Shown here piece after piece: positions 1-55,875 of a stretch of 55,875 nt of DNA. Source of the stretch: Candidatus Fermentithermobacillaceae bacterium (lineage in GTDB: Bacteria > Bacillota > Sulfobacillia > Fermentithermobacillales > Fermentithermobacillaceae); NCBI GenBank assembly GCA_012841375.1, contig DUUV01000147.1:1-55875 (forward strand), given 5' to 3'. How positions within the stretch are numbered: the first letter of the stretch is position 1; each line of letters opens with the position of its first letter. Under the pieces are notes generated by a model that ran no database searches, had not been told where the DNA came from, and saw nothing but the letters and a program-made list of their open reading frames with translations. A program made the position numbers and the translations under genes.

Positions 1-2
1 AA

Positions 3-1688
3 TGCGCCGTGGGGACAACCGGCGAACCCCTGCCGGGGAAGGAATGGACCTTCCGGGCTGACCCCGCCACCCTTGACGGACTAAGCGAAGCCGGGATCGA
101 CGCCGTCTCCCTCGCCAACAACCACACGCTGGACTTCGGTCCGGAGTGCCTCTTGGAGACAGTTGCGCTGGTTCGCCAGGCGGGCGTTCAGACAGCCGGG
201 GCCGGGGCCAATCTGGCCGAGGCCTTTCAACCGGTCATCTGGGAGAAGAACGGAATAAGAGTAGGGCTCCTCGCCATCAACATGATCTTCCCGAATGTAT
301 CCTGGGGGGCCGGAGAGGAATCACCCGGCCAGGCGATTGACGACACATGGCACATGTACACCGTTCATCATGTGCGACAACTGGCATCCCAGGTGGACAT
401 CGTGGCCGTATACGTTCACTGGAGCGAGGAGAGACAAGAGGTCCCCACGGATTGGGCCATGCGGATGGCCCGGGCCTTGCGAGAAGCAGGGGCTCACCTT
501 GTCATTGGCTCCCACCCTCACATCTTGAACGGCTTTGACTACGACGGCAGATGCCTCACCGCATATAGCCTGGGCAATTTCGTCTTCACCACTCGACCCG
601 AGATCCCCAGGCTACAGATTGGCGCCGTACTCGAAGTCACCGTGTCCAAAGAAGGTGTGGAGTCGGCATCGGTCATCCCAACCCGCATCGTCTGGGGAAG
701 GACGATTGTAGACGAGAGCCCCGAAAAGGAAGAGACCCTCAGGTGGCTCTCTTCCCTATCCAACGCCTGGCAAACGGACGTGGACAGGCAGGGGAACATA
801 CTGCCGGCCCTTTTCTCCGACCTCCGGAGGCACTGGGCTCAAGCCACAGTGACCCGGTTGGTGCTGTCCGGCGCCATAGAGGGATACCCCGACAACACCT
901 TCAGACCTGAAGCTATGATATCCAAGGGCGAGTTCGCCGCTCTCTTCTCTCGCACGGTGTCAGAGCCTGCTGATTACAAATCAGCCGTTGCGCCTCAAGG
1001 GTTCACGCTCTGCGACGAAACGGATTGGCAATACCCGTACATGGCATATCTCGCGTCCCAAGGGCTCATACCGGGGAGCGATCCCTCATGGGAACCCTCT
1101 TCCCCATGCTCCAGGCTGGACGCGCTGACGGTCATGCGGAAGCACGCCGAGCAAACAGTAGCGCAGGCGGTATATGAGGTGTTGGGATCGGAGGAACCCG
1201 CGGACGAGGACGAAGCACCTGCGCCCCCGGACAGGTCCGAGAGCCCGGAAGACCCGCTGGATTCGGATGAAACACAAGGAACGGAGCCGCCCCCTGATTC
1301 TGGCGATCAAGACGAGCCACTCGCACCCGCTCTTCCAGGTGAGCGAGACGAACAACAGGCGCCCGTTACCCCGGGCGAGCAAGACGAACCGCCGACGCTC
1401 CCTATTCCCGGCGAACCGGGCGAGCCACCGGCACCCCCCGCTCCAGACGAAACAGAAGATCAGACCAGTCCGTCCATACCGGAAGAGCAAACTCCCTCGC
1501 AGGTTCCCGCCAACTTGAGAGGGTTTGTCGACCTATACGATCTGGACCCTGAGTCGGTTGATACCGCTTCATGGGCGGTGGAAGTAGGTCTCTTGAGAGG
1601 CTACGACGACGCCACGCTGAGGCTCGGCGGGACCGTCACAAGGGCGGAAATGGCGGAACTGATCTGGAGATACATAAACATCTACTAA
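3..1688 (+). CDS. CapA-family metallophosphatase with C-terminal SLH domains (5' truncated)
   Basis: The N-terminus lies outside the window; the frame is open from the first bases (C-A-V-G-T-T-G-E-P reads like the middle of CapA). The visible 561 residues begin with a CapA/PGA_cap calcineurin-like phosphoesterase domain. It has SLANNHTLDFG near visible residue 35, SHPHILNGFD near 170 and YSLGNFVF near 188. SLH-like segments follow at about 269-320 (GAIEGYPDNTFRP) and 334-380. A Pro/Glu/Asp-rich linker of about 115 residues (383-500) comes next, then a third SLH-like segment (505-560, GLLRGYDDATLRLGG). CapA proteins act in poly-gamma-glutamate or other capsule metabolism. The SLH set implies anchoring to secondary cell-wall polymer, so it probably acts outside the cell. 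The exact substrate is not visible. Confidence 0.85.
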   Translation, partial: CAVGTTGEPLPGKEWTFRADPATLDGLSEAGIDAVSLANNHTLDFGPECLLETVALVRQAGVQTAGAGANLAEAFQPVIWEKNGIRVGLLAINMIFPNVSWGAGEESPGQAIDDTWHMYTVHHVRQLASQVDIVAVYVHWSEERQEVPTDWAMRMARALREAGAHLVIGSHPHILNGFDYDGRCLTAYSLGNFVFTTRPEIPRLQIGAVLEVTVSKEGVESASVIPTRIVWGRTIVDESPEKEETLRWLSSLSNAWQTDVDRQGNILPALFSDLRRHWAQATVTRLVLSGAIEGYPDNTFRPEAMISKGEFAALFSRTVSEPADYKSAVAPQGFTLCDETDWQYPYMAYLASQGLIPGSDPSWEPSSPCSRLDALTVMRKHAEQTVAQAVYEVLGSEEPADEDEAPAPPDRSESPEDPLDSDETQGTEPPPDSGDQDEPLAPALPGERDEQQAPVTPGEQDEPPTLPIPGEPGEPPAPPAPDETEDQTSPSIPEEQTPSQVPANLRGFVDLYDLDPESVDTASWAVEVGLLRGYDDATLRLGGTVTRAEMAELIWRYINIY

Positions 1689-1706
1689 GAGTCCGCCCTA
1701 CAGAAG

Positions 1707-1742
1707 TCCACCGGGAAGCGCCCCAGGGACGCCCCCGGTGGA
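1707..1742. terminator. Stem-loop between convergent genes
   Basis: TCCACCGGG (1707-1715) pairs with CCCGGTGGA (1734-1742), and the GC-rich loop can pair further. It lies between the capA-like stop and the convergent GerMN gene stop, where a bidirectional terminator is expected. There is no clear T-run on either side, so this may be only an mRNA-end hairpin. Confidence 0.4.
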
Positions 1743-1780
1743 TGAAAGTCATAGAGTTAACCTATACGCGATATGCGGGT

Positions 1781-2632
1781 CTACCCGGATATTTCCCCGA
1801 TCACCCACACTCCGCCTTCTCCTTGCTTCTCGGGCTGGACAAGTGAAATCCTGTAGGTCTTGCCTTCGTGCACGACCTCAACCTCGGCCTTGCCTGCCGA
1901 TTCCGACTTCAGCACATAGTCGAGGTCTGGGAGGAGCCCACGCGCAGGTCCCTCAATCTTAGCCACCTGCAAGGGGTCCTTGCGCCACTCGTCTTCTCCC
2001 TCGTCGACTCTCTTCTGAAGCGCCTCTGCCCTCTCATCGCTGGTGAAGAAGGGATTGTCGAACCGCACCTCGCGCTCCAGGGGCTTGGAGATGTCGAAGT
2101 GACCCGCCAAGGTCTCCACCGTCTTCCCCTCAACGAGGATCTGCACCTTGCTTATGGGCGACGCGGACTCAGGCGGCTCCGCCTGGGTGAGGGATGTGAC
2201 CAGCGACCAGATGGTCATGATCTCCCCGGCCGATCCTCCCCAATGCTTGGTCTGCAATTCCTTGCTGAAGTTGACGTACGCCACTCCGTTGGCAACCTCC
2301 ACCGACAAGAGTTTTGCCTCAGGCGGCAGCGTCTTGTTGAGTAGCGGGTCGGTAGGCCCCTTGAGAAGCTCCTGCACAACAAGAACCGGCATGCTCGCTC
2401 TTTGAGAAGGATCGCTCGGAACCTCTATCCTGCGGAGCTCCGGAAGGACCTCCATGGCTTGATCGTCGCCGAAAAAGAGCACCAAATCCACGTAACTCGC
2501 ACTCGGGACGGGGTTCACGGGCGTTGGATCCGCCGATCCCGAGGCCTTAGGCGCGCACCCGGCGGCCAACATTGAGAACACCGAGATGGCCACAACGAGG
2601 GCAAGCAACACTGCAGAAAACCGCCGATGCAT
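1781..2632 (-). CDS. GerMN-domain lipoprotein (GerM-like)
   Basis: 283 residues from ATG 2632, chosen because a perfect AAGGAGGT lies 7 nt upstream (2640-2647) and the protein then starts with a lipoprotein signal: MHRRF, a hydrophobic stretch, and lipobox LAAGC with Cys26. The next part, about 40-160, is a GerMN (sporulation/spore germination) domain with the typical pattern VVQELLKGPTDP, ...VANGVAYVNFSKEL... and a T/SLTQ segment. The C-terminal 100 residues (GHFDISKPLEREVRF onward) are not recognised. GerM proteins are membrane-anchored outside the membrane and function in sporulation septum/engulfment structures or germination. It precedes no obvious partner here; the histidine kinase gene ends about 100 bp upstream of its start. 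Confidence 0.8.
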   Translation of the reverse strand: MHRRFSAVLLALVVAISVFSMLAAGCAPKASGSADPTPVNPVPSASYVDLVLFFGDDQAMEVLPELRRIEVPSDPSQRASMPVLVVQELLKGPTDPLLNKTLPPEAKLLSVEVANGVAYVNFSKELQTKHWGGSAGEIMTIWSLVTSLTQAEPPESASPISKVQILVEGKTVETLAGHFDISKPLEREVRFDNPFFTSDERAEALQKRVDEGEDEWRKDPLQVAKIEGPARGLLPDLDYVLKSESAGKAEVEVVHEGKTYRISLVQPEKQGEGGVWVIGEISG

Positions 2633-2729
2633 TCGAGATACCTCCTTGGATACCGTCACTTCACGCCCATTGTGCGGCACAAAGGTTTCAACGCCCTTTC
2701 AAGATGTAACAAAGGTGTAACAATGGTCG

Positions 2730-4460
2730 TCAGTCGCCCACCACCGCGCCGGGCCAAGTCACCGTGAATGTAGAGCCCTTTCCCACTTGGCTCGTCACCT
2801 TCACCGAACCGCCCGACCTCTCGGCTGCCTCCTTGACGATGGCCAGCCCCAAACCCGCGCCCCCGGTAGACCTCTGCCTGGCTCTGTCCACCCTGTAGAA
2901 CCGCTCGAAAATGCGGGGGATCTCCGCTTCCGGGATCCCGACTCCGGTATCGGACACCGTAAGAGTAAAGTCGTCGCCGTGAACCGCCACACTGACCTCA
3001 ACCGAACCTCCCGTCTCGGTGAACTTCAGAGCGTTGTCCACTAGATTTGAGGCCACCAGCCTGAGGATCACCGGACTCATGGAGACACATGCGTTGTCTC
3101 CAATAAATCGCATCGAGACGCCCTTTGCCTCGGCCGCTCGCTTTCGACTCTCGACTACCGACCCGACTGTAGCGGCGGCATCGGTTCTCTCATCCCTGGA
3201 CGGACCCTTAGTGCGGAGGAGATCCAGTATCTCTTCTGCGGTGTGGATGATCCGGTCCAGCTCGCCCCTCATATCCCTGAAGAAGTCGGGCAGTTCGTGG
3301 AGCTCGGGCCTCTTTATCTCCATGGATTCCACGACAGCCCGCATGGCCGCCAAGGGCGATCTGAGCTCGTGGGCGGCTGCGACCAAGAATTCCTCGTGAG
3401 CTTCCATGGTCTTCTCAATCCCGGAAGCCATGTAGTTGAAGGATTCGGCCAAGTCGCGGCTCTCTTTAGGACCCTTGGGTGTGACACGCAGGTCGAGCCT
3501 GCCCGAAGCCATGCGTCTGGCGATGCCCGAGAGCTCCAGCACAGGGCCAAGGACCACGCTTGACAGACCCCATGCCACGATCAGAGAAAGAATCGATGCC
3601 ACGGCGCCGCCTATCAGCACGGCCCTCATTATGTCCCGGTATTGATCGACTATGTCACTTAGGTCTTGACTGATGAAGACGGCGCCGTTGCCCCGGCTTG
3701 TTGCCTGGTCTCCGTTCCCCCTACCGTCTTCACTTCGGTTCCCACCCACGTCCCACCGGGCGGGTACCGCCACATAGGCAGTGAATAGGTCGTCGGGCAG
3801 GTAATAGGTGTGGCCCGCCTGCTCGCCGGCCAAGGCAGCCGAGATCTCCGAAACGTCCGTCATGTCTCTTCCCCGGAGTTCCACGGCAGCGGCAGAATCA
3901 TCGACAACCCTGCCGGATGCGTCGATCAACAAGACTCTCCCTCTGGCCGGCGTCCCGCCTATCTCCCAAAGCACGCCCCACTTCGGCCCTCCCGCGGCCT
4001 GGGCAGCAGAGGCAAGCACGTGGGCCTGGGCGTACAGGTACGACATCCTCGAACCGACCGCCGTGGTCTCAAGATAGTGGGAAAGATATGCCATTAGGAC
4101 CCCCAGGGTGATCCAGATGATCACCAGGTAAGTAACGGACAGGTGGAACCGCGCGCTAAGAGGGTGAGACGCTCGAACCCGGCCTCGAGACTCACCTTCT
4201 GCCCGCTTGTCTCGCCGGCTCCCTCCGTCACGCCCGTCTCCGTGGCCACCTCCTGGTCCATGGCCACGTGGGACTCCGCGGCCACCTCCGGCCCCATGCT
4301 CACGGCGGGCTCCGCGATCACCTCCAGCCCCATGACCACGTCGGGCTCCGCGGCCACCTCCGGTCCCCTGGGCACCCCCGGTCCCGCTGCCACCTCCGGC
4401 CCGTTTGTCGCCTGTTAGTCCGGTTTTCGTTGGGGTGGTGCTGTCCGCAGCGCTACTCAC
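2730..4460 (-). CDS. Membrane sensor histidine kinase with Gly/Arg-rich N-terminal tail
   Basis: 576 residues. Order: a Gly/Arg/His-rich cytoplasmic tail (about 20-95), TM1 about 107-128, an extracytoplasmic sensor region of about 150 residues, TM2 about 279-303, HAMP about 303-355, HisKA with phospho-acceptor His364 in AAAHELRSPL, then HATPase_c with N box (SNLVDNALKF), G1 (DTGVGIP), F box (IFERFYR) and G2 (GGAGLGLAIV). All catalytic boxes are intact. The ATG overlaps the last 8 nt of the response-regulator gene, so the two are one two-component operon. The tail is encoded by a 36-bp tandem repeat (4242-4421) and is absent from ordinary kinases of this family; a downstream start just before TM1 (ASHPLSARF) would remove it. 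The stimulus is unknown. Confidence 0.9.
   Translation of the reverse strand: MSSAADSTTPTKTGLTGDKRAGGGSGTGGAQGTGGGRGARRGHGAGGDRGARREHGAGGGRGVPRGHGPGGGHGDGRDGGSRRDKRAEGESRGRVRASHPLSARFHLSVTYLVIIWITLGVLMAYLSHYLETTAVGSRMSYLYAQAHVLASAAQAAGGPKWGVLWEIGGTPARGRVLLIDASGRVVDDSAAAVELRGRDMTDVSEISAALAGEQAGHTYYLPDDLFTAYVAVPARWDVGGNRSEDGRGNGDQATSRGNGAVFISQDLSDIVDQYRDIMRAVLIGGAVASILSLIVAWGLSSVVLGPVLELSGIARRMASGRLDLRVTPKGPKESRDLAESFNYMASGIEKTMEAHEEFLVAAAHELRSPLAAMRAVVESMEIKRPELHELPDFFRDMRGELDRIIHTAEEILDLLRTKGPSRDERTDAAATVGSVVESRKRAAEAKGVSMRFIGDNACVSMSPVILRLVASNLVDNALKFTETGGSVEVSVAVHGDDFTLTVSDTGVGIPEAEIPRIFERFYRVDRARQRSTGGAGLGLAIVKEAAERSGGSVKVTSQVGKGSTFTVTWPGAVVGD
4242..4421. repeat. 36-bp imperfect tandem repeat, about 5 units, in the kinase gene 5' end
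   Basis: Units begin at 4242, 4278, 4314, 4350 and 4386; each starts G(C/T)GGCCACCTCC-like and is exactly 36 bp, so the reading frame is kept. On the minus strand they encode 12-residue units of the form GxGGxRGxxRxH. The last unit is diverged. Because 36 is a multiple of 3, other frames also stay open across the repeat. Confidence 0.85.
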
Positions 4461-5121
4461 AGTAGTAACCCACTCCCCGCTTGGTGTGGATTAGCCTGGG
4501 CTTATGCGGATCGTCCTCGACCTTCTCCCGGAGCCTTGAGATAAGGATGTCGACTGCCCGGGAATCGCCCAGGTAGTCGTAGCCCCAGCACTCCTCTAGT
4601 AGCCTCTCTCGAGTGAACACCAAACCGGGATTCCTAAGGAGTACGGAAAACACGTCGAACTCCTTGGCGGACAGCTCCAGCTCCCTTCCACCTTTCCAAA
4701 CTCGCCTGCCCTGCAGGTCCAAGAGGAACTCCCCGCGCTTGAGCTGGGCTTTCCCTCCGGCGCCCGTCCGCCTCGAGACGGCCTTCACGCGGGCCTCCAG
4801 TTCTCGCACATTAAAGGGTTTGGCCAGGTAATCGTCAGCGCCCATCTCCAGGCCCAGCACCTTGTCGATATCCTCGGAACGAGCGGTCAGCATGATCACC
4901 GGCAGGTCGGGGTACCTTTCCCGCAGTTCCCGGAGTACCGTGAAACCGTCCTTCCCCGGGAGCATCACGTCAAGGATCACCATGGAGGGGGTCTCCCTCC
5001 CCACTCTCTCCAGCACCGAGATGCCGTCCGGGCACACCGCGACATCGTAGCCCAAGGCCGTGAAACTGCGCTTCAGCGCTCTCGTGAGAACCTCGTCGTC
5101 ATCTACCAAAAGTATCTTCAT
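4453..5121 (-). CDS. OmpR/PhoB-family response regulator
   Basis: 222 residues. The receiver domain (1-115) has the acidic pair DDDE near residues 7-10, the phospho-acceptor Asp in VILDVMLPGKDG near 51, T in MLTARSE and Lys in LAKPFNV. A C-terminal winged-helix Trans_reg_C domain (about 130-222) ends RGVGYYCE. It is the partner of the overlapping histidine kinase immediately downstream. No ribosome site is seen before ATG 5121. A TAGAAT hexamer (minus strand, 5128-5133) sits 6 nt upstream, so the transcript may be leaderless. Target genes are unknown. Confidence 0.93.
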   Translation of the reverse strand: MKILLVDDDEVLTRALKRSFTALGYDVAVCPDGISVLERVGRETPSMVILDVMLPGKDGFTVLRELRERYPDLPVIMLTARSEDIDKVLGLEMGADDYLAKPFNVRELEARVKAVSRRTGAGGKAQLKRGEFLLDLQGRRVWKGGRELELSAKEFDVFSVLLRNPGLVFTRERLLEECWGYDYLGDSRAVDILISRLREKVEDDPHKPRLIHTKRGVGYYCE

Positions 5122-5333
5122 GGAAACATTCTAGCACGCCTCCGGAACCTACGCCGACGCGGCACAATCCGCCGCTCGCCACCCGGCTTACATTGCCGGG
5201 GCACCATTCCGGCGTGACACTGCCGTGATCTTGCCGGTCTTATCACACACCTCAGATTCCCGGGAACCCCTGGGACGAGCGGTCATGTACACATAAGTCT
5301 CGGCATAGGATTAACCGACAAGGAGGGGATTCC

Positions 5334-5711
5334 ATGGAGGAAGTCTTGAGTGAACTCCTGGAGCAGGAACTGAAAGCGCGAGAAAGATACACCGAACTCC
5401 TGGCCGAGGCTAAGGGAGCGACAGAGAGAGAACTCGTCGGGAGGATAATCGCCCAGAAGAAGTTCGAGATCGAAACTCTTAAGCTGCTCTCCACCGGCAA
5501 AGTGCCTAATAGGTTCATGGGGTTCGGCACGGTCATTGAGGACGAGGTCAACTTCCGGGACGCCCCCAGTCCCCAGGCACTGGTCCGCGTCGAGCTCTCG
5601 AGAGGCACTCCCGTTATCGTCACCGAGCGCCGGGGCAACTGGGTGGGTGTCCAGCTGTATGACGGGAGAAACGGATGGGTCTTTAGGGACTACGTCAGGA
5701 TGTCAAGCTGA
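5334..5711 (+). CDS. Small protein: charged helical N-terminus plus bacterial SH3 domain
   Basis: 125 residues from ATG with AAGGAGGGG upstream. Residues 1-55 are charged and predicted helical (ELLEQELKARERYTELL), resembling a ferritin-like or rubrerythrin-type helix pair but too short for that fold. Residues 62-123 form an SH3b domain (VNFRDAPSPQALVRV ... GNWVGVQLYDGRNGWVFRDYV). There is no signal peptide, which is unusual because bacterial SH3 domains usually act on peptidoglycan outside the cell. It is divergent from the two-component genes. The function is unknown. Confidence 0.75.
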   Translation: MEEVLSELLEQELKARERYTELLAEAKGATERELVGRIIAQKKFEIETLKLLSTGKVPNRFMGFGTVIEDEVNFRDAPSPQALVRVELSRGTPVIVTERRGNWVGVQLYDGRNGWVFRDYVRMSS

Positions 5712-5728
5712 GGCGGCGAATAGGAAAC

Positions 5729-5752
5729 GCCGGAGAGCGTTCGCTCTCCGGC
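5729..5752 (+). terminator. Perfect 11-bp stem hairpin after the SH3 gene
   Basis: GCCGGAGAGCG-TT-CGCTCTCCGGC, 18 nt after the stop codon. Only a short T-poor tail follows (TTAAGCTC), so efficiency as an intrinsic terminator is uncertain, but stem and location fit transcript-end formation. Confidence 0.6.
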
Positions 5753-5937
5753 TTAAGCTCAGTAAGTTTGGTGGGCGTTGACAGAGCGCTGCGAGTGCGA
5801 CTCACCGGCGCCTCTGTAACGATTTCCGCAGCGATTTCCGCATCAAGGTGCTCTTTCCGCCGCTCCCTGTCGAGCGTCGAGCGTCGTCCACTGCTTTCCG
5901 CGGCCCGTCGTACCTCGCTCAGAGGAGGACTTCGGCC

Positions 5938-6702
5938 TTACTGACCGGTGAACATCTGGACGCACATCAGCCCGTAAGGACCGCCTTCGATGATTCCTAT
6001 CCCCGCATGGTCATACGCCGAGTTGAGTATGTTCCGGCGGTGGCCGTCACTGTTCATGAGCGCTGTGTGAGCCCTCTCGACCGATCCTGCTCCGGCCAAG
6101 TTCTCACCGGCCGTGCGATAGGTAATCCCGGCCGCCCGCATCATGTCAAACGGCGAGCCGTAGGTCGGCGACTGGTGAGCAAAGTAACCGTTATCGATCA
6201 TGTCCTGGGCCTTCATCCTGGCCAGTTTGACCAGCTCCATATCCGGCTCAAGAGGATTGAGGCCCAGCTTCGCCCTCTCCTGGTTGACGAGCTTGAGCAT
6301 TTCCTGCTCTTTGGCCGTCATGCCGTTTGGTTCAGGGTCCGGCTTGGGCTCGGGTTTGGGATCCGGCTTAGGATCGGGCTTGGGATCGGGCCTTGGCTCC
6401 GGTTGGGGCTCAGGCTCCGGTTGGGGCTCAGGCTGTGGTTCGGGCTTAGGCACGGGTAACGGTCGTGGCGCAGGCTTGCAGCAGCGCAAGATCACATCCC
6501 ACGGAACCCCTCCGTTCCCGTAGAGGTCCCTGAGGAGCAGTCCAAGACCGGGCCTGCCGTGAGTGGTGAACACGTAGGCTGTCCCGCCGTCTCTCACAGG
6601 CAATATGTAGCGGGAGTAGCCCGCGGCGGCGGCTTGTCCGGCGAACAAGACCACGCTGAGGCAGAGCGCCGCCATCAAAATGACCGTCTTTCTTCCTTTC
6701 AT
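5938..6702 (-). CDS. Secreted CAP-domain (SCP/YkwD-like) protein
   Basis: 254 residues from ATG 6702, which has GGGGGAG 9 nt upstream and gives a clean signal peptide (MKGRKT, a hydrophobic core, AGQAAAA). Residues 30-75 are a short region ending in a CC pair. A linker of Pro-x-Pro repeats ([16 protein letters not shown]) spans about 80-118. The C-terminal CAP domain spans about 125-254: [47 protein letters not shown] and GIGIIEGG. Conserved His and Glu of the family are present. Related proteins are common in spore-formers, where YkwD-type proteins are spore- or envelope-associated. The biochemical activity is unsettled for the family. Confidence 0.85.
6328..6462. repeat. Degenerate short repeat encoding the (P-E/D-P-K/Q) linker
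   Basis: The stretch is built from 6- and 12-bp near-repeats such as GGCTTGGGATCG and GGTTGGGGCTCA. On the minus strand they encode alternating prolines with charged residues. It separates signal and CAP domain and probably spans cell wall. Confidence 0.7.
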
Positions 6703-7038
6703 ACTGCTATTCTCCCCCTTCCTCTGCACTCCCTGGATGCAGACATAATATAAGATCGCAGCAAAAGGTCGAAATTCGCTCCAGGGCCGAGAGGCAAGTT
6801 ATTCCTGAGCTCAGTAATCCTGCGCCCCGCCTTCTCCATCTTTCGCAGTTTTCTGCAGCCATGGGCAAACCTGGGAATTTGAGCCGCCCGTTTCGACCTC
6901 CTGCCGGAAATGAGAGCCCCGTCTTGGACACTGCCGGAAAAGAACCGAGGCCAGGCGGTCGTATCCTGGCCTCTTTGTGTCGCCGGCTTTTTCTTGCGGA
7001 CTGTATTGCCTATTGTGTGGCCTGCTAAGCTCCGCTGC
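6703..7038. other. Intergenic region, 336 bp
   Basis: It lies between the CAP gene start and the SPOCS gene stop. It carries the terminator hairpin at 6947-6973. The remaining part nearer the CAP gene should hold its promoter, but I see no convincing hexamers. No coding sequence is supported here. Confidence 0.6.
6947..6973 (-). terminator. Intrinsic terminator of the SPOCS-domain gene
   Basis: GAGGCCAGG and CCTGGCCTC form a 9-bp stem with a 9-nt loop. Read on the minus strand it is followed by GGTTCTTTT. It lies about 65 bp after the stop of the gene at 7039. Confidence 0.7.
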
Positions 7039-8637
7039 CTATCCCAACGGTAGGCAATCGTGCTTCACAAACTGACTGGAGATCCATCCTTCCTGGTGGT
7101 TCGGGAGTCTTACCCTGACCCATCCGGCTTGGAGCTGCAGCACCTGGACCGTCATGCCCGCATTCACCTGGGCGATGACCGCGTAGGTCATGCCGGGGCC
7201 CTGGCGGACGTTGACCAGGTTGGCCGTGACGGTACCCGTACAGATTCCCGGAGATACGGCGCACTTCACCTTGGTCACAACGTGGATCTGCCTGGTTCTG
7301 AAGACCCTGGCTGTGATCTCGAGGACTTTCGTGACCATGACGGGTTCACCGGCAGGCGGCACCTCGCAGTTGGCGTGCTCCACCCGGACCGACACCCTGG
7401 CGGTCATGCCGGGTTTGGCTTCCGGCAGAATGACGAAGCCCGAGAACGGTACGGTATAGTGCAGCGTATGGACGGTTTGAGTTGGATCGGCCAGCGGCTC
7501 ATAGATAATCCTCTGGGCTATGACGCCGTCCACGATGACCTTCCCGGGAGCCACAATCGTGCGCTTGACCTCCGGAGTAGAGGCGCAATTCAGCACCGCT
7601 GCCGCAAGAGGTTTCTCATCGGGGATGTCTATGAGCTCCCTTACGATCTCCTGGGCTTTGTCTTCACCCAGAACCTCTTGTACTCGGACCAGCGCCTTCT
7701 CGATGTGGATTCCGGGGACTCCTGCCACGTTTGTTATGACGTGGATGTTCCGCACCGCGATGACTTTCACGTGGACCCGCAGGATGATCCTGACCGAAAG
7801 CGTCCTGCCGTCGGCAGCCACGTCTATCGAGACGAACTCCACATCGGCGTCTGCGACAACCGACATGCCAGGCTGAGCGCCCGGGATCTCCACAAACGAC
7901 TCGAACGGGATGGTGAAGTGAGCGACGTGAACCGACTGGCTGGGAACATTGGCCTCATAGATGACCCGCAGGTTGATGACTCCGTTGACGATGACCTTGT
8001 TCGGGAGCACGGTGGTCATACTGACGTCTATTGTGGAGACGTGGTCGATCACTCTTGCTACATCTGGTTTGGCGTCCGGTATGGCCAAGTTCTCTCGTAG
8101 GACGATCTGCGACTCGCCTTCGCCCAAAACGGTTTCCGCCTTTATCACTTCTCTGGTAACCTGCAATCCGGCAACGCCGCTGACGTCAGTGACTACTTCA
8201 ACGACAACGCTCTGAGTGAGCCTCACGCGCATGGCCGCGACCGCGCGGATTGTTACGTTCCGTCCGTCCGGACTAACCTGGAAGACGGCATGCTCCACAA
8301 CGACCGAGACGTTGGCGGTCATGCCGGGTTCGGCTCCGGGTATCTCCACGAACTGGCTAAACGGGACTTCCGCATGGAACACATGCACTGTCTGAGTTAC
8401 TTCGGTTGCTTCATAGATGATGGCGAAGTCGATTACACCATCGACAACGACTTTACCAGGGAGCACCGTGACCTTGTTGATGCGTGGTCTAGCGACGAAA
8501 TCGATGATTGCCCGTACATCCGGCTTCTCCTCAGGAACGGTCACGGCTTGGGAGATCACCAGTTGCGAAGTCCCTTCCCCTACGACCTCCTCCAGTCTGA
8601 GTTCCTCTTTCTTGACTTCGCAGGTATCCAGATTCAT
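7039..8637 (-). CDS. Triple SPOCS (DUF3794) protein with C-terminal SH3 domain, SipL-like
   Basis: 532 residues from ATG 8637, chosen over an upstream in-frame codon because AAAGGAGGG directly precedes it and the protein then begins at the family motif (EVKKEELRLEEVVGEG). Three DUF3794/SPOCS repeats occupy roughly 10-145, 160-310 and 318-465. Each contains VP/IPxxKPD, a PGKVxVDGVI-like strand and a PGAxPGM turn. An SH3b domain follows (about 470-528: TANLVNVRQGPGMTYAVI ... EGWISSQFV). SipL of clostridia, which recruits SpoIVA to the forespore surface, has SPOCS domains and a C-terminal LysM. Here SH3 takes the place of LysM. A role in spore morphogenesis is likely but inferred. Confidence 0.85.
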   Translation of the reverse strand: MNLDTCEVKKEELRLEEVVGEGTSQLVISQAVTVPEEKPDVRAIIDFVARPRINKVTVLPGKVVVDGVIDFAIIYEATEVTQTVHVFHAEVPFSQFVEIPGAEPGMTANVSVVVEHAVFQVSPDGRNVTIRAVAAMRVRLTQSVVVEVVTDVSGVAGLQVTREVIKAETVLGEGESQIVLRENLAIPDAKPDVARVIDHVSTIDVSMTTVLPNKVIVNGVINLRVIYEANVPSQSVHVAHFTIPFESFVEIPGAQPGMSVVADADVEFVSIDVAADGRTLSVRIILRVHVKVIAVRNIHVITNVAGVPGIHIEKALVRVQEVLGEDKAQEIVRELIDIPDEKPLAAAVLNCASTPEVKRTIVAPGKVIVDGVIAQRIIYEPLADPTQTVHTLHYTVPFSGFVILPEAKPGMTARVSVRVEHANCEVPPAGEPVMVTKVLEITARVFRTRQIHVVTKVKCAVSPGICTGTVTANLVNVRQGPGMTYAVIAQVNAGMTVQVLQLQAGWVRVRLPNHQEGWISSQFVKHDCLPLG

Positions 8638-8820
8638 TGCCCTCCTTTCATCCGAAAAAGGATGCCTACGCGCTAGATCATCTATATGCATCCGGTCTCG
8701 GATGTGACATAGGGCGTGTCTTGGCGGGGCAGGCTTGAGGTTGGAGGAGGAACGAACGGAGTAGCGCCGCGCGTGACGCTAACGAGCCGGGGACATTCCA
8801 GGCGCCCACAAGAAAAGCAA

Positions 8821-8842
8821 ACGGCCGGCGTCTGCCGGCCGT
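8821..8842 (-). terminator. Intrinsic terminator of the nfu-like gene
   Basis: ACGGCCGGC and GCCGGCCGT form a 9-bp stem with a 4-nt loop. On the minus strand it is followed by TTGCTTTTCTTG, 27 bp after the stop codon of the gene ending at 8869. Confidence 0.85.
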
Positions 8843-8868
8843 CTCACGTCTTTCTCCTGGTTCGTCTC

Positions 8869-9105
8869 TTAGCCTTCTGTCAGCCCCTCCGCCACAACTT
8901 TGGTGACCTCGGGGACTTCCTGCTTGAGGACGCGTTCAATACCGCCTTTGAGCGTCATGAGGGCGAACGGGCACGTACCGCAGTGTCCGGTGAGCCTGAC
9001 TTTGACCACTCCGCCGGGGCTAATATCGACCAACTCCACATCTCCGCCGTCGGCCTGGAGCGACGGGCGGACCTGTTCCAGAACGGCCTGAACCTTTTCC
9101 TTCAC
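8869..9105 (-). CDS. NifU C-terminal (Nfu)-like Fe-S scaffold protein
   Basis: 78 residues consisting only of the Nfu domain: VRPSLQADGGDVELVDI near the N-terminus and the cluster-binding CxxC in GHCGTCPFA (near residue 40). The GTG start has GAGGG 6 nt upstream. Single-domain Nfu proteins bind a [4Fe-4S] cluster between two subunits through the CxxC and pass it to target proteins. It is monocistronic here, with a perfect TTGACA at 9188-9193 (minus strand) upstream but only a weak -10, and a strong terminator after it. Confidence 0.9.
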   Translation of the reverse strand: MKEKVQAVLEQVRPSLQADGGDVELVDISPGGVVKVRLTGHCGTCPFALMTLKGGIERVLKQEVPEVTKVVAEGLTEG

Positions 9106-9232
9106 GTTTATCCCTCTTTCCCCGTGTCCTTCAGTGTTTAGCGTACCCGAAAGCCCTGAAGCCGTAAAGGGAAATGCTTGAAGTGACTGTCAACACACCG
9201 GTCGGAACGAGTGAGTAGCCCGTTCAGTCTGG

Positions 9233-10936
9233 CTAGATGCCTGAAGCTGCCTCTACCTCATCATCGACCTTGTTTTCACGTTCGATGGAATCCAGGAAGG
9301 TCTGGTCGTCGGTGAAACGTCTCGCGTGAGACATGCATGTCTGGATCGTCCGCTTCCTGCTGGCGCTGTCTATCCGGAAGGTCCTGGCCGCGATCAGCAG
9401 ATCTTCGTTGGTGACGTGATGCCTGTCCATGTCAAAAGCGATTCTCTTCGACCTGGTCACCAGTTCTTCCAGTTCGGCGCAGGAGAAATTGCGGGTGCAC
9501 GGGACAATTGCCTCCTCAAGGAAGCGCCGGGTCTCATCCTCCCCCTTCTCCAGCGGTACCCGGGAGCGTCTCCCGCCCGCCTGGAAACCGAGGTGCACCA
9601 TCAATATCTCGAGCCTTGCCTGGGGACCGGGGTAAAGGAACGGGATCTTGTAGTCAAAGCGCCCAGCGCGGAGGAAAGCGTCGTCCAGGTGCTCGGGTAC
9701 GTTGGTAGTTCCCACGATGATGGCTTCTCTGTCCGGGCGCCCGAGCCACTCCAGAAACTGCGAGAAAACCCTCTGGGTCTCCTCCTCGGCCGAGCCGCTT
9801 GACGCGCCCGAGCGCTTCCCGAAGCGGTCGATTTCGTCCACGAACACTATGGCCGGCGACATCTTCTCGGCCATGGTAATCGCGTTTTTCATGTTCTGCC
9901 CCGACTCCCCCAGCCACTTCGAGTAGATGTTTTCGGTCACTAGGTTGATGAACGGCAGCTGGACTTCGCTGGCCAAGGCGTTGGCGAAAAGGCTCTTGCC
10001 GGTCCCGGGAGGGCCGAAAAACAGAAGGCCTTTCGGGAGACCCAACCCAAAGTGCCTCGCCTTCTCGGGCTTCTTCAGGACGTTGATGATGTACTTCGAC
10101 ACAAACTCCTTGATCGCGTGATAGCCTCCGATGTCTTTGAAACTGAATTGAGGGTCTCGAACCTCAAGGACCTTGGAACGCTTGACCATTTCGGATTTGA
10201 GTTCTTTCATTATGTCCGGGTCGAAGTCTTTAGCGCGGTGATAGGACTCAAGGAGTATGCTCTCGACCTGGTGTAGGTTTAACCCCGACAGGGTTACCTT
10301 TGTACCCTCGATCTTGGACTCATCCAGGGTTACCCCCAGTTCATCCGCTGTCCTCATGATGATCCCCTTGCGTTCATCCTGGCTTGACGGATCAACCGGG
10401 ACGATGACGACGAACTCCCTGGTGAACTCATCCATTATCTTGGAGGCGTCTGACGTGAGGATCATGATGGTTGAACCCTTGGCCAGGATCCGGGAATCGA
10501 TGGCCCAAGCGCGAAGGGCGGCCTGAAATCCCGTGTCGGCCTCTCTGACTTCAGAAATGTTTTGAGCCACGAACACCGTGGAACTGGATTTCAGGTATCC
10601 GTCCATCTCTTTGAGGACGGCCTTCAGGGCCTGTATCTCGACTGAGCTGTCGGGTCCCCTGAGCCGCGAAGTGACGGGAGTGCTCACCCCGATCCTCTTT
10701 CGATATGGTTCAAACACGGGACCTTCAGAGCCTTTCCTCAACATGCCCAGACCGTCCCACGGGTCGTACAGGAAGACGTTCTCGATGTGTGACAGTTCGG
10801 GAGAGCTTAGGATGAACGTCTTGAGCTGGTATATCCTTTTGGGGTCAACGGTCTCGAAACAAATGACGGGCGAGTAGTTGGACTTCCTCTTCATCATGCC
10901 CCTCTGCATCCAAGACCGGTCCAGGTAATCCTCCAC
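9233..10936 (-). CDS. Ycf46-like AAA+ ATPase
   Basis: 567 residues from GTG 10936, preferred because GGGAGG lies 5 nt upstream; another GTG lies at 10951. Residues about 15-255 are a degenerate AAA-like region without a Walker A. The segment PVDPSSQDERKGIIM is followed by a helical stretch with LSGLNLHQVESIL. A complete AAA+ module follows: Walker A GPPGTGKS about 308-315, Walker B VFVDEID about 364-370, sensor-1 Asn in TTNVPE near 412, and Arg-rich RAGRFDYKIPF near 423. This two-part architecture, with FxDIGGYHAIKEF before the ATPase core and GLGLPKGLLFFGPP, matches Ycf46 of cyanobacteria and red-algal plastids. It is the last gene of a cassette with Ycf35-like and DUF2997-like proteins. The substrate is unknown. 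Confidence 0.85.
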   Translation of the reverse strand: MEDYLDRSWMQRGMMKRKSNYSPVICFETVDPKRIYQLKTFILSSPELSHIENVFLYDPWDGLGMLRKGSEGPVFEPYRKRIGVSTPVTSRLRGPDSSVEIQALKAVLKEMDGYLKSSSTVFVAQNISEVREADTGFQAALRAWAIDSRILAKGSTIMILTSDASKIMDEFTREFVVIVPVDPSSQDERKGIIMRTADELGVTLDESKIEGTKVTLSGLNLHQVESILLESYHRAKDFDPDIMKELKSEMVKRSKVLEVRDPQFSFKDIGGYHAIKEFVSKYIINVLKKPEKARHFGLGLPKGLLFFGPPGTGKSLFANALASEVQLPFINLVTENIYSKWLGESGQNMKNAITMAEKMSPAIVFVDEIDRFGKRSGASSGSAEEETQRVFSQFLEWLGRPDREAIIVGTTNVPEHLDDAFLRAGRFDYKIPFLYPGPQARLEILMVHLGFQAGGRRSRVPLEKGEDETRRFLEEAIVPCTRNFSCAELEELVTRSKRIAFDMDRHHVTNEDLLIAARTFRIDSASRKRTIQTCMSHARRFTDDQTFLDSIERENKVDDEVEAASGI

Positions 10937-10954
10937 GGTATCCTCCCTCACCTT

Positions 10955-11188
10955 CTACCCGCAGGGAGAGCTCACTCTCGCCTCCAGTCTGAGTCCATAA
11001 CGGGACAAGGCCTCAAGGAGCTCGGCGGTCTTTCCGTCTCCCGAGCGTTCGAAGACGCTCACCCGGAGCGGCGTGATCTCGATCTCCAGGTATGACCGGG
11101 AGCAAGTGGCCTCCCTCCGGCGGTCCGCCGGAGCGGCCCGTTCGCGCCCGGGATGAAGACCCACGCCCTCCAGCGCGACCCGGGTCAA
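10955..11188 (-). CDS. Small unknown protein of the Ycf46/Ycf35 cassette
   Basis: 77 residues from TTG 11188, whose TTGA overlaps the stop codon of the DUF2997-like gene, indicating translational coupling. The first 30 residues are Arg/Ala-rich and unstructured. The rest (SYLEIEITPLRVSVFERSG, then a helix and LEARVSSPCG) looks like a small alpha/beta domain ending in Cys-Gly, two residues from the C-terminus. I do not recognise a family. Its place between DUF2997 and the AAA+ gene, with only 18 bp to the next start, makes it part of the same complex or pathway. Confidence 0.65.
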   Translation of the reverse strand: MTRVALEGVGLHPGRERAAPADRRREATCSRSYLEIEITPLRVSVFERSGDGKTAELLEALSRYGLRLEARVSSPCG

Positions 11189-11412
11189 CTGACCGACACC
11201 TTCCGGCGGGTTTCTTTCTGTGCGCCTACTTCCGCCTCCATTTCAGATGAGGTCTTCGGCATGACCGACACGGGCAACGCCCAGAGGCCCATCGAACGCA
11301 GGATTTTCTGAAGCGACTCCGCCTCCTCATAGCAGAGCTCCCCGTCAAATCCAGAGAACTCGATCTTCAGTTGACCGTTCCTGCCCACCTCAACGTCAAC
11401 ACGCCTGGACAT
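11185..11412 (-). CDS. DUF2997-like small protein
   Basis: 75 residues from ATG 11412, with GGGAG 7 nt upstream. The ATG overlaps the preceding stop as TGATG; a GTG one codon earlier is also possible. Residues 4-38 fit the DUF2997 pattern: a strand with VDVEVGRNGQLKIEFSGF, then GELCYEEAESLQKIL, which holds the conserved Cys. The C-terminal 35 residues are charged and not conserved in what I know of the family. DUF2997 genes sit beside Ycf35/DUF1257 genes in cyanobacteria, so the neighbourhood supports the call. The function is unknown. Confidence 0.7.
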   Translation of the reverse strand: MSRRVDVEVGRNGQLKIEFSGFDGELCYEEAESLQKILRSMGLWALPVSVMPKTSSEMEAEVGAQKETRRKVSVS

Positions 11413-11852
11413 CACAATACTCCCTTGATGAGGACCTTTTTGCCTTCAATCGGGTGCTTGACCTCGTCAACCTCAACGCTGTAATTCAGGGCGGCCAGGG
11501 CCTTGGCCACGCAGAGCGATGTGTAATTCTGGACGACCCTGTCTTTAATCTCACCCGCCACCCTCTCAAAACCTCCGTAAGAATCGCAGACGAACATGAC
11601 CTCGCCCGTTTTCCGGTCAACGGTTACGCCGATGCCTCTGGGGATGTCCGGCCCGACGAGTCCCCAGTCACACTCAAGGGTCCTTCCGTAGTAGTCCTTG
11701 AACGAGCGGGTTACGTCAAGGTTCATCTCCTCGGCCGTCGCGTGTATGGCTTCGTTCAGGACGTCCCAACCGGGATCCTCCTCGACCGAACGTCCCGTCA
11801 AGAGCGCCTGCTCCAGCTTTATTTCCGTCTTGTAGGAACTTATGTGGCTCAC
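11412..11852 (-). CDS. Ycf35-like (DUF1257) protein
   Basis: 146 residues. The N-terminus MSHISSYKTEIKLEQAL matches the MSHFSTIKTQI start of Ycf35/DUF1257. The middle (WGLVGPDIPRGIGVTVDRKTGEVMFVCDSYGGF) corresponds to the family segment on an unknown small-domain fold. The C-terminal part (VVQNYTSLCVAKALAALNYSVEV) corresponds to QxYA...GF. The GTG start overlaps the upstream stop as GTGA and has GGAGGT 7 nt upstream. Ycf35 is a plastid- and cyanobacteria-conserved protein of unknown role; here it occurs in a spore-former with no photosynthesis genes in view. It is translationally coupled both up- and downstream. Confidence 0.75.
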   Translation of the reverse strand: MSHISSYKTEIKLEQALLTGRSVEEDPGWDVLNEAIHATAEEMNLDVTRSFKDYYGRTLECDWGLVGPDIPRGIGVTVDRKTGEVMFVCDSYGGFERVAGEIKDRVVQNYTSLCVAKALAALNYSVEVDEVKHPIEGKKVLIKGVL

Positions 11853-12682
11853 TTGTCAGACCTCCAGCCGAGTTTGACCTGGCTTCTCAAGTACTGGCTC
11901 TTGGCGAATTTGGCCGACTGCAACTCCCTGTGGATCTCCTGAAGCCTTTGCCTCAGGGCTCCCTCGTCGGCTTTGGCCGGTGGTTTTCTCTCCGGCCTGG
12001 CCCGCTCTTCCCTGCCAGGAGGCTCTTTTTCAATGAGGGCGAGCTTATATACTGCCAGACGGGCTTTCAACTGGTCTCTCTTGGACTCATCCGCCTCTTC
12101 GCTTATCTCCCGCTCTATGGAGGCGATGTCATCCCTAAGCTCGCCGGGGGTCTTGTCACCGGTCTCATCGCGCCACTCCAGAACCTTCAGAGACCGTATC
12201 CTGGCGGCGCCGCCCCCCTGCTCCCACGCCTCTACTGCCCTTTTCAGTTGGTCTCCCGGATCGGGCCTCGGAGGCTCGGGTTGCGAGACAGCCTCCGAGA
12301 CATCCTGAGCGCGCCGGTAAGCCTGCCACCTCATGCTCTCCAACTGCCGCAGAATAGATTCCTCTTCGTCCTCCAGGGCGGAGACGGCCTCATCGAATCG
12401 TCGCGTGAGGAAAGCCTTCCAGAGGACGACCACCATATACGAGAAGAGAGAGAACAGCGCGAGCGCCACGGTCAAGGCTATGGCGGCCTTGAGGCCGAAC
12501 GACCATTCGGGAGCCACCGAAGACGCCGTCCTCCAGCCGGAATAGAGTGAACCTACCGCCACAAGGCCAAGGATGGCCAGGGACTCAAGTGTGTGGCGGT
12601 AATTCCTGACGAGGGTGCGCATCCAAGCATAGCCCAGCCAGAGAAAAACCGCGAATCCCACCAACGCAGGGACAATCCACAT
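11849..12682 (-). CDS. Three-TM coiled-coil membrane protein heading the Ycf46/Ycf35 cassette
   Basis: 277 residues; ATG 12682 with GAGGTGG 7 nt upstream. Hydrophobic segments are at about 2-20, 33-50 and 65-90. The remaining 185 residues are cytoplasmic or extracytoplasmic and highly charged, with predicted coiled coils (EAVSALEDEEESILRQLESM; DDIASIEREISEEADESKRD). A Lys/Arg/Pro-rich hinge and a final helix follow. No enzymatic motif is seen. Its stop overlaps the Ycf35-like start, so it is probably the membrane anchor or partner of the cassette. I recognise no family. Confidence 0.75.
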   Translation of the reverse strand: MWIVPALVGFAVFLWLGYAWMRTLVRNYRHTLESLAILGLVAVGSLYSGWRTASSVAPEWSFGLKAAIALTVALALFSLFSYMVVVLWKAFLTRRFDEAVSALEDEEESILRQLESMRWQAYRRAQDVSEAVSQPEPPRPDPGDQLKRAVEAWEQGGGAARIRSLKVLEWRDETGDKTPGELRDDIASIEREISEEADESKRDQLKARLAVYKLALIEKEPPGREERARPERKPPAKADEGALRQRLQEIHRELQSAKFAKSQYLRSQVKLGWRSDK

Positions 12683-12756
12683 GGCCGGACCACCTCGGTC
12701 GCTAAGATTACAGCCGCTTGAGTCAACGTGACCAAAGCTGCCGGGCTAAGATGATC

Positions 12757-13779
12757 TCACGAAGGACGATGAGAGAGACCCGTCAGAACCTCCCGGGCTT
12801 TCCACAGTTCGTCAGTCGTCGGCCTTTCCAGCAGAGTGGTTCTCCCGCCCCGGTTCACTACGCGGCTTCCACCTGTCATTTTGCCCACGACCTCGGCGTT
12901 CAAACCGGACCTCCGGTAGACCTCGCAGAGCCGCTGGCCGTCGGGATGGGACACGATCAGACAGCCGGAGGAGACGAGTCTCAAAGGGTCGATGCCTACT
13001 CTAGATGATATCTCACGGGTTACCGGAAGGACCGGGATCCGGTCGGCCTCTACGATCGCCCCGGTGCCGGACGCCTCGCACATCTCATAGATGGCCCCCA
13101 ACACCCCGCCTTCGGTAGCGTCGTGACAGGCATGGGCACCTTCATCGCGAGCGATGGCTCCGTCTTTGACCACACTGATTCTGCTCAAGAGCCCCTCGGC
13201 TTCCCTTATGGACTCCGGGCTCAGGAACGCCGACAATTCTTCCCTGAAGTCGTGAGCCAGTATCGACGTGCCTTCCATGCCCGCCCACTTGGTGACTACG
13301 ATGTCGTCGCCGGCCCGACAGCCGCCGGACCTCACTATCTTCTTCTCGCGAGTCTTCCCCAGAGCCGTCACGCTCAATATGGGCCGCTGAAGGCCCGGAG
13401 TGACCTCGGTGTGCCCGCCGGCCACCGCCACGTTTTCCTCAAGACAAGCCGCGTGGATGTCATCCATCAATTGCCGCAGCTCTTCCTCTGACGTCCCCTC
13501 GGGAAGAAGCACGGTGACCATGACGCAAACCGGCTCCCCGCCTGCGGCGCCAATATCGTTGAGGGCCACTTTCACGGCCAGCCATCCGGATCTCTGGGTT
13601 GCGCCGGTAATGGGGTCGGTGCTGGCGATGAGGAGTTCGTCGCCGATATCGACCATGGCCGTGTCTTCGCCGATCGCAGGCGCAACGACAACCTCATCCC
13701 TGTGAGCGCCCGCTCGCTCAAACACGACTTCTTCAAGGACCGATTGCGGTACCTTGCCCGCAGGAAGGATCCTGGCCAA
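12757..13779 (-). CDS. AIR synthase-related (HypE/PurM-fold) protein
   Basis: 340 residues from TTG 13779, with GGAGG 9 nt upstream. The PurM-like N-terminal domain (about 30-150) has APAIGEDTAMVDIGD, ASTDPITGA, VKVALNDIGAAGGEP and the metal/ATP segment AVAGGHTEV. The C-terminal AIRS_C domain (about 155-310) has DATEGGVLGAIYEM and LVSSGCLIVS. The family includes HypE, SelD, ThiL and PurM. It most resembles HypE-like orphans but lacks the C-terminal PRIC-like cysteine that HypE uses, so hydrogenase maturation is not supported. The gene lies 74 bp upstream of the Ycf46/Ycf35 cassette on the same strand and could be cotranscribed. Confidence 0.8.
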   Translation of the reverse strand: MARILPAGKVPQSVLEEVVFERAGAHRDEVVVAPAIGEDTAMVDIGDELLIASTDPITGATQRSGWLAVKVALNDIGAAGGEPVCVMVTVLLPEGTSEEELRQLMDDIHAACLEENVAVAGGHTEVTPGLQRPILSVTALGKTREKKIVRSGGCRAGDDIVVTKWAGMEGTSILAHDFREELSAFLSPESIREAEGLLSRISVVKDGAIARDEGAHACHDATEGGVLGAIYEMCEASGTGAIVEADRIPVLPVTREISSRVGIDPLRLVSSGCLIVSHPDGQRLCEVYRRSGLNAEVVGKMTGGSRVVNRGGRTTLLERPTTDELWKAREVLTGLSHRPS

Positions 13780-13865
13780 TTCCTTTGTCCTCCGTAAATC
13801 TGCAGAAATGAAGGCTTCAACTTTGGTTCAGGTCAATTATAACATTAGGCCAGTTTGTGGTAACG

Positions 13866-14021
13866 TGTGGCTGTACCCGCTTGTCATCGCGCTTCTGGAG
13901 AAAGCGCGTCCGCGGTGACTTGAGCGAGCTTGTGGCTGTACCAGGTTATGACTGGACTCCCGGAGGTGCGTCCACAGTGACTTGAGGGAGCTTTTGGATG
14001 CACCGGGTTATCACTGTACCC
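13866..14021. repeat. About 62-bp imperfect direct repeats upstream of the methyltransferase gene
   Basis: GTGACTTGAGCGAGCTTGTG (from 13915) recurs as GTGACTTGAGGGAGCTTTTG (from 13977), 62 bp later. Within these units, TGTGGCTGTACC occurs at 13866 and 13931, with TTTGGATGCACC at 13993. The last copy runs through the ATG at 13998 and encodes the first dozen residues if that start is used. Confidence 0.7.
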
Positions 14022-14612
14022 AGGAGATGGTTTCAGGTGGTCAAAGCGAAAGCGATCAAGGTGATCGGCGGCCAGTTCCGTGGGCGGTCTCTCCACTCGG
14101 TCCCGGGTGAGTCTACGCGGCCGCCGCTGGCCAGGGTAAGGGGCGCCGTGGCCAACATCCTGGCAGGATATGTTGACGGGGCCCGCGTCCTCGACCTTTT
14201 CGCCGGGACCGGCAGCTATTCCATCGAGCTCATATCCCGGGGTGCGCTGTCGGCCACCTGCATCGACAAGAACCCCAAAGCCGTTGAAACCATCAGGAGA
14301 AACTTGATCTCCCTAGGCATCGAGTCTCGAGTCAGGCTAATAACCGGAGACGCCACCCGCGTCATCGGGGTCCTAGAGAAAAGCGAGGACCCATATCAGA
14401 TCATTTTGGTCGCTCCCCCTTACTTCACCGGGCTGGACGAGGAGACTATGGACCTTTTGGGAAGGTCGCCTCTGGTCGACCCGGCAGGCATCGTAGTCCT
14501 CCAGCAGCACCGCAAGGAACGACATGAGGAGAACTGGGGCAGCCTTGCCCTGAACAGGACCTACTCATACGGCGATACCAGGATCTCGACCTACCTCGCC
14601 GCCAGCGCGTAA
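13998..14612 (+). CDS. rsmD: RsmD-like 16S rRNA methyltransferase (divergent)
   Basis: 204 residues. Opening KVIGGQFRGRSLHSVPG and TRPPLARVRGAVANIL follow the RsmD N-terminal pattern. The SAM motif I is VLDLFAGTGSYSIEL, with an acidic residue in CIDKNP and GDATRVI further on. RsmD methylates G966 of 16S rRNA. Two family hallmarks differ: DRVREA is ARVRGA, and the catalytic (D/N)PPY reads APPY in LVAPPYFTG. Start is uncertain: ATG 13998 has GAGGGAG 7 nt upstream but its first codons are repeat-derived; GTG 14037 has AGGAG 10 nt upstream and begins right before the conserved core. The 3' end overlaps the convergent ImuC gene by 22 bp. Confidence 0.75.
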   Translation: MHRVITVPRRWFQVVKAKAIKVIGGQFRGRSLHSVPGESTRPPLARVRGAVANILAGYVDGARVLDLFAGTGSYSIELISRGALSATCIDKNPKAVETIRRNLISLGIESRVRLITGDATRVIGVLEKSEDPYQIILVAPPYFTGLDEETMDLLGRSPLVDPAGIVVLQQHRKERHEENWGSLALNRTYSYGDTRISTYLAASA

Positions 14613-17600
14613 GACAGAGGGAAAACCGTTCGAGCCGTCACTGAATAAGCGTTTCCTCTTTTCTGCACTTGTCCCCAGATACCCAGAGGCAGCATCTCGC
14701 CGGGGAACAGGAATTTCCCGTACTTCTTGTAGACGCTTTCGAAACAAGTGGCATCTATGAGGCCGTCTTCGTCTTCGAGGGAGATGAAAACGACGGTCTT
14801 GCCGCTCTTGGTTGGAGGCCTGTGAGGCCTTACAGGGATGCCACCGACCTTCACGAACTCTCCCGGGCGGATATTGGCCAATTCCCGGCTTCCCACAAAT
14901 CCTCCCTTTGACAACGTCTCGCGCCATACGGCCATCGGGTGCCCCGAGACGGGAAAACCGAGCACTTCGTACTCGAACCCGAGTTTCTCGGAAAGAGAAA
15001 AGTCGCCTCCCACACCCCGCCCGTCATCCTTTGGCCCGCCGACCAGCGTAGCGCCTCTAGATTCGACATCCTCAACATACTTACCGGAGCTCGCGGGGAT
15101 AGACCAAATAAGGCTCTTTCTAGATACGCCGAATTCATCGAAAACGCCGCACAACACCATCGCCCGGAGCACATCCACAGGCGGGCGGACCCTCGCCACA
15201 AAGTCCGAGAACGACTTGAAAGGGCCCTTCCGCCTTTCTTCCTCGATTGTCTCGATGGTCTTTGCGCTCAGCCCTCTTATCATCCTGAACGGCAGTATTA
15301 TCTCTCCGCCCTCTACCTTCACGTCCTTGCCGGACTTGTTCGCAGACGGCCCCAGCACGTTTACACCGTGCCGCCTGGCTTCGACGCAGATGGTCGAGAC
15401 CGGATAATACCCCATAGGCTCGTTATTGAGGATAGCGCCGAAGAACTCCGCGGGATAGTGCTCAATCAGGTAGGCCGTCTTGTAGGCGGTGGTCCCGAAA
15501 GCCCTTGCGTGGGCCTCGCAAAAGCCGTAACTGGCGTATCCCCTCATGCACTGGAAGATGGCCTCGGCGGTCACCTCATCCACTCCTGACCGGACCGCTT
15601 TCTGGACGAAGAGCCTGCCGAGGTTCTCCATCTCCTCTCCGGACCTCATATGAGTCATTACTCTCCTGAGCTTGTCGGCTTCGCCCGGGGTAAACCCGGC
15701 GATGGTCGAGGCTATCTCGATGACCTGCTCTTGGAAAAGTATCACCCCGTAGGTCTTCTTCAGGATAGGCTCCAGTCGGGGCTCCAGATACGTCACGGGC
15801 TCCAGCCCACGGCGCCTCCTGACATATGGCTCAACCATGTTCCCCTTTATGGGACCCGGCCTTATAAGCGCCACGCTGGCCACGACATCCTCGATATTGT
15901 CGGCGCCCAACCTTGCCTGGAGAGCCCTTTGGGCCGAACTCTCCAATTGGAAGACGCCCACGGTATCGGAAGACCTCAGCCGTTTGTAGGTAGGACCGTC
16001 ATCCAGAGGGATCCGGTCGTAATCCAGCTCCTTGCCGGCTTCTTTCATGTACCCCAAAGAGTCTTCGACCGCCCCCAATGTCCTGAGGGAAAGCAGGTCT
16101 ATCTTCACGAGCCCCAGGTCTTCGACATCATCCTTATCGAACTGAACGATGGTGATGCCCTTGGCCGAGTACTCAACGGGGCTGAAGTGGGTAATAGGGT
16201 TTCTGGATATCACCAACCCGCCCAAATGAGTCGCGAGAAACCTGGGGAGTCCCGCAAGCCGCTCCGCCGCGGTCAGCAGCGTTTGAAGCCTTTTCGGCGG
16301 GATGGAAAGGTCTTTGAGTTCGGGTACCAGGTCGAATTTCTCGGTGAGCCGGGATGCCGGCACATAGTAAGGCATGCGCTTGGCGATGACGTCTATCTCG
16401 TCAGGCGAGTACCCCATGGCTTTCCCGACATCCCTGATCGCCGATCTCCCCTGGAACGTGTTGTACGTTGCCACGGCGGCGACGTGCTCTTCCCCGTATT
16501 TCCTTCGCACGTAACCCGATACGTCGTCCCTCCGCCGGGCATCAAAATCAACATCTATGTCGGGTTTTTCACCCCGTTCAAGACTCAGGAACCTTTCAAA
16601 CAGGAGGTTTTGGGCGATTGGGTCGACGTCGGTCACGTTCAGGCAATATGCCACGGCGGAATCTGCGGCCGAGCCCCGGCCGGCATGTCTGATGCCCTGC
16701 TTTTGTGCGAACAAGACCAGGTCCCACACCACCAGGAAATAATCTTCATACCCCAGTGTCTCAATAACATGGAGTTCGTGGTTCAGCCTCTCTTCAATCT
16801 CTGCCGTGACCTTCCCGTACCTGTTCACGGCGCCCTTGAAGACCAGGTGGCGCAAAAAAGCCGCGGCCGACGGAAATCCTTCCGGGACTTGGAACGATGG
16901 GAAACTGGGCGTCCCCAGTTCTACCGGAGGCTCGCACTGAGCAGCGATCTCGCTTGTCGCGCGGAGGGCGCCGGGGTACTCTTTGAAAGCCATGGCCATC
17001 TCGGCTTCGCTCTTCAGGTAGTTTTCGGCGTTCAAGCGTCTATCGGGGTGGACGTCATCGAGTCTCGTAAGCGTCCTCACGCAGGTAAGAATGTCGTGAA
17101 CGAAAAAATCTTCCTTTCGGGCATAGTGAACGTTGTTGGTCGCCGCTACCCGGAGCCCTTCGGCGCCGGCAAGTTCGTAGAGATAACGGTTGAGGGCAAT
17201 TGACCCTGGGAGCAGGCTCTCGGGCAGTTCAACCACAAGTGACTGTGCCCCGAATATCGATTTGAGCCTCCTCAGCGCATCTCTGGCCTCGTCGAACCTC
17301 TTCCGGAGAATCAGCGAGGGCACCAGGGCGCGCCTGCATCCGGTCATGGCGATAAGTCCGTCTTTATAGCGGCTCAACGCCTCAAAACCCGCCTCCGGTC
17401 GCTTTCGTGGATTTTCCAGGTGAGCCGAACTGAGAAGAGCGCAGAGATTCCGGTACCCTTTGGGACCCCGGCAGAGGAGCGTCAGATGATATCCGCCTTC
17501 CATCGTCAGCTCCGCACCCATAATGGGCTTTATCCCGTTCTTTTCGGCGGCCTTCACCAGCCGGACGACGGCAGATACGTTGTTGTGGTCGGTTATTGCC

Positions 17601-17704
17601 ATTGCCGGCATACCAAAATCGGCGGCCCGGGCTACCAGTTCATCTACCGTGGATGCCCCATCGGTAAACGAATAAGGGCTATGGACATGCAAGTGAACAA
17701 ACAT
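14591..17704 (-). CDS. dnaE2: ImuC/DnaE2-type error-prone DNA polymerase III alpha subunit
   Basis: 1037 residues. The PHP domain (1-200) has HLHVHSPYSFTDGAST, AITDHNN and GAELTM. The palm has the catalytic acids in KPDIDVDFD and VKIDLLSLRTL. Fingers, HhH (LRAMVLCGVFDEFG) and OB-fold (PTKSGKTVVFISLEDEDG) domains follow. It lacks the C-terminal tau-binding extension and is shorter than replicative DnaE. The SFTDGASTxDELV opening and GFPVSGHPM/OB segment match the DnaE2 (ImuC) branch. ImuC carries out translesion synthesis with ImuB in damage-induced mutagenesis. It is the third gene after an ImuB-like and a DUF6504-like gene behind a LexA-box promoter. ATG has GAAGGTG 8 nt upstream. Confidence 0.88.
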   Translation of the reverse strand: MFVHLHVHSPYSFTDGASTVDELVARAADFGMPAMAITDHNNVSAVVRLVKAAEKNGIKPIMGAELTMEGGYHLTLLCRGPKGYRNLCALLSSAHLENPRKRPEAGFEALSRYKDGLIAMTGCRRALVPSLILRKRFDEARDALRRLKSIFGAQSLVVELPESLLPGSIALNRYLYELAGAEGLRVAATNNVHYARKEDFFVHDILTCVRTLTRLDDVHPDRRLNAENYLKSEAEMAMAFKEYPGALRATSEIAAQCEPPVELGTPSFPSFQVPEGFPSAAAFLRHLVFKGAVNRYGKVTAEIEERLNHELHVIETLGYEDYFLVVWDLVLFAQKQGIRHAGRGSAADSAVAYCLNVTDVDPIAQNLLFERFLSLERGEKPDIDVDFDARRRDDVSGYVRRKYGEEHVAAVATYNTFQGRSAIRDVGKAMGYSPDEIDVIAKRMPYYVPASRLTEKFDLVPELKDLSIPPKRLQTLLTAAERLAGLPRFLATHLGGLVISRNPITHFSPVEYSAKGITIVQFDKDDVEDLGLVKIDLLSLRTLGAVEDSLGYMKEAGKELDYDRIPLDDGPTYKRLRSSDTVGVFQLESSAQRALQARLGADNIEDVVASVALIRPGPIKGNMVEPYVRRRRGLEPVTYLEPRLEPILKKTYGVILFQEQVIEIASTIAGFTPGEADKLRRVMTHMRSGEEMENLGRLFVQKAVRSGVDEVTAEAIFQCMRGYASYGFCEAHARAFGTTAYKTAYLIEHYPAEFFGAILNNEPMGYYPVSTICVEARRHGVNVLGPSANKSGKDVKVEGGEIILPFRMIRGLSAKTIETIEEERRKGPFKSFSDFVARVRPPVDVLRAMVLCGVFDEFGVSRKSLIWSIPASSGKYVEDVESRGATLVGGPKDDGRGVGGDFSLSEKLGFEYEVLGFPVSGHPMAVWRETLSKGGFVGSRELANIRPGEFVKVGGIPVRPHRPPTKSGKTVVFISLEDEDGLIDATCFESVYKKYGKFLFPGEMLPLGIWGQVQKRGNAYSVTARTVFPLSYALAAR

Positions 17705-17749
17705 CAGTCATGCACCTTCACGGGCGAAAATCATTCATATGCGGCTTCT

Positions 17750-17989
17750 TCAGTCATAAACCTTGTAAAGATTCCACTGTTTGTCTTGGTTGTAGACTTC
17801 ATATATGCTCCCTTCCAACGACAACACCCTGAAGAACGACTTCTCCTTGTCGTCTTCCCACCAGCGCCCTGTCTCCCGCCACTCGTCTATGACTCTGAAC
17901 ACATTGACCCAGCGCTTGAACCAGAAAAACCTCCTTGGTTTCTCCTTTTCGGTAATAAGCAGGACAGGGGCATCAATGATTTTAGACAT
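17750..17989 (-). CDS. DUF6504-like small protein of the mutasome operon
   Basis: 79 residues from ATG 17989, with GGGAGGAG 6 nt upstream; it overlaps the ImuB stop by 8 nt. The sequence is rich in Trp and aromatics: RRFFWFKRWVNVFRVIDEWR, TGRWWEDDKEKSFFRV, SIYEVYNQDKQWNLYKVYD. This fits DUF6504, a short protein repeatedly encoded between imuB and dnaE2 in several phyla (from memory, not searched). The biochemical role is unknown; position suggests a mutasome accessory factor. Confidence 0.75.
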   Translation of the reverse strand: MSKIIDAPVLLITEKEKPRRFFWFKRWVNVFRVIDEWRETGRWWEDDKEKSFFRVLSLEGSIYEVYNQDKQWNLYKVYD

Positions 17990-19367
17990 CCGCGACTCCT
18001 CCCACACTTGCCGGCTCAGGGAGTTGCTCAGAAACTTGCAGGCGCATTGGATCCCAGATTGACAGCATCTTCTCCCGGCGCATGATTTCGGGATTGAACC
18101 TCTCGCCCCCGGTGTCTTTCTCCCCCCAAGTAACCACCCCGTCTCCGAACTTGTCTTCCAATCCGAACAAGGCCAATCTTAAAGCCACCGGAATGTCCTT
18201 CGGTTTCGCCACGGGTTCCGTATTAAAAAGCGGCGATGGTTTGGCCTGAACAGGCACGATGTCGGCAAGATTCACACTGAACCCTGAAAGAGCCGGGCCG
18301 GAAGAGGAAATGTCCTTGAGAATACCCTCAAGCATGGAGTCGACGGCCACCCGCATGACTTCAAAAGAAGACACCGGCCTTACAAACTTTCTTTCCACCG
18401 ATGAATTTCCCGATAATGTCTTGAAATCACCCGCCATAGACAACCTGATAGTCTTGAACCCGAGCCCCTTTTCAATAAGGTCTGCCGCCAGTTCCTTAAG
18501 AGCCCCGTAGAACAACTCTTTTTGGAGCTGAACCGGCTCAACAAAACTCACTTCTTTGGTCAGAGTGGGCGGCGGATAAAGCGCTTGGACTCGAGATCGC
18601 TCCTCGCCCGCCGCCCATCTCTTAACCAACACAGCCCAGTCACCGGTGCGCTCGACTAAGGCTGACGTCGACACCTCACGCAGGTCCTTGACTTTCTTGA
18701 GTCCAAGAGACCTGAGAGTCGACAGGATTTCCGGAGGGGCCATCCAGAGACAGTCCACAGGGGCTCCCGAGATGAAGGTCCTCTCTTTGCCGCCGTCGAT
18801 CACGGCCATGACGCGAACGGAGACTTGATCTTCTTCTTGAGGCCGGTCGCTTCTTGAGAGTCGCCTGTTTTCCTGGCGCAAGAATCCCCATTTTGTATTT
18901 CCCGAAGATACCTTTCCCCGCTCCAAATACTCCCGCATGAAGAGATCGCATGCCGCCCGAGAAATGAGTTTTGAAGAGCTGACTCCCGCGAAAACTTTGG
19001 AGTATAGCCCATCAAGAGAGTCCAGTATTTCGGCCGGATCGGCGTCTAGAGGGATATCAACGAACACACCGGATTGATCGGCGGCAGGTTCTACATAAGG
19101 ACTGACTTTCGCCAAAATGTCCAGGATGTCTCCAAGGCTCTCTCCGCCGGGCCCGCTCACCTTCAAAACCCGGCATGCCGGAGATGATATCATGGCTTGC
19201 CTAAGCGTGTCCCCCGGCCTGACTCCGCAGGCCCACGCCTTATCATCACAATCAATGACCAAGTCACGGTCAAGGACCACCAACGGCTTACCGCTGCGTA
19301 AACCGTTGTTCTTGGCCTCTTGAATTGCCCGCGCTCCTAAGAATTTGAGGTATAGGACCCGCCCCAT
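17982..19367 (-). CDS. imuB: ImuB-like Y-family polymerase homologue, catalytically degenerate
   Basis: 461 residues from ATG 19367 (MGRVLYLKF); no clear ribosome site. The N-terminal two-thirds has Y-family architecture: the palm opens with VLYLKFLGARAIQEAKNNG, then ...KPLVVLDRDLVIDCDDKAWACGVRPGDTLRQA, HhH-type LRSLGLKKVKDLREVS, and little-finger KTIRLSM. Active polymerases need an Asp in the first strand (xDxDAFFASVE) and a DE pair in SxDE. Here these positions read YLKF and VFVDIPLD, so catalysis is doubtful, as in known ImuB proteins that serve as scaffolds linking ImuC to the clamp. It is the first gene of the operon. No ImuA is present nearby. Confidence 0.85.
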   Translation of the reverse strand: MGRVLYLKFLGARAIQEAKNNGLRSGKPLVVLDRDLVIDCDDKAWACGVRPGDTLRQAMISSPACRVLKVSGPGGESLGDILDILAKVSPYVEPAADQSGVFVDIPLDADPAEILDSLDGLYSKVFAGVSSSKLISRAACDLFMREYLERGKVSSGNTKWGFLRQENRRLSRSDRPQEEDQVSVRVMAVIDGGKERTFISGAPVDCLWMAPPEILSTLRSLGLKKVKDLREVSTSALVERTGDWAVLVKRWAAGEERSRVQALYPPPTLTKEVSFVEPVQLQKELFYGALKELAADLIEKGLGFKTIRLSMAGDFKTLSGNSSVERKFVRPVSSFEVMRVAVDSMLEGILKDISSSGPALSGFSVNLADIVPVQAKPSPLFNTEPVAKPKDIPVALRLALFGLEDKFGDGVVTWGEKDTGGERFNPEIMRREKMLSIWDPMRLQVSEQLPEPASVGGVADV

Positions 19368-19386
19368 GGCGATCACCCGTTCGTAT

Positions 19387-19430
19387 TGAACATTTGTTTG
19401 TATATTATGCCCGGGAGGGTAAAAAGTCAA
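19387..19430 (-). promoter_or_regulatory. imuB promoter with LexA/DinR-like operator
   Basis: On the minus strand: -35 TTGACT (19425-19430), 17-bp spacer, -10 TAATAT (19402-19407). Directly downstream lies CAAACAAATGTTCA (19387-19400), which fits the Bacillus-type SOS box CGAACRNRYGTTYC at 12 of 14 positions (AAAC for GAAC, and terminal A for C). A box overlapping the start region is where LexA would block initiation. Binding itself is inference. Confidence 0.75.
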
Positions 19431-19467
19431 CGGGTGTGGTGAGGCCTATTCTGGAGAATATAACCCT

Positions 19468-21939
19468 CTATTGGGCCAGATGAGCCACGCCCAGGATCTC
19501 TGCCAACCGTTTTGCGCTCGAATTCCACGGGTAGCGGGCGAACGTCTGAGATGCGGCCTCTCTGGCCATATCGAGAAGTTTGCATTTCACCAGGGAGTTG
19601 ACGTAGTAAATGCTGTCTTCCGGACCCAGGGGCATGAGTGCCTCTAAGGCCGCATAGTACGCAGCAGCCTCGGCGTGCTTCTCGAGCCTGTAGGCAAGTC
19701 TTGCCTTCAAGGGGAGGTAATCCGGAGTGTCACTCACCCTCTGAAGACGCTCAAAGGCGAGGTCGAGCTTTCCCCTTTGCTGAAAGACCTGTGCCACCAT
19801 GGATTCCGCCCTCTCGCCAAAGGGCCGCAAGCTCTCCAGCACTTTCTCAACCTCTCGGTCTCTTCCCAGGTCCAACAGAAACCCAAGTACTTTACCTGCC
19901 ATTGAAAGTTCGGAGATACCGCAAGGCTCTCCCGAAAGAAGCCTGGTAACCAACCCTGTGGGACCTGAGGGCGTAGTTGTGTTTACCTGTTCGCCACCTG
20001 CGAGGCCGCTTTCTACGAGGATCTCCGCTCTAATGAGATCCCACTCGTCGGAGGAACGCTTGAAGCAAGCAGCGGCTTGCGCGTAATCTTTTTCCGCGAG
20101 ATGGATCTCGCCTTCCGCTCCGGGATCTTTCGCTGCGTGGGCTATCTCCAGCGCGAGTTCTTCTTGTCCCGATAGAAGACACCTGAGCACGGCAGGCCGT
20201 ACTGTCCCGGGTGATACTTGGGAGAGAATCTCAGTTGCTCTCTCGGACCAGCCGTCGACCAGGAGCGATTGGGCAGGCGCGAAGTCAGGTTTGTGCTCTA
20301 GGGCTTTGAGGATATGGCGGTATGCAAGATCCTTCTCCCCCCGGTTCAGCGCGATCCGCGCCCAGACCAGACTTAAGCGATAGGTATCCGCTCCGTCGCT
20401 CTTGGGAAGCCCTACCTGCTCCTTCTCCAGGTCCACCGATCTCAGGACCGCTTCGGCGTCGTCTGTCCTATCGCTATCAAGCAAGGCTCCCGCGGCGGTC
20501 ACTGCCACCTGCGCGAATCCGGGGTAATCCTCAAGAAGACCCATGACAAGCGGGAGAAGTTCGTCCATCCTGTCTTGGTTGATGAGAACATTGCACGCGT
20601 GTAAGGCCGCGATGGGACGGAAGGGAGCGTGCTTCTCCGTATTCTCCACGACCTTAAGCATTGCCTCTAGCCCTTCATAGAAGTTGCCGAGGTGCAAGAG
20701 CTCTACCGCGGCTTGGTACTCCAGATACCCCTTGGCAAAGACGGAGTCGGAAGAGATCGCCTTGGTCAAGAGATCGATGTTTCTCTGCCGTTTGCCTTTC
20801 GCGGCGCTGTGTGAAGGGTCGTACCCTACGTGTCTTGCGACTAAAGGCGAGGAGGCAACCGTTCCCTTGATTGTATGGACGATCTGCTCGTGGATCCGCC
20901 CCGAGTATCTGTGGTGAAGCCTGTTTCGGAAGAGGCGTACAATGGTAATGGATGTCTCATTGCCACGTGTTTCGTTACGGATGCTGACATGCCAAGCTTC
21001 AGAACCATCTGTGAGACGTGTCTTGGCCTCGGAGACCGTCTCGGACACCAGCCGCTCATCTGCGTCTATGGTAAGGACGTAGCTGCACCTGGCCTGCGAC
21101 AACGCGTCATTTCTGGCCTTGGAGAAGTCGTCCGGCCATTTGGTTCTAATAACACGGGCCCCGTAGGCCATGGCTATTTCAGGCGTCCGGTCCAGTGAGC
21201 CAGTGTCGTTGACGATGGTCTCATCGGCAAACGGTACCAGGGACTCCAGACACTCCTCTACAACGCCTTCCTCGTCCCGGACGATCAGGCAGGCCGACAC
21301 GGTAGGCACCCGGGGAGGCCGGGGAAGCGCCCGGGTCTTGGCGCACAACAGCTTTTCCACTACGTCAAGGTCCAGGGGAAAGATGTTTCGTCCGGAGACA
21401 CCGGCGTCGCCTATCAAGAAGTCCGGTATGTAGAGAGCGCCGTCCCTCAATTGCTCCTCGTCCTTCTCGGCCACACAGCATATGCACTTGTGCCCGCCCA
21501 AGACCAGTCCTGCCGCGACTTCCGGGCCGAAGCAGAGTACCGGACCACGACCGGATATTGCGCTGGCGTAAGAGTTCAAGGGCCTAACGAAATGCACGGT
21601 GAGAGCGGCCCGGTCCGCTTCGTCAAGGCTTTCAGGAAGCAGCCTGGTCACCAAGCGGACCGACCAGCCTCGTGAGGCCAGGCTTCGAGCAAGACCAAGA
21701 GCGTCCTCAACACATTGGGCCAACTCGGGAGCGACCACGCAGACGGTTCCTGAACTCGAGGTTGTGCGGGATAGGTCGTATCTATCGAGATTTCTGGCCC
21801 TCTTTATGCGCTCATGTGACTGGGTGTCCGTCTTCAGGAAAAGCTGTAGAGTGATGTTTTCTCTGAGTCGGGACGCATCCAGATATGTCTTGGACTCAAC
21901 AAAAGACGAGATTCGTTCTTCTGTAATAGGCTGATTCAT
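19468..21939 (-). CDS. Family 2 glycosyltransferase with TPR array, probable flagellin glycosylation
   Basis: 823 residues; ATG preceded by GGGGGAGAGAT. Residues about 55-200 look like half of a GT-B (family 4) glycosyltransferase N-domain (VCVVAPELAQ ... LCFGPEVAAGL). A GT2 domain (about 225-420) has SACLIVRDEEGVVEECLESL, DETIVNDTGSLDRT, ARNDALSQA and the metal-binding IDADER. The rest to about 820 is a TPR-like helical repeat array. GT2-TPR proteins of this type glycosylate flagellin Ser/Thr or extend that glycan in clostridia. The gene sits 139 bp downstream of the flagellin gene on the same strand, though a terminator intervenes. The sugar used is unknown. Confidence 0.82.
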   Translation of the reverse strand: MNQPITEERISSFVESKTYLDASRLRENITLQLFLKTDTQSHERIKRARNLDRYDLSRTTSSSGTVCVVAPELAQCVEDALGLARSLASRGWSVRLVTRLLPESLDEADRAALTVHFVRPLNSYASAISGRGPVLCFGPEVAAGLVLGGHKCICCVAEKDEEQLRDGALYIPDFLIGDAGVSGRNIFPLDLDVVEKLLCAKTRALPRPPRVPTVSACLIVRDEEGVVEECLESLVPFADETIVNDTGSLDRTPEIAMAYGARVIRTKWPDDFSKARNDALSQARCSYVLTIDADERLVSETVSEAKTRLTDGSEAWHVSIRNETRGNETSITIVRLFRNRLHHRYSGRIHEQIVHTIKGTVASSPLVARHVGYDPSHSAAKGKRQRNIDLLTKAISSDSVFAKGYLEYQAAVELLHLGNFYEGLEAMLKVVENTEKHAPFRPIAALHACNVLINQDRMDELLPLVMGLLEDYPGFAQVAVTAAGALLDSDRTDDAEAVLRSVDLEKEQVGLPKSDGADTYRLSLVWARIALNRGEKDLAYRHILKALEHKPDFAPAQSLLVDGWSERATEILSQVSPGTVRPAVLRCLLSGQEELALEIAHAAKDPGAEGEIHLAEKDYAQAAACFKRSSDEWDLIRAEILVESGLAGGEQVNTTTPSGPTGLVTRLLSGEPCGISELSMAGKVLGFLLDLGRDREVEKVLESLRPFGERAESMVAQVFQQRGKLDLAFERLQRVSDTPDYLPLKARLAYRLEKHAEAAAYYAALEALMPLGPEDSIYYVNSLVKCKLLDMAREAASQTFARYPWNSSAKRLAEILGVAHLAQ

Positions 21940-22028
21940 ATCTCTCCCCCCGGTTCCAAAGACTATATCGGCGTCGAAACCCCGGTTGTTATAGTGTTGG
22001 GGCTGCTCTTCAGGGAAAAAAGGACGGA

Positions 22029-22048
22029 GGCCCGGGCAATCCCGGGCC
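22029..22048 (-). terminator. Intrinsic terminator after flagellin
   Basis: GGCCCGGG-CAAT-CCCGGGCC; on the minus strand the stem is followed by TCCGTCCTTTTTTCCC. It lies 31 bp after the flagellin stop. Confidence 0.8.
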
Positions 22049-22078
22049 TTCGCGTAAGTCTCGAAACAGAGACAGTGT

Positions 22079-22891
22079 CTAGCCGAGTAGCTTCAGGACC
22101 GACTGGGTCTGAACGTTCGCCTGTGCGAGCATCGCCGTGCCGGCCTGCTGCAGTATCTGGTGCCTCGTGAAGTTCGCCATCTCCAAGGCCATGTCGACAT
22201 CTCGTATTCTCGATTCGGCTGCCGACAGGTTCTCTGCCGCGGTCTGCAAGTTGTTGATGGTGTGCTCCAGGCGGTTCTGGTAGGCACCGAGGTTCGCTCT
22301 CGTCTCAGATACGGTGTTGATCGCAGCGTCGATGGAGCCGATCAAGCCCATGGCCGCGGTCGCGTCAAAGGTGCCGATAGATATGCCGAGTGTAGACGCA
22401 TCCATCGCGTCGATGGAGATCGTGAAGTTGTCTGCGCTTGTGTCGGGACCTACGAGTATCGTCTTGCCGGCGAAGCTGCCATCCAGAAGCTTTGTTCCGT
22501 TGAACTTGGTGGAATCAGCGATCCTGTCGATTTCTTCGACGAGCTGATCCATCTCGGTCTTGATGGCATCCAAGTCCTCGCTCGCCAGGGTTGACGAGGC
22601 GGCCTGCTGCGCAAGCTCCCGCATCCTCTGAAGGATGCTGTGGGTCTCGTTCAGGGCGCCTTCTGCGGTCTGGATGAGGGAGATGCCGTCCTGAGCGTTG
22701 CGTGCTCCCATACGTAGCCCGCTGATCTGCGCTCTCATCTTCTCCGAGATGGCGAGGCCGGCTGCGTCGTCAGCGGCCCTGTTGATGCGGTAGCCTGAAG
22801 ACAGTTTCTCAAGCGACTTTGCCATGAGTCCGCCCGTTATCGCCAGGTTCTTCCAGGCGTTCAGGGCGCTTACGTTGGTGTTGATCCTCAC
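22079..22891 (-). CDS. hag: Flagellin
   Basis: 270 residues from GTG 22891 (RINTNVSALNAWKNL), set by GGGAGGT 7 nt upstream and by the flagellin N-terminus. The D0/D1 N-terminal helices (KSLEKLSSGYRINRAADDAAGLAISEKM, shown here only as the hallmark SSGYRINRAADDAAGLAIS) and C-terminal helices (ESRIRDVDMALEMANFTRHQI, ending QSVLKLLG) are intact. The central region is very short (about 140-190), so there is little surface D2/D3 domain. It is followed by a GT2-TPR gene, which implies glycosylation. No other flagellar gene is in the window. Confidence 0.95.
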   Translation of the reverse strand: MRINTNVSALNAWKNLAITGGLMAKSLEKLSSGYRINRAADDAAGLAISEKMRAQISGLRMGARNAQDGISLIQTAEGALNETHSILQRMRELAQQAASSTLASEDLDAIKTEMDQLVEEIDRIADSTKFNGTKLLDGSFAGKTILVGPDTSADNFTISIDAMDASTLGISIGTFDATAAMGLIGSIDAAINTVSETRANLGAYQNRLEHTINNLQTAAENLSAAESRIRDVDMALEMANFTRHQILQQAGTAMLAQANVQTQSVLKLLG

Positions 22892-23002
22892 TTGGTATAC
22901 CTCCCTGTACTTGTTGCCCGCGTCCTTTGCAGGCCTTTCCGGGCCGTCCCTACTGTCCCGGGGCGCCGTCCGGCTTCTTCGGGAAAGCCGCGTATCATTC
23001 TT

Positions 23003-23028
23003 CTTATCGGAAAGGCTTTTTCCGCTTA
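23003..23028 (-). promoter_or_regulatory. SigD (sigma-28)-like flagellin promoter
   Basis: On the minus strand: TAAG at 23025-23028 and CCGATAAG at 23003-23010, resembling TAAA-N15-GCCGATAA with one -35 and one -10 change. The leader to the GTG is about 110 nt. The same stretch is palindromic (CGGAAA/TTTCCG). Confidence 0.65.
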
Positions 23029-23147
23029 TATAGAGGGCGACGGAAAATGAGCCCATAGTCCTAGGACGCGAGATTTGGGTCGTGGTCATTACCCAACGCA
23101 AGCAGGCATATTTCAGGTGTGAGGGACGGCCGCGCGGTCCGGGCCTC

Positions 23148-24320
23148 TCAACGTTCGAGAGTCTCTATGCCGCGGACGCACTCTTCCACAAGCTCGTCGA
23201 CCGGCAGGGCTTTCTCGGCGTCGCGAACCAGCTCCAGTCTGGGCTTTGTGACAGGGTGCTTGGGAACAAACACTGTACAGCAGTCCTCATATGGGAGGCA
23301 AGACAGTTCATAGGTGCCTATCCTCTCGGCTATCTCCACGGTTTCCCGTTTGTCATATGTGAGAAGCGGGCGCAAGACCGGCACTCCGGCAGTGTCCTCA
23401 ATGACGGCCATGCTCTCCAGAGTCTGGCTGGCCACCTGGCCTAGGTTTTCGCCGGTGAAGATGGCAAGGGCCCCGACTCTCTCCGCAAGGCGGGTGGATA
23501 CCCGCATCATCATCCTTCTCATCACGGTGACCCGGTACTTCTCGGGACATGATTCCATGATGGCCGTCTGTATCTTTGTGAAATGGGCTATATGCAGTCG
23601 CATCTGCGGGTCGAAATCCTTAAGGACACGCCAGATGCGGACGACCTTGTCTCTCGCTCTCTCCCCCGTTATGGGAAAACTCCAGAAGTGCAGGGCCTCC
23701 AGGGCCACTCCCCTTTTCATGGCCAGGTAAGCGGCTACTGGGCTATCAATTCCCCCGGAGAGGAGGACAATACCCCGTCCTGAGGAGCCTAGCGGAAGTC
23801 CGCCCATCCCTCTCACTTCATGCCAATAGACGAACGTGCCCTTCTCCCGTACTTCGACATTGATGACGAATGACGGTCTGTGCACGTCCACGGTGAGCCC
23901 AAGCCCGGCTGCCAGGACTGCCGAGCCGACCTCATGGCTTATCTGGGGAGAAGTCAACGGAAACGACTTGAGCGAACGGCGAGACTCCGCTTTGAAGGTA
24001 GCGGTGCTTGTCCCGTCGAGCATCTCAAGGGCCCTCTTGGCGGCCTCTACCGCCACATCCCTGATCTTGATGATCTCATTCTCCACCCGGAGGGCGGGGG
24101 CAACTGCCACGATGCCCGGGATCTTGGCCAGGCGCCTAAGCACGTTCCTTTCCCCCGGCACCGAGTGTATGTACACCCTTCCGTACGCCTTCTCGAGCCG
24201 CGCGCCCGGGTACTCGCCGACTACAAACCTTATGTGGTCCATCAGGGCAGCCTCAAATTGGTAACGGTTCTTCCCCTTAAGGCTGATCTCTCCGTACTTG
24301 ACCAGCAGCAGTTCTTCCAT
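23148..24320 (-). CDS. thiI: tRNA 4-thiouridine synthase ThiI
   Basis: 390 residues; GGAGG 5 nt before the ATG. The N-terminal ferredoxin-like domain and THUMP domain (about 1-165) include LLVKYGEISLKGKNRYQFE and KPFSLTSPQI-like segments. The PP-loop AANH domain has the signature LLSGGIDSPVAAYLAMKRG near 180-198 and FTGENLGQVASQT. There is no C-terminal rhodanese domain, the form typical of Bacillota, where a dedicated cysteine desulfurase hands over sulfur. It acts on U8 of tRNA and can also feed thiamine synthesis. It is downstream of, and probably cotranscribed with, the cysteine desulfurase gene. Confidence 0.93.
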   Translation of the reverse strand: MEELLLVKYGEISLKGKNRYQFEAALMDHIRFVVGEYPGARLEKAYGRVYIHSVPGERNVLRRLAKIPGIVAVAPALRVENEIIKIRDVAVEAAKRALEMLDGTSTATFKAESRRSLKSFPLTSPQISHEVGSAVLAAGLGLTVDVHRPSFVINVEVREKGTFVYWHEVRGMGGLPLGSSGRGIVLLSGGIDSPVAAYLAMKRGVALEALHFWSFPITGERARDKVVRIWRVLKDFDPQMRLHIAHFTKIQTAIMESCPEKYRVTVMRRMMMRVSTRLAERVGALAIFTGENLGQVASQTLESMAVIEDTAGVPVLRPLLTYDKRETVEIAERIGTYELSCLPYEDCCTVFVPKHPVTKPRLELVRDAEKALPVDELVEECVRGIETLER

Positions 24321-24419
24321 ATGTACCTCCGCGCTTCACCGCCCACGGGGTCGGTATTCCCGGCCGTGTGCTCGATGTAAGGTTGTCGAACCCATCGCCT
24401 TGCCCTGGGTAAGGCCTAC

Positions 24420-25625
24420 CTACTTCCTCCTCCAGGCCGACAGCTCCCTGAGACTCTCATCCAGGGCTTTCACGGTCCGGTCTATGTCCTCTTCCGAAGT
24501 GTCCCTGGACATTGAGAAACGTATGGCCGACAGGGCCTCGTCTTCATTTCCAGTGAGCGCCATTATGACGGGGCTAGGCCGCGTCTTGTGGGACGAGCAA
24601 GCCGACCCGGTTGATACATACACGTCTCTCGCTTCGAGAGCATGCAGGATGCTCTCTCCCCTCAATCCAGGGAACGAGAAGTGACATATGTGGGGAGCGA
24701 CTCCCTCATCTTCAGGGCCATGGAGCACGGCGTCAGGAAACACGCTCCGCACGCCGTCCACCAAGCGTTTTCTGAAGGAAGCCAGTCTTGTCATGACCTC
24801 TTCCCTATCCTCTGACCAGACCTCGCACGCCGTTCCAAAACCCACAATCCCCGGCATGTTCTCGGTGCCTGACCTGAGACCGCTTTCCTGACCGCCGCCG
24901 AAGACCAATGGGCCCAGCCTCACGCCCTTCCGGATATACAACGCGCCCGCGCCCTTGATCCCGTGGATCTTGTGGGCGCTCATACTCATGAGGTCAACGC
25001 CCCAGTCTTTCACATCGATGGGGAGCCGGGCGAAACCCTGGACCGCATCCACGTGGAACCACGGCCTCTTCGGCCCCAGGCCCCGTATCCTCCTGCCGAT
25101 TTCGCGGCATTCCTGGATGGTGCCTATCTCGTTCTGAACAAACATAATGGACACCAGAGCCGTATCGGGAGTGACGGCGTCCATGATCTCGTCAGGGTCA
25201 ACCCTGCCCTCTTCGTCGACTCCGATCAACGAGATCTCCCAGCCGTCCTCATGCAAGTGGTCAAGCATGGAAATGACCGACGGGTGTTCGACGGTGGTCG
25301 ACACTATGTGGGGATCCTTTGCCCTTGAAGCCACGGTCCCTGCGATCGCCCAGTTGTTGGCTTCAGTACCTCCGGACGTGAAGTATATCTCGCCGCTCTC
25401 CGCATTTATCACCCTGGCTACACGCTCCCTGGACTCGTCCAGGAGCCTCTCGGCCCGGGCACCCAGCCTATGTAGAGATGACGGGTTACCGAAGTCGTGC
25501 CCCAAGACACCGGTAACCGCGTTGATCACCCGGGGGTCGGGTCTGGTGGTTGACGCGTTGTCCAGATAGACTATGTCTTCATGTCGCTTGACCTCGGACA
25601 AAGACGACACCTCACTCGACGGCAT
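24420..25625 (-). CDS. Cysteine desulfurase (NifS/IscS family)
   Basis: 401 residues, class V PLP aminotransferase fold. YLDNASTTRPD near the N-terminus, FTSGGTEANNWAI, VEHPSV, the PLP-Lys segment SMSAHKIHGIKG (near 205) and the catalytic Cys loop STGSACSSHKTRPS (near 330) are all present. It removes sulfur from cysteine. Placement directly before thiI parallels the NifZ-ThiI pair of Bacillus, so tRNA thiolation is the probable destination, possibly also the divergent TtcA-like enzyme. No ribosome site precedes ATG 25625; a TTG about 8 codons in, after GAGGTG, is an alternative. Confidence 0.93.
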   Translation of the reverse strand: MPSSEVSSLSEVKRHEDIVYLDNASTTRPDPRVINAVTGVLGHDFGNPSSLHRLGARAERLLDESRERVARVINAESGEIYFTSGGTEANNWAIAGTVASRAKDPHIVSTTVEHPSVISMLDHLHEDGWEISLIGVDEEGRVDPDEIMDAVTPDTALVSIMFVQNEIGTIQECREIGRRIRGLGPKRPWFHVDAVQGFARLPIDVKDWGVDLMSMSAHKIHGIKGAGALYIRKGVRLGPLVFGGGQESGLRSGTENMPGIVGFGTACEVWSEDREEVMTRLASFRKRLVDGVRSVFPDAVLHGPEDEGVAPHICHFSFPGLRGESILHALEARDVYVSTGSACSSHKTRPSPVIMALTGNEDEALSAIRFSMSRDTSEEDIDRTVKALDESLRELSAWRRK

Positions 25626-25642
25626 GGTGCGGTACCTGTACC

Positions 25643-25681
25643 ATCATAGCATGACGCTCTCCGGCGGGAACGATGTAAAAT
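25643..25681. promoter_or_regulatory. Divergent -10-like elements between cysteine desulfurase and TtcA-like genes
   Basis: On the minus strand TATGAT (25643-25648) lies 17 nt before the desulfurase ATG; on the plus strand TAAAAT (25676-25681) lies 22 nt before the TtcA-like ATG. No clear -35 hexamers are seen. The 78-bp gap must hold both promoters. Confidence 0.35.
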
Positions 25682-25703
25682 AGAGAGGTACGGAGGGGAT
25701 CCG

Positions 25704-26468
25704 ATGCCGAAAGACCCGGCATGGTGGTTGTACAGGCACTTAGGGCAGGCGGTCAGCGACTATTCCATGATCCACCCGGACGATCGTATCCTCTTGGGCA
25801 TATCAGGCGGGAAGGACAGCCTCTTCATGGCCTACGCGCTGGACAGGCTCAGGAGAAGGTCGCCGGTCAAGTTCGACCTCGCAGGCATCACCATAGACCC
25901 GGGTGAGCCCACGGGGTTCACCCCTTCGGAACTGGAATCGATCCGCGGCTTCCTGGAGTCGCTCGATATACCGTACCACGTCGTTCCGAGCCACATCGCG
26001 AAGATAGTCGAACAGCATCCTTCCTCCAAGACCGCCTGCAGCCTCTGCGCGAACCTGCGTAGAGGAGCTTTGTACAAAGCCGCCAATGAGCTGGGGTATA
26101 AGAAGGTGGCTCTCGCCCATCATCTGGATGACGCCATCGAGACCTTGTTCCTAAACATGTTCTACCAGTCCAATTTCCGGTGCTTCGCGCCGTCCACTCA
26201 CCTGACGCGCCGCGACGTTGTCGCTATCAGACCGCTCATCTATATCCCGGAGAAGGAGATCGCGAGGAGTGTCCGTAGGCTGGGACTGCCCGTCATAGAG
26301 ACGAGGTGTCCGGTAGCGGGGACCACCTGCCGGCAGGAAATGAAGGACGTGGTCAACTTGTTGGCCGGTCGAATACCCGATCTCCGCAATCACATGCGGA
26401 GCGTCCTCAAGGACCTGTGGAGCGCCAACCCATCGTCTGTCGGGCAGTCTGACCGCGGCATCGGATGA
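25704..26468 (+). CDS. TtcA-like tRNA thiolation enzyme (PP-loop)
   Basis: 254 residues; GGAGGGG 5 nt before the ATG. PP-loop SGGKDSLFMAYAL near 32-44, LAHHLDDAIETLFLN and two CxxC-type sites: TACSLCANLRRG (near 114) and CPVAGTTCRQEM (near 202). In TtcA these cysteines bind a [4Fe-4S] cluster and the enzyme makes 2-thiocytidine at tRNA position 32. The second pair here is CPVAGTTC, longer spaced than TtcA's CxxC. It could be TtcA proper or another TtcA/TtuA-branch enzyme. It is divergent from the desulfurase-thiI pair, so the three make a tRNA-sulfur locus. Confidence 0.85.
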   Translation: MPKDPAWWLYRHLGQAVSDYSMIHPDDRILLGISGGKDSLFMAYALDRLRRRSPVKFDLAGITIDPGEPTGFTPSELESIRGFLESLDIPYHVVPSHIAKIVEQHPSSKTACSLCANLRRGALYKAANELGYKKVALAHHLDDAIETLFLNMFYQSNFRCFAPSTHLTRRDVVAIRPLIYIPEKEIARSVRRLGLPVIETRCPVAGTTCRQEMKDVVNLLAGRIPDLRNHMRSVLKDLWSANPSSVGQSDRGIG

Positions 26469-26478
26469 CTCCCGCAAG

Positions 26479-27114
26479 TCAGTTTGACAGGAGACGACTT
26501 AACGTCTTTATTCCCTTCTTCCTGTCTTTTCGCGAAGACGCCAAGAGAAACGCGTAACGCAGGTCCCTCACCTCGAGAGCGAGTTTGCGGACACATTGTG
26601 TGAGTTGGAGCATGATCTCGCGGTCAGAGTGGGTGTTCATGGCGATCTCTCTTCTCAGGTCCAAGACCATCTCGCGGACCTTATCAAGCGTGTCGCCGGA
26701 CACAACCTCCGGGGCTTGACTCTCGCCGGGCGGCTCACCGGGCGTAATATCCGGCGCAACGGAAGCGATCTGTGTGAGATATGCGGCCTCAAACGCGGCG
26801 CCGGACGCAGTGGATGCCGCCTCCATCCGGGTCAGCACTTCTTCAGGCCAACCGGGTTCTGAAGATAGGCTGATGATTCTCTGCCTTATTTCATCGTCCG
26901 GCACGCCTTCACGCCTGAGTCGTTCTAAATGCGCCAGTACGGGCACCATCTCTTTGCTCACGGTCCTTCCGACGTCCAGGCCCAGGAGGTCGCCGAAGGC
27001 GCCCCGCAGGCTCCTAAGCTCGGAGACGGTTACGCCAAGCATCTCGCGAACATCAGCCCAGAGGATCTTGGATCCTTCCCCGGTTGGTCTAGGTTCCGCC
27101 GCGCCGCCGATCAT
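26479..27114 (-). CDS. MerR-like HTH and coiled-coil protein of unknown function
   Basis: 211 residues from ATG 27114 (GGGAG 8 nt upstream). Residues about 15-85 resemble a MerR-type winged helix: WADVREMLGVTVSELRSLR, a basic turn, and LERLRREGVPDDEIRQRI. The middle is Pro/Gly-rich (PDITPGEPPGES). The C-terminal 80 residues are helical and probably a coiled coil (DKVREMVLDLRREIAMN ... KLALEVRDLRYAF), with a Lys/Arg tail. The layout, HTH plus coiled coil and basic end, is like RacA, which anchors chromosomes in sporulating Bacillus. Sequence identity is too low for me to claim it. Confidence 0.6.
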   Translation of the reverse strand: MIGGAAEPRPTGEGSKILWADVREMLGVTVSELRSLRGAFGDLLGLDVGRTVSKEMVPVLAHLERLRREGVPDDEIRQRIISLSSEPGWPEEVLTRMEAASTASGAAFEAAYLTQIASVAPDITPGEPPGESQAPEVVSGDTLDKVREMVLDLRREIAMNTHSDREIMLQLTQCVRKLALEVRDLRYAFLLASSRKDRKKGIKTLSRLLSN

Positions 27115-27220
27115 GTTGGTCACTCCCAGTCATTCCAATAATTACCTATTCGTTCCCTCTCGCTCGGGTTCCTTCTTGGACCGGCGCAGTCCCGTGAAAG
27201 CTTGTTAGAGCCAGACTCTG

Positions 27221-27249
27221 TTACCACAATTCGTGAATTGTGTTAGACT
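27221..27249 (+). promoter_or_regulatory. Promoter with palindromic operator for the ADP-forming acetyl-CoA synthetase
   Basis: -35 TTACCA (27221-27226), 17-bp spacer, -10 TAGACT (27244-27249), both 4/6 matches. The spacer is almost filled by CACAATTCGTGAATTGTG (27225-27242), 8-bp perfect arms around a 2-bp centre. A dimeric repressor bound there would block RNA polymerase. The regulator is unknown. Confidence 0.6.
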
Positions 27250-27306
27250 AACTCATGGTGATCGGACCCGCTCTAAAACACCCAGAGGAAGGTGCGGACA
27301 TATCGC

Positions 27307-29409
27307 ATGAGTGACTTGAAATCCTTACTCCACCCCAAATCGGTCGCCGTCATTGGCGCCTCAAAGACTCCGGGCAAAATAGGCTACGCGGTAATAGAGA
27401 ACATAAAGGCTAGCGGATACGCTGGAGAGATCTACCCCATCAACCCAAGAGAGCCGGAGATCTCGGGATATAAGGCATATCCGAGTGTCCGCGACGTGGG
27501 TAAGCCCATCGACGTCGCAGTCTTCTGCGTTCCCGCCGGCGCGTCTCTGGCCGTCGCTGAGGAATGCGGACAAGCAGGGGTTAAACATCTCATCGTTATC
27601 ACCGCCGGCTTCAAAGAGATCGGCGGAGAAGGCAAGAAACTGGAGCAGGATCTGATCGCCATCGCTAAGAAGTACGGGATGAGGATTACGGGCCCCAACA
27701 ACCTTGGCGTAATGGACACCCACACTCCTATCAACGCCACATTTGCCAAGGATATGGCCATTAAGGGCAACATCGCTTTCATTTCGCAGTCCGGAGCCCT
27801 TTGCGTTGCCATCCTTGACTGGAGCCTGCAGCGAGGACTCGGCTTCAGCCAGTTCATCAGCATCGGAAACAAGGCCGACCTCAACGAGGCCGATTTCATT
27901 GAGGCTGCCGCCGACGACCCCAACACCAAAGTAATCTGCCTCTATCTCGAGGACGTGGTGGACGGCGACAGGTTCATCGAGGCAGCCAGGAAAGCCACCC
28001 AGAAGGTCCCAGTCATCGTCTTCAAATCAGGCATCACCGCTGCCGGAGCGAAGGCCGCATCTTCCCACACGGGAGCGCTGGCCGGTTCAAACACGGCTTA
28101 TGATGCTGCTCTCAGGCATGCGGGCGTGATCCGGGCCGAGACCATGACAGAGCTTTTCGACCTGGCTATCGCGTTCACGACTCAGCCTGTGCCCAAGGGC
28201 AAGAACGTCGTCGTGGTCACCAACTCAGGCGGTCCCGGGATCGTAGCTTCCGACTCCATCGAGACCAACGGCCTCAAGATGGCCCAGCTCAGCGAAGAAA
28301 TCGTCAAAGAACTGAGCGAGAAGTTGCCTCCCGCGGCCAACATCCATAACCCGGTCGACGTAGTCGGCGACGCCAAGTCCGACAGGTACAAAATCGCTCT
28401 CGACGCGGTGATGAAGGACCCGGCGGTCGACGGAGTCGTCGTGCTCTTGAGCCCCACTGCGCCTCTCAACATCGTTGAGGCTGCCCAGTACACCATAGAC
28501 GCTTCCAAGGCGAATCCCGACAAGGCCGTTGTTGCCTCTTTCATAGGCGGAGTCAAGGTCGAAGCCGGCGCCAAGCTCCTGAACGAGAACGGCATCCCTG
28601 TGTACCCCTTCCCCGAGCCCGCCGTGGCGACGCTCCGCGGGATGATTAGGTTTGGCGAGCTCCGCAGGGAAGTCGCCCAGGGTGGAGAGTGGACGTTCGA
28701 CGATGTGGACAAGGCTGCCGTCAAAGCCATATTCGACAAAGTGCGGGCCGACGGACGTGACCTGCTGCTTGGGCCCGAAGCGGCCGAAGTTGCCGAGCTC
28801 TACAAGATCCCCGCAGCGCCTTCGAAGCTTGCCGACAATGCGGACGCTGCCGTAGCCGCGGCAGAAGCCCTCGGCTACCCGGTCGTGATGAAGATCGCTT
28901 CACCCGACATCATGCACAAGACCGATGTCGGCGGAGTGAAAGTCGGCCTTAAGACCAAGGAAGAAGTGGTCGAGGCTTTCCATTCCATCCTTGAGAACTC
29001 CAAGAAGGCCGAACCGAACGCCAAGATTTACGGCGTGGAAGTCCAGAAAATGATGCCCAAGGGCGATGAGCTGATCATAGGTATGGCTAAGGACCCGACC
29101 TTTGGTCCCATGATTGCCTTTGGCTCAGGCGGCATCCTGGTGAACCTGTTGCAGGACGCTTCATTCAGGCTTGCAAAGGGTCTCTCCAAGGCAGAAGTCG
29201 AGGAGATGATCACCGAAACCAAGGCGTACACTATACTCAAGGGCTTCAGGGGAGCCGCTCCGGACGACATCCCGGCTCTTGTGGAGGCCATCGGTCGCGT
29301 CGGCCAGCTCTGCAGAGACTTTGATGATATAGCCGAGCTTGACGTGAACCCTGTGTTCGCCTACCCCAAGGGCTTGTCGGCTCTTGATGTGAAGATCAGG
29401 CTGAAGTAA
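27307..29409 (+). CDS. ADP-forming acetate-CoA ligase (fused alpha-beta)
   Basis: 700 residues from ATG 27307. GAGGAAGG lies 12 nt upstream; a GTG at 27292 is also in frame but too near that site. The CoA-binding Rossmann domain (1-130) opens LLHPKSVAVIGAS. Succinyl-CoA synthetase-like domains follow with GPNNLGVMD, FISQSGAL and the phospho-His segment SSHTGALAGS (near 260). An ATP-grasp beta part (about 480-700) has YPVVMKIASPDIMHKTDVGGVKVGL and DVNPVFAYPKG. It converts acetyl-CoA plus ADP and phosphate to acetate plus ATP, as in fermentative archaea and some Bacillota, in place of Pta-AckA. Other acyl-CoAs are possible. It is monocistronic, with its own operator and terminator. Confidence 0.92.
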   Translation: MSDLKSLLHPKSVAVIGASKTPGKIGYAVIENIKASGYAGEIYPINPREPEISGYKAYPSVRDVGKPIDVAVFCVPAGASLAVAEECGQAGVKHLIVITAGFKEIGGEGKKLEQDLIAIAKKYGMRITGPNNLGVMDTHTPINATFAKDMAIKGNIAFISQSGALCVAILDWSLQRGLGFSQFISIGNKADLNEADFIEAAADDPNTKVICLYLEDVVDGDRFIEAARKATQKVPVIVFKSGITAAGAKAASSHTGALAGSNTAYDAALRHAGVIRAETMTELFDLAIAFTTQPVPKGKNVVVVTNSGGPGIVASDSIETNGLKMAQLSEEIVKELSEKLPPAANIHNPVDVVGDAKSDRYKIALDAVMKDPAVDGVVVLLSPTAPLNIVEAAQYTIDASKANPDKAVVASFIGGVKVEAGAKLLNENGIPVYPFPEPAVATLRGMIRFGELRREVAQGGEWTFDDVDKAAVKAIFDKVRADGRDLLLGPEAAEVAELYKIPAAPSKLADNADAAVAAAEALGYPVVMKIASPDIMHKTDVGGVKVGLKTKEEVVEAFHSILENSKKAEPNAKIYGVEVQKMMPKGDELIIGMAKDPTFGPMIAFGSGGILVNLLQDASFRLAKGLSKAEVEEMITETKAYTILKGFRGAAPDDIPALVEAIGRVGQLCRDFDDIAELDVNPVFAYPKGLSALDVKIRLK

Positions 29410-29423
29410 GGGCGTTTACTCTC

Positions 29424-29460
29424 GAACGGCTGCTCACATTAGTGGGCAGCCGTTCTTTTA
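29424..29460 (+). terminator. Intrinsic terminator of the acetyl-CoA synthetase gene
   Basis: GAACGGCTGC (29424-29433) pairs with GCAGCCGTTC (29446-29455), followed by TTTTA. It begins 15 bp after the stop. Confidence 0.9.
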
Positions 29461-29496
29461 CGAATGGGAGGTTTCACTAGGTGCTCCAGAGGAATC

Positions 29497-30810
29497 TCAG
29501 AACTCGGTCGTGCCTGTGAAGGTGAAACCACGCACTTTGATGGCCGGGCAAACGATGGACATGAGGCCCGGCATCACCTTTTGAGGCGATAGAGCCTCCA
29601 CACGCGAGAACGCTCCCAGCACGCTTTCTGTGAAGCGCATGTTCTTGAGCCCTCTCACGATCTCGCCGTTTTCGATAAGGAATGTGCCGTCTCTCGTCAT
29701 CCCCGTGATTATCGCTTTGGTGGGGTGAACCGGATTGACGTAGTGGAACCTGGTCACCAGGATGCCCTTCTTTGTAGACGCGATCATATCTGCTACGCTC
29801 GCTTCGCCCCCGGCCATGAAGAGATTCAGAGGCAGCGACGGGATAGGAGCCAGATCTCCCAGAGAATGGCCGGTAGACTCTCGCCCCTCCCTCGCGGCGG
29901 TTAGGGAGTCGTAGACGACGCCCTTTGCCACTCCTTCTTCGATGAGCATTACCTTCTGCTTGGGCACGCCCTCAAAGTCGAATGGCATGGGATACCCTGA
30001 GGGATCGAGGCCGTCGTCCCAGATCGTTATGTTGTCGCCGGCCACCTTCTCGCCCATCTTCCCCGATATGAAGCTGGCGCCGTCGCGGTACGCAGCGCCC
30101 GAGAAGCCCATGAATGACAGGTACATGAGCATATCCCTGACTGCAAGGGGCTCCAGGACCACATCGTATTCGCCGGGGGGAATGGAGACAGGGTCCTGTC
30201 CCGAGAGGCACTTGGCTATCGCCGTTCCCGCTATCTCGGTAGGATCTATCGCGGCCACATCGAGGCCTCCGCCTTCGGCGTAGCCCGTTGACGTGGGACT
30301 CATGGCGACGCATGTCATTGATGCGTCTGTGCGTGCGTAATATGCCCTTACACCCTTTGAGTTTCCTATCGCTACCTCCAGCGACCCGGTGGAGAACGCT
30401 CCGGCAACGGATACTCCCTTTTCTTTGGCCATGCGCACGGCTCTCGCCACGTAGGCCGCCCTAAGGTCGGGCGGGCAGTTGAGAGTCGAGTCGTATAGCG
30501 CCGGAGGACCTTCCGGTATCGGGCGAGGCTCGCAGAGGCCCGGGAACATAGGTTCCTCCGGCACCAACCGGGACCGGGCGTCGGCGGCCAACAACGCGCT
30601 CATCAGCGAATCCCTATCCAGTCCGTTTGTGGAAGCGGTGCCGATCCGCTTCCCGTTTATCGCGCGGACGCGTACTTGGGCATCTGTCTCGGCGACATTC
30701 TGGTGGATGTAGTTCTGGGTGAACCTGGTGAGACGCTGGTCTTGTCCCATGACGGTGACTTCGACCTCTTGCGAAGGCGACTCTTCCAGGCAAGTCTGGA
30801 TCACCCACAT
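29497..30810 (-). CDS. TldE/PmbA-family protein (non-catalytic Tld subunit)
   Basis: 437 residues from ATG 30810, chosen because AAGGAG lies 6 nt upstream; a GTG at 30831 also has an AGAGGTG site. The PmbA/TldE fold shows RLTRFTQNYIHQNVAETD, SGAAYRDGASFISGKMGEKV, the segment GYPMPFDFEGVPKQ and MTRDGTFLIENGEIV. No HExxxH zinc motif is present, so this is TldE rather than TldD. TldD-TldE heterodimers clip unfolded or leader peptides. TldD is absent from this window. The upstream neighbour is the PHP gene, 90 bp away. Confidence 0.85.
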   Translation of the reverse strand: MWVIQTCLEESPSQEVEVTVMGQDQRLTRFTQNYIHQNVAETDAQVRVRAINGKRIGTASTNGLDRDSLMSALLAADARSRLVPEEPMFPGLCEPRPIPEGPPALYDSTLNCPPDLRAAYVARAVRMAKEKGVSVAGAFSTGSLEVAIGNSKGVRAYYARTDASMTCVAMSPTSTGYAEGGGLDVAAIDPTEIAGTAIAKCLSGQDPVSIPPGEYDVVLEPLAVRDMLMYLSFMGFSGAAYRDGASFISGKMGEKVAGDNITIWDDGLDPSGYPMPFDFEGVPKQKVMLIEEGVAKGVVYDSLTAAREGRESTGHSLGDLAPIPSLPLNLFMAGGEASVADMIASTKKGILVTRFHYVNPVHPTKAIITGMTRDGTFLIENGEIVRGLKNMRFTESVLGAFSRVEALSPQKVMPGLMSIVCPAIKVRGFTFTGTTEF

Positions 30811-30900
30811 GGACTTCTCCTTGCCAAGCACGGATCATCACCTCTGGACGGGTTCTGGCTACAGGGTGAGGAACTTACGGGCCGGTCCGGGAGCCGGACG

Positions 30901-31797
30901 CTATTTCCCGGCCGCTTCCTTGAGTCTCTCGACTACTTCATAGGGTACAACGACGCTCCCAAGATCTCCTCCCTCTCCCGCCGCGGGGCCATGGAAGTCG
31001 GACCCGCCCGTAGCGATCAAGGAGTATTCGTCCGCAATCTCCAGACACCTGCGTCGCATGCGCTCTCCGTGCTCCGGATGGAAGGCCTCAATACCCTGGA
31101 GACCGTTGTCCACAAAGGTCTTTATGAGTCCGAGGGCACGCGAGGTCCCCGGATGGGCCCACACGGGCACTCCCCCTGCCTCACGAATGGCTCTTATACA
31201 GTCCACGGGGCTCAGGTGAAACCTCTCTACATAGGCCGGGCGACCTATCCCCAGGAAACGGTCAAAGGCGTCTTTGATCGAGGTCACATAGCCCTGTTCC
31301 AGCATAGCCTCGGCCACATGGGGGCGGCCGACGGACTCTCCCAGTGCAAGCTCGAACACCCTGGACTCCTCCACGGGCATGCCCAGAGAGCGGAGTTTAC
31401 GGACTGTCTCGACGATCCTGCCGCGTCTTGCCTCCTGGAGTCTCATGAGGAGGTCGTTCATGGGCCCAGGAGATACGGGGATGTAGTACCCGAGGATGTG
31501 AAGCTCCCTGCCCCTCCACTCGCTGTTGAGCTCTACGGCAGGTACGATCTCTACTCGGTGCGTCCCTGATCTGCCTGGCACGTCCCGGCTTGCTTCACAC
31601 TCCGTCGGGTCCGACTTGGACGCGCCAAAAAAGCCGATGAGAGACCTGAGACCGGCGGTCGTATCGTGGTCGGCTATCCCAACTGCCTTCAGTCTCTTGG
31701 ATGCTGCGAGGGCGTAAACGCCCAGAGGGGACAGGAGCCCGTCTGACGCAGTTGTGTGAACGTGCAGGTCACAGGACTGCTCTGGGGGCGCATCCAC
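30901..31797 (-). CDS. PHP-domain phosphoesterase (YciV/RNase AM-like)
   Basis: 298 residues. Metal-binding motifs of the PHP family appear in order: DLHVHTTASDG, GIADHDTT, VPAVELN, VWAHPG and GGSDFHG. Full-length homologues act as nucleoside 3',5'-bisphosphatases or 5'-3' exoribonucleases. About 25 extra residues (SDPTECEASRDVPG) sit between the second and third motifs. The start codon overlaps the SpoVS stop by one base, so the two are translationally coupled. No separate ribosome site is evident. Confidence 0.85.
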   Translation of the reverse strand: MDAPPEQSCDLHVHTTASDGLLSPLGVYALAASKRLKAVGIADHDTTAGLRSLIGFFGASKSDPTECEASRDVPGRSGTHRVEIVPAVELNSEWRGRELHILGYYIPVSPGPMNDLLMRLQEARRGRIVETVRKLRSLGMPVEESRVFELALGESVGRPHVAEAMLEQGYVTSIKDAFDRFLGIGRPAYVERFHLSPVDCIRAIREAGGVPVWAHPGTSRALGLIKTFVDNGLQGIEAFHPEHGERMRRRCLEIADEYSLIATGGSDFHGPAAGEGGDLGSVVVPYEVVERLKEAAGK

Positions 31798-32099
31798 TAG
31801 TTCCTTGGTCCTACTATCAGCTTTATGGCAGTGCGTTCTTGACCCTCGATGAGGATGTCAGTGAAGGCCGGGACGCAGACCAGGTCGATGCCGCTGGGAG
31901 CCACGAATCCCCGGGCGATGGCCACGGCCTTGATCGCCTGGTTCACGGCGCCGGCGCCAATCCCCTGTATCTCGGCGTATCCCCTCTCCCTAATGACTCC
32001 GGCGAGGGCGCCTGCCACCGCGTTCGGGTTTGACCGAGACGATACTTTGAGAACCTCGACTGGTGGTATTTCGTGACGGTCTATGTTGCTTACTCCCAC
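31797..32099 (-). CDS. spoVS: Stage V sporulation protein S
   Basis: 100 residues; the Alba-fold core from residue 14 is nearly identical to SpoVS: VEVLKVSSRSNPNAVAGAL, IGAGAVNQAIKAVAIARGF, DLVCVPAFTDILI and TAIKLIV. The GTG start (with GGGGGGAT upstream) adds about 13 residues to the usual N-terminus because no start codon exists at the usual place (GTC there). SpoVS affects spore coat and septation and binds nucleic acid-like ligands. It is first gene of a spoVS-PHP unit. Confidence 0.95.
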   Translation of the reverse strand: MGVSNIDRHEIPPVEVLKVSSRSNPNAVAGALAGVIRERGYAEIQGIGAGAVNQAIKAVAIARGFVAPSGIDLVCVPAFTDILIEGQERTAIKLIVGPRN

Positions 32100-32147
32100 G
32101 CTTATCCCCCCACGATCCTGTGACAGAACTTGTAAGAGACATCAAGT

Positions 32148-32169
32148 AATTGGCAGTTCCTTACCAATT
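32148..32169. repeat. Inverted repeat AATTGG-N10-CCAATT before spoVS
   Basis: It lies in the 129-bp gap between ymdB and spoVS, about 50 bp before the spoVS start. It could be an operator or part of a terminator for ymdB; no T-run follows. No sigma-H promoter is convincing here. Confidence 0.4.
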
Positions 32170-32228
32170 TTAAGGCGCGCGGGTGCTTTTGGCAAGCGAA
32201 ATGTTGTTGCATGAGCACAAAGGGCGTT

Positions 32229-33011
32229 TCATTCCAAAATTCTGACCCGTTCGACATGTGCGGCAGCGCCGGAATTGTCTATGGAACAAAATACTCCGCA
32301 CAGCTGCCTCTTCCCTTTTGCCGGCTCGTGCCTTACAGGCATCTGAGTCAGAAAGTGCTTGAGGATGATTTCCTTCTTGACCCCGATAACACCTTCGTTG
32401 CTCCCCGTCATACCGGCGTCGGTAATGTAGGCGGTACCACCGGGGAGTATCCTCTCGTCGGCGGTCTGCACGTGGGTGTGGGTGCCGAACAGGGCGCTCA
32501 CCCGACCATCCACATAGTACCCTGCCGAGATCTTCTCGGAGGTGGCTTCGGCGTGGAAGTCCACGATTATGATGGGCGTCGTCAGTCTGAGCTTGACTAT
32601 CTCGGCGTCAAGGGTCCTGAAGGGGCAATCCAAACTCTGGGGAGAATACACTCGCCCGGCGACGCTCACGACACCTACTTGCCGGCCGCTCCGGGTCTGG
32701 AAAACTGCCGCCCCTCTTCCGGGGACTCCCGGCGGAAAATTGGCCGGGCGGAGGACTCTCTTGTCGCTGTCTAGGAAAGGGTAGATCTCCTTCTTGTCCC
32801 ATATGTGGTTGCCCGACGTCATGGCGTCTACGCCCATATCGAACAATTCGGCGGCGACGTCGGAAGTGAGCCCAGCGCCGCCGGCCGCGTTTTCGCAGTT
32901 CACGATGACAAAGTCGGTATTATGCCGGTCCATGAGGCCGGGCAGTTGTTCCTTGAGAAATGCCCTGCCCGGCGAACCGAAGACATCACCTATGAAAAGC
33001 ACGTTAATCAT
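32229..33011 (-). CDS. ymdB: YmdB-like cyclic nucleotide phosphodiesterase (TIGR00282)
   Basis: 260 residues from ATG 33011 (INVLFIGDVFGSPGR); a GTG two codons earlier is a possible start. Metallophosphoesterase motifs: GDVFG, NCENAAGG, SGNHIWD, DFHAEATSEK and GTHTHVQTADERILP. YmdB hydrolyses 2',3'- and 3',5'-cyclic nucleotides and affects development and biofilm decisions in Bacillus. The rny-to-ymdB order is conserved in Bacillota, here interrupted by one unknown gene. Confidence 0.93.
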   Translation of the reverse strand: MINVLFIGDVFGSPGRAFLKEQLPGLMDRHNTDFVIVNCENAAGGAGLTSDVAAELFDMGVDAMTSGNHIWDKKEIYPFLDSDKRVLRPANFPPGVPGRGAAVFQTRSGRQVGVVSVAGRVYSPQSLDCPFRTLDAEIVKLRLTTPIIIVDFHAEATSEKISAGYYVDGRVSALFGTHTHVQTADERILPGGTAYITDAGMTGSNEGVIGVKKEIILKHFLTQMPVRHEPAKGKRQLCGVFCSIDNSGAAAHVERVRILE

Positions 33012-33024
33012 GAGCACACCGACC

Positions 33025-33579
33025 TTACTTGTCGAAAACCAGCACCTTCTCGCCTTCCCTGAGCGCGACCAGCTTTCGGGTGCTTTCCAGGTTTCTCACC
33101 TGGTTCACGGTGTCTTGCAGGAAGACCCTGGCGGAAGCGTTCATATCGTCGCCTGATACCGGGTTGTCTCCTTCGTCCGATGCGTAGAGTACCGTTGTCT
33201 TTTCCTCCAGAAGCTCCACGGTAAGGTTGAGTTCTCCGGGCGTAAGGGAGGCAATGTCACGTTCTATAATCAAGCAGTAGAAGTCGTCCATCTTGTTCCA
33301 CATGCACTGCGCCACCGCCGCCCTGGCTCCAATGAGGTCCAGGTATACGCTCACCGAATCCAAGTACACATTGCAGATACGTTCTCTGGTCTTGGCGCTC
33401 ATAGGTCCCTTACAGAGAAAGACCAGATTAAGCGCCTTCCGTTTCGGGTCGTAAGTCACCCTGGATACCTGAGGATAGGCCACAAGGAGCGTCGCAAGTA
33501 TCTCCACGTCCTTGCTGGACGGCCGTATCGGTTTCTCAGGGGGCCTTCCCCCGCTTCCCACGGGTGCTCTCTTTGCCAA
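33025..33579 (-). CDS. Unknown protein between RNase Y and YmdB
   Basis: 184 residues from TTG 33579, with GGAGAG 6 nt upstream. After a basic, Pro-rich N-terminus (about 1-22) comes a compact domain: SSKDVEILATLLVAYPQVSRVTYDPKRKALNLVFLC, then a long helix and CMWNKMDDFYCLIIERDI, LNLTVELLEEKTTVLYASDE. It ends with a helix (VFLQDTVNQVRNLESTR). No TM, signal or known motif. It sits in one strand-wise run with rny upstream and ymdB 13 bp downstream, so a role in RNA turnover is possible. Confidence 0.75.
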   Translation of the reverse strand: MAKRAPVGSGGRPPEKPIRPSSKDVEILATLLVAYPQVSRVTYDPKRKALNLVFLCKGPMSAKTRERICNVYLDSVSVYLDLIGARAAVAQCMWNKMDDFYCLIIERDIASLTPGELNLTVELLEEKTTVLYASDEGDNPVSGDDMNASARVFLQDTVNQVRNLESTRKLVALREGEKVLVFDK

Positions 33580-33648
33580 CAGAATCTCTCCTTGACCGCT
33601 TCCAACTCGGCTTCCTCGCCTGCGACCACTTGATGAAGTCGACTACGC

Positions 33649-35178
33649 CTATTTGGCGTAGCCGACCGCTCTCGTCTCTCTCACCACTACGACCTTGATC
33701 TGGCCCGGGTACTCTATGTCCTTCTCTATCTTCTTCACGATGTCCCGCGCCAGACGCACGGCTCCCAGATCGTCTATCTTCTCGGGCTTCACCATTATCC
33801 TAATCTCACGGCCCGCCTGGATCGCGTAACTCTTGTCGACTCCCTCAAATGAGTTGGCGATTTCTTCTAGTTTCTCCAGGCGCTTGAGATACATTTCCAG
33901 AGTCTCGCGGCGGGCTCCGGGCCTCGCTGCGGAGATCGCGTCTGCGGCCGCCACCAAGAAAGCCTCGATGGACTGGGCCTCAACGTCTCCGTGGTGGGCT
34001 TCGACAGCCCGTATCACGTCGTGAGATTCACGGTACCTGCGCAACAGGTTCACACCGATCGCCACGTGAGACCCTTCAACCTCGTGGTCTACCGCCTTGC
34101 CGATATCGTGCAGAAGACCCGCTCTCTTCGCCACGGCCACATCGGCTCCTATCTCACTTGCCATGCTGGCGGCCAAGTGAGCTACTTCCACAGAGTGTTT
34201 AAGCACGTTCTGACCGTAGCTGGTGCGGAACTTCAGCCTGCCGATAAGCTTTATCGTTTCGGGATGCAAGCCGTGCACTCCGAGGTTCAGCGCCGCTTGT
34301 TCGCCCTCTTGCTTGATGAGCGCGTCCACGTCTTTTTGGGCTTTCTCAACCATTTCCTCTATTCGAGCAGGGTGGATCCTTCCATCCGACACCAATCGCT
34401 CCAGAGCCAGCCTGGCGATCTCACGCCTTATGGGATCGAAACCGGACAGTATTACCGCCTCTGGAGTGTCGTCAATGATCAGGTCGATGCCCGTCAGCGT
34501 CTCAAGGGCTCTGATGTTGCGTCCCTCTCGCCCGATAATCCGGCCCTTCATCTCGTCACTCGGGAGCTCTACAACCGACACCGTGTTCTCGGCAACATGG
34601 TCCGCGGCGCACTTCTGTATGGCCAGGCTGATGATGCTTCTTGCCTTGCCGTCCGCTTCCTCCTTGGCCTGGGCTTCGGCATCCCGAATAAGCCGGGCCG
34701 TCTCTTCTTTCAGGGCGTCTCTCACTTCACCCAGAATGCGGTCTTTGGCTTCTTCCCTTGAGAGTCCGGAGATCTTCTCCAGCTCCTTCATGGCTTCTTC
34801 GTGAAGCCTGTCAAGGGCTCTGCTCTTTTCGGCGAGGGCCCTCTCCTGCCTGGCGAGGTTCTCTTCTTTCTGCGTAAAAAGCTCCTGCCTGCGGTCCAGA
34901 GACTCTTCCTTGTTGATGAGGCGCCGCTCGTTGCGCTGTAGTTCCTGGCGGCGTTCCCTGACTTCCCGCTCTAGCTCGTCCCTAAGCCTTCCGGCCTCGT
35001 CACGGGCCTCCACCAGTATCTCGCGCCTCTTGGTCTCGGCGGATTTCGCGGCGTCTTCCAGTATCCGCTTGGATTCTATCTCGGCCGACTTAATCTTTGC
35101 TTCCCCAACAGCCCTTCGCGTCAAGTAGCCTACAACTGCGCCTACCAGCAGGGCTGCGACAGGTATCATCCAATGCAT
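33649..35178 (-). CDS. rny: Ribonuclease Y
   Basis: 509 residues from ATG 35178, set by GGAGGAGGTG 6 nt upstream. N-terminal membrane helix ([17 protein letters not shown]), a long coiled coil (about 25-200), KH domain with [18 protein letters not shown] and the HD domain ([37 protein letters not shown]). It ends with the conserved [19 protein letters not shown] pattern. RNase Y starts mRNA decay at the membrane as an endonuclease. A terminator-like hairpin just 27 nt upstream of its ATG may regulate it. Confidence 0.97.
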
Positions 35179-35204
35179 CCAGGTCACCTCCTCCAAGAAA
35201 CACG

Positions 35205-35234
35205 AAAAGCCAGACAGCCACCGGCTTATCTGGC
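35205..35234 (-). terminator. Terminator-like hairpin in the RNase Y leader
   Basis: On the minus strand GCCAGA...AGCC-GGT-GGCT-G-TCTGGC (35209-35234), then TTTTCGTGTTTC. Its T-run ends almost at the rny ribosome site. It can end recA-recX transcripts, or act as an attenuator if rny is transcribed through it. Confidence 0.7.
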
Positions 35235-35492
35235 AGGACGCGTACCTTCGGCCGAAATTGGAGGTGCTCTACTAAGAAACTTCTTGCGCTCAGCTTCTCA
35301 ATCCATAGCGAAGCGCTGCTCCGGGCGGATGAAGCCGCCTGGGGTCGAAGCAAAAAGGTCGCACTGCCCCAATTGAAACGCATGGCACCAGCCCTGGAGG
35401 GACCGCGCATGCGCACACTGCTAAGGTTTTCACAAACCAGTTTAGCTCGGTCATAGAAGTATGCCGTCTCTCATGCCAGAATGTCCGGCCGG
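35235..35492 (-). other. recX-rny intergenic region and probable rny leader
   Basis: 258 bp with no supported gene. It contains smaller inverted repeats, for example GGCGGCTTCATCCGCC-type and AAGAAGTTTCTT. No clear promoter hexamers are seen. With the hairpin at 35205-35234 the gap totals 314 bp, long for this compact strand. Confidence 0.4.
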
Positions 35493-35978
35493 CTATTCCC
35501 GGATGCTCAGACCGGTTCTCCTGAGCGCCGAAAATATCGCCTCAGCGCCGAATCCCCGTCTTTGGAGCCACCGGGCCAACCGTTCGCGCTCTCTTTCACT
35601 TGTTAATCCGCTGTTCTTTCGGTCTAGATACTTCCGGGCGGCCAGGGCAGCCAGTTCCTCTTCCCCGACCCCGGAAAACACTTCGTCTACTGCTCTCTTG
35701 ATAAGTTCCTTGTCGAAGAGCCTTCTTGACAGTTCAAACACGGCCCTTCTCCTGCCGATAGGACACTCGTTCATCATGGCGCGGAGGATATCCCGGCTGT
35801 AGATCTCGTCATCCAGGTACCCCCACTCGACCAGTTTGGCGATAGCGGTCTCAGATTCCTCGTCGGGATAGCCCTTCCGGCTCAAGGACTCCCTCATCTG
35901 ACCCTTTGACACACGACGTCTGGACAAGACACCCAGAGCATAGTCGGTCGCCGTGCGCCTCGTGTTTCGGGCCGGCAT
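35493..35978 (-). CDS. recX: Regulatory protein RecX
   Basis: 161 residues: ATDYALGVLSRRRVSKGQMRESL, LVEWGYLDDEIYSRDILRA, GRRRAVFELSRRLFD and RLARWLQRRGFGAEAIFSAL follow the three-helix repeats of RecX. RecX caps or disassembles RecA filaments. It begins 5 bp after the recA stop, so the two are cotranscribed. Confidence 0.95.
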   Translation of the reverse strand: MPARNTRRTATDYALGVLSRRRVSKGQMRESLSRKGYPDEESETAIAKLVEWGYLDDEIYSRDILRAMMNECPIGRRRAVFELSRRLFDKELIKRAVDEVFSGVGEEELAALAARKYLDRKNSGLTSERERERLARWLQRRGFGAEAIFSALRRTGLSIRE

Positions 35979-35983
35979 AAGAC

Positions 35984-37015
35984 CTATTCGGCTTCCGCCT
36001 GGTCCACTGAGCCTTCCGCCTTGAGCGAGCCGGCTTTCAGAGCTTCGCGGACCTTCTTCTCTACCTCGGCCGATACATCCGGGTGTTCTTTCAGGAACGA
36101 ACGGGCGGCTTCCTTTCCTTGACCCAGCCGTGTGTCGCCGTAGGAATACCAGGTGCCCGTCCTTGTGATTACGTTGTGGGCCACGCCCACATCCAACAGG
36201 GACCCTTCTTTGGAGATCCCTTCTCCAAAAATGATATCAAACTCGGCCTGTCTAAACGGTGGAGCCAACTTGTTCTTGACCACTCTTACCCTCGTCCTGG
36301 CCCCGATTGTATCTTGGCCTTGCTTGATATTCTCGACTCTCCGAACGTCAAGGCGAACGGAAGAGTAGAACTTGAGAGCTCTACCTCCGGGAGTGACCTC
36401 GGGGTTGCCGAACATTACCCCGACCTTCTCGCGGAGCTGGTTGATGAACACCGCCGTCGAATTGGATTTTGATATGACGGCGGTGAGCTTCCTGAGGGCT
36501 TGAGACATTAGACGCGCCTGAAGGCCAACGTGAGCATCGCCCATCTCGCCTTCGATTTCGGCCCTCGGCGCAAGGGCCGCGACTGAATCCACAACGATTG
36601 CGTCGACAGCACCCGATCTCACGAGCGCGTCGACTATCTCCAGAGCCTGCTCTCCAGTATCCGGTTGGGAGATGAGGAGGTTATCCACATCGACGCCGAT
36701 CCTACGGGCATAGATCGGATCAAGCGCGTGCTCGGCGTCGACATAGGCTGAAATCCCGCCCGCCTTCTGCGCTTCCGCGATGATGTGGAGCGCAACGGTC
36801 GTTTTTCCAGAGCCTTCGGGGCCGTATATCTCTATAATCCTGCCCCGGGGTATTCCCCCCACACCTAGAGCGATATCCAGTGCCAGGGCGCCTGTGGGGA
36901 TGACGTCGGCGGCCGTCTTCTGGGTCGCCTCGCCCCACCGCATGATGGAACCTTTCCCGAACTGCTTCTCTATCTGCGCGACTGCCAGCTCGAGAGCTTT
37001 TTCCTTTTCGAGCAT
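35984..37015 (-). CDS. recA: Recombinase RecA
   Basis: 343 residues: Walker A GPEGSGKT, Walker B-type [11 protein letters not shown]2 loop [19 protein letters not shown] and the acidic C-terminus (SVDQAEAE). It has the typical length. ATG with GGAGGTTGAATGA upstream. RecA forms filaments on single-stranded DNA, promotes strand exchange and triggers LexA self-cleavage, which would release the imuB promoter at 19.4 kb. Confidence 0.98.
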
Positions 37016-37065
37016 TCATTCAACCTCCAGTTGTCGCCACGTCCCTGGCAGCACCTTCCTACAAG

Positions 37066-37094
37066 AGTATAACACCACGACTCTCCGGCCACAA
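37066..37094 (-). promoter_or_regulatory. Probable recA promoter, with a weak LexA-like box upstream
   Basis: Minus strand: -35 TTGTGG (37089-37094), 17-bp spacer, -10 TATACT (37066-37071). A CGAACACCCGTAC stretch at 37102-37114 resembles GAACNNNNGTTC with one arm mismatch, but lies upstream of -35, so I do not claim it as an SOS box. Confidence 0.5.
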
Positions 37095-37123
37095 CGAATG
37101 AGTACGGGTGTTCGCTCCACCCC

Positions 37124-37801
37124 TTACGGGACTCGTGTCCCGTCCAGCGCGGACGCTGCGAGGGGGGTGTAGAGCGGACCGCCGGGTCTTAGAATACTCT
37201 CCATGAGAAGGACCTCGGTGACGTCCCATTCGGGCTTCATGCCTTCTTCTTCGAGGAACTGCCTGTAGGAATCCTTCCAGAGAGAACGGATGTCCGGGGT
37301 GTTCCGGTTGGGCCAGGCGGAGCCGTAGCGCGCACCACCGGAACTCTTCTTCTCCCTTCCGAGAGTGATGTGGGCGGCGAAGGGTTTGGAGTCGCCGTAA
37401 CCGAGCGATCGGAGGTTTTCCCGGACCGCTCCGGCAAGGGACGCCAAACTAGTTCTTCCTCCGGTGGAGGCTATATGAAGTATCCTGGGAGCGCCCCTAT
37501 CAGGAAAAGCGCCGGCTTCGAGAAAACTGACCCGGAAAGGAGGTCTTTCCTTAGTCGCCGCCTCCAGAGCCGCTTTCATGGCCTCTACGGAAGACCTTGG
37601 CACTTGGCCAAGGAACTGAAGCGTAATATGCAGGTTCTCAGGGGCGCCGAAGCGGTATCCCGGGAGGAGCCTTTTGACCCTCTCGGTAAACGAAGCGAAC
37701 ACTGACTGGACTTCCCGGGGCACCGGGACAGCCACGAAACACCTGAACGTAGGCTGCCCGGGCGAATCGGCCGGCGATTTGCCGGTCGGGACCCCGTTCA
37801 T
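37124..37801 (-). CDS. thpR: RNA 2',3'-cyclic phosphodiesterase ThpR (LigT family)
   Basis: 225 residues from ATG 37801, which overlaps the cinA stop as ATGA and has AAGGGGTGG upstream. Both 2H phosphoesterase motifs are present: HITLQF (about 65) and HITLGR (about 150). These hydrolyse 2',3'-cyclic phosphate RNA ends and in vitro join tRNA halves. The cinA-thpR-recA order is common in Bacillota. Confidence 0.9.
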   Translation of the reverse strand: MNGVPTGKSPADSPGQPTFRCFVAVPVPREVQSVFASFTERVKRLLPGYRFGAPENLHITLQFLGQVPRSSVEAMKAALEAATKERPPFRVSFLEAGAFPDRGAPRILHIASTGGRTSLASLAGAVRENLRSLGYGDSKPFAAHITLGREKKSSGGARYGSAWPNRNTPDIRSLWKDSYRQFLEEEGMKPEWDVTEVLLMESILRPGGPLYTPLAASALDGTRVP

Positions 37802-39075
37802 CGGTCCACCCCTTCCGCTTGGTCGCGCCTCTTGCGGTTCGACTTTGAGAGACGTCTCCACAGGACGTAGAGGGCCCTCCCGGCCCCGTATTCCTTGATG
37901 GCGGTCCTTGAACCGCCGTAGACATATCGTTCCACTTCGGTCCCGTCGTCGTCTGATACGGCCACGAACACGGTCCCTACGGGTTCCCGTTCGGTGCCTC
38001 CGGTAGGACCCGCGAAACCGGTCGTTGCCACGCCTATCTTGGCGCCTGATAGCGCCCTTACTCCCGCGGCCATCGAAGCGGCGGTTTCACGGTTCACCCC
38101 TTCGTCCTTTCGGACCGCCTCCTCAGGGACGCCCAGGCAAGTAGCCTTGATTGCCGGACTGTAGGCGACCATGCCCATCTTGAAGTAGCGGGAGCTGCCC
38201 GGTACATTGGTCAGTCTGTGGGCGACGAGCCCGCCCGTTACGGATTCGGCCACCGCGAGGCTGAGCCCCCGGCGAGAGAGGATCTCTCCTATCACCGATT
38301 CCAGCGTATCTCCGTCTTCTCCGTAGATATAATCTCCCAGGCGTTTTCTTACTTCGGCTTCGACCGCCGACACCAACTTCCCGGCCTCCGACGAATCCTC
38401 GCTCCTGGCAGCGATCCTTATTCTTATCTGTCCCTGCCCTGCGTAAGGCGCTACTGTAGGGTTCGGGGAGTCCATGAGATCCCGGAGGGCTTCGCCTACC
38501 TTGGACTCTGGAAGCCCGACAAGCCTCAAGTTCTTGATGTGGAGCGGAATGAGATCCGTGAAAGTGCTGCGGATAAGAGGCAGGAGATGCTCTTCGAACA
38601 TTGGGACCATTTCTCGCGGAGGACCCGGCAGCACGCACGCCACCTTACCTCCGGTGATGATCGCCTGACCCGGAGCGGTGCCGGCCTTGTTCGCGAAAGG
38701 TATTCCGCCCCGGATGATCATGGCCTGTTTCCTGTCTGACGCCGAAGGCTCTCTCCCGCGAATGCGGAACCACTCGAGCATGTCTTCCCAGGCTCCCTCG
38801 TGGAACTCGAGGGATAGGCCCAGGGAAGCAGCGAGGCACTCGGCTGTTATGTCGTCGTCGGTCGGACCGAGTCCCCCGGTCGCGATAACCAAAGAGGCGC
38901 GACCCAGGGCCTCTCTAAAGGCCTCCGTGAGCCGCGCCCGATTGTCTCCGAGCGTCTCTCTCCTGTAGACAAAGACCCCGATGTCTCTGAGTCTCGCCGA
39001 TATATACTGCGCGTTTGTATCGGTGATCTCCCCCAAGAGGAGTTCAGTACCAACTGATAGGATTTCGGCCTGCAA
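37798..39075 (-). CDS. cinA: CinA, competence/damage-inducible protein
   Basis: 425 residues from TTG 39075 (QAEILSVGTELLLGEITDTNA), with GGGGTGAG close upstream. The N-terminal MoCF-like domain (1-170) includes GGLGPTDDDITAE and LPGPPREM. The C-terminal PncC amidase domain (about 265-410) includes LAVAESVTGGLVAHRLTNVPGSSRYF and GVATTGFAGPTGG. CinA combines ADP-ribose pyrophosphatase-like and NMN deamidase activities. It is co-located with recA and coupled to thpR. Confidence 0.95.
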   Translation of the reverse strand: MQAEILSVGTELLLGEITDTNAQYISARLRDIGVFVYRRETLGDNRARLTEAFREALGRASLVIATGGLGPTDDDITAECLAASLGLSLEFHEGAWEDMLEWFRIRGREPSASDRKQAMIIRGGIPFANKAGTAPGQAIITGGKVACVLPGPPREMVPMFEEHLLPLIRSTFTDLIPLHIKNLRLVGLPESKVGEALRDLMDSPNPTVAPYAGQGQIRIRIAARSEDSSEAGKLVSAVEAEVRKRLGDYIYGEDGDTLESVIGEILSRRGLSLAVAESVTGGLVAHRLTNVPGSSRYFKMGMVAYSPAIKATCLGVPEEAVRKDEGVNRETAASMAAGVRALSGAKIGVATTGFAGPTGGTEREPVGTVFVAVSDDDGTEVERYVYGGSRTAIKEYGAGRALYVLWRRLSKSNRKRRDQAEGVDR

Positions 39076-39079
39076 GGGC

Positions 39080-40632
<1,553 letters not shown>

Positions 40633-40636
<4 letters not shown>

Positions 40637-41166
40637 GGTCCAGCCCCTCCTTTCACCGGTTCACGGTCGACGATCCTGTAAAGGTACCCGCTTGAGTCGC
40701 TTATCTGGACATAAATGCGGTCTTTGTCAACCGAGATCTTGTAGTCGTCGTAGCCCGCTTCCTCCAACCTCTTCGATGATTCGCTGATCATCTCGCCGAA
40801 CGTGCCCCTCACGGCGGCTTCCTCAACATAGAAGTGGATTAAATGGTAGGCTGCCTCAAGACCGGGGCTCCCGGCGTCTTCGAGGCGAATGCGGTATGCC
40901 GCCGTGCCCATGTGTCTCTCGACTATCTCGTCAAGGGCCTTGTAGGTCACGGCCAGGTCCGGTACTTTCTCAAGATCGATATCAACGACCGTCTCGGGTC
41001 CTTCCCTGCGCACTTCTGCTCCCGCTACGTCGCTGTGGGCGCTCAGTTCCGAAAGCAACGGTCTCTTAACGCCGACTTTCTCGTAGGAAGAGTAGGACAC
41101 GCTGAGTACGGCCAGGGTGATGACTGCCGCGGCCGCTACATATAGCCACCTGAATCCTCTTGGCAC
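40633..41166 (-). CDS. Single-pass membrane protein coupled to the FtsH-like protease
   Basis: 177 residues from GTG 41166, which has GGGGGAGGG 7 nt upstream and yields a signal-anchor (RGFRWLYVAAAAVITLAVLSV). A TTG at 41226 is in frame, but a TATAAT at 41238-41243 puts the transcription start only a few bases before it. After the anchor the protein is soluble and mostly alpha/beta, with GPETVVDIDLEKVPDLAVTY and DDYKISVDKDRIYVQISDSS segments, and probably faces outside. No known family. A role as a substrate adaptor or sensor for the protease is inference. Confidence 0.7.
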
Positions 41167-41237
41167 TCCTTCGCCCTCCCCCTCCGCGAAATTCGGCCTG
41201 CGCGACAAGGCGCGCGATTCAGCCAACAGTTGACATA

Positions 41238-41243
41238 ATTATA
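41238..41243 (-). promoter_or_regulatory. Consensus -10 for the protease operon
   Basis: TATAAT on the minus strand, with a weak -35 (TGGGAC) 17 bp upstream. It supports GTG 41166 as the first start codon. Confidence 0.5.
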
Positions 41244-41289
41244 TCAGGAGGGGTGGGGCAGTCCCATGGGAAGCTGTGGTAGTGCCCTG

Positions 41290-42825
41290 CTAGACGAGAG
41301 TTTCGTGAGCGAAGAGAGTGAGGATACCCGGTGAAGTCACACAGGCGCGGATGAACCGGTCTCCGGCGTGGGCAGTGTCGGACGTGAGATGTGCCCCGCT
41401 GGCCGGGCTACTCAGGGATGCGTCTGCAGGGCGACCTTCAGATCCTTGGCCAGTGATTTTGACATATGTCACGCCGTCCACCTCCGGGGCCTGGTGAGGG
41501 CCGCGCCCTATCCAGTACCCGGGCCGCAAAGAAGGCCTCTCCAGGAGGACCCCGATCTCTTTGCCCACCATGGCCGCAGCGCTCTCCGCGGAAAGGCTGA
41601 GCCCAAGGCGGCGCAAGTATTCCGCCCTGTCGCGGGCGACGTGGCCGGGCACCACACCCGGAAGGTTGTAGGCGGCAGTGCCTTCCTCCCTCGAGAACGG
41701 AAAGACGCCGACACGGTGGGCCCCTATCTCACACAAGAGGTCGGCGGTCGCCAGGACGTCCTGCTCGGTCTCACCCGGGAAGCCGGTGATGACTGTGGTC
41801 CGGAGGTAGAGGTCCGGTACTCTTTTTCGAAGGCGCTCCACGGCCCGCAGGATCTGTTCGGTGCCGGGCCGGCCCATAAGTCTGAGGATACGCGGAGAAC
41901 CGTGCTCCACAGGCAAGTCGATGTAAGGCGCCACGTTTGGCAGCGCCATGGATTCGGCCAGCTCGTCGTCGACCCCGTCGGGCCTCACGTAGAGGAGGCG
42001 GATCCACCTCACCCCGGGAACACCGCTCAGCCTTCGCACCAGCCGGGCCAGCCGGCGTTTTCCGTCGCGATCGTAGCCGTAGTCCGAGAGGTCCTGGGCT
42101 ATGAGATTAAGCTCGACGATTCCCAGCGACGAGAGGTGTCGCGCTTCGGCGATGATCTCATCTTCCGGACGCGACGTAAGGCCTCCGCGGATTGACGGTA
42201 TGGCGCAGTAGGTGCAGTGATGCCGGCAACCTTCCGCAACTCTCAGGTAGGCCCAGGGCCTCTTGAGGTGGGTATCAAAGCGGATACTCTCTCCCTCACT
42301 TCCCGGGGCTCCCCTGCCGGGCGTTCCGACGCGCCTGACCCGGCCGGCCCTGTCTCTCCTGAGGACATCACCGACGATCTCCACGATGTCCCTGGGAGCC
42401 GCAGTGCCGGCGACTCCGGCGATCTCAGGTATCTCTTTGAGAAGCTCGTCGGGATACCGTTGGGAGAGGCATCCGGTTACTATCACCGGGACGGAGGTCT
42501 CGCGCATAGTCCCTGCAGTGCTGACGTCCCCGGCATTGGCGACGCCTTCAGCATCCCGGACATCGATAGCATCCGGGCGGTCTTTGACGGCTTCTACTGC
42601 TTGGAAAATGCCCTCGATGGACTCTTTCTTGGCGTCTTCTATGAAGCCGCACGTGTGGACGATGACCACGTCGGCCTCTCCCGCGTCGCCCGTCAATTCG
42701 TATCCCGCCGCGGTGAGCCTGGACGCCATCTCCTCGGCGTCCACCTGGTTCTTGGCGCAGCCGTATACCGCTATGCAGCACCTTATCTTGTCCGGTTGTC
42801 CGGAAGGCCGTTCTTGGGTTCTCAT
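41290..42825 (-). CDS. rimO: Ribosomal protein S12 methylthiotransferase RimO
   Basis: 511 residues from ATG 42825, the ATG just before the conserved core and not overlapping the upstream FeoA gene. MTTase cysteines in YGCAKNQVD, HTCGFIEDAKKES and VTGCLSQRY; radical-SAM CRHHCTYCAIP; then a C-terminal TRAM domain. RimO adds a methylthio group to Asp of S12. It is about 70 residues longer than usual: one insertion (DAIDVRDAEGVANAGDVSTAG region) lies in the MTTase domain before the third cysteine and another (ASLSSPASGAHLTSD) in TRAM. No ribosome site; TAAGAT lies 7 nt upstream, so it may be leaderless. Confidence 0.92.
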   Translation of the reverse strand: MRTQERPSGQPDKIRCCIAVYGCAKNQVDAEEMASRLTAAGYELTGDAGEADVVIVHTCGFIEDAKKESIEGIFQAVEAVKDRPDAIDVRDAEGVANAGDVSTAGTMRETSVPVIVTGCLSQRYPDELLKEIPEIAGVAGTAAPRDIVEIVGDVLRRDRAGRVRRVGTPGRGAPGSEGESIRFDTHLKRPWAYLRVAEGCRHHCTYCAIPSIRGGLTSRPEDEIIAEARHLSSLGIVELNLIAQDLSDYGYDRDGKRRLARLVRRLSGVPGVRWIRLLYVRPDGVDDELAESMALPNVAPYIDLPVEHGSPRILRLMGRPGTEQILRAVERLRKRVPDLYLRTTVITGFPGETEQDVLATADLLCEIGAHRVGVFPFSREEGTAAYNLPGVVPGHVARDRAEYLRRLGLSLSAESAAAMVGKEIGVLLERPSLRPGYWIGRGPHQAPEVDGVTYVKITGQGSEGRPADASLSSPASGAHLTSDTAHAGDRFIRACVTSPGILTLFAHETLV

Positions 42826-42880
42826 GACGTTTATCTTAGCACTGAGAGGGCTGCCGGGCCACTTCAGTAATTGGAGCCAA

Positions 42881-43186
42881 CTATGTACCGGGTTCTGCTG
42901 CCCCACCGGCATTGCCCACGGGTCTAACGAGGATCAGATCGCAGAGCCCGGGCGAAATCGCCGTCCTGCTGCCCCCCGCCAGGACGATGACAGGGCATCC
43001 CGGCCCGGCGCTTCCGGTTTTCACCACTGTCCTGCCGGGCGAAAACCCGAGTTCCGCAAGCCTAATCAGGGTATTGCGCCAGGAGGCGTCTGAAATCGTC
43101 TCGCCCCGGCGGTCTCTTGGGCGGGCGATCCCTATCACCACGTAGCTCCGGAAAGGCGCGGCTCCCCCAAGGGTGAGAATGCTCAC
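42881..43186 (-). CDS. feoA: FeoA-domain protein
   Basis: 101 residues from GTG 43186, with GAGGTG 5 nt upstream. The FeoA SH3-like core is LIRLAELGFSPGRTVVKTG...CPVIVLAGGSRTAISPGLCDLILVRPV; the first 35 residues are an extension. FeoA modulates FeoB in ferrous iron uptake. It begins 9 bp after the feoB stop. Confidence 0.85.
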   Translation of the reverse strand: MSILTLGGAAPFRSYVVIGIARPRDRRGETISDASWRNTLIRLAELGFSPGRTVVKTGSAGPGCPVIVLAGGSRTAISPGLCDLILVRPVGNAGGAAEPGT

Positions 43187-43195
43187 TTACACACC

Positions 43196-45097
43196 TCACG
43201 GCAGGACCAAATTGAGGATGACTCCCCATCCGGTCGATATTGCGGCGGATATGAGGAAACTCAGGACCACGGTGCCCGGCCCCATTTCCCGCCACAAGGC
43301 CACAGATGACGGAAGGCAAGGGAGGCCCAACGCGACCATGGTCACGGCGATGGTCGCCTGTCTCCCCGTCAACTGCAGTTGCAGGAGGAAAAGCGGCGCC
43401 AAGTACCGTTGGAACATGGTAAGGAGAACTGCTCCAAAAGCTGCCGGAGGGATGCCTAACCCTCCTTCGATAACCCGGGCCGCTAGACCGGACACGTGGG
43501 AAAAGCCGTTTCCCGGGCCCGGGAGGCCGTCCGCTGATACCAGGAGCCGGAGCACCACATTCATGGCGACGACCAAGGGCAACACGTGGTCGAAGAAGCC
43601 CGTGAGGCGCATACCCGTCTTGAGAAGGACGTTCCGGACGATGGGGAACCTGAGCGGAGGTAGTTCCAGGACGAGAGGGTCCCTCACCACGCCGGAGGCA
43701 GAGCCGAGGAGACGGGCGATGACGGCGATGGATACCGCTATGGCTGCCCCTGCGGCGACGGGACTGCCTCCGAACCTAGCCAGCACAGCAAGCCCCAGCG
43801 ACACCGTCGCCGTGCAAGGGATGACCGTCCCGACAATTATGGAGGTCATCCATCTGGACCTATCTGAAGGCAATATCCTGGCCGACAAGATCGCGGGCAC
43901 CCTGCAGCCGAACGCCAGCACAAAGGGAATAAGGGCTTGGCCGGGGAGGCGCAGGAGCCCGGTGAGAGCGTCGCCCAAGGCGGCATACCTGCCCAGAAGG
44001 CCCGAGTCTTCCAGAAGGGCGATGAAGGTGTAGGCGACGATTATCGCCGGCAAGACCGTCGCCAGAGGGAGCACAATCCCCTCGGGAACGGCTTCGGCGA
44101 GCACCTCGGATATCCGGCCCGGAGGAAGAAACGCGCGGAGAAACCCGGTTAATCCCTCGGAGACAGGGCCAAGGGCGACCCGGACGGCTGCTTCAGCGAG
44201 GGGAATCGCCTTTGTGATGGTTTTCCAGGCGACCACGAGTACAAGGATAAGAACCGGGATGGACAACGCGGGCACATCCAGAAGACGTTCGATCCGCTCA
44301 CCCAGAGGCCCGGCACCTGGTGCCCTCGCCCACGGCCCCCTCGCCCGCGGCGCGCGACGACGCATCCGGTCACCGGTGACGGTGCCTCCCGCGCGGCTCA
44401 CGACTCTCTGTGCGATCCGCTCGGCCTCCTCTTGATAAGGGCGGAGGTCCACCGCGTCTCGGGGCCAATAGCCTTTCCACCCCGTGGGGCGACCGGGTGC
44501 TCCGTCTCGAAGGCTCCCTCCACTCCCAGAGACCTCTCGGCATGCGGGCCCGGGCACCTGCTCGCTCGCCTGCTCGCCGCCCGTAGCGGCACCCGCTTGT
44601 CTCCCGCGCCTGGCCCCGACGATGGCTCCTTTTAGCTCCTCCACCCCTTCCCCGGTCAGGGCGGACGTGAGGAAGACCGGGACACCCAGCACGCCGGAGA
44701 GCGCGCCCGTGTCAACAGAAATGCCTCTGGAGTGCAGCAAATCGCAGGAGTTCAGCGCCAGTACCATGGGGATCCGGTACGTGAGGAGTTCAAGTGTCAA
44801 CGCAAGGTGCCTGGCCAAGTTGGTGGCGTCAACCACGTTCACGATGAGCGCGGGCCTAACGGTAACGATGACATCCCTGGCGACCTCCTGTTCTTTGGAG
44901 GAGGCTGCCAGGGAGTAGGTGCCGGGGGTGTCAAGGACGGTTATATCGCCGGCCCGGTCCCGGATGGTGCCTCTCAATACTTCGACGGTCGTGCCCGGGT
45001 AGTTGGAAGTGACTACCCGGGCACCGGTAAGCCGGGCCAGCAGGGCGCTTTTCCCCGAGTTCGGTTGTCCAATGAGGGCCACCAGCACACCCGTCAC
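43196..45097 (-). CDS. feoB: Ferrous iron transporter FeoB
   Basis: 633 residues. The N-terminal G domain has GQPNSGKS, NYPGTTVE, LDTPGTYSL and NSCD; a spacer follows (about 160-260) that is unusually Gly/Arg/Pro-rich. The membrane domain has Gate segments, including FVLAFGCRVPAILSAR and SIIVGTVIPCTATVSLG. FeoB imports Fe2+ with GTPase control. At 633 residues it is shorter than E. coli FeoB, like other Gram-positive and archaeal types. GTG start; feoA follows directly, the reverse of the common feoA-feoB order. Confidence 0.92.
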   Translation of the reverse strand: MTGVLVALIGQPNSGKSALLARLTGARVVTSNYPGTTVEVLRGTIRDRAGDITVLDTPGTYSLAASSKEQEVARDVIVTVRPALIVNVVDATNLARHLALTLELLTYRIPMVLALNSCDLLHSRGISVDTGALSGVLGVPVFLTSALTGEGVEELKGAIVGARRGRQAGAATGGEQASEQVPGPACREVSGSGGSLRDGAPGRPTGWKGYWPRDAVDLRPYQEEAERIAQRVVSRAGGTVTGDRMRRRAPRARGPWARAPGAGPLGERIERLLDVPALSIPVLILVLVVAWKTITKAIPLAEAAVRVALGPVSEGLTGFLRAFLPPGRISEVLAEAVPEGIVLPLATVLPAIIVAYTFIALLEDSGLLGRYAALGDALTGLLRLPGQALIPFVLAFGCRVPAILSARILPSDRSRWMTSIIVGTVIPCTATVSLGLAVLARFGGSPVAAGAAIAVSIAVIARLLGSASGVVRDPLVLELPPLRFPIVRNVLLKTGMRLTGFFDHVLPLVVAMNVVLRLLVSADGLPGPGNGFSHVSGLAARVIEGGLGIPPAAFGAVLLTMFQRYLAPLFLLQLQLTGRQATIAVTMVALGLPCLPSSVALWREMGPGTVVLSFLISAAISTGWGVILNLVLP

Positions 45098-45176
45098 CCT
45101 TCGCAGACGTTGAGTGCCCTACCGCCCGGCAACGGCCTCTCGCATTGAGCGGCAGTCGCGCCAGATATGTATGCGG

Positions 45177-46091
45177 TCAGCGGCCGAAATAGTCTACGAT
45201 GCCGGCGGCGATTCCCTGGGCAACCCGGTCTTGGAAGGATTCCAGCCTGAGCCTTAGGACGTCATTCCTGTTGGTCATGAATCCGACTTCGATGAGGGCC
45301 GCGGGCATGTAAGTCCTGTTTAGGACGTAGTACGGACCTTCTTGGACGTCTATCATCCGGAGACCCGATGAGGAGTTCACCGACCAGGCGATCTTGGATG
45401 CCAGCGTGTAGGACTCCGAGGAGCCTCTCCTGTAGAATCCCATAACACCCGAGACGCCCGGGTCTTTCGGATAGGCGTTATTGTGGATGCTGACGAAGAT
45501 GTCCGCCCCTTTGGAGTTGGCTATGGAGACTCTGGCCAGGAGCTCGTCTACAGGGTAACCCCAATCGCTGCCCGGAGAGTAGTCACCGTAGCGCGTCATG
45601 ACGACGTTGGCGCCCATCTGCTCCAAGTATCTACGGGTTTTCAGGGCAAGGCCCAGAGTGAAATTCTTCTCCTTGTCGCCCCACGCTGAGATCGCTCCGG
45701 GCTCGACTCCGCCGTGGCCCGCGTCCAAAACGATCAGTCTTCCTCGAAGAGGGCCTGTCCTGCCTCGCGAAACCTCCATGGTGCGGTCCAGTGCCCCCCA
45801 GGTGAGTGGACCGACGATGCCGTCAGGCACCAGGCCGGACGCGGACTGGAACGCACGCACCGCTTTGTCCGTAAGGGGTCCAAAATCCCCGTCTATGCCC
45901 GCGGTGTAATACCCCAGCGTCGCCAGGCTTTTCTGGAGCGCCACCACGCTTTCGCCCACGGAGCCCTTGCGGAGGAACGGCGCCGCCTGTGCTCGAATAG
46001 GTAATAAGATCACCATGAGCGAGACCAGAAGAACCGCAATCACCGGGATCGTTGCCACTTTTGGGCAGGATTGGCTGCTGTGCGCTTGCAT
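45177..46091 (-). CDS. N-acetylmuramoyl-L-alanine amidase with PG-binding domain
   Basis: 304 residues from ATG 46091 (GAAGGTGA upstream), with a signal peptide (TIPVIAVLLVSLMVILLP...AQA). A peptidoglycan-binding domain 1 (about 40-95: LQKSLATLGYYTAGIDGDFGPLT) precedes an Amidase_3 domain (about 115-304) with zinc-binding His in LDAGHGGVEPGA, SIHNNAY and Glu in ALIEVGFMTN. It cleaves the peptide from muramic acid. Sporulation homologues (CwlC/CwlD) lyse the mother cell or form spore cortex; this could be either or a growth autolysin. Confidence 0.92.
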   Translation of the reverse strand: MQAHSSQSCPKVATIPVIAVLLVSLMVILLPIRAQAAPFLRKGSVGESVVALQKSLATLGYYTAGIDGDFGPLTDKAVRAFQSASGLVPDGIVGPLTWGALDRTMEVSRGRTGPLRGRLIVLDAGHGGVEPGAISAWGDKEKNFTLGLALKTRRYLEQMGANVVMTRYGDYSPGSDWGYPVDELLARVSIANSKGADIFVSIHNNAYPKDPGVSGVMGFYRRGSSESYTLASKIAWSVNSSSGLRMIDVQEGPYYVLNRTYMPAALIEVGFMTNRNDVLRLRLESFQDRVAQGIAAGIVDYFGR

Positions 46092-46308
46092 TGCTTTCAC
46101 CTTCTTCCGCTGCAAATAGGTGGGGTATGTTGACATAGTAGCGGATTGCGGAGCGCGCAGGCACTTCGAGTGAAGTGCCGTGGGAGCGAACCAAGGGCGG
46201 CGTGGGACCGGTTTTCGAGACGACCGGGTGCCGCAAGCACAATTTCGCGGTCATACCAATAATCGCCTAGAAATGGAATTGAGAGGAGGCACGGAAAGCC
46301 GGAGAACT

Positions 46309-48576
46309 ATGAAGAAAGATGTGGCTACGGTACTCCTTGAGCTGAGGGCCGATCCGAGATTCCTTTCGGGGATAACCGCTTGGCACAAGACCCCGGCTTC
46401 GGAGGGACAATACTCGCCCATGCCCGAAGGGATACATCCGGGACTCAGAGACGCACTGGCGTCCAAAGGCATAACCGAGTTGTACACCCACCAGCGTGAG
46501 GCCTACGACCTCATCCAATCGGGAAAAAACGTCTGTGTCGTCACTCCGACGGCATCGGGAAAGACCCTGTGTTACAACCTCTCGGTGCTGGACAGCGTCC
46601 TGAAAGACCCCGAATCGAGAGCATTGTACATCTTCCCCACCAAGGCGCTGGCGCAAGACCAGTTGGCCGAGGTTGTCGACCTCAAGACGCGGGGTAAGTT
46701 CAACATCGAGAGTTTCACTTTTGACGGCGATACGCCGCCTTCAAAGAGGCGGCTGGCCAAAGAAGTGGGCCAGATCATAATCACCAACCCGGATATGCTC
46801 CACCAGGCCATCCTCCCTCACCACCCGACTTGGGTGAAGCTGTTTTCGGGTTTGAAATACGTGATAGTTGACGAAATGCACGGCTACCGCGGCGTGTTTG
46901 GGAGCCACGTGACCAACGTCTTCAGGCGTCTCGCGAGGATTGCCAGGTTCTACGGGGCCAACCCACAGATGATCTTCGCTTCGGCCACCATAGCCAACCC
47001 GCATGAGTTGGCCGAAGCCATAGCGGGAGCGCCTGTGGCGGTCGTAGACAAGAACGGGGCCCCTTCTTCGGAGAAGAACTTCATCTTCTGGAATCCCCCG
47101 GCGCTCACTCCCGACGGTTCCGTCAGGCAGTCGGCCATCGACGCGGCTGCCAAACTCGCCTCCAAGTTCATAGCCGGCGGAATCCAGACCATCGTCTTTG
47201 CCAGGTCGAGGATAGCGGTAGAGCTCTTGGTGCAGTACCTCAGAGGTTCCTACAGGGAGCGCCTGCAAAAGGACAAGATCCGGGGCTACCGGGGGGGTTA
47301 CCTCCCAAATGAGCGCAGGGCGATAGAGAAAGGTCTGCGGGAAGGAGATATCCTGGGCGTCGCGGCGACAAACGCCCTTGAGCTCGGGATTGACATCGGG
47401 AACCTGGACTGCGCCATAATGGCCGGGTACCCTGGCACCATCGCCAGCACCTGGCAGCAGGCGGGCCGCGCGGGCAGGCGCTCGGGAGTGGCAACGGCCA
47501 TCCTGGTGGCAGGACCCGGACCCCTGGACCAGTTCATAGCCAAGAACCCGGACTACTTCTTTGGGCAGACCGCCGAGTACGGGCTAATTAACCCCGATAA
47601 CCCGTATATACTTGGCGAACACGTGAAGTGCGCCGCCTATGAACTCCCTTTCAGGGACACTGAGGAGGGAAGCCGGTTCGCCGGCAGAGATGTCTCGGCC
47701 TACCTGGAGCACCTCAAGTACCAGGACATAATACATCCCTCGGGGGGAAGGTGGCACTGGTCTTCCGATTCCTTTCCCGCCGCAGGGGTCAACCTTCGTT
47801 CCGCCTCGTCGGACAACTTCGTCATCGTCGACCAGACAAACGGAGCCGAAGTCATTGGGGAAGTCGACTGGTTCGCGGCTCCCATGCTGGTCCACGAACA
47901 GGCCATATACATGCACCAGGGCCAGCAGTACCACGTGAACCGCCTTGATTACGACGCCAAGAAGGCTTACGTCAAGAAGGTCCACGTAGACTACTACACA
48001 GACGCCAACCTGGCGGTAGGTATCAGGGTCACGTCGGTTGACAAGGAAGACGACGCCGGGTTCTTCCGCCCCAGGTTTGGGGAGGTCTCGGTGACGGCCC
48101 TGGCCACCATCTACAAGAAGATGAAGATGTACACCAATGAGAATGTGGGCTGGGGACAGATCGCCATCCCCGAGATGAACCTGCACACCCAAGCCATGTG
48201 GTTTACCCTGCCGGACGAGATTGTCTCCTCCATGAATCCCCGCTTAGTGGGAGGGGTTTTATCCGGCCTGGCCAACGTGGCGCTCAATATAGCTCCCCTG
48301 TTCCTCATGAGCGACAAGAGCGACCTTGGCGTGGCGGTCGAAGCGCGGTCGCCCTTTGATGGGAAGCCCACCGTGTACCTGTACGATTCGTACCCGGGCG
48401 GAGTGGGACTCTCTGAGAAAGCCTACTCCCTGTTGCCTGATATACTAAAGGCCAGTCTGGAGCTCATAAGCGCATGTGAGTGCGGAGATGGGTGTCCGGG
48501 ATGTGTCGGACCTCCGGGCGAGTCGGGTGAAGGGGTCAAGGGACTGTGTCTCAGAGTGCTCAAGGCGGGCGTCTGA
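46309..48576 (+). CDS. mrfA: MrfA-like DNA helicase (DEAD/DEAH with DUF1998)
   Basis: 755 residues from ATG 46309 (GGAG 4 nt upstream). Helicase motifs: Q-like YTHQREAYD, Walker A TPTASGKT, DEMH, ASATIANP, then ATNALELGIDIG and QQAGRAGRRSG. C-terminal DUF1998 has a four-Cys site (ACECGDGCPGCVG), a likely metal or Fe-S site. MrfA (YprA) of Bacillus works with MrfB exonuclease in excision repair of mitomycin C adducts outside UvrABC. It is followed directly by the mrfB-like gene. No LexA box is seen upstream. Confidence 0.92.
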   Translation: MKKDVATVLLELRADPRFLSGITAWHKTPASEGQYSPMPEGIHPGLRDALASKGITELYTHQREAYDLIQSGKNVCVVTPTASGKTLCYNLSVLDSVLKDPESRALYIFPTKALAQDQLAEVVDLKTRGKFNIESFTFDGDTPPSKRRLAKEVGQIIITNPDMLHQAILPHHPTWVKLFSGLKYVIVDEMHGYRGVFGSHVTNVFRRLARIARFYGANPQMIFASATIANPHELAEAIAGAPVAVVDKNGAPSSEKNFIFWNPPALTPDGSVRQSAIDAAAKLASKFIAGGIQTIVFARSRIAVELLVQYLRGSYRERLQKDKIRGYRGGYLPNERRAIEKGLREGDILGVAATNALELGIDIGNLDCAIMAGYPGTIASTWQQAGRAGRRSGVATAILVAGPGPLDQFIAKNPDYFFGQTAEYGLINPDNPYILGEHVKCAAYELPFRDTEEGSRFAGRDVSAYLEHLKYQDIIHPSGGRWHWSSDSFPAAGVNLRSASSDNFVIVDQTNGAEVIGEVDWFAAPMLVHEQAIYMHQGQQYHVNRLDYDAKKAYVKKVHVDYYTDANLAVGIRVTSVDKEDDAGFFRPRFGEVSVTALATIYKKMKMYTNENVGWGQIAIPEMNLHTQAMWFTLPDEIVSSMNPRLVGGVLSGLANVALNIAPLFLMSDKSDLGVAVEARSPFDGKPTVYLYDSYPGGVGLSEKAYSLLPDILKASLELISACECGDGCPGCVGPPGESGEGVKGLCLRVLKAGV

Positions 48577-48604
48577 CCGTCCGGCGCTGAAGGTGGCGAA
48601 TGGC

Positions 48605-49957
48605 TTGCCTGATAAGGAAGTCATAGAACGTCTGAGAAGGATGATCCGGGGACTAGAGGCCAAGAAGGGCGCCTGGTCGCCCGATCCTGTGCCTTTCCTT
48701 TCTTCCTCGCCCTCTCCCCGTCCTACCTACTCGCCTGACCTTGAAAGCGGGAGTGCGCGTGACGGAAGCAACCCTATCTCCCGGGCGTCACACGTGTTCC
48801 CGGCTCGCGACTACCCTTCTCTCCGGACCGAGAGCCGGCAGGAGCAGGACTACTCGGTCATAACCACGGTCTACGCCGAGGGCGCTTCTCCTGAGCTCCT
48901 TCCGCCTTCCCCTTCTTCCCTGCCCGGGTTTCGGGCCCTGGAGCCTTCTTTGGACTCGCTGGACGGGTGGGCCTATCTGGACATAGAGACTACGGGACTC
49001 ATGGGAGCGGCCACCGTGGCGTTCCTGGTCGGCGTAGGTCGGTGGACTGCCGAAGGGTTCAGCGTCGACCAGTACTTCCTCACTTCCCGGCAAGGTGAAG
49101 AATCCATGCTTGCGGCACTGTCAGAGGCTTTGACGGGCCGCAGCGCGCTGGTTACTTTCAACGGCAAAGCCTTTGATGTCCCTGTGCTGCAGTCAAGGTA
49201 CGTGATGAACGGGATGCGGTGTCCCCTTCCGCTTAAGGCCCATTTGGATTTCCTCTCACTGACGAGGACCCTTGGGCGTCGGGCAAGCTACGGGCAGAGC
49301 CTCAAAGAGGCCGTCCGCAGGTTCACAGGGGTTGTCAGAGAGGGCGACATCCCCGGGAGCATGATCCCTGCCCTGTACTTCATCTATGAAAGAGAGGGCG
49401 ATCCTTCGGTGCTCCTCCCCGTCATGAAACACAACCGCCTGGACGTCGTCGACATGGCTTGCCTGGCGTGGGTGTTCGGCCACATACTGACGGCCAGTGC
49501 CGAAGCCGGTGATCCCGAAGCCTTGACCGGAGCGGGAAAACTGCACTTGAGACGCCGAAACCTGGAGCTTGCCAGGCGGTGCCTGGAGACTGCCGGACGG
49601 GGCGCCTCCGATTGGGGCCGGGTCACAGGCGACGGTGAAGCCCTGCGCCTAAGGCTCTTGGCCAGAGTACTCAGAAGGCAACAGGACTGGCAAGGCGCCA
49701 TCGAGGCCCTGGAGACCCTCGTGTCCTCGGCGCCCGCGAAAGATGAGGATTACCTCAGTCTGGCCAGGTGCTATGAACTGGGGCCGCGGGACCTATCCAA
49801 GGCGATGGAAACGGTCGACCGCGCCCTGGCGAGGCACGACGGGGCCACGGACGAAATCCCCGAAGGTCTACTGAAGCGCAAGCGCCGCCTCGAGCGGGCC
49901 GTCGCGCGCCGCCATCGCCTCACCAAGCCCCCTGGAGAGGAGAATATAGGGCCGTAG
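48605..49957 (+). CDS. mrfB: MrfB-like 3'-5' exonuclease
   Basis: 450 residues from TTG 48605, which has GAAGGTGGC 8 nt upstream; GTG 48593 is an alternative. Residues about 20-115 are Ser/Pro-rich and disordered. The DEDD-type RNase H-like exonuclease follows: YLDIETTGLMG near 124, FNGKAFDVPVL, and KHNRLDVVDMA. C-terminal 130 residues are TPR-like. MrfB (YprB) is the nuclease of the MrfAB mitomycin repair pair. It begins 28 bp after the mrfA stop, so they form an operon. Confidence 0.9.
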   Translation: MPDKEVIERLRRMIRGLEAKKGAWSPDPVPFLSSSPSPRPTYSPDLESGSARDGSNPISRASHVFPARDYPSLRTESRQEQDYSVITTVYAEGASPELLPPSPSSLPGFRALEPSLDSLDGWAYLDIETTGLMGAATVAFLVGVGRWTAEGFSVDQYFLTSRQGEESMLAALSEALTGRSALVTFNGKAFDVPVLQSRYVMNGMRCPLPLKAHLDFLSLTRTLGRRASYGQSLKEAVRRFTGVVREGDIPGSMIPALYFIYEREGDPSVLLPVMKHNRLDVVDMACLAWVFGHILTASAEAGDPEALTGAGKLHLRRRNLELARRCLETAGRGASDWGRVTGDGEALRLRLLARVLRRQQDWQGAIEALETLVSSAPAKDEDYLSLARCYELGPRDLSKAMETVDRALARHDGATDEIPEGLLKRKRRLERAVARRHRLTKPPGEENIGP

Positions 49958-50129
49958 CCCCGGTGTCCGCCTGGAACGGAGGGTGTCCAGTTATCCCTCC
50001 CACGCCGTTATACCTGCCTGCCCGCCCGAATAAGTATTAGCCAACGGGGCAAGGGCTCTTTCGACTCATCCGCTCAGCGAGACACGGTCACTCGGGTCCT
50101 GCCCTTTCCGAAAGGAGAGTGGGGTACCA

Positions 50130-50864
50130 GTGGTCATTTACCTTAGGCCGGCTACGCGCATCCGCATGGCAGCCGTTCTCTCCTTGATCCTCGTAGTCCT
50201 CGGAGTGAGGGCAGGCCTTTCGGTTCAAAGCGAATCCCTTGAGACAGCCGCGAAAGTGAGGCCGATAACCCGCGTAGAGACCTCTCTCATGGAAGTCGGC
50301 CTTATCGTGGACGTGACTTCGGGAGGCCCTGACCAGATCTCCGCTTGCCTCGCGGCTCTGGACGGCATGGGGGCGAAGGCGACGTGGTTTCTGACGGCGA
50401 CATTGGTGGAAGCCGAGGAAGACACCGTCAGGGCCATCATGTCCGGCGGACACGAGATCGGCATCAAAGGGACCGATGACAAGCGTATAGACAACCTTCC
50501 CCAGGCCGAGATGCTGGATAGGATCCAGAGGGCCCGGCAGGCGCTCATGAAAATCGCCGCCCCGACGGCTCCGTTCTTCTATCCACCCGGAGAGAGATAC
50601 AGCGACGCCTTGGTCCTCTTGGCGTTTCAGGAGGGCTACCAATCTCTGAAGCCGGGCCTGGACCTTGCCGGGATGAAGGGAAAAGAAGCCGATGCCGCCC
50701 GAAAGATGGTCCAGCGCGTATCGCCCGGAGACATCCTCAAGATCAGAGTCGACAAGAAAGGCGTCGTCCCGGCCGAGAAGTACCTGGCGGCCCTGGCGTC
50801 CGCCCTGGGGAGCGCGAACCTCAGCGTGGTCACCGTGTCCCAGCTTTTCAAAGGGGTCAGGTGA
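50130..50864 (+). CDS. Degenerate polysaccharide deacetylase-like protein
   Basis: 244 residues from GTG 50130. A signal or anchor helix (ATRIRMAAVLSLILVVLGV) is followed by a NodB-like fold: GLIVDVTSGGPDQISACLAALDGMGAKATWFLT, then GGHEIGIKGTDDKRIDNL and FFYPPGERYSD. The metal-binding hallmarks are changed: TFDDGP becomes IVDVTSGGP, and the second motif (HSxxH) is GIKGTDDKRID. Deacetylase activity is therefore doubtful; a cell-wall binding or sporulation role (as with YlxY-like proteins) is possible. Its stop is 5 bp from the convergent carboxypeptidase stop. Confidence 0.7.
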   Translation: MVIYLRPATRIRMAAVLSLILVVLGVRAGLSVQSESLETAAKVRPITRVETSLMEVGLIVDVTSGGPDQISACLAALDGMGAKATWFLTATLVEAEEDTVRAIMSGGHEIGIKGTDDKRIDNLPQAEMLDRIQRARQALMKIAAPTAPFFYPPGERYSDALVLLAFQEGYQSLKPGLDLAGMKGKEADAARKMVQRVSPGDILKIRVDKKGVVPAEKYLAALASALGSANLSVVTVSQLFKGVR

Positions 50865-50869
50865 GAGGC

Positions 50870-52138
50870 CTAGAAGGCGCGCAGGCGGACCGCCTGGCGG
50901 GTCAGCCAGGATGCCGCTCTGGCGGCCAGCGATACGGGGGTTTTGGGGCTCACCCAGGCCCCCGTCATCAGTTCGGTCCTCCCCACCACGTCGTCCCCAA
51001 GGAAGACCATGGCCCTGCCAACTACGGTGCCCCCACGGCACGGGCCGATCTTCTCGGGCAACTCAAACCGTAGGTCAAGCCCGGTTGAATTCCGGGGGAC
51101 GCAGGCCAAGAGGTCGGTCCTGGGCACAATGGCCACCCTCTCCTGGATCGCTCCCTTGCAGGGGAGCTCCAGCATAGTCTCTCCGGCAGGCAGGAGCCTC
51201 GCCACTCTGAAGTTCTCAAAGCCGTAGTCCAGGATGGCGGCCGAATCCGACCACCTGTCCTGGCTGTACAGGACCACCGACAGCATCCTCGTGTCACCGC
51301 GGGTGGCCGACGATACCAGGCACTGACCCGCCGACTCGGTAGTGCCCGTCTTTACGCCATCGGCGCCCAAGTAGAGCCAGAGGAGCCTGTTGGTGTTTCC
51401 CAATTGGGTTCTAACGCGCCCTTCAGCGTCGATCACATCCTTTTCCTTGGTCGCGACAAGATGCCTGAAAAACGGGTGCCGGAGACAGGTCCGGGCGATA
51501 AGCGCGAGGTCGAAGGCCGTCGTGTAGTGGTTGGGGTCGGTGAGGCCGTGTGGGTTCCGGAAACGCGTGTTGATGGCGCCCAAGCTCTTGGCCCTCGCGT
51601 TCATCATCTCGAAAAAAGCTTCGGCAGTACCGCCGACGTGCTCCGCGATGGCCCAAGCCGCATCGTTGCCCGAGTTCAACATGAGGCCGTAGAGCAGGTC
51701 CTCCAGCGTGTAGACATCGCCGGCCTTGAGGTACATGGATGACCCGGGTTGACCTGCAGCTTCCTTGCTGACAGTCACCAGATCTTCAAGCCGTCCGTTC
51801 TCCAGCGCCAAGAGGGCCGTCATCATCTTGGTCACGCTGGCCGGATGCATGCGGGTAAACGCGTTCTTTTCGTAAAGAAGGGTGCCCGTCTGCCATTCCA
51901 TGAGGGCCGCCGCATACGCCGACACCCTAGGGCGGTCAGGCCGGTCATAGGGTCCCGCGAGGGCTACCGGCAGCCCGTCGGGCGGGTGGGAGAAGGGAAA
52001 AGGCAAGGCAGAGACACATATAAGGGCAATAGCGAGCAGGATAGACGGGATAACGCGGCTCAACAGAGCCGTGGCGACCGCGATTCGGGCCGCCCCCGGC
52101 AGCGAACCGGTCAGGCGCCGGTGAGGCTTTCTTGTCAT
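50870..52138 (-). CDS. D-alanyl-D-alanine carboxypeptidase (PBP5/DacF type)
   Basis: 422 residues. An N-terminal membrane/signal region (about 20-60) is followed by the serine carboxypeptidase domain: SxxK in HPASVTKM, SGN in MLNSGNDAAW and KTG in DGVKTGTTESAG. The C-terminal domain has the PBP5_C pattern (LPCKGAIQERVAIVPRTD) and a hydrophobic/basic tail (SLAARAASWLTRQAVRLRAF) that could be an amphipathic membrane anchor. It trims pentapeptides in cell wall or spore cortex. Ribosome site is weak. Confidence 0.92.
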   Translation of the reverse strand: MTRKPHRRLTGSLPGAARIAVATALLSRVIPSILLAIALICVSALPFPFSHPPDGLPVALAGPYDRPDRPRVSAYAAALMEWQTGTLLYEKNAFTRMHPASVTKMMTALLALENGRLEDLVTVSKEAAGQPGSSMYLKAGDVYTLEDLLYGLMLNSGNDAAWAIAEHVGGTAEAFFEMMNARAKSLGAINTRFRNPHGLTDPNHYTTAFDLALIARTCLRHPFFRHLVATKEKDVIDAEGRVRTQLGNTNRLLWLYLGADGVKTGTTESAGQCLVSSATRGDTRMLSVVLYSQDRWSDSAAILDYGFENFRVARLLPAGETMLELPCKGAIQERVAIVPRTDLLACVPRNSTGLDLRFELPEKIGPCRGGTVVGRAMVFLGDDVVGRTELMTGAWVSPKTPVSLAARAASWLTRQAVRLRAF

Positions 52139-52240
52139 CCGGGCACTTCCCCTTGGGCATACTGCGAAATTCGGCTACTAAAGATAGTATTGGCAGCCCG
52201 GTTTGCCTATGAAAGCGGTAGCGCCTTGCTCACGTGGGCC

Positions 52241-53317
52241 CTATTCGGGGGAAACCGTTGATCTCACAACTAAGTCTTTAACCGGCCCGAATTCGCCTCC
52301 CGGTCCCATCTCCTGGCCGTTTATGACGATGTCCATTACCCAGGGCTTTCCTGCCCTTATCGAGATCTCCGAGTCTCCGGTGACACTCACGACTTCGCCG
52401 GGCGCCAAGGTTCTCTCAAATGAATATTCACCGTCCACGTAGACACTGACCCAGCAGTAGGAGTCGCTTTCTTCGTGCAACCTGAGTTCCATCTCGATGG
52501 GCGTGCGGTCCACCGACCATACGGTTTTCTCCTGATTCGGGTCTTCCCTGGTCACTATTGGTTTGGGAGGTTCGGCGATGGGGTCATCGCCCGGGTCGCC
52601 GGGATCCTGCTCCGGGTCGGTCCCGGGGACCGGCTCTCCGCCGGTTGGTTCGCTGGGCTCCCGGCTGCCCATGGTCTCGGGGTCCAAGGGAGAGTTGGGC
52701 CTTATCTCCACCATGTAGTATGCGGCGGCGGCTATGACGGCAATGGCCAGAAGAGCCCAGATCGCGCCGCCCTTCCGGCGTCTCTCCGCCGGCGTGCGGC
52801 GCCGGCGGGGCCTAGGCGCAGAATACGTGCTCGGGGGTGCCGCGGCGAGAAAATCTTGTCCGGGTGTAGTATGACTGACCGCTGCGGGAGTCCGCGAAGG
52901 CCTTTGGGCATCCGGCGAAGGGGCGGTTACTGTACCCTGGCCGGTTTTCACGCCTTGCTGCGGGGCCGGGCGGGCCGTGTCTTGAGGTCTTGGTCTCGAC
53001 TCCCTCGGCCTCCCCGGTTGCGCGGTTTCCGCTTCTGTCACGATATCGCGGTACTCGGCCGAGAGGGCCGACCCGTCGAGCCCCAGAAAAGAAGCGTAGG
53101 TTTTCAGGAAGGCGCGGAAGTACGTCCGGCCGGGTGAAACCGAATCGTCACCCTCTTCTACGGCGATGAGGTACTTTGAGCGTATCTTGGTTTTCTCGGA
53201 TACCTGTTGTACGGACAGCCCGAGTTCTTCCCGTCTTGCCCGAACGCGCGACCCCAACTCGAGGAGCCTCTCTTTTCTCCTTTCATCCCTTTCATCGCCG
53301 TGAGACAAGTCACGCAC
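52241..53317 (-). CDS. RodZ-like cytoskeletal/HTH membrane protein
   Basis: 358 residues from a GTG; a TTG in ELGSRVRARREELGL is a possible later start. The N-terminal HTH_25 domain (about 20-95: LGLSVQQVSEKTKIRSKYLIAVEEGD) is followed by a Pro-rich linker, a single TM (about 188-208: GAIWALLAIAVIAAAAYYMV), a Pro/Glu/Gly-rich spacer and a C-terminal DUF4115 beta domain (ESDSYCWVSVYVDG...PGEVVSVTG). RodZ links MreB to the membrane for rod shape. It begins 21 bp after the asnS stop and is probably cotranscribed with it. Confidence 0.88.
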   Translation of the reverse strand: MRDLSHGDERDERRKERLLELGSRVRARREELGLSVQQVSEKTKIRSKYLIAVEEGDDSVSPGRTYFRAFLKTYASFLGLDGSALSAEYRDIVTEAETAQPGRPRESRPRPQDTARPAPQQGVKTGQGTVTAPSPDAQRPSRTPAAVSHTTPGQDFLAAAPPSTYSAPRPRRRRTPAERRRKGGAIWALLAIAVIAAAAYYMVEIRPNSPLDPETMGSREPSEPTGGEPVPGTDPEQDPGDPGDDPIAEPPKPIVTREDPNQEKTVWSVDRTPIEMELRLHEESDSYCWVSVYVDGEYSFERTLAPGEVVSVTGDSEISIRAGKPWVMDIVINGQEMGPGGEFGPVKDLVVRSTVSPE

Positions 53318-53338
53318 CCCCTGTTCTTAGAGTCTCGC

Positions 53339-54652
53339 CTAGGGCCTCATCCTGGTTATCATCCTCGGGAACGGCGAGGCTTCACGCAGGTGGTCAAGGT
53401 GGCACATCCAGGCTACGAACCTCTCGATGCCCAGGCCGAAGCCGCTGTGAGGTACCGTTCCGAACTTACGGAGGTCAAGGTACCAGTCATAGGCTTCCAT
53501 AGGCAGGTTGTGCTCCTTGATCCTCTGGACCAAGAGATCGTAGTCGTGGATCCTCTGGCTTCCGCCGATGATTTCGCCGTACCCTTCCGGCGCCAAGAGG
53601 TCCGAAGCCAACACGATCTCTGGACGCTCGGGGTCTGGTTCCATGTAGAAGGCTTTCACCTTGGTAGGATAGCCCGTCACAAACACCGGTTTATCGCTCT
53701 GGCTTGCCAGGAACGTTTCATGGGGCGAACCGAAGTCGTCACCCCACTGGATATCGATGCCGTTTTCCTGGAGCAGCTTGACTGCGTCATCGTAGGTCAT
53801 TCTCGGGAACGGGGGCACTATGCGCTCGAGGTCCTTAGGATCGCGTCCTACCTGCTCCAGTTCCTTTGAGCACCGGTCAATCACGCGGCGGACCACGAAA
53901 GTGACCATACGCTCCTCCAGATCCAGAAGCTCCTCAAACGTCATAAACGCAGCTTCCGGTTCCACCATCCAGAACTCTGTGAGGTGGCGCCTGGTCTTGG
54001 ACTTCTCGGCCCGGAATGTGGGGCCGAAGCAATAGACTTTGCCGAGAGCCATGATGGTGGCCTCGTTGTACAGCTGTCCGCTCTGGGAGAGATACGCCTT
54101 CTCCCCGAAATACGGGGTGGAAAAAAGGGTCGAGGTCCCTTCGCACGCCGAAGGTGTGAGGATGGGAGCACTCACCTCGACAAACCCGTCGTTGTCAAGA
54201 AACTCCCTGATGGAGCGCATTACTTCGGCACGCACGGCAAGGATGGCCCGCTGGGTCGGAGTCCGTATCCAGAGGTGCCTTTGGTCCAGCAGGAACTCCG
54301 GGCCGTGTTCCTTCAGCGTGATGGGATAGTCGGGCCAGGCTTCCGAGACGACCCGGCACTCTTTGACCTGGATCTCATAGCCACCGGGGGCGCGATGGTC
54401 TTTGTGAACAAGCCCCTCGACGATCAGGGACGACTCCTGGTGGAGACCGTCGAGCCTCCTGAAGAGCTCCTCGCCCATCTCATTCTTGGTGGCGACGCAT
54501 TGGATAACGCCTGTCCCATCTCGTATGATCATGAACAGGATTTTCCCCGACGAGCGTTTGTTGTATAGCCAGCCTTTCAGGCGGGCCAGCTTCCCGTCAA
54601 GCTCGCTTACCGCGGATACTGTTGTGTCACGTGCTTCGGTTTGCTCCGACAT
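53339..54652 (-). CDS. asnS: Asparaginyl-tRNA synthetase
   Basis: 437 residues from ATG 54652 (GGAGGG 6 nt upstream). The OB-fold anticodon-binding domain (about 1-105: LKGWLYNKRSSGKILF) precedes the class IIb catalytic domain with motif 1 (near FVEVSAPILTPSACEGTSTLF), motif 2 FRAEKSKTRRHLTEFWMVEPE and motif 3 GFGLGIERFVAW. The Asn-type signature (APILTPSACEG, RRHLTEF) separates it from AspRS. No T-box is found upstream. Confidence 0.95.
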   Translation of the reverse strand: MSEQTEARDTTVSAVSELDGKLARLKGWLYNKRSSGKILFMIIRDGTGVIQCVATKNEMGEELFRRLDGLHQESSLIVEGLVHKDHRAPGGYEIQVKECRVVSEAWPDYPITLKEHGPEFLLDQRHLWIRTPTQRAILAVRAEVMRSIREFLDNDGFVEVSAPILTPSACEGTSTLFSTPYFGEKAYLSQSGQLYNEATIMALGKVYCFGPTFRAEKSKTRRHLTEFWMVEPEAAFMTFEELLDLEERMVTFVVRRVIDRCSKELEQVGRDPKDLERIVPPFPRMTYDDAVKLLQENGIDIQWGDDFGSPHETFLASQSDKPVFVTGYPTKVKAFYMEPDPERPEIVLASDLLAPEGYGEIIGGSQRIHDYDLLVQRIKEHNLPMEAYDWYLDLRKFGTVPHSGFGLGIERFVAWMCHLDHLREASPFPRMITRMRP

Positions 54653-54674
54653 GTCTTTCCCTCCAAGCCAAGTT

Positions 54675-54693
54675 CCCCGGAGAGCCTCCGGGG
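54675..54693 (-). promoter_or_regulatory. Hairpin in the asnS leader
   Basis: CCCCGGAG-AGC-CTCCGGGG, 8-bp stem, 3-nt loop, 22 nt before the asnS ATG. No T-run follows, so it is not a standard terminator; it may affect translation or stability. No T-box sequence accompanies it. Confidence 0.5.
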
Positions 54694-54724
54694 CCCTGAG
54701 CGTTGCCTTCCTGCCAAGAACGTC

Positions 54725-54742
54725 ACTATCAATATCGATAGT
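54725..54742. promoter_or_regulatory. Inverted repeat ACTATC-N6-GATAGT upstream of asnS
   Basis: ACTATCAATATCGATAGT lies in the 110-bp gap between asnS and the UPF0182 gene. It could be an operator for asnS; a promoter is not obvious. Weakly supported. Confidence 0.4.
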
Positions 54743-54762
54743 TGCAGAGGTTATCCACCGTG

Positions 54763-55875
54763 TCAAGGAACGGTGCCCGCAGGCTCTTCAGGCAGCGCCC
54801 CTTCGAGCTCAACGGCCGCGGCGCCCGTCAGTCCGGAGAGCTCCGACAAGACGCGTCCAAGCTCTTCGATGGCCCGGCCGTATCCTGCCCAATCGCCCGC
54901 GCGGAGGGCTTCTTGAGCCTCTCGCCATAGGGCATTCGCCTCGGCAACCAAGCCCGTCACATCCCTGGGTCTCTCGCCCGGCTGGGTGCCGTCAGGCGGC
55001 TCAACGGGCAGCCCCTCTCCAAACAGTTGAGACAGCGCATCGGCCACAGAGGTTCCCATGACGACCCTGCCTCCGTAGTACATGAGCACCAGTTTGAGTT
55101 CTGGGATCCTTACGGTCTCGGCCTGCAGGTACAAAGGCTCCATATAGAGGAGCGAGTCGCCTACCGGGTAAGTCAACAGGTTTCCGCGTATGACCTGGGA
55201 ACCACGCTGGCCCCAAAGGGTCATGTTGGCCGCGATCTGGGGATTCTGGGAGAAGAGCGATTCCACCTGCATTGGGCCGGGTACAAGCATGTCTTTGGGC
55301 ACCGCGTAGAGGGTGGCTTTTCCGTAATCGTTATAGTCGCACCTGATGCCCAACCAAGCCGTCATGTTGGGTTTCCCTCTCGGGGTGAAGGCCGTCATCA
55401 GCATGTACTCGGGTTCGTCCTGGCCGGGAACGTCCAGCACTATGTAATACGGGGTTACAGCCGTCTCGCTTGCGCCGTAGATCTCCCGGGGCAGTTCCCA
55501 GTAGTCCTCCTTGTTGTAGTACACATTGGGGTCCGTCATATGGTACGTGAGCAGGGTCCTGGACTGAATCTTGAACATATCCTCGGGATAGCGGATGTGG
55601 GCCTTGAGCGACTCGGGCATCTCCGAGATAGGTGTTAGGAGCCCCGGGAAGATCTTGGCGTAAGTCATGATGATCGGGTCCTCTAAGTCGGCCTGGTAGA
55701 AAGTGATCGCGCCGTCGTACGCGTCTATCACGACTTTGACCGAATTCCGGATGTAGTTCACTCCCGCAACAGGGTCGGGCTGGCTGTAAGGGTAGTTGGC
55801 GGACACCGTATAGGCGTCCAGCATCCAGTAGAGCTTCCCATCGGCCGTAACGATATAAGGGTCTTGGTCGTACAT
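54763..55875 (-). CDS. UPF0182 (COG1615) family membrane protein, C-terminal part
   Basis: 370 residues are visible; the N-terminus is beyond the window edge. Segments such as YWMLDAYTVSANYPYSQPDPV, NYIRNSVKVVIDAYDG, IRYPEDMFKIQSRTL and YYIVLDVPG match UPF0182. Full-length members have several N-terminal TM segments and a large extracytoplasmic domain; this is the latter. The last 70 residues are Pro/Gly-rich with a helix pair (EANALWREAQEALRAGDW), a typical UPF0182 tail. The function of the family is unknown. Confidence 0.88.
   Translation of the reverse strand: MYDQDPYIVTADGKLYWMLDAYTVSANYPYSQPDPVAGVNYIRNSVKVVIDAYDGAITFYQADLEDPIIMTYAKIFPGLLTPISEMPESLKAHIRYPEDMFKIQSRTLLTYHMTDPNVYYNKEDYWELPREIYGASETAVTPYYIVLDVPGQDEPEYMLMTAFTPRGKPNMTAWLGIRCDYNDYGKATLYAVPKDMLVPGPMQVESLFSQNPQIAANMTLWGQRGSQVIRGNLLTYPVGDSLLYMEPLYLQAETVRIPELKLVLMYYGGRVVMGTSVADALSQLFGEGLPVEPPDGTQPGERPRDVTGLVAEANALWREAQEALRAGDWAGYGRAIEELGRVLSELSGLTGAAAVELEGALPEEPAGTVP

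Follow-up and report, generated by a model that had tools for sequence, protein, structure and literature searches.

Layout of the locus

The window (the whole stretch of 55,875 nucleotides analysed here) carries on its minus strand a cassette of five genes, which encode a membrane protein, a Ycf35/DUF1257-like protein, a DUF2997 protein, a 77-residue protein (p77), and an AAA+ ATPase (Table 1). A previous sequence-only reading had placed five open reading frames on this strand, and all of them were found at those positions. It described five genes welded together between 12682 and 10955; by ORF positions, the first four are indeed linked through three successive 4-nt overlaps (GTGA, GTGA, and TTGA), but they fill this span by themselves and the ATPase gene is the fifth. 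The likely start of the latter, a GTG at 10936 with GAGGGAGG 5 nt ahead, lies 18 nt past the p77 stop, in agreement with the spacing given earlier, and an in-frame GTG at 10951 is an alternative start.

Table 1. Features of the cassette and its flanks, with positions in the window.
Feature	Position	Strand	Remarks
Sigma-70-like promoter site	13836-13863	-	Upstream of 13779; consensus match only, 10/12 matches
AIR-synthase/HypE/SelD-superfamily gene	12757-13779	-	Pfam AIRS; directly upstream; adjoins in 18/41 loci
Membrane protein, 277 aa	11849-12682	-	Gene 1 of cassette
Ycf35/DUF1257-like protein, 146 aa	11412-11852	-	Gene 2; starts MSHISSYKT
DUF2997 protein, 76 aa	11185-11415	-	Gene 3
p77, 77-aa ORF	10955-11188	-	Gene 4; TTG start, but translation may begin later
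AAA+ ATPase, 567-572 aa	9233-10951	-	Gene 5; likely start GTG 10936
Nfu-type Fe-S scaffold gene, NifU C-terminal domain	8869-9105	-	Pfam NifU 5.2e-28
Terminator-like hairpin, 11 pairs	8819-8844	-	After Nfu gene
SPOCS-domain gene	7039-8691		Downstream; nearby in 15/41 loci

Two flanking genes may extend the transcription unit: the AIR-synthase/HypE/SelD-superfamily gene is possibly its first gene, and the Nfu gene, which lies downstream of the cassette in 18 of 41 loci and mostly within about 130 bp, possibly its last. For the sigma-70-like promoter, one site was found against 1.3 expected by chance. In an empty-site comparison, close cassette-free relatives turned out to be without the upstream gene as well. 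The association with Fe-S genes is not a tight one. Fewer than half of the loci have Nfu and the upstream gene next to the cassette, and the plasmid cases, with NrdG-like or 4Fe-4S proteins encoded near the module on four plasmids, are few and come without a background rate. In cyanobacteria, fed7 is a further Fe-S neighbour (PMC4284462).

The ATPase and its partners

The AAA+ protein consists of a degenerate Ycf46-type N-domain followed by an intact AAA module (Pfam AAA, 1.7e-33 for the window protein), with Walker A (GPPGTGKS), Walker B (IVFVDEID), sensor (GTTN), and RAGRFD motifs and an aromatic pore loop, KWLG, that includes W346. Among PDB profiles, VCP-like ATPases match it best (E about 1e-87), and other AAA sequences from the same class are 54-89% identical to it. 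The N-domain is homologous to that of Ycf46 (hhalign E 5.4e-13; controls, E 0.5-0.7), and in the phylogenetic tree the class proteins and Ycf46 group together against FtsH (support 97/95). However, the class proteins form their own clade on a long branch (support 99/99), and their pore loop, KW/Y-hydrophobic-G in 20 of 20 sequences, differs from the LVG of the four cyanobacterial Ycf46 proteins tested. The label Ycf46-like, as given in the earlier reading, suits the protein in its N-domain, but it is not Ycf46 itself; membership in the clade of cyanobacterial Ycf46, which has the LVG loop, was rejected.

Pfam and NCBIfam scans of the single window sequences gave no match for the other four proteins, and their assignments come from family-level comparisons. 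The comparisons reported here use database sequences; the initial Ycf35 and DUF2997 query sequences, of which the Ycf35 one was used again in two further searches, were validated by Pfam matches only.

The Pfam DUF1257 model (PF06868) matched none of the 41 class orthologues of the 146-aa protein and nothing in the whole genome. By contrast, the profile of this family aligned with DUF1257 proteins of phage and plasmid origin and of a different Bacillota class at an hhalign probability of 97.9 and E 5e-13 (benchmark on unrelated pairs, E 0.008-0.5), colinear over 108 columns and with no rows common to both alignments. The proposed identity with Ycf35/DUF1257 thus holds as profile homology and not as a Pfam match. 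Like Ycf35/DUF1257, the window protein has an MSH start and a directly adjoining DUF2997 gene, although it is longer. A fold search with the DUF1257 model (pLDDT 88) returned nothing reliable, with KA1 (Z 5.9) and Bcs1 (Z 3.9) in the noise range.

The identification of the 76-aa protein as DUF2997 was borne out, with PF11211 matching 33 of the 41 class orthologues at E<=1 (best 2.6e-7), although the window copy itself has no match. The class profile matches cyanobacterial, phage, and plasmid DUF2997 at E 8e-13, a partly circular value because the window copy is in that alignment. A cysteine at the helix start (Cys28, in a G..GxxC region) is invariant in all 41 class proteins and in 59 of 59 rows that include cyanobacteria and phages. 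Compared with DUF2997 elsewhere, the class protein carries an extended C-terminal part and is accompanied by p77. Its predicted model is of low confidence (pLDDT 62.6) and too weak for a fold search; a test for an Nfu-like Fe-S fold gave no support (profile E 0.016, probability 2.8; no similar solved chain). DUF2997 had also been said to accompany both Ycf46 and Ycf35 in cyanobacteria, where it lies beside ycf35 in 79 of 80 loci but has a Ycf46-type AAA gene within 8 kb in 0 of 80.

The core of p77, about 47 residues, matches the local DUF2997 family by profile (probability 92, E 5e-7), with no Pfam DUF2997 match in 38 members, and p77 probably represents a further DUF2997-like protein, likely a paralogue, as judged from this similarity. 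It differs from DUF2997 in being without the invariant cysteine and in having a C-terminal Cys-Gly, which is found in 40 of 40 detected copies, the window included, as compared with 58 of 4990 among all ORFs, these 40 included. The ending PCG noted earlier is the commonest one, but only the final CG is fixed.

Two to three transmembrane (TM) segments lie within residues 1-95 of the 277-aa protein and are followed by a coiled coil with a conserved motif, W..GG.ARIRSLKV.EW. The three segments first described are plausible from the family average, although the window copy has a weak middle segment. This protein and p77 had been listed as unrecognised, which probably no longer applies to p77. The TM protein is encoded in all 40 cassettes and, without the other cassette genes, in 7 of 121 genomes; it is therefore not strictly tied to them.

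Distribution of the cassette and its relatives

The gene order TM-DUF1257-like-DUF2997-p77-AAA is kept in 40 of 40 relatives of the same class, spanning many families, with p77 absent once, and the DUF1257-like and AAA genes occur together in an identical set of 49 of 121 genomes. The cassette is therefore real and not a product of chance. The two extra genes adjoin the Ycf46/Ycf35-like genes throughout the class, as the earlier reading would predict. The cassette is present in single copy, with a vertical-looking tree and class-wide conservation. Of other classes in the same phylum, about 290 genomes were sampled, and none has the family.

Ycf46 and Ycf35 are plastid and cyanobacterial genes of unknown function, long carried as plastid "hypothetical" genes and interpreted via photosynthesis. 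Beyond the class, AAA-DUF1257-DUF2997 clusters are located on plasmids of Thermovibrio, Rhizobium, Nostoc, Geminocystis, Paenibacillus, Bacillus, Anabaena, and Manganitrophus, representing five phyla, and relatives are also present on a phage-like Rhizobium plasmid and in cyanophages. The AAA protein of the plasmid clusters is of the Ycf46 type, and small TM proteins are encoded in three of them. Therefore, the module is not tied to photosynthesis, in keeping with the suggestion that its ancestral role need not be photosynthetic. No photosynthetic reaction-centre gene was found in the genome under study. The conserved five-gene operon of spore-forming heterotrophs and the plasmid clusters of five phyla together indicate that these parts belong together and work without photosynthesis, and suggest that the "plastid" proteins Ycf46 and Ycf35 are part of an older, general protein-remodelling machine.

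Possible functions and known counterparts

The conserved operon, the co-inheritance, the homology of the parts, the intact ATPase motifs, and the aromatic pore loop are observed, and on this basis we think it somewhat probable that the five genes encode one membrane-linked AAA+ protein remodeller, which would be a branch, within the Bacillota, of an ancient Ycf46-Ycf35-DUF2997 module. The AAA protein would act as a hexamer that pulls polypeptide through its pore, like p97 and Vps4, while its degenerate N-domain may bind small adaptors or regulators, namely the Ycf35-like protein and DUF2997. In addition, p77 could provide a further adaptor surface with an exposed C-terminal Cys-Gly, and the TM/coiled-coil protein would anchor the assembly at the cytoplasmic face of the membrane. 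Because Fe-S neighbours recur, a metal- or redox-sensitive protein complex is the first candidate substrate, only as a lead. The aromatic pore loop is no proof of threading, since FtsH has such loops too.

A soluble regulatory ATPase complex, which would switch the activity of a client without threading it and use the membrane protein as docking site or sensor, is a less likely but serious alternative. Such a role has been proposed for cyanobacterial Ycf46, with support from a phenotype, the lower activity of the carbonic anhydrase EcaB upon Ycf46 loss in Synechocystis, and from the stress response of the operon (PMC7496141). The N-domain common to Ycf46 and the small partners without enzymatic signature would fit this role, whereas the threading-type aromatic pore loop, absent in the four cyanobacterial Ycf46 proteins tested, speaks against it. 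We regard it as rather unlikely that Ycf46, Ycf35, and DUF2997 are what is left of a general machine for the upkeep of iron-sulphur or radical enzymes that had no photosynthetic role at first. In such a machine, the AAA+ motor would remodel the client, the DUF2997 cysteine and the p77 Cys-Gly would make up a site that is reactive or binds metal, and the Bacillota version would be membrane-fixed.

The relatives on plasmids, on the phage-like Rhizobium plasmid, and in cyanophages might also point to a mobile-element or anti-phage/conflict module turned chromosomal, in which the AAA protein and small partners guard or modify a target in the manner of the AAA-protease pairs IetAS or SgiAT. IetA models match the AAA domain of the cassette, and the SGI1 antitoxin has been described as a member of the SpoVK/Ycf46/Vps4 superfamily (PMC10954446). 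This origin is nonetheless improbable: the operon contains no nuclease, protease, or toxin, the IetA similarity is limited to the AAA domain, PADLOC gave no match for the small proteins, and the single-copy, vertical, class-wide pattern runs counter to it. Assignment to a known defence system was rejected on the IetA and PADLOC results, and membership in IetAS, an IetA-like AAA beside a subtilase, was rejected since no protease was found in the cassette or in the scanned flanking genes. Least credible to us is a sporulation-stage machine, for example in spore-envelope assembly; the genome encodes Spo0A and a SPOCS-domain gene recurs nearby, but Spo0A is present in 112 of 121 relatives and the cassette in only 49, so the majority of Spo0A-bearing relatives have no cassette, and a sporulation linkage was rejected.

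The cassette thus most likely adds a new branch to the Ycf46/Ycf35 module and encodes an AAA+ remodeller that is linked to the membrane and has small adaptors. It offers a compact set of five proteins suited to co-expression, with W346 in the pore loop, Cys28 of DUF2997, and the C-terminal Cys-Gly of p77 as testable features, and the Bacillus and Paenibacillus plasmids offer simpler versions of the module in workable hosts. The clusters of Paenibacillus polymyxa pPPM1a, Bacillus licheniformis, and Anabaena pANACY.02 hold the same three families side by side; neither p77 nor the TM protein has a homologue in the plasmid clusters, and an NrdG-like/4Fe-4S gene is sometimes nearby. Cyanobacterial and plastid Ycf46 (Slr0374) likewise combines a degenerate N-domain with one intact AAA module, but differs in its pore loop, which is not aromatic in the four cyanobacterial copies, and in its location away from ycf35, whereas the class AAA gene sits in an operon with DUF1257/DUF2997 genes. 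The class protein has the KWLG pore loop in common with p97/Cdc48, Vps4, and related classical AAA remodellers but, unlike them, lacks a second active AAA domain and has no known N-domain or MIT-type adaptors.

Gene organization and conservation of the cassette

The cassette is a conserved, co-inherited operon encoding an AAA ATPase with intact motifs and a Ycf46 N-domain, homologues of both small proteins that partner Ycf46, p77 as a further small relative, and a membrane protein. The first four ORFs are joined by 4-nt overlaps, and the likely GTG start of the AAA+ gene lies 18 nt past the p77 stop. The sequence-only reading had placed five genes between 12682 and 10955; the ORFs do overlap there, but they number four, with the AAA gene lying beyond. 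Because a promoter match lies upstream of the AIR-synthase-like gene that precedes the cassette and a terminator-like hairpin lies past the downstream Nfu gene, we infer that one transcription unit may run from the former gene to the latter (13779 to 8869). These two genes each adjoin the cassette in 18/41 loci, and the conserved core is therefore limited to the five genes. A SPOCS-domain protein combining SH3 with three SipL/SPOCS repeats is encoded downstream, and is nearby in 15/41 loci.

Features of the window and of plasmid loci (L-numbers denote loci, with coordinates within each)
Feature	Coordinates	Strand	Remarks
TM protein, 277 aa	11849-12682	minus	
DUF1257-like protein, 146 aa	11412-11852	minus	
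DUF2997 protein, 76 aa	11185-11415	minus	
p77, 77 aa	10955-11188	minus	
AAA+ gene	9233-10951	minus	likely start GTG 10936, behind GAGGGAGG
Consensus promoter match	13863-13836		upstream of AIR-synthase-like gene
Terminator-like hairpin	8844-8819		11 pairs; past Nfu gene
SPOCS-domain protein	7039-8691		
FtsH-like AAA protease	39080-40636		shortened, 518 aa; HEAGH motif
Plasmid NrdG-like radical-SAM or 4Fe-4S proteins	L262 7278-7859, L261 8217-8639, L260 4354-4962, L263 1272-2087		

The DUF1257-like protein occurs as a single copy in 49 of the 121 relatives searched, across many families of the class, and a separate search for the AAA protein recovered exactly the same 49 genomes and none besides. 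The gene order (TM, DUF1257-like, DUF2997, p77, AAA) is kept in all 40 neighbourhoods inspected, in one of which (L055) p77 was not found. In another locus, a serine-recombinase/TnpB-type insertion separates p77 from the AAA gene (G054, L043 8569-10221). Among 299 sampled genomes of the phylum, the 146-aa family is present in four, all from this class. The AAA tree agrees with genome relatedness wherever it is resolved, which suggests that the cassette is old in the class and has been lost from some members.

Affinities of the five proteins

All ATPase motifs are present in the C-terminal module of the AAA protein, whose best solved relatives are VCP-like ATPases, and its first 260 residues align over 208 columns with the Ycf46 N-domain from cyanobacteria and plasmids (E 5.4e-13; FtsH and TM-protein controls, E 0.5-0.7). 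The class proteins group as a single clade (99/99) in the tree, apart from FtsH and beside the Ycf46/plasmid clade, a placement that is provisional because the branch is long and the tree has no p97/PAN outgroup; the common N-domain is the stronger evidence. The protein is Ycf46-like and not Ycf46 itself, having its own clade and another pore loop 1: KWLG, KWFG or KYLG in 20/20 class proteins, in contrast to LVG in four cyanobacterial Ycf46 proteins. A shortened FtsH-like protease elsewhere in the window is distinct from it.

The attribution of the 146-aa protein to the Ycf35/DUF1257 family needs a similar limit. No member matches the Pfam DUF1257 model, yet over 108 columns the profile built from the class matches DUF1257 sequences of cyanophages, plasmids and a different Bacillota class at E 5e-13, with unrelated pairs, run alike, giving E 0.008 to 0.5. 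With these two limits, family recognition from sequence alone was correct, including that of DUF2997: PF11211 matches 33/41 class orthologues (best E 2.6e-7), the window's own copy giving no match when scanned alone. The cysteine before the DUF2997 helix is invariant within the class (41 sequences) and in every row of a 59-row alignment that takes in cyanobacteria, cyanophages and plasmids. A single fused DUF1257-DUF2997 protein in G324, a Bacillota genome of another class (L074 7891-8559), provides independent support for both acting together. The element carrying it has, in addition, a gene for a ThiF-like protein and others similar to those of the PRTRC system (L074 7891-8559, 12332-14461).

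By profile comparison, the ~47-residue core of p77 resembles the local DUF2997 family (prob 92, E 5e-7), but p77 has no Pfam match and lacks the DUF2997 cysteine. Cys-Gly forms the C-terminus of each of the 40 p77 copies detected, that of the window among them, but of only 58 of 4990 ORFs from the same loci, p77 copies counted in.

The TM protein, for which a family search recognised none, has two or three hydrophobic segments within its first 95 residues, followed by a coiled coil with invariant W153, R161, R163 and W170. It occurs in the 49 genomes and, standing without the cassette, in seven more of the 121; a second copy in genome G017 adjoins a dnaE-like gene. Loci L283-L290 hold these solitary and additional copies; the protein may have an independent function.

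Relation to cyanobacterial and plasmid systems

DUF2997 adjoins ycf35 in 79/80 cyanobacterial loci, none of which has a Ycf46-type AAA gene within 8 kb; the cyanobacterial Ycf46 gene sits elsewhere in the genome. The DUF2997-DUF1257 pair is also present in 74/80 cyanophage contigs. By HMM check, the Ycf46-type AAA, DUF1257 and DUF2997 genes adjoin on eight plasmids spanning five phyla: Aquificota, Pseudomonadota, Cyanobacteriota, Bacillota and Nitrospirota (Thermovibrio, Rhizobium, Nostoc, Geminocystis, Paenibacillus, Bacillus licheniformis, Anabaena, Candidatus Manganitrophus). DUF1257 itself was the search entry for 4/8, and these clusters are therefore examples, not a rate; both partners were found in 4/8 plasmid loci inspected on the basis of an AAA search. 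Two further plasmids carry less of the set: in Arthrobacter (Actinomycetota) a DUF2997-like gene is the sole partner of the AAA gene, and in Treponema the AAA gene has neither partner. Small membrane proteins occur in three plasmid clusters. The Geminocystis set (L158 3945-10452), whose DUF1257 looks truncated, is flanked by an ATP-binding protein/RloB pair on one side and a DUF4007 gene on the other, a setting typical of defence islands.

An Fe-S association of the module is suggestive, from Nfu here, fed7 in the cyanobacterial duf2997-ycf35-fed7 cluster (PMC4284462), and NrdG-like radical-SAM or 4Fe-4S proteins near the AAA gene on Paenibacillus, Arthrobacter, Treponema and Bacillus licheniformis plasmids. 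DUF2997 and Nfu have no profile similarity. In Synechocystis, according to PMC7496141, EcaB activity falls when Ycf46 is lost, and the Ycf46 operon is responsive to iron, sulphur, nitrogen, light and oxidative stress.

The cassette would form a ring ATPase, its N-domain taking small adaptors and its pore pulling on a client, in an assembly anchored at the membrane. From the pore loop, we predict client threading by the Bacillota branch and a different mode of action for Ycf46. The window genome contains Spo0A, and no photosynthetic reaction centre was found in it. What makes the cassette valuable is that it detaches Ycf46/Ycf35 from photosynthesis and supplies a defined five-protein set amenable to testing. 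No description of a joint AAA-DUF1257-DUF2997 system was found in the accessible portions of the literature mentioning DUF1257 or DUF2997. The cassette belongs to a kind that is already known, yet unexplained; this variant is new.
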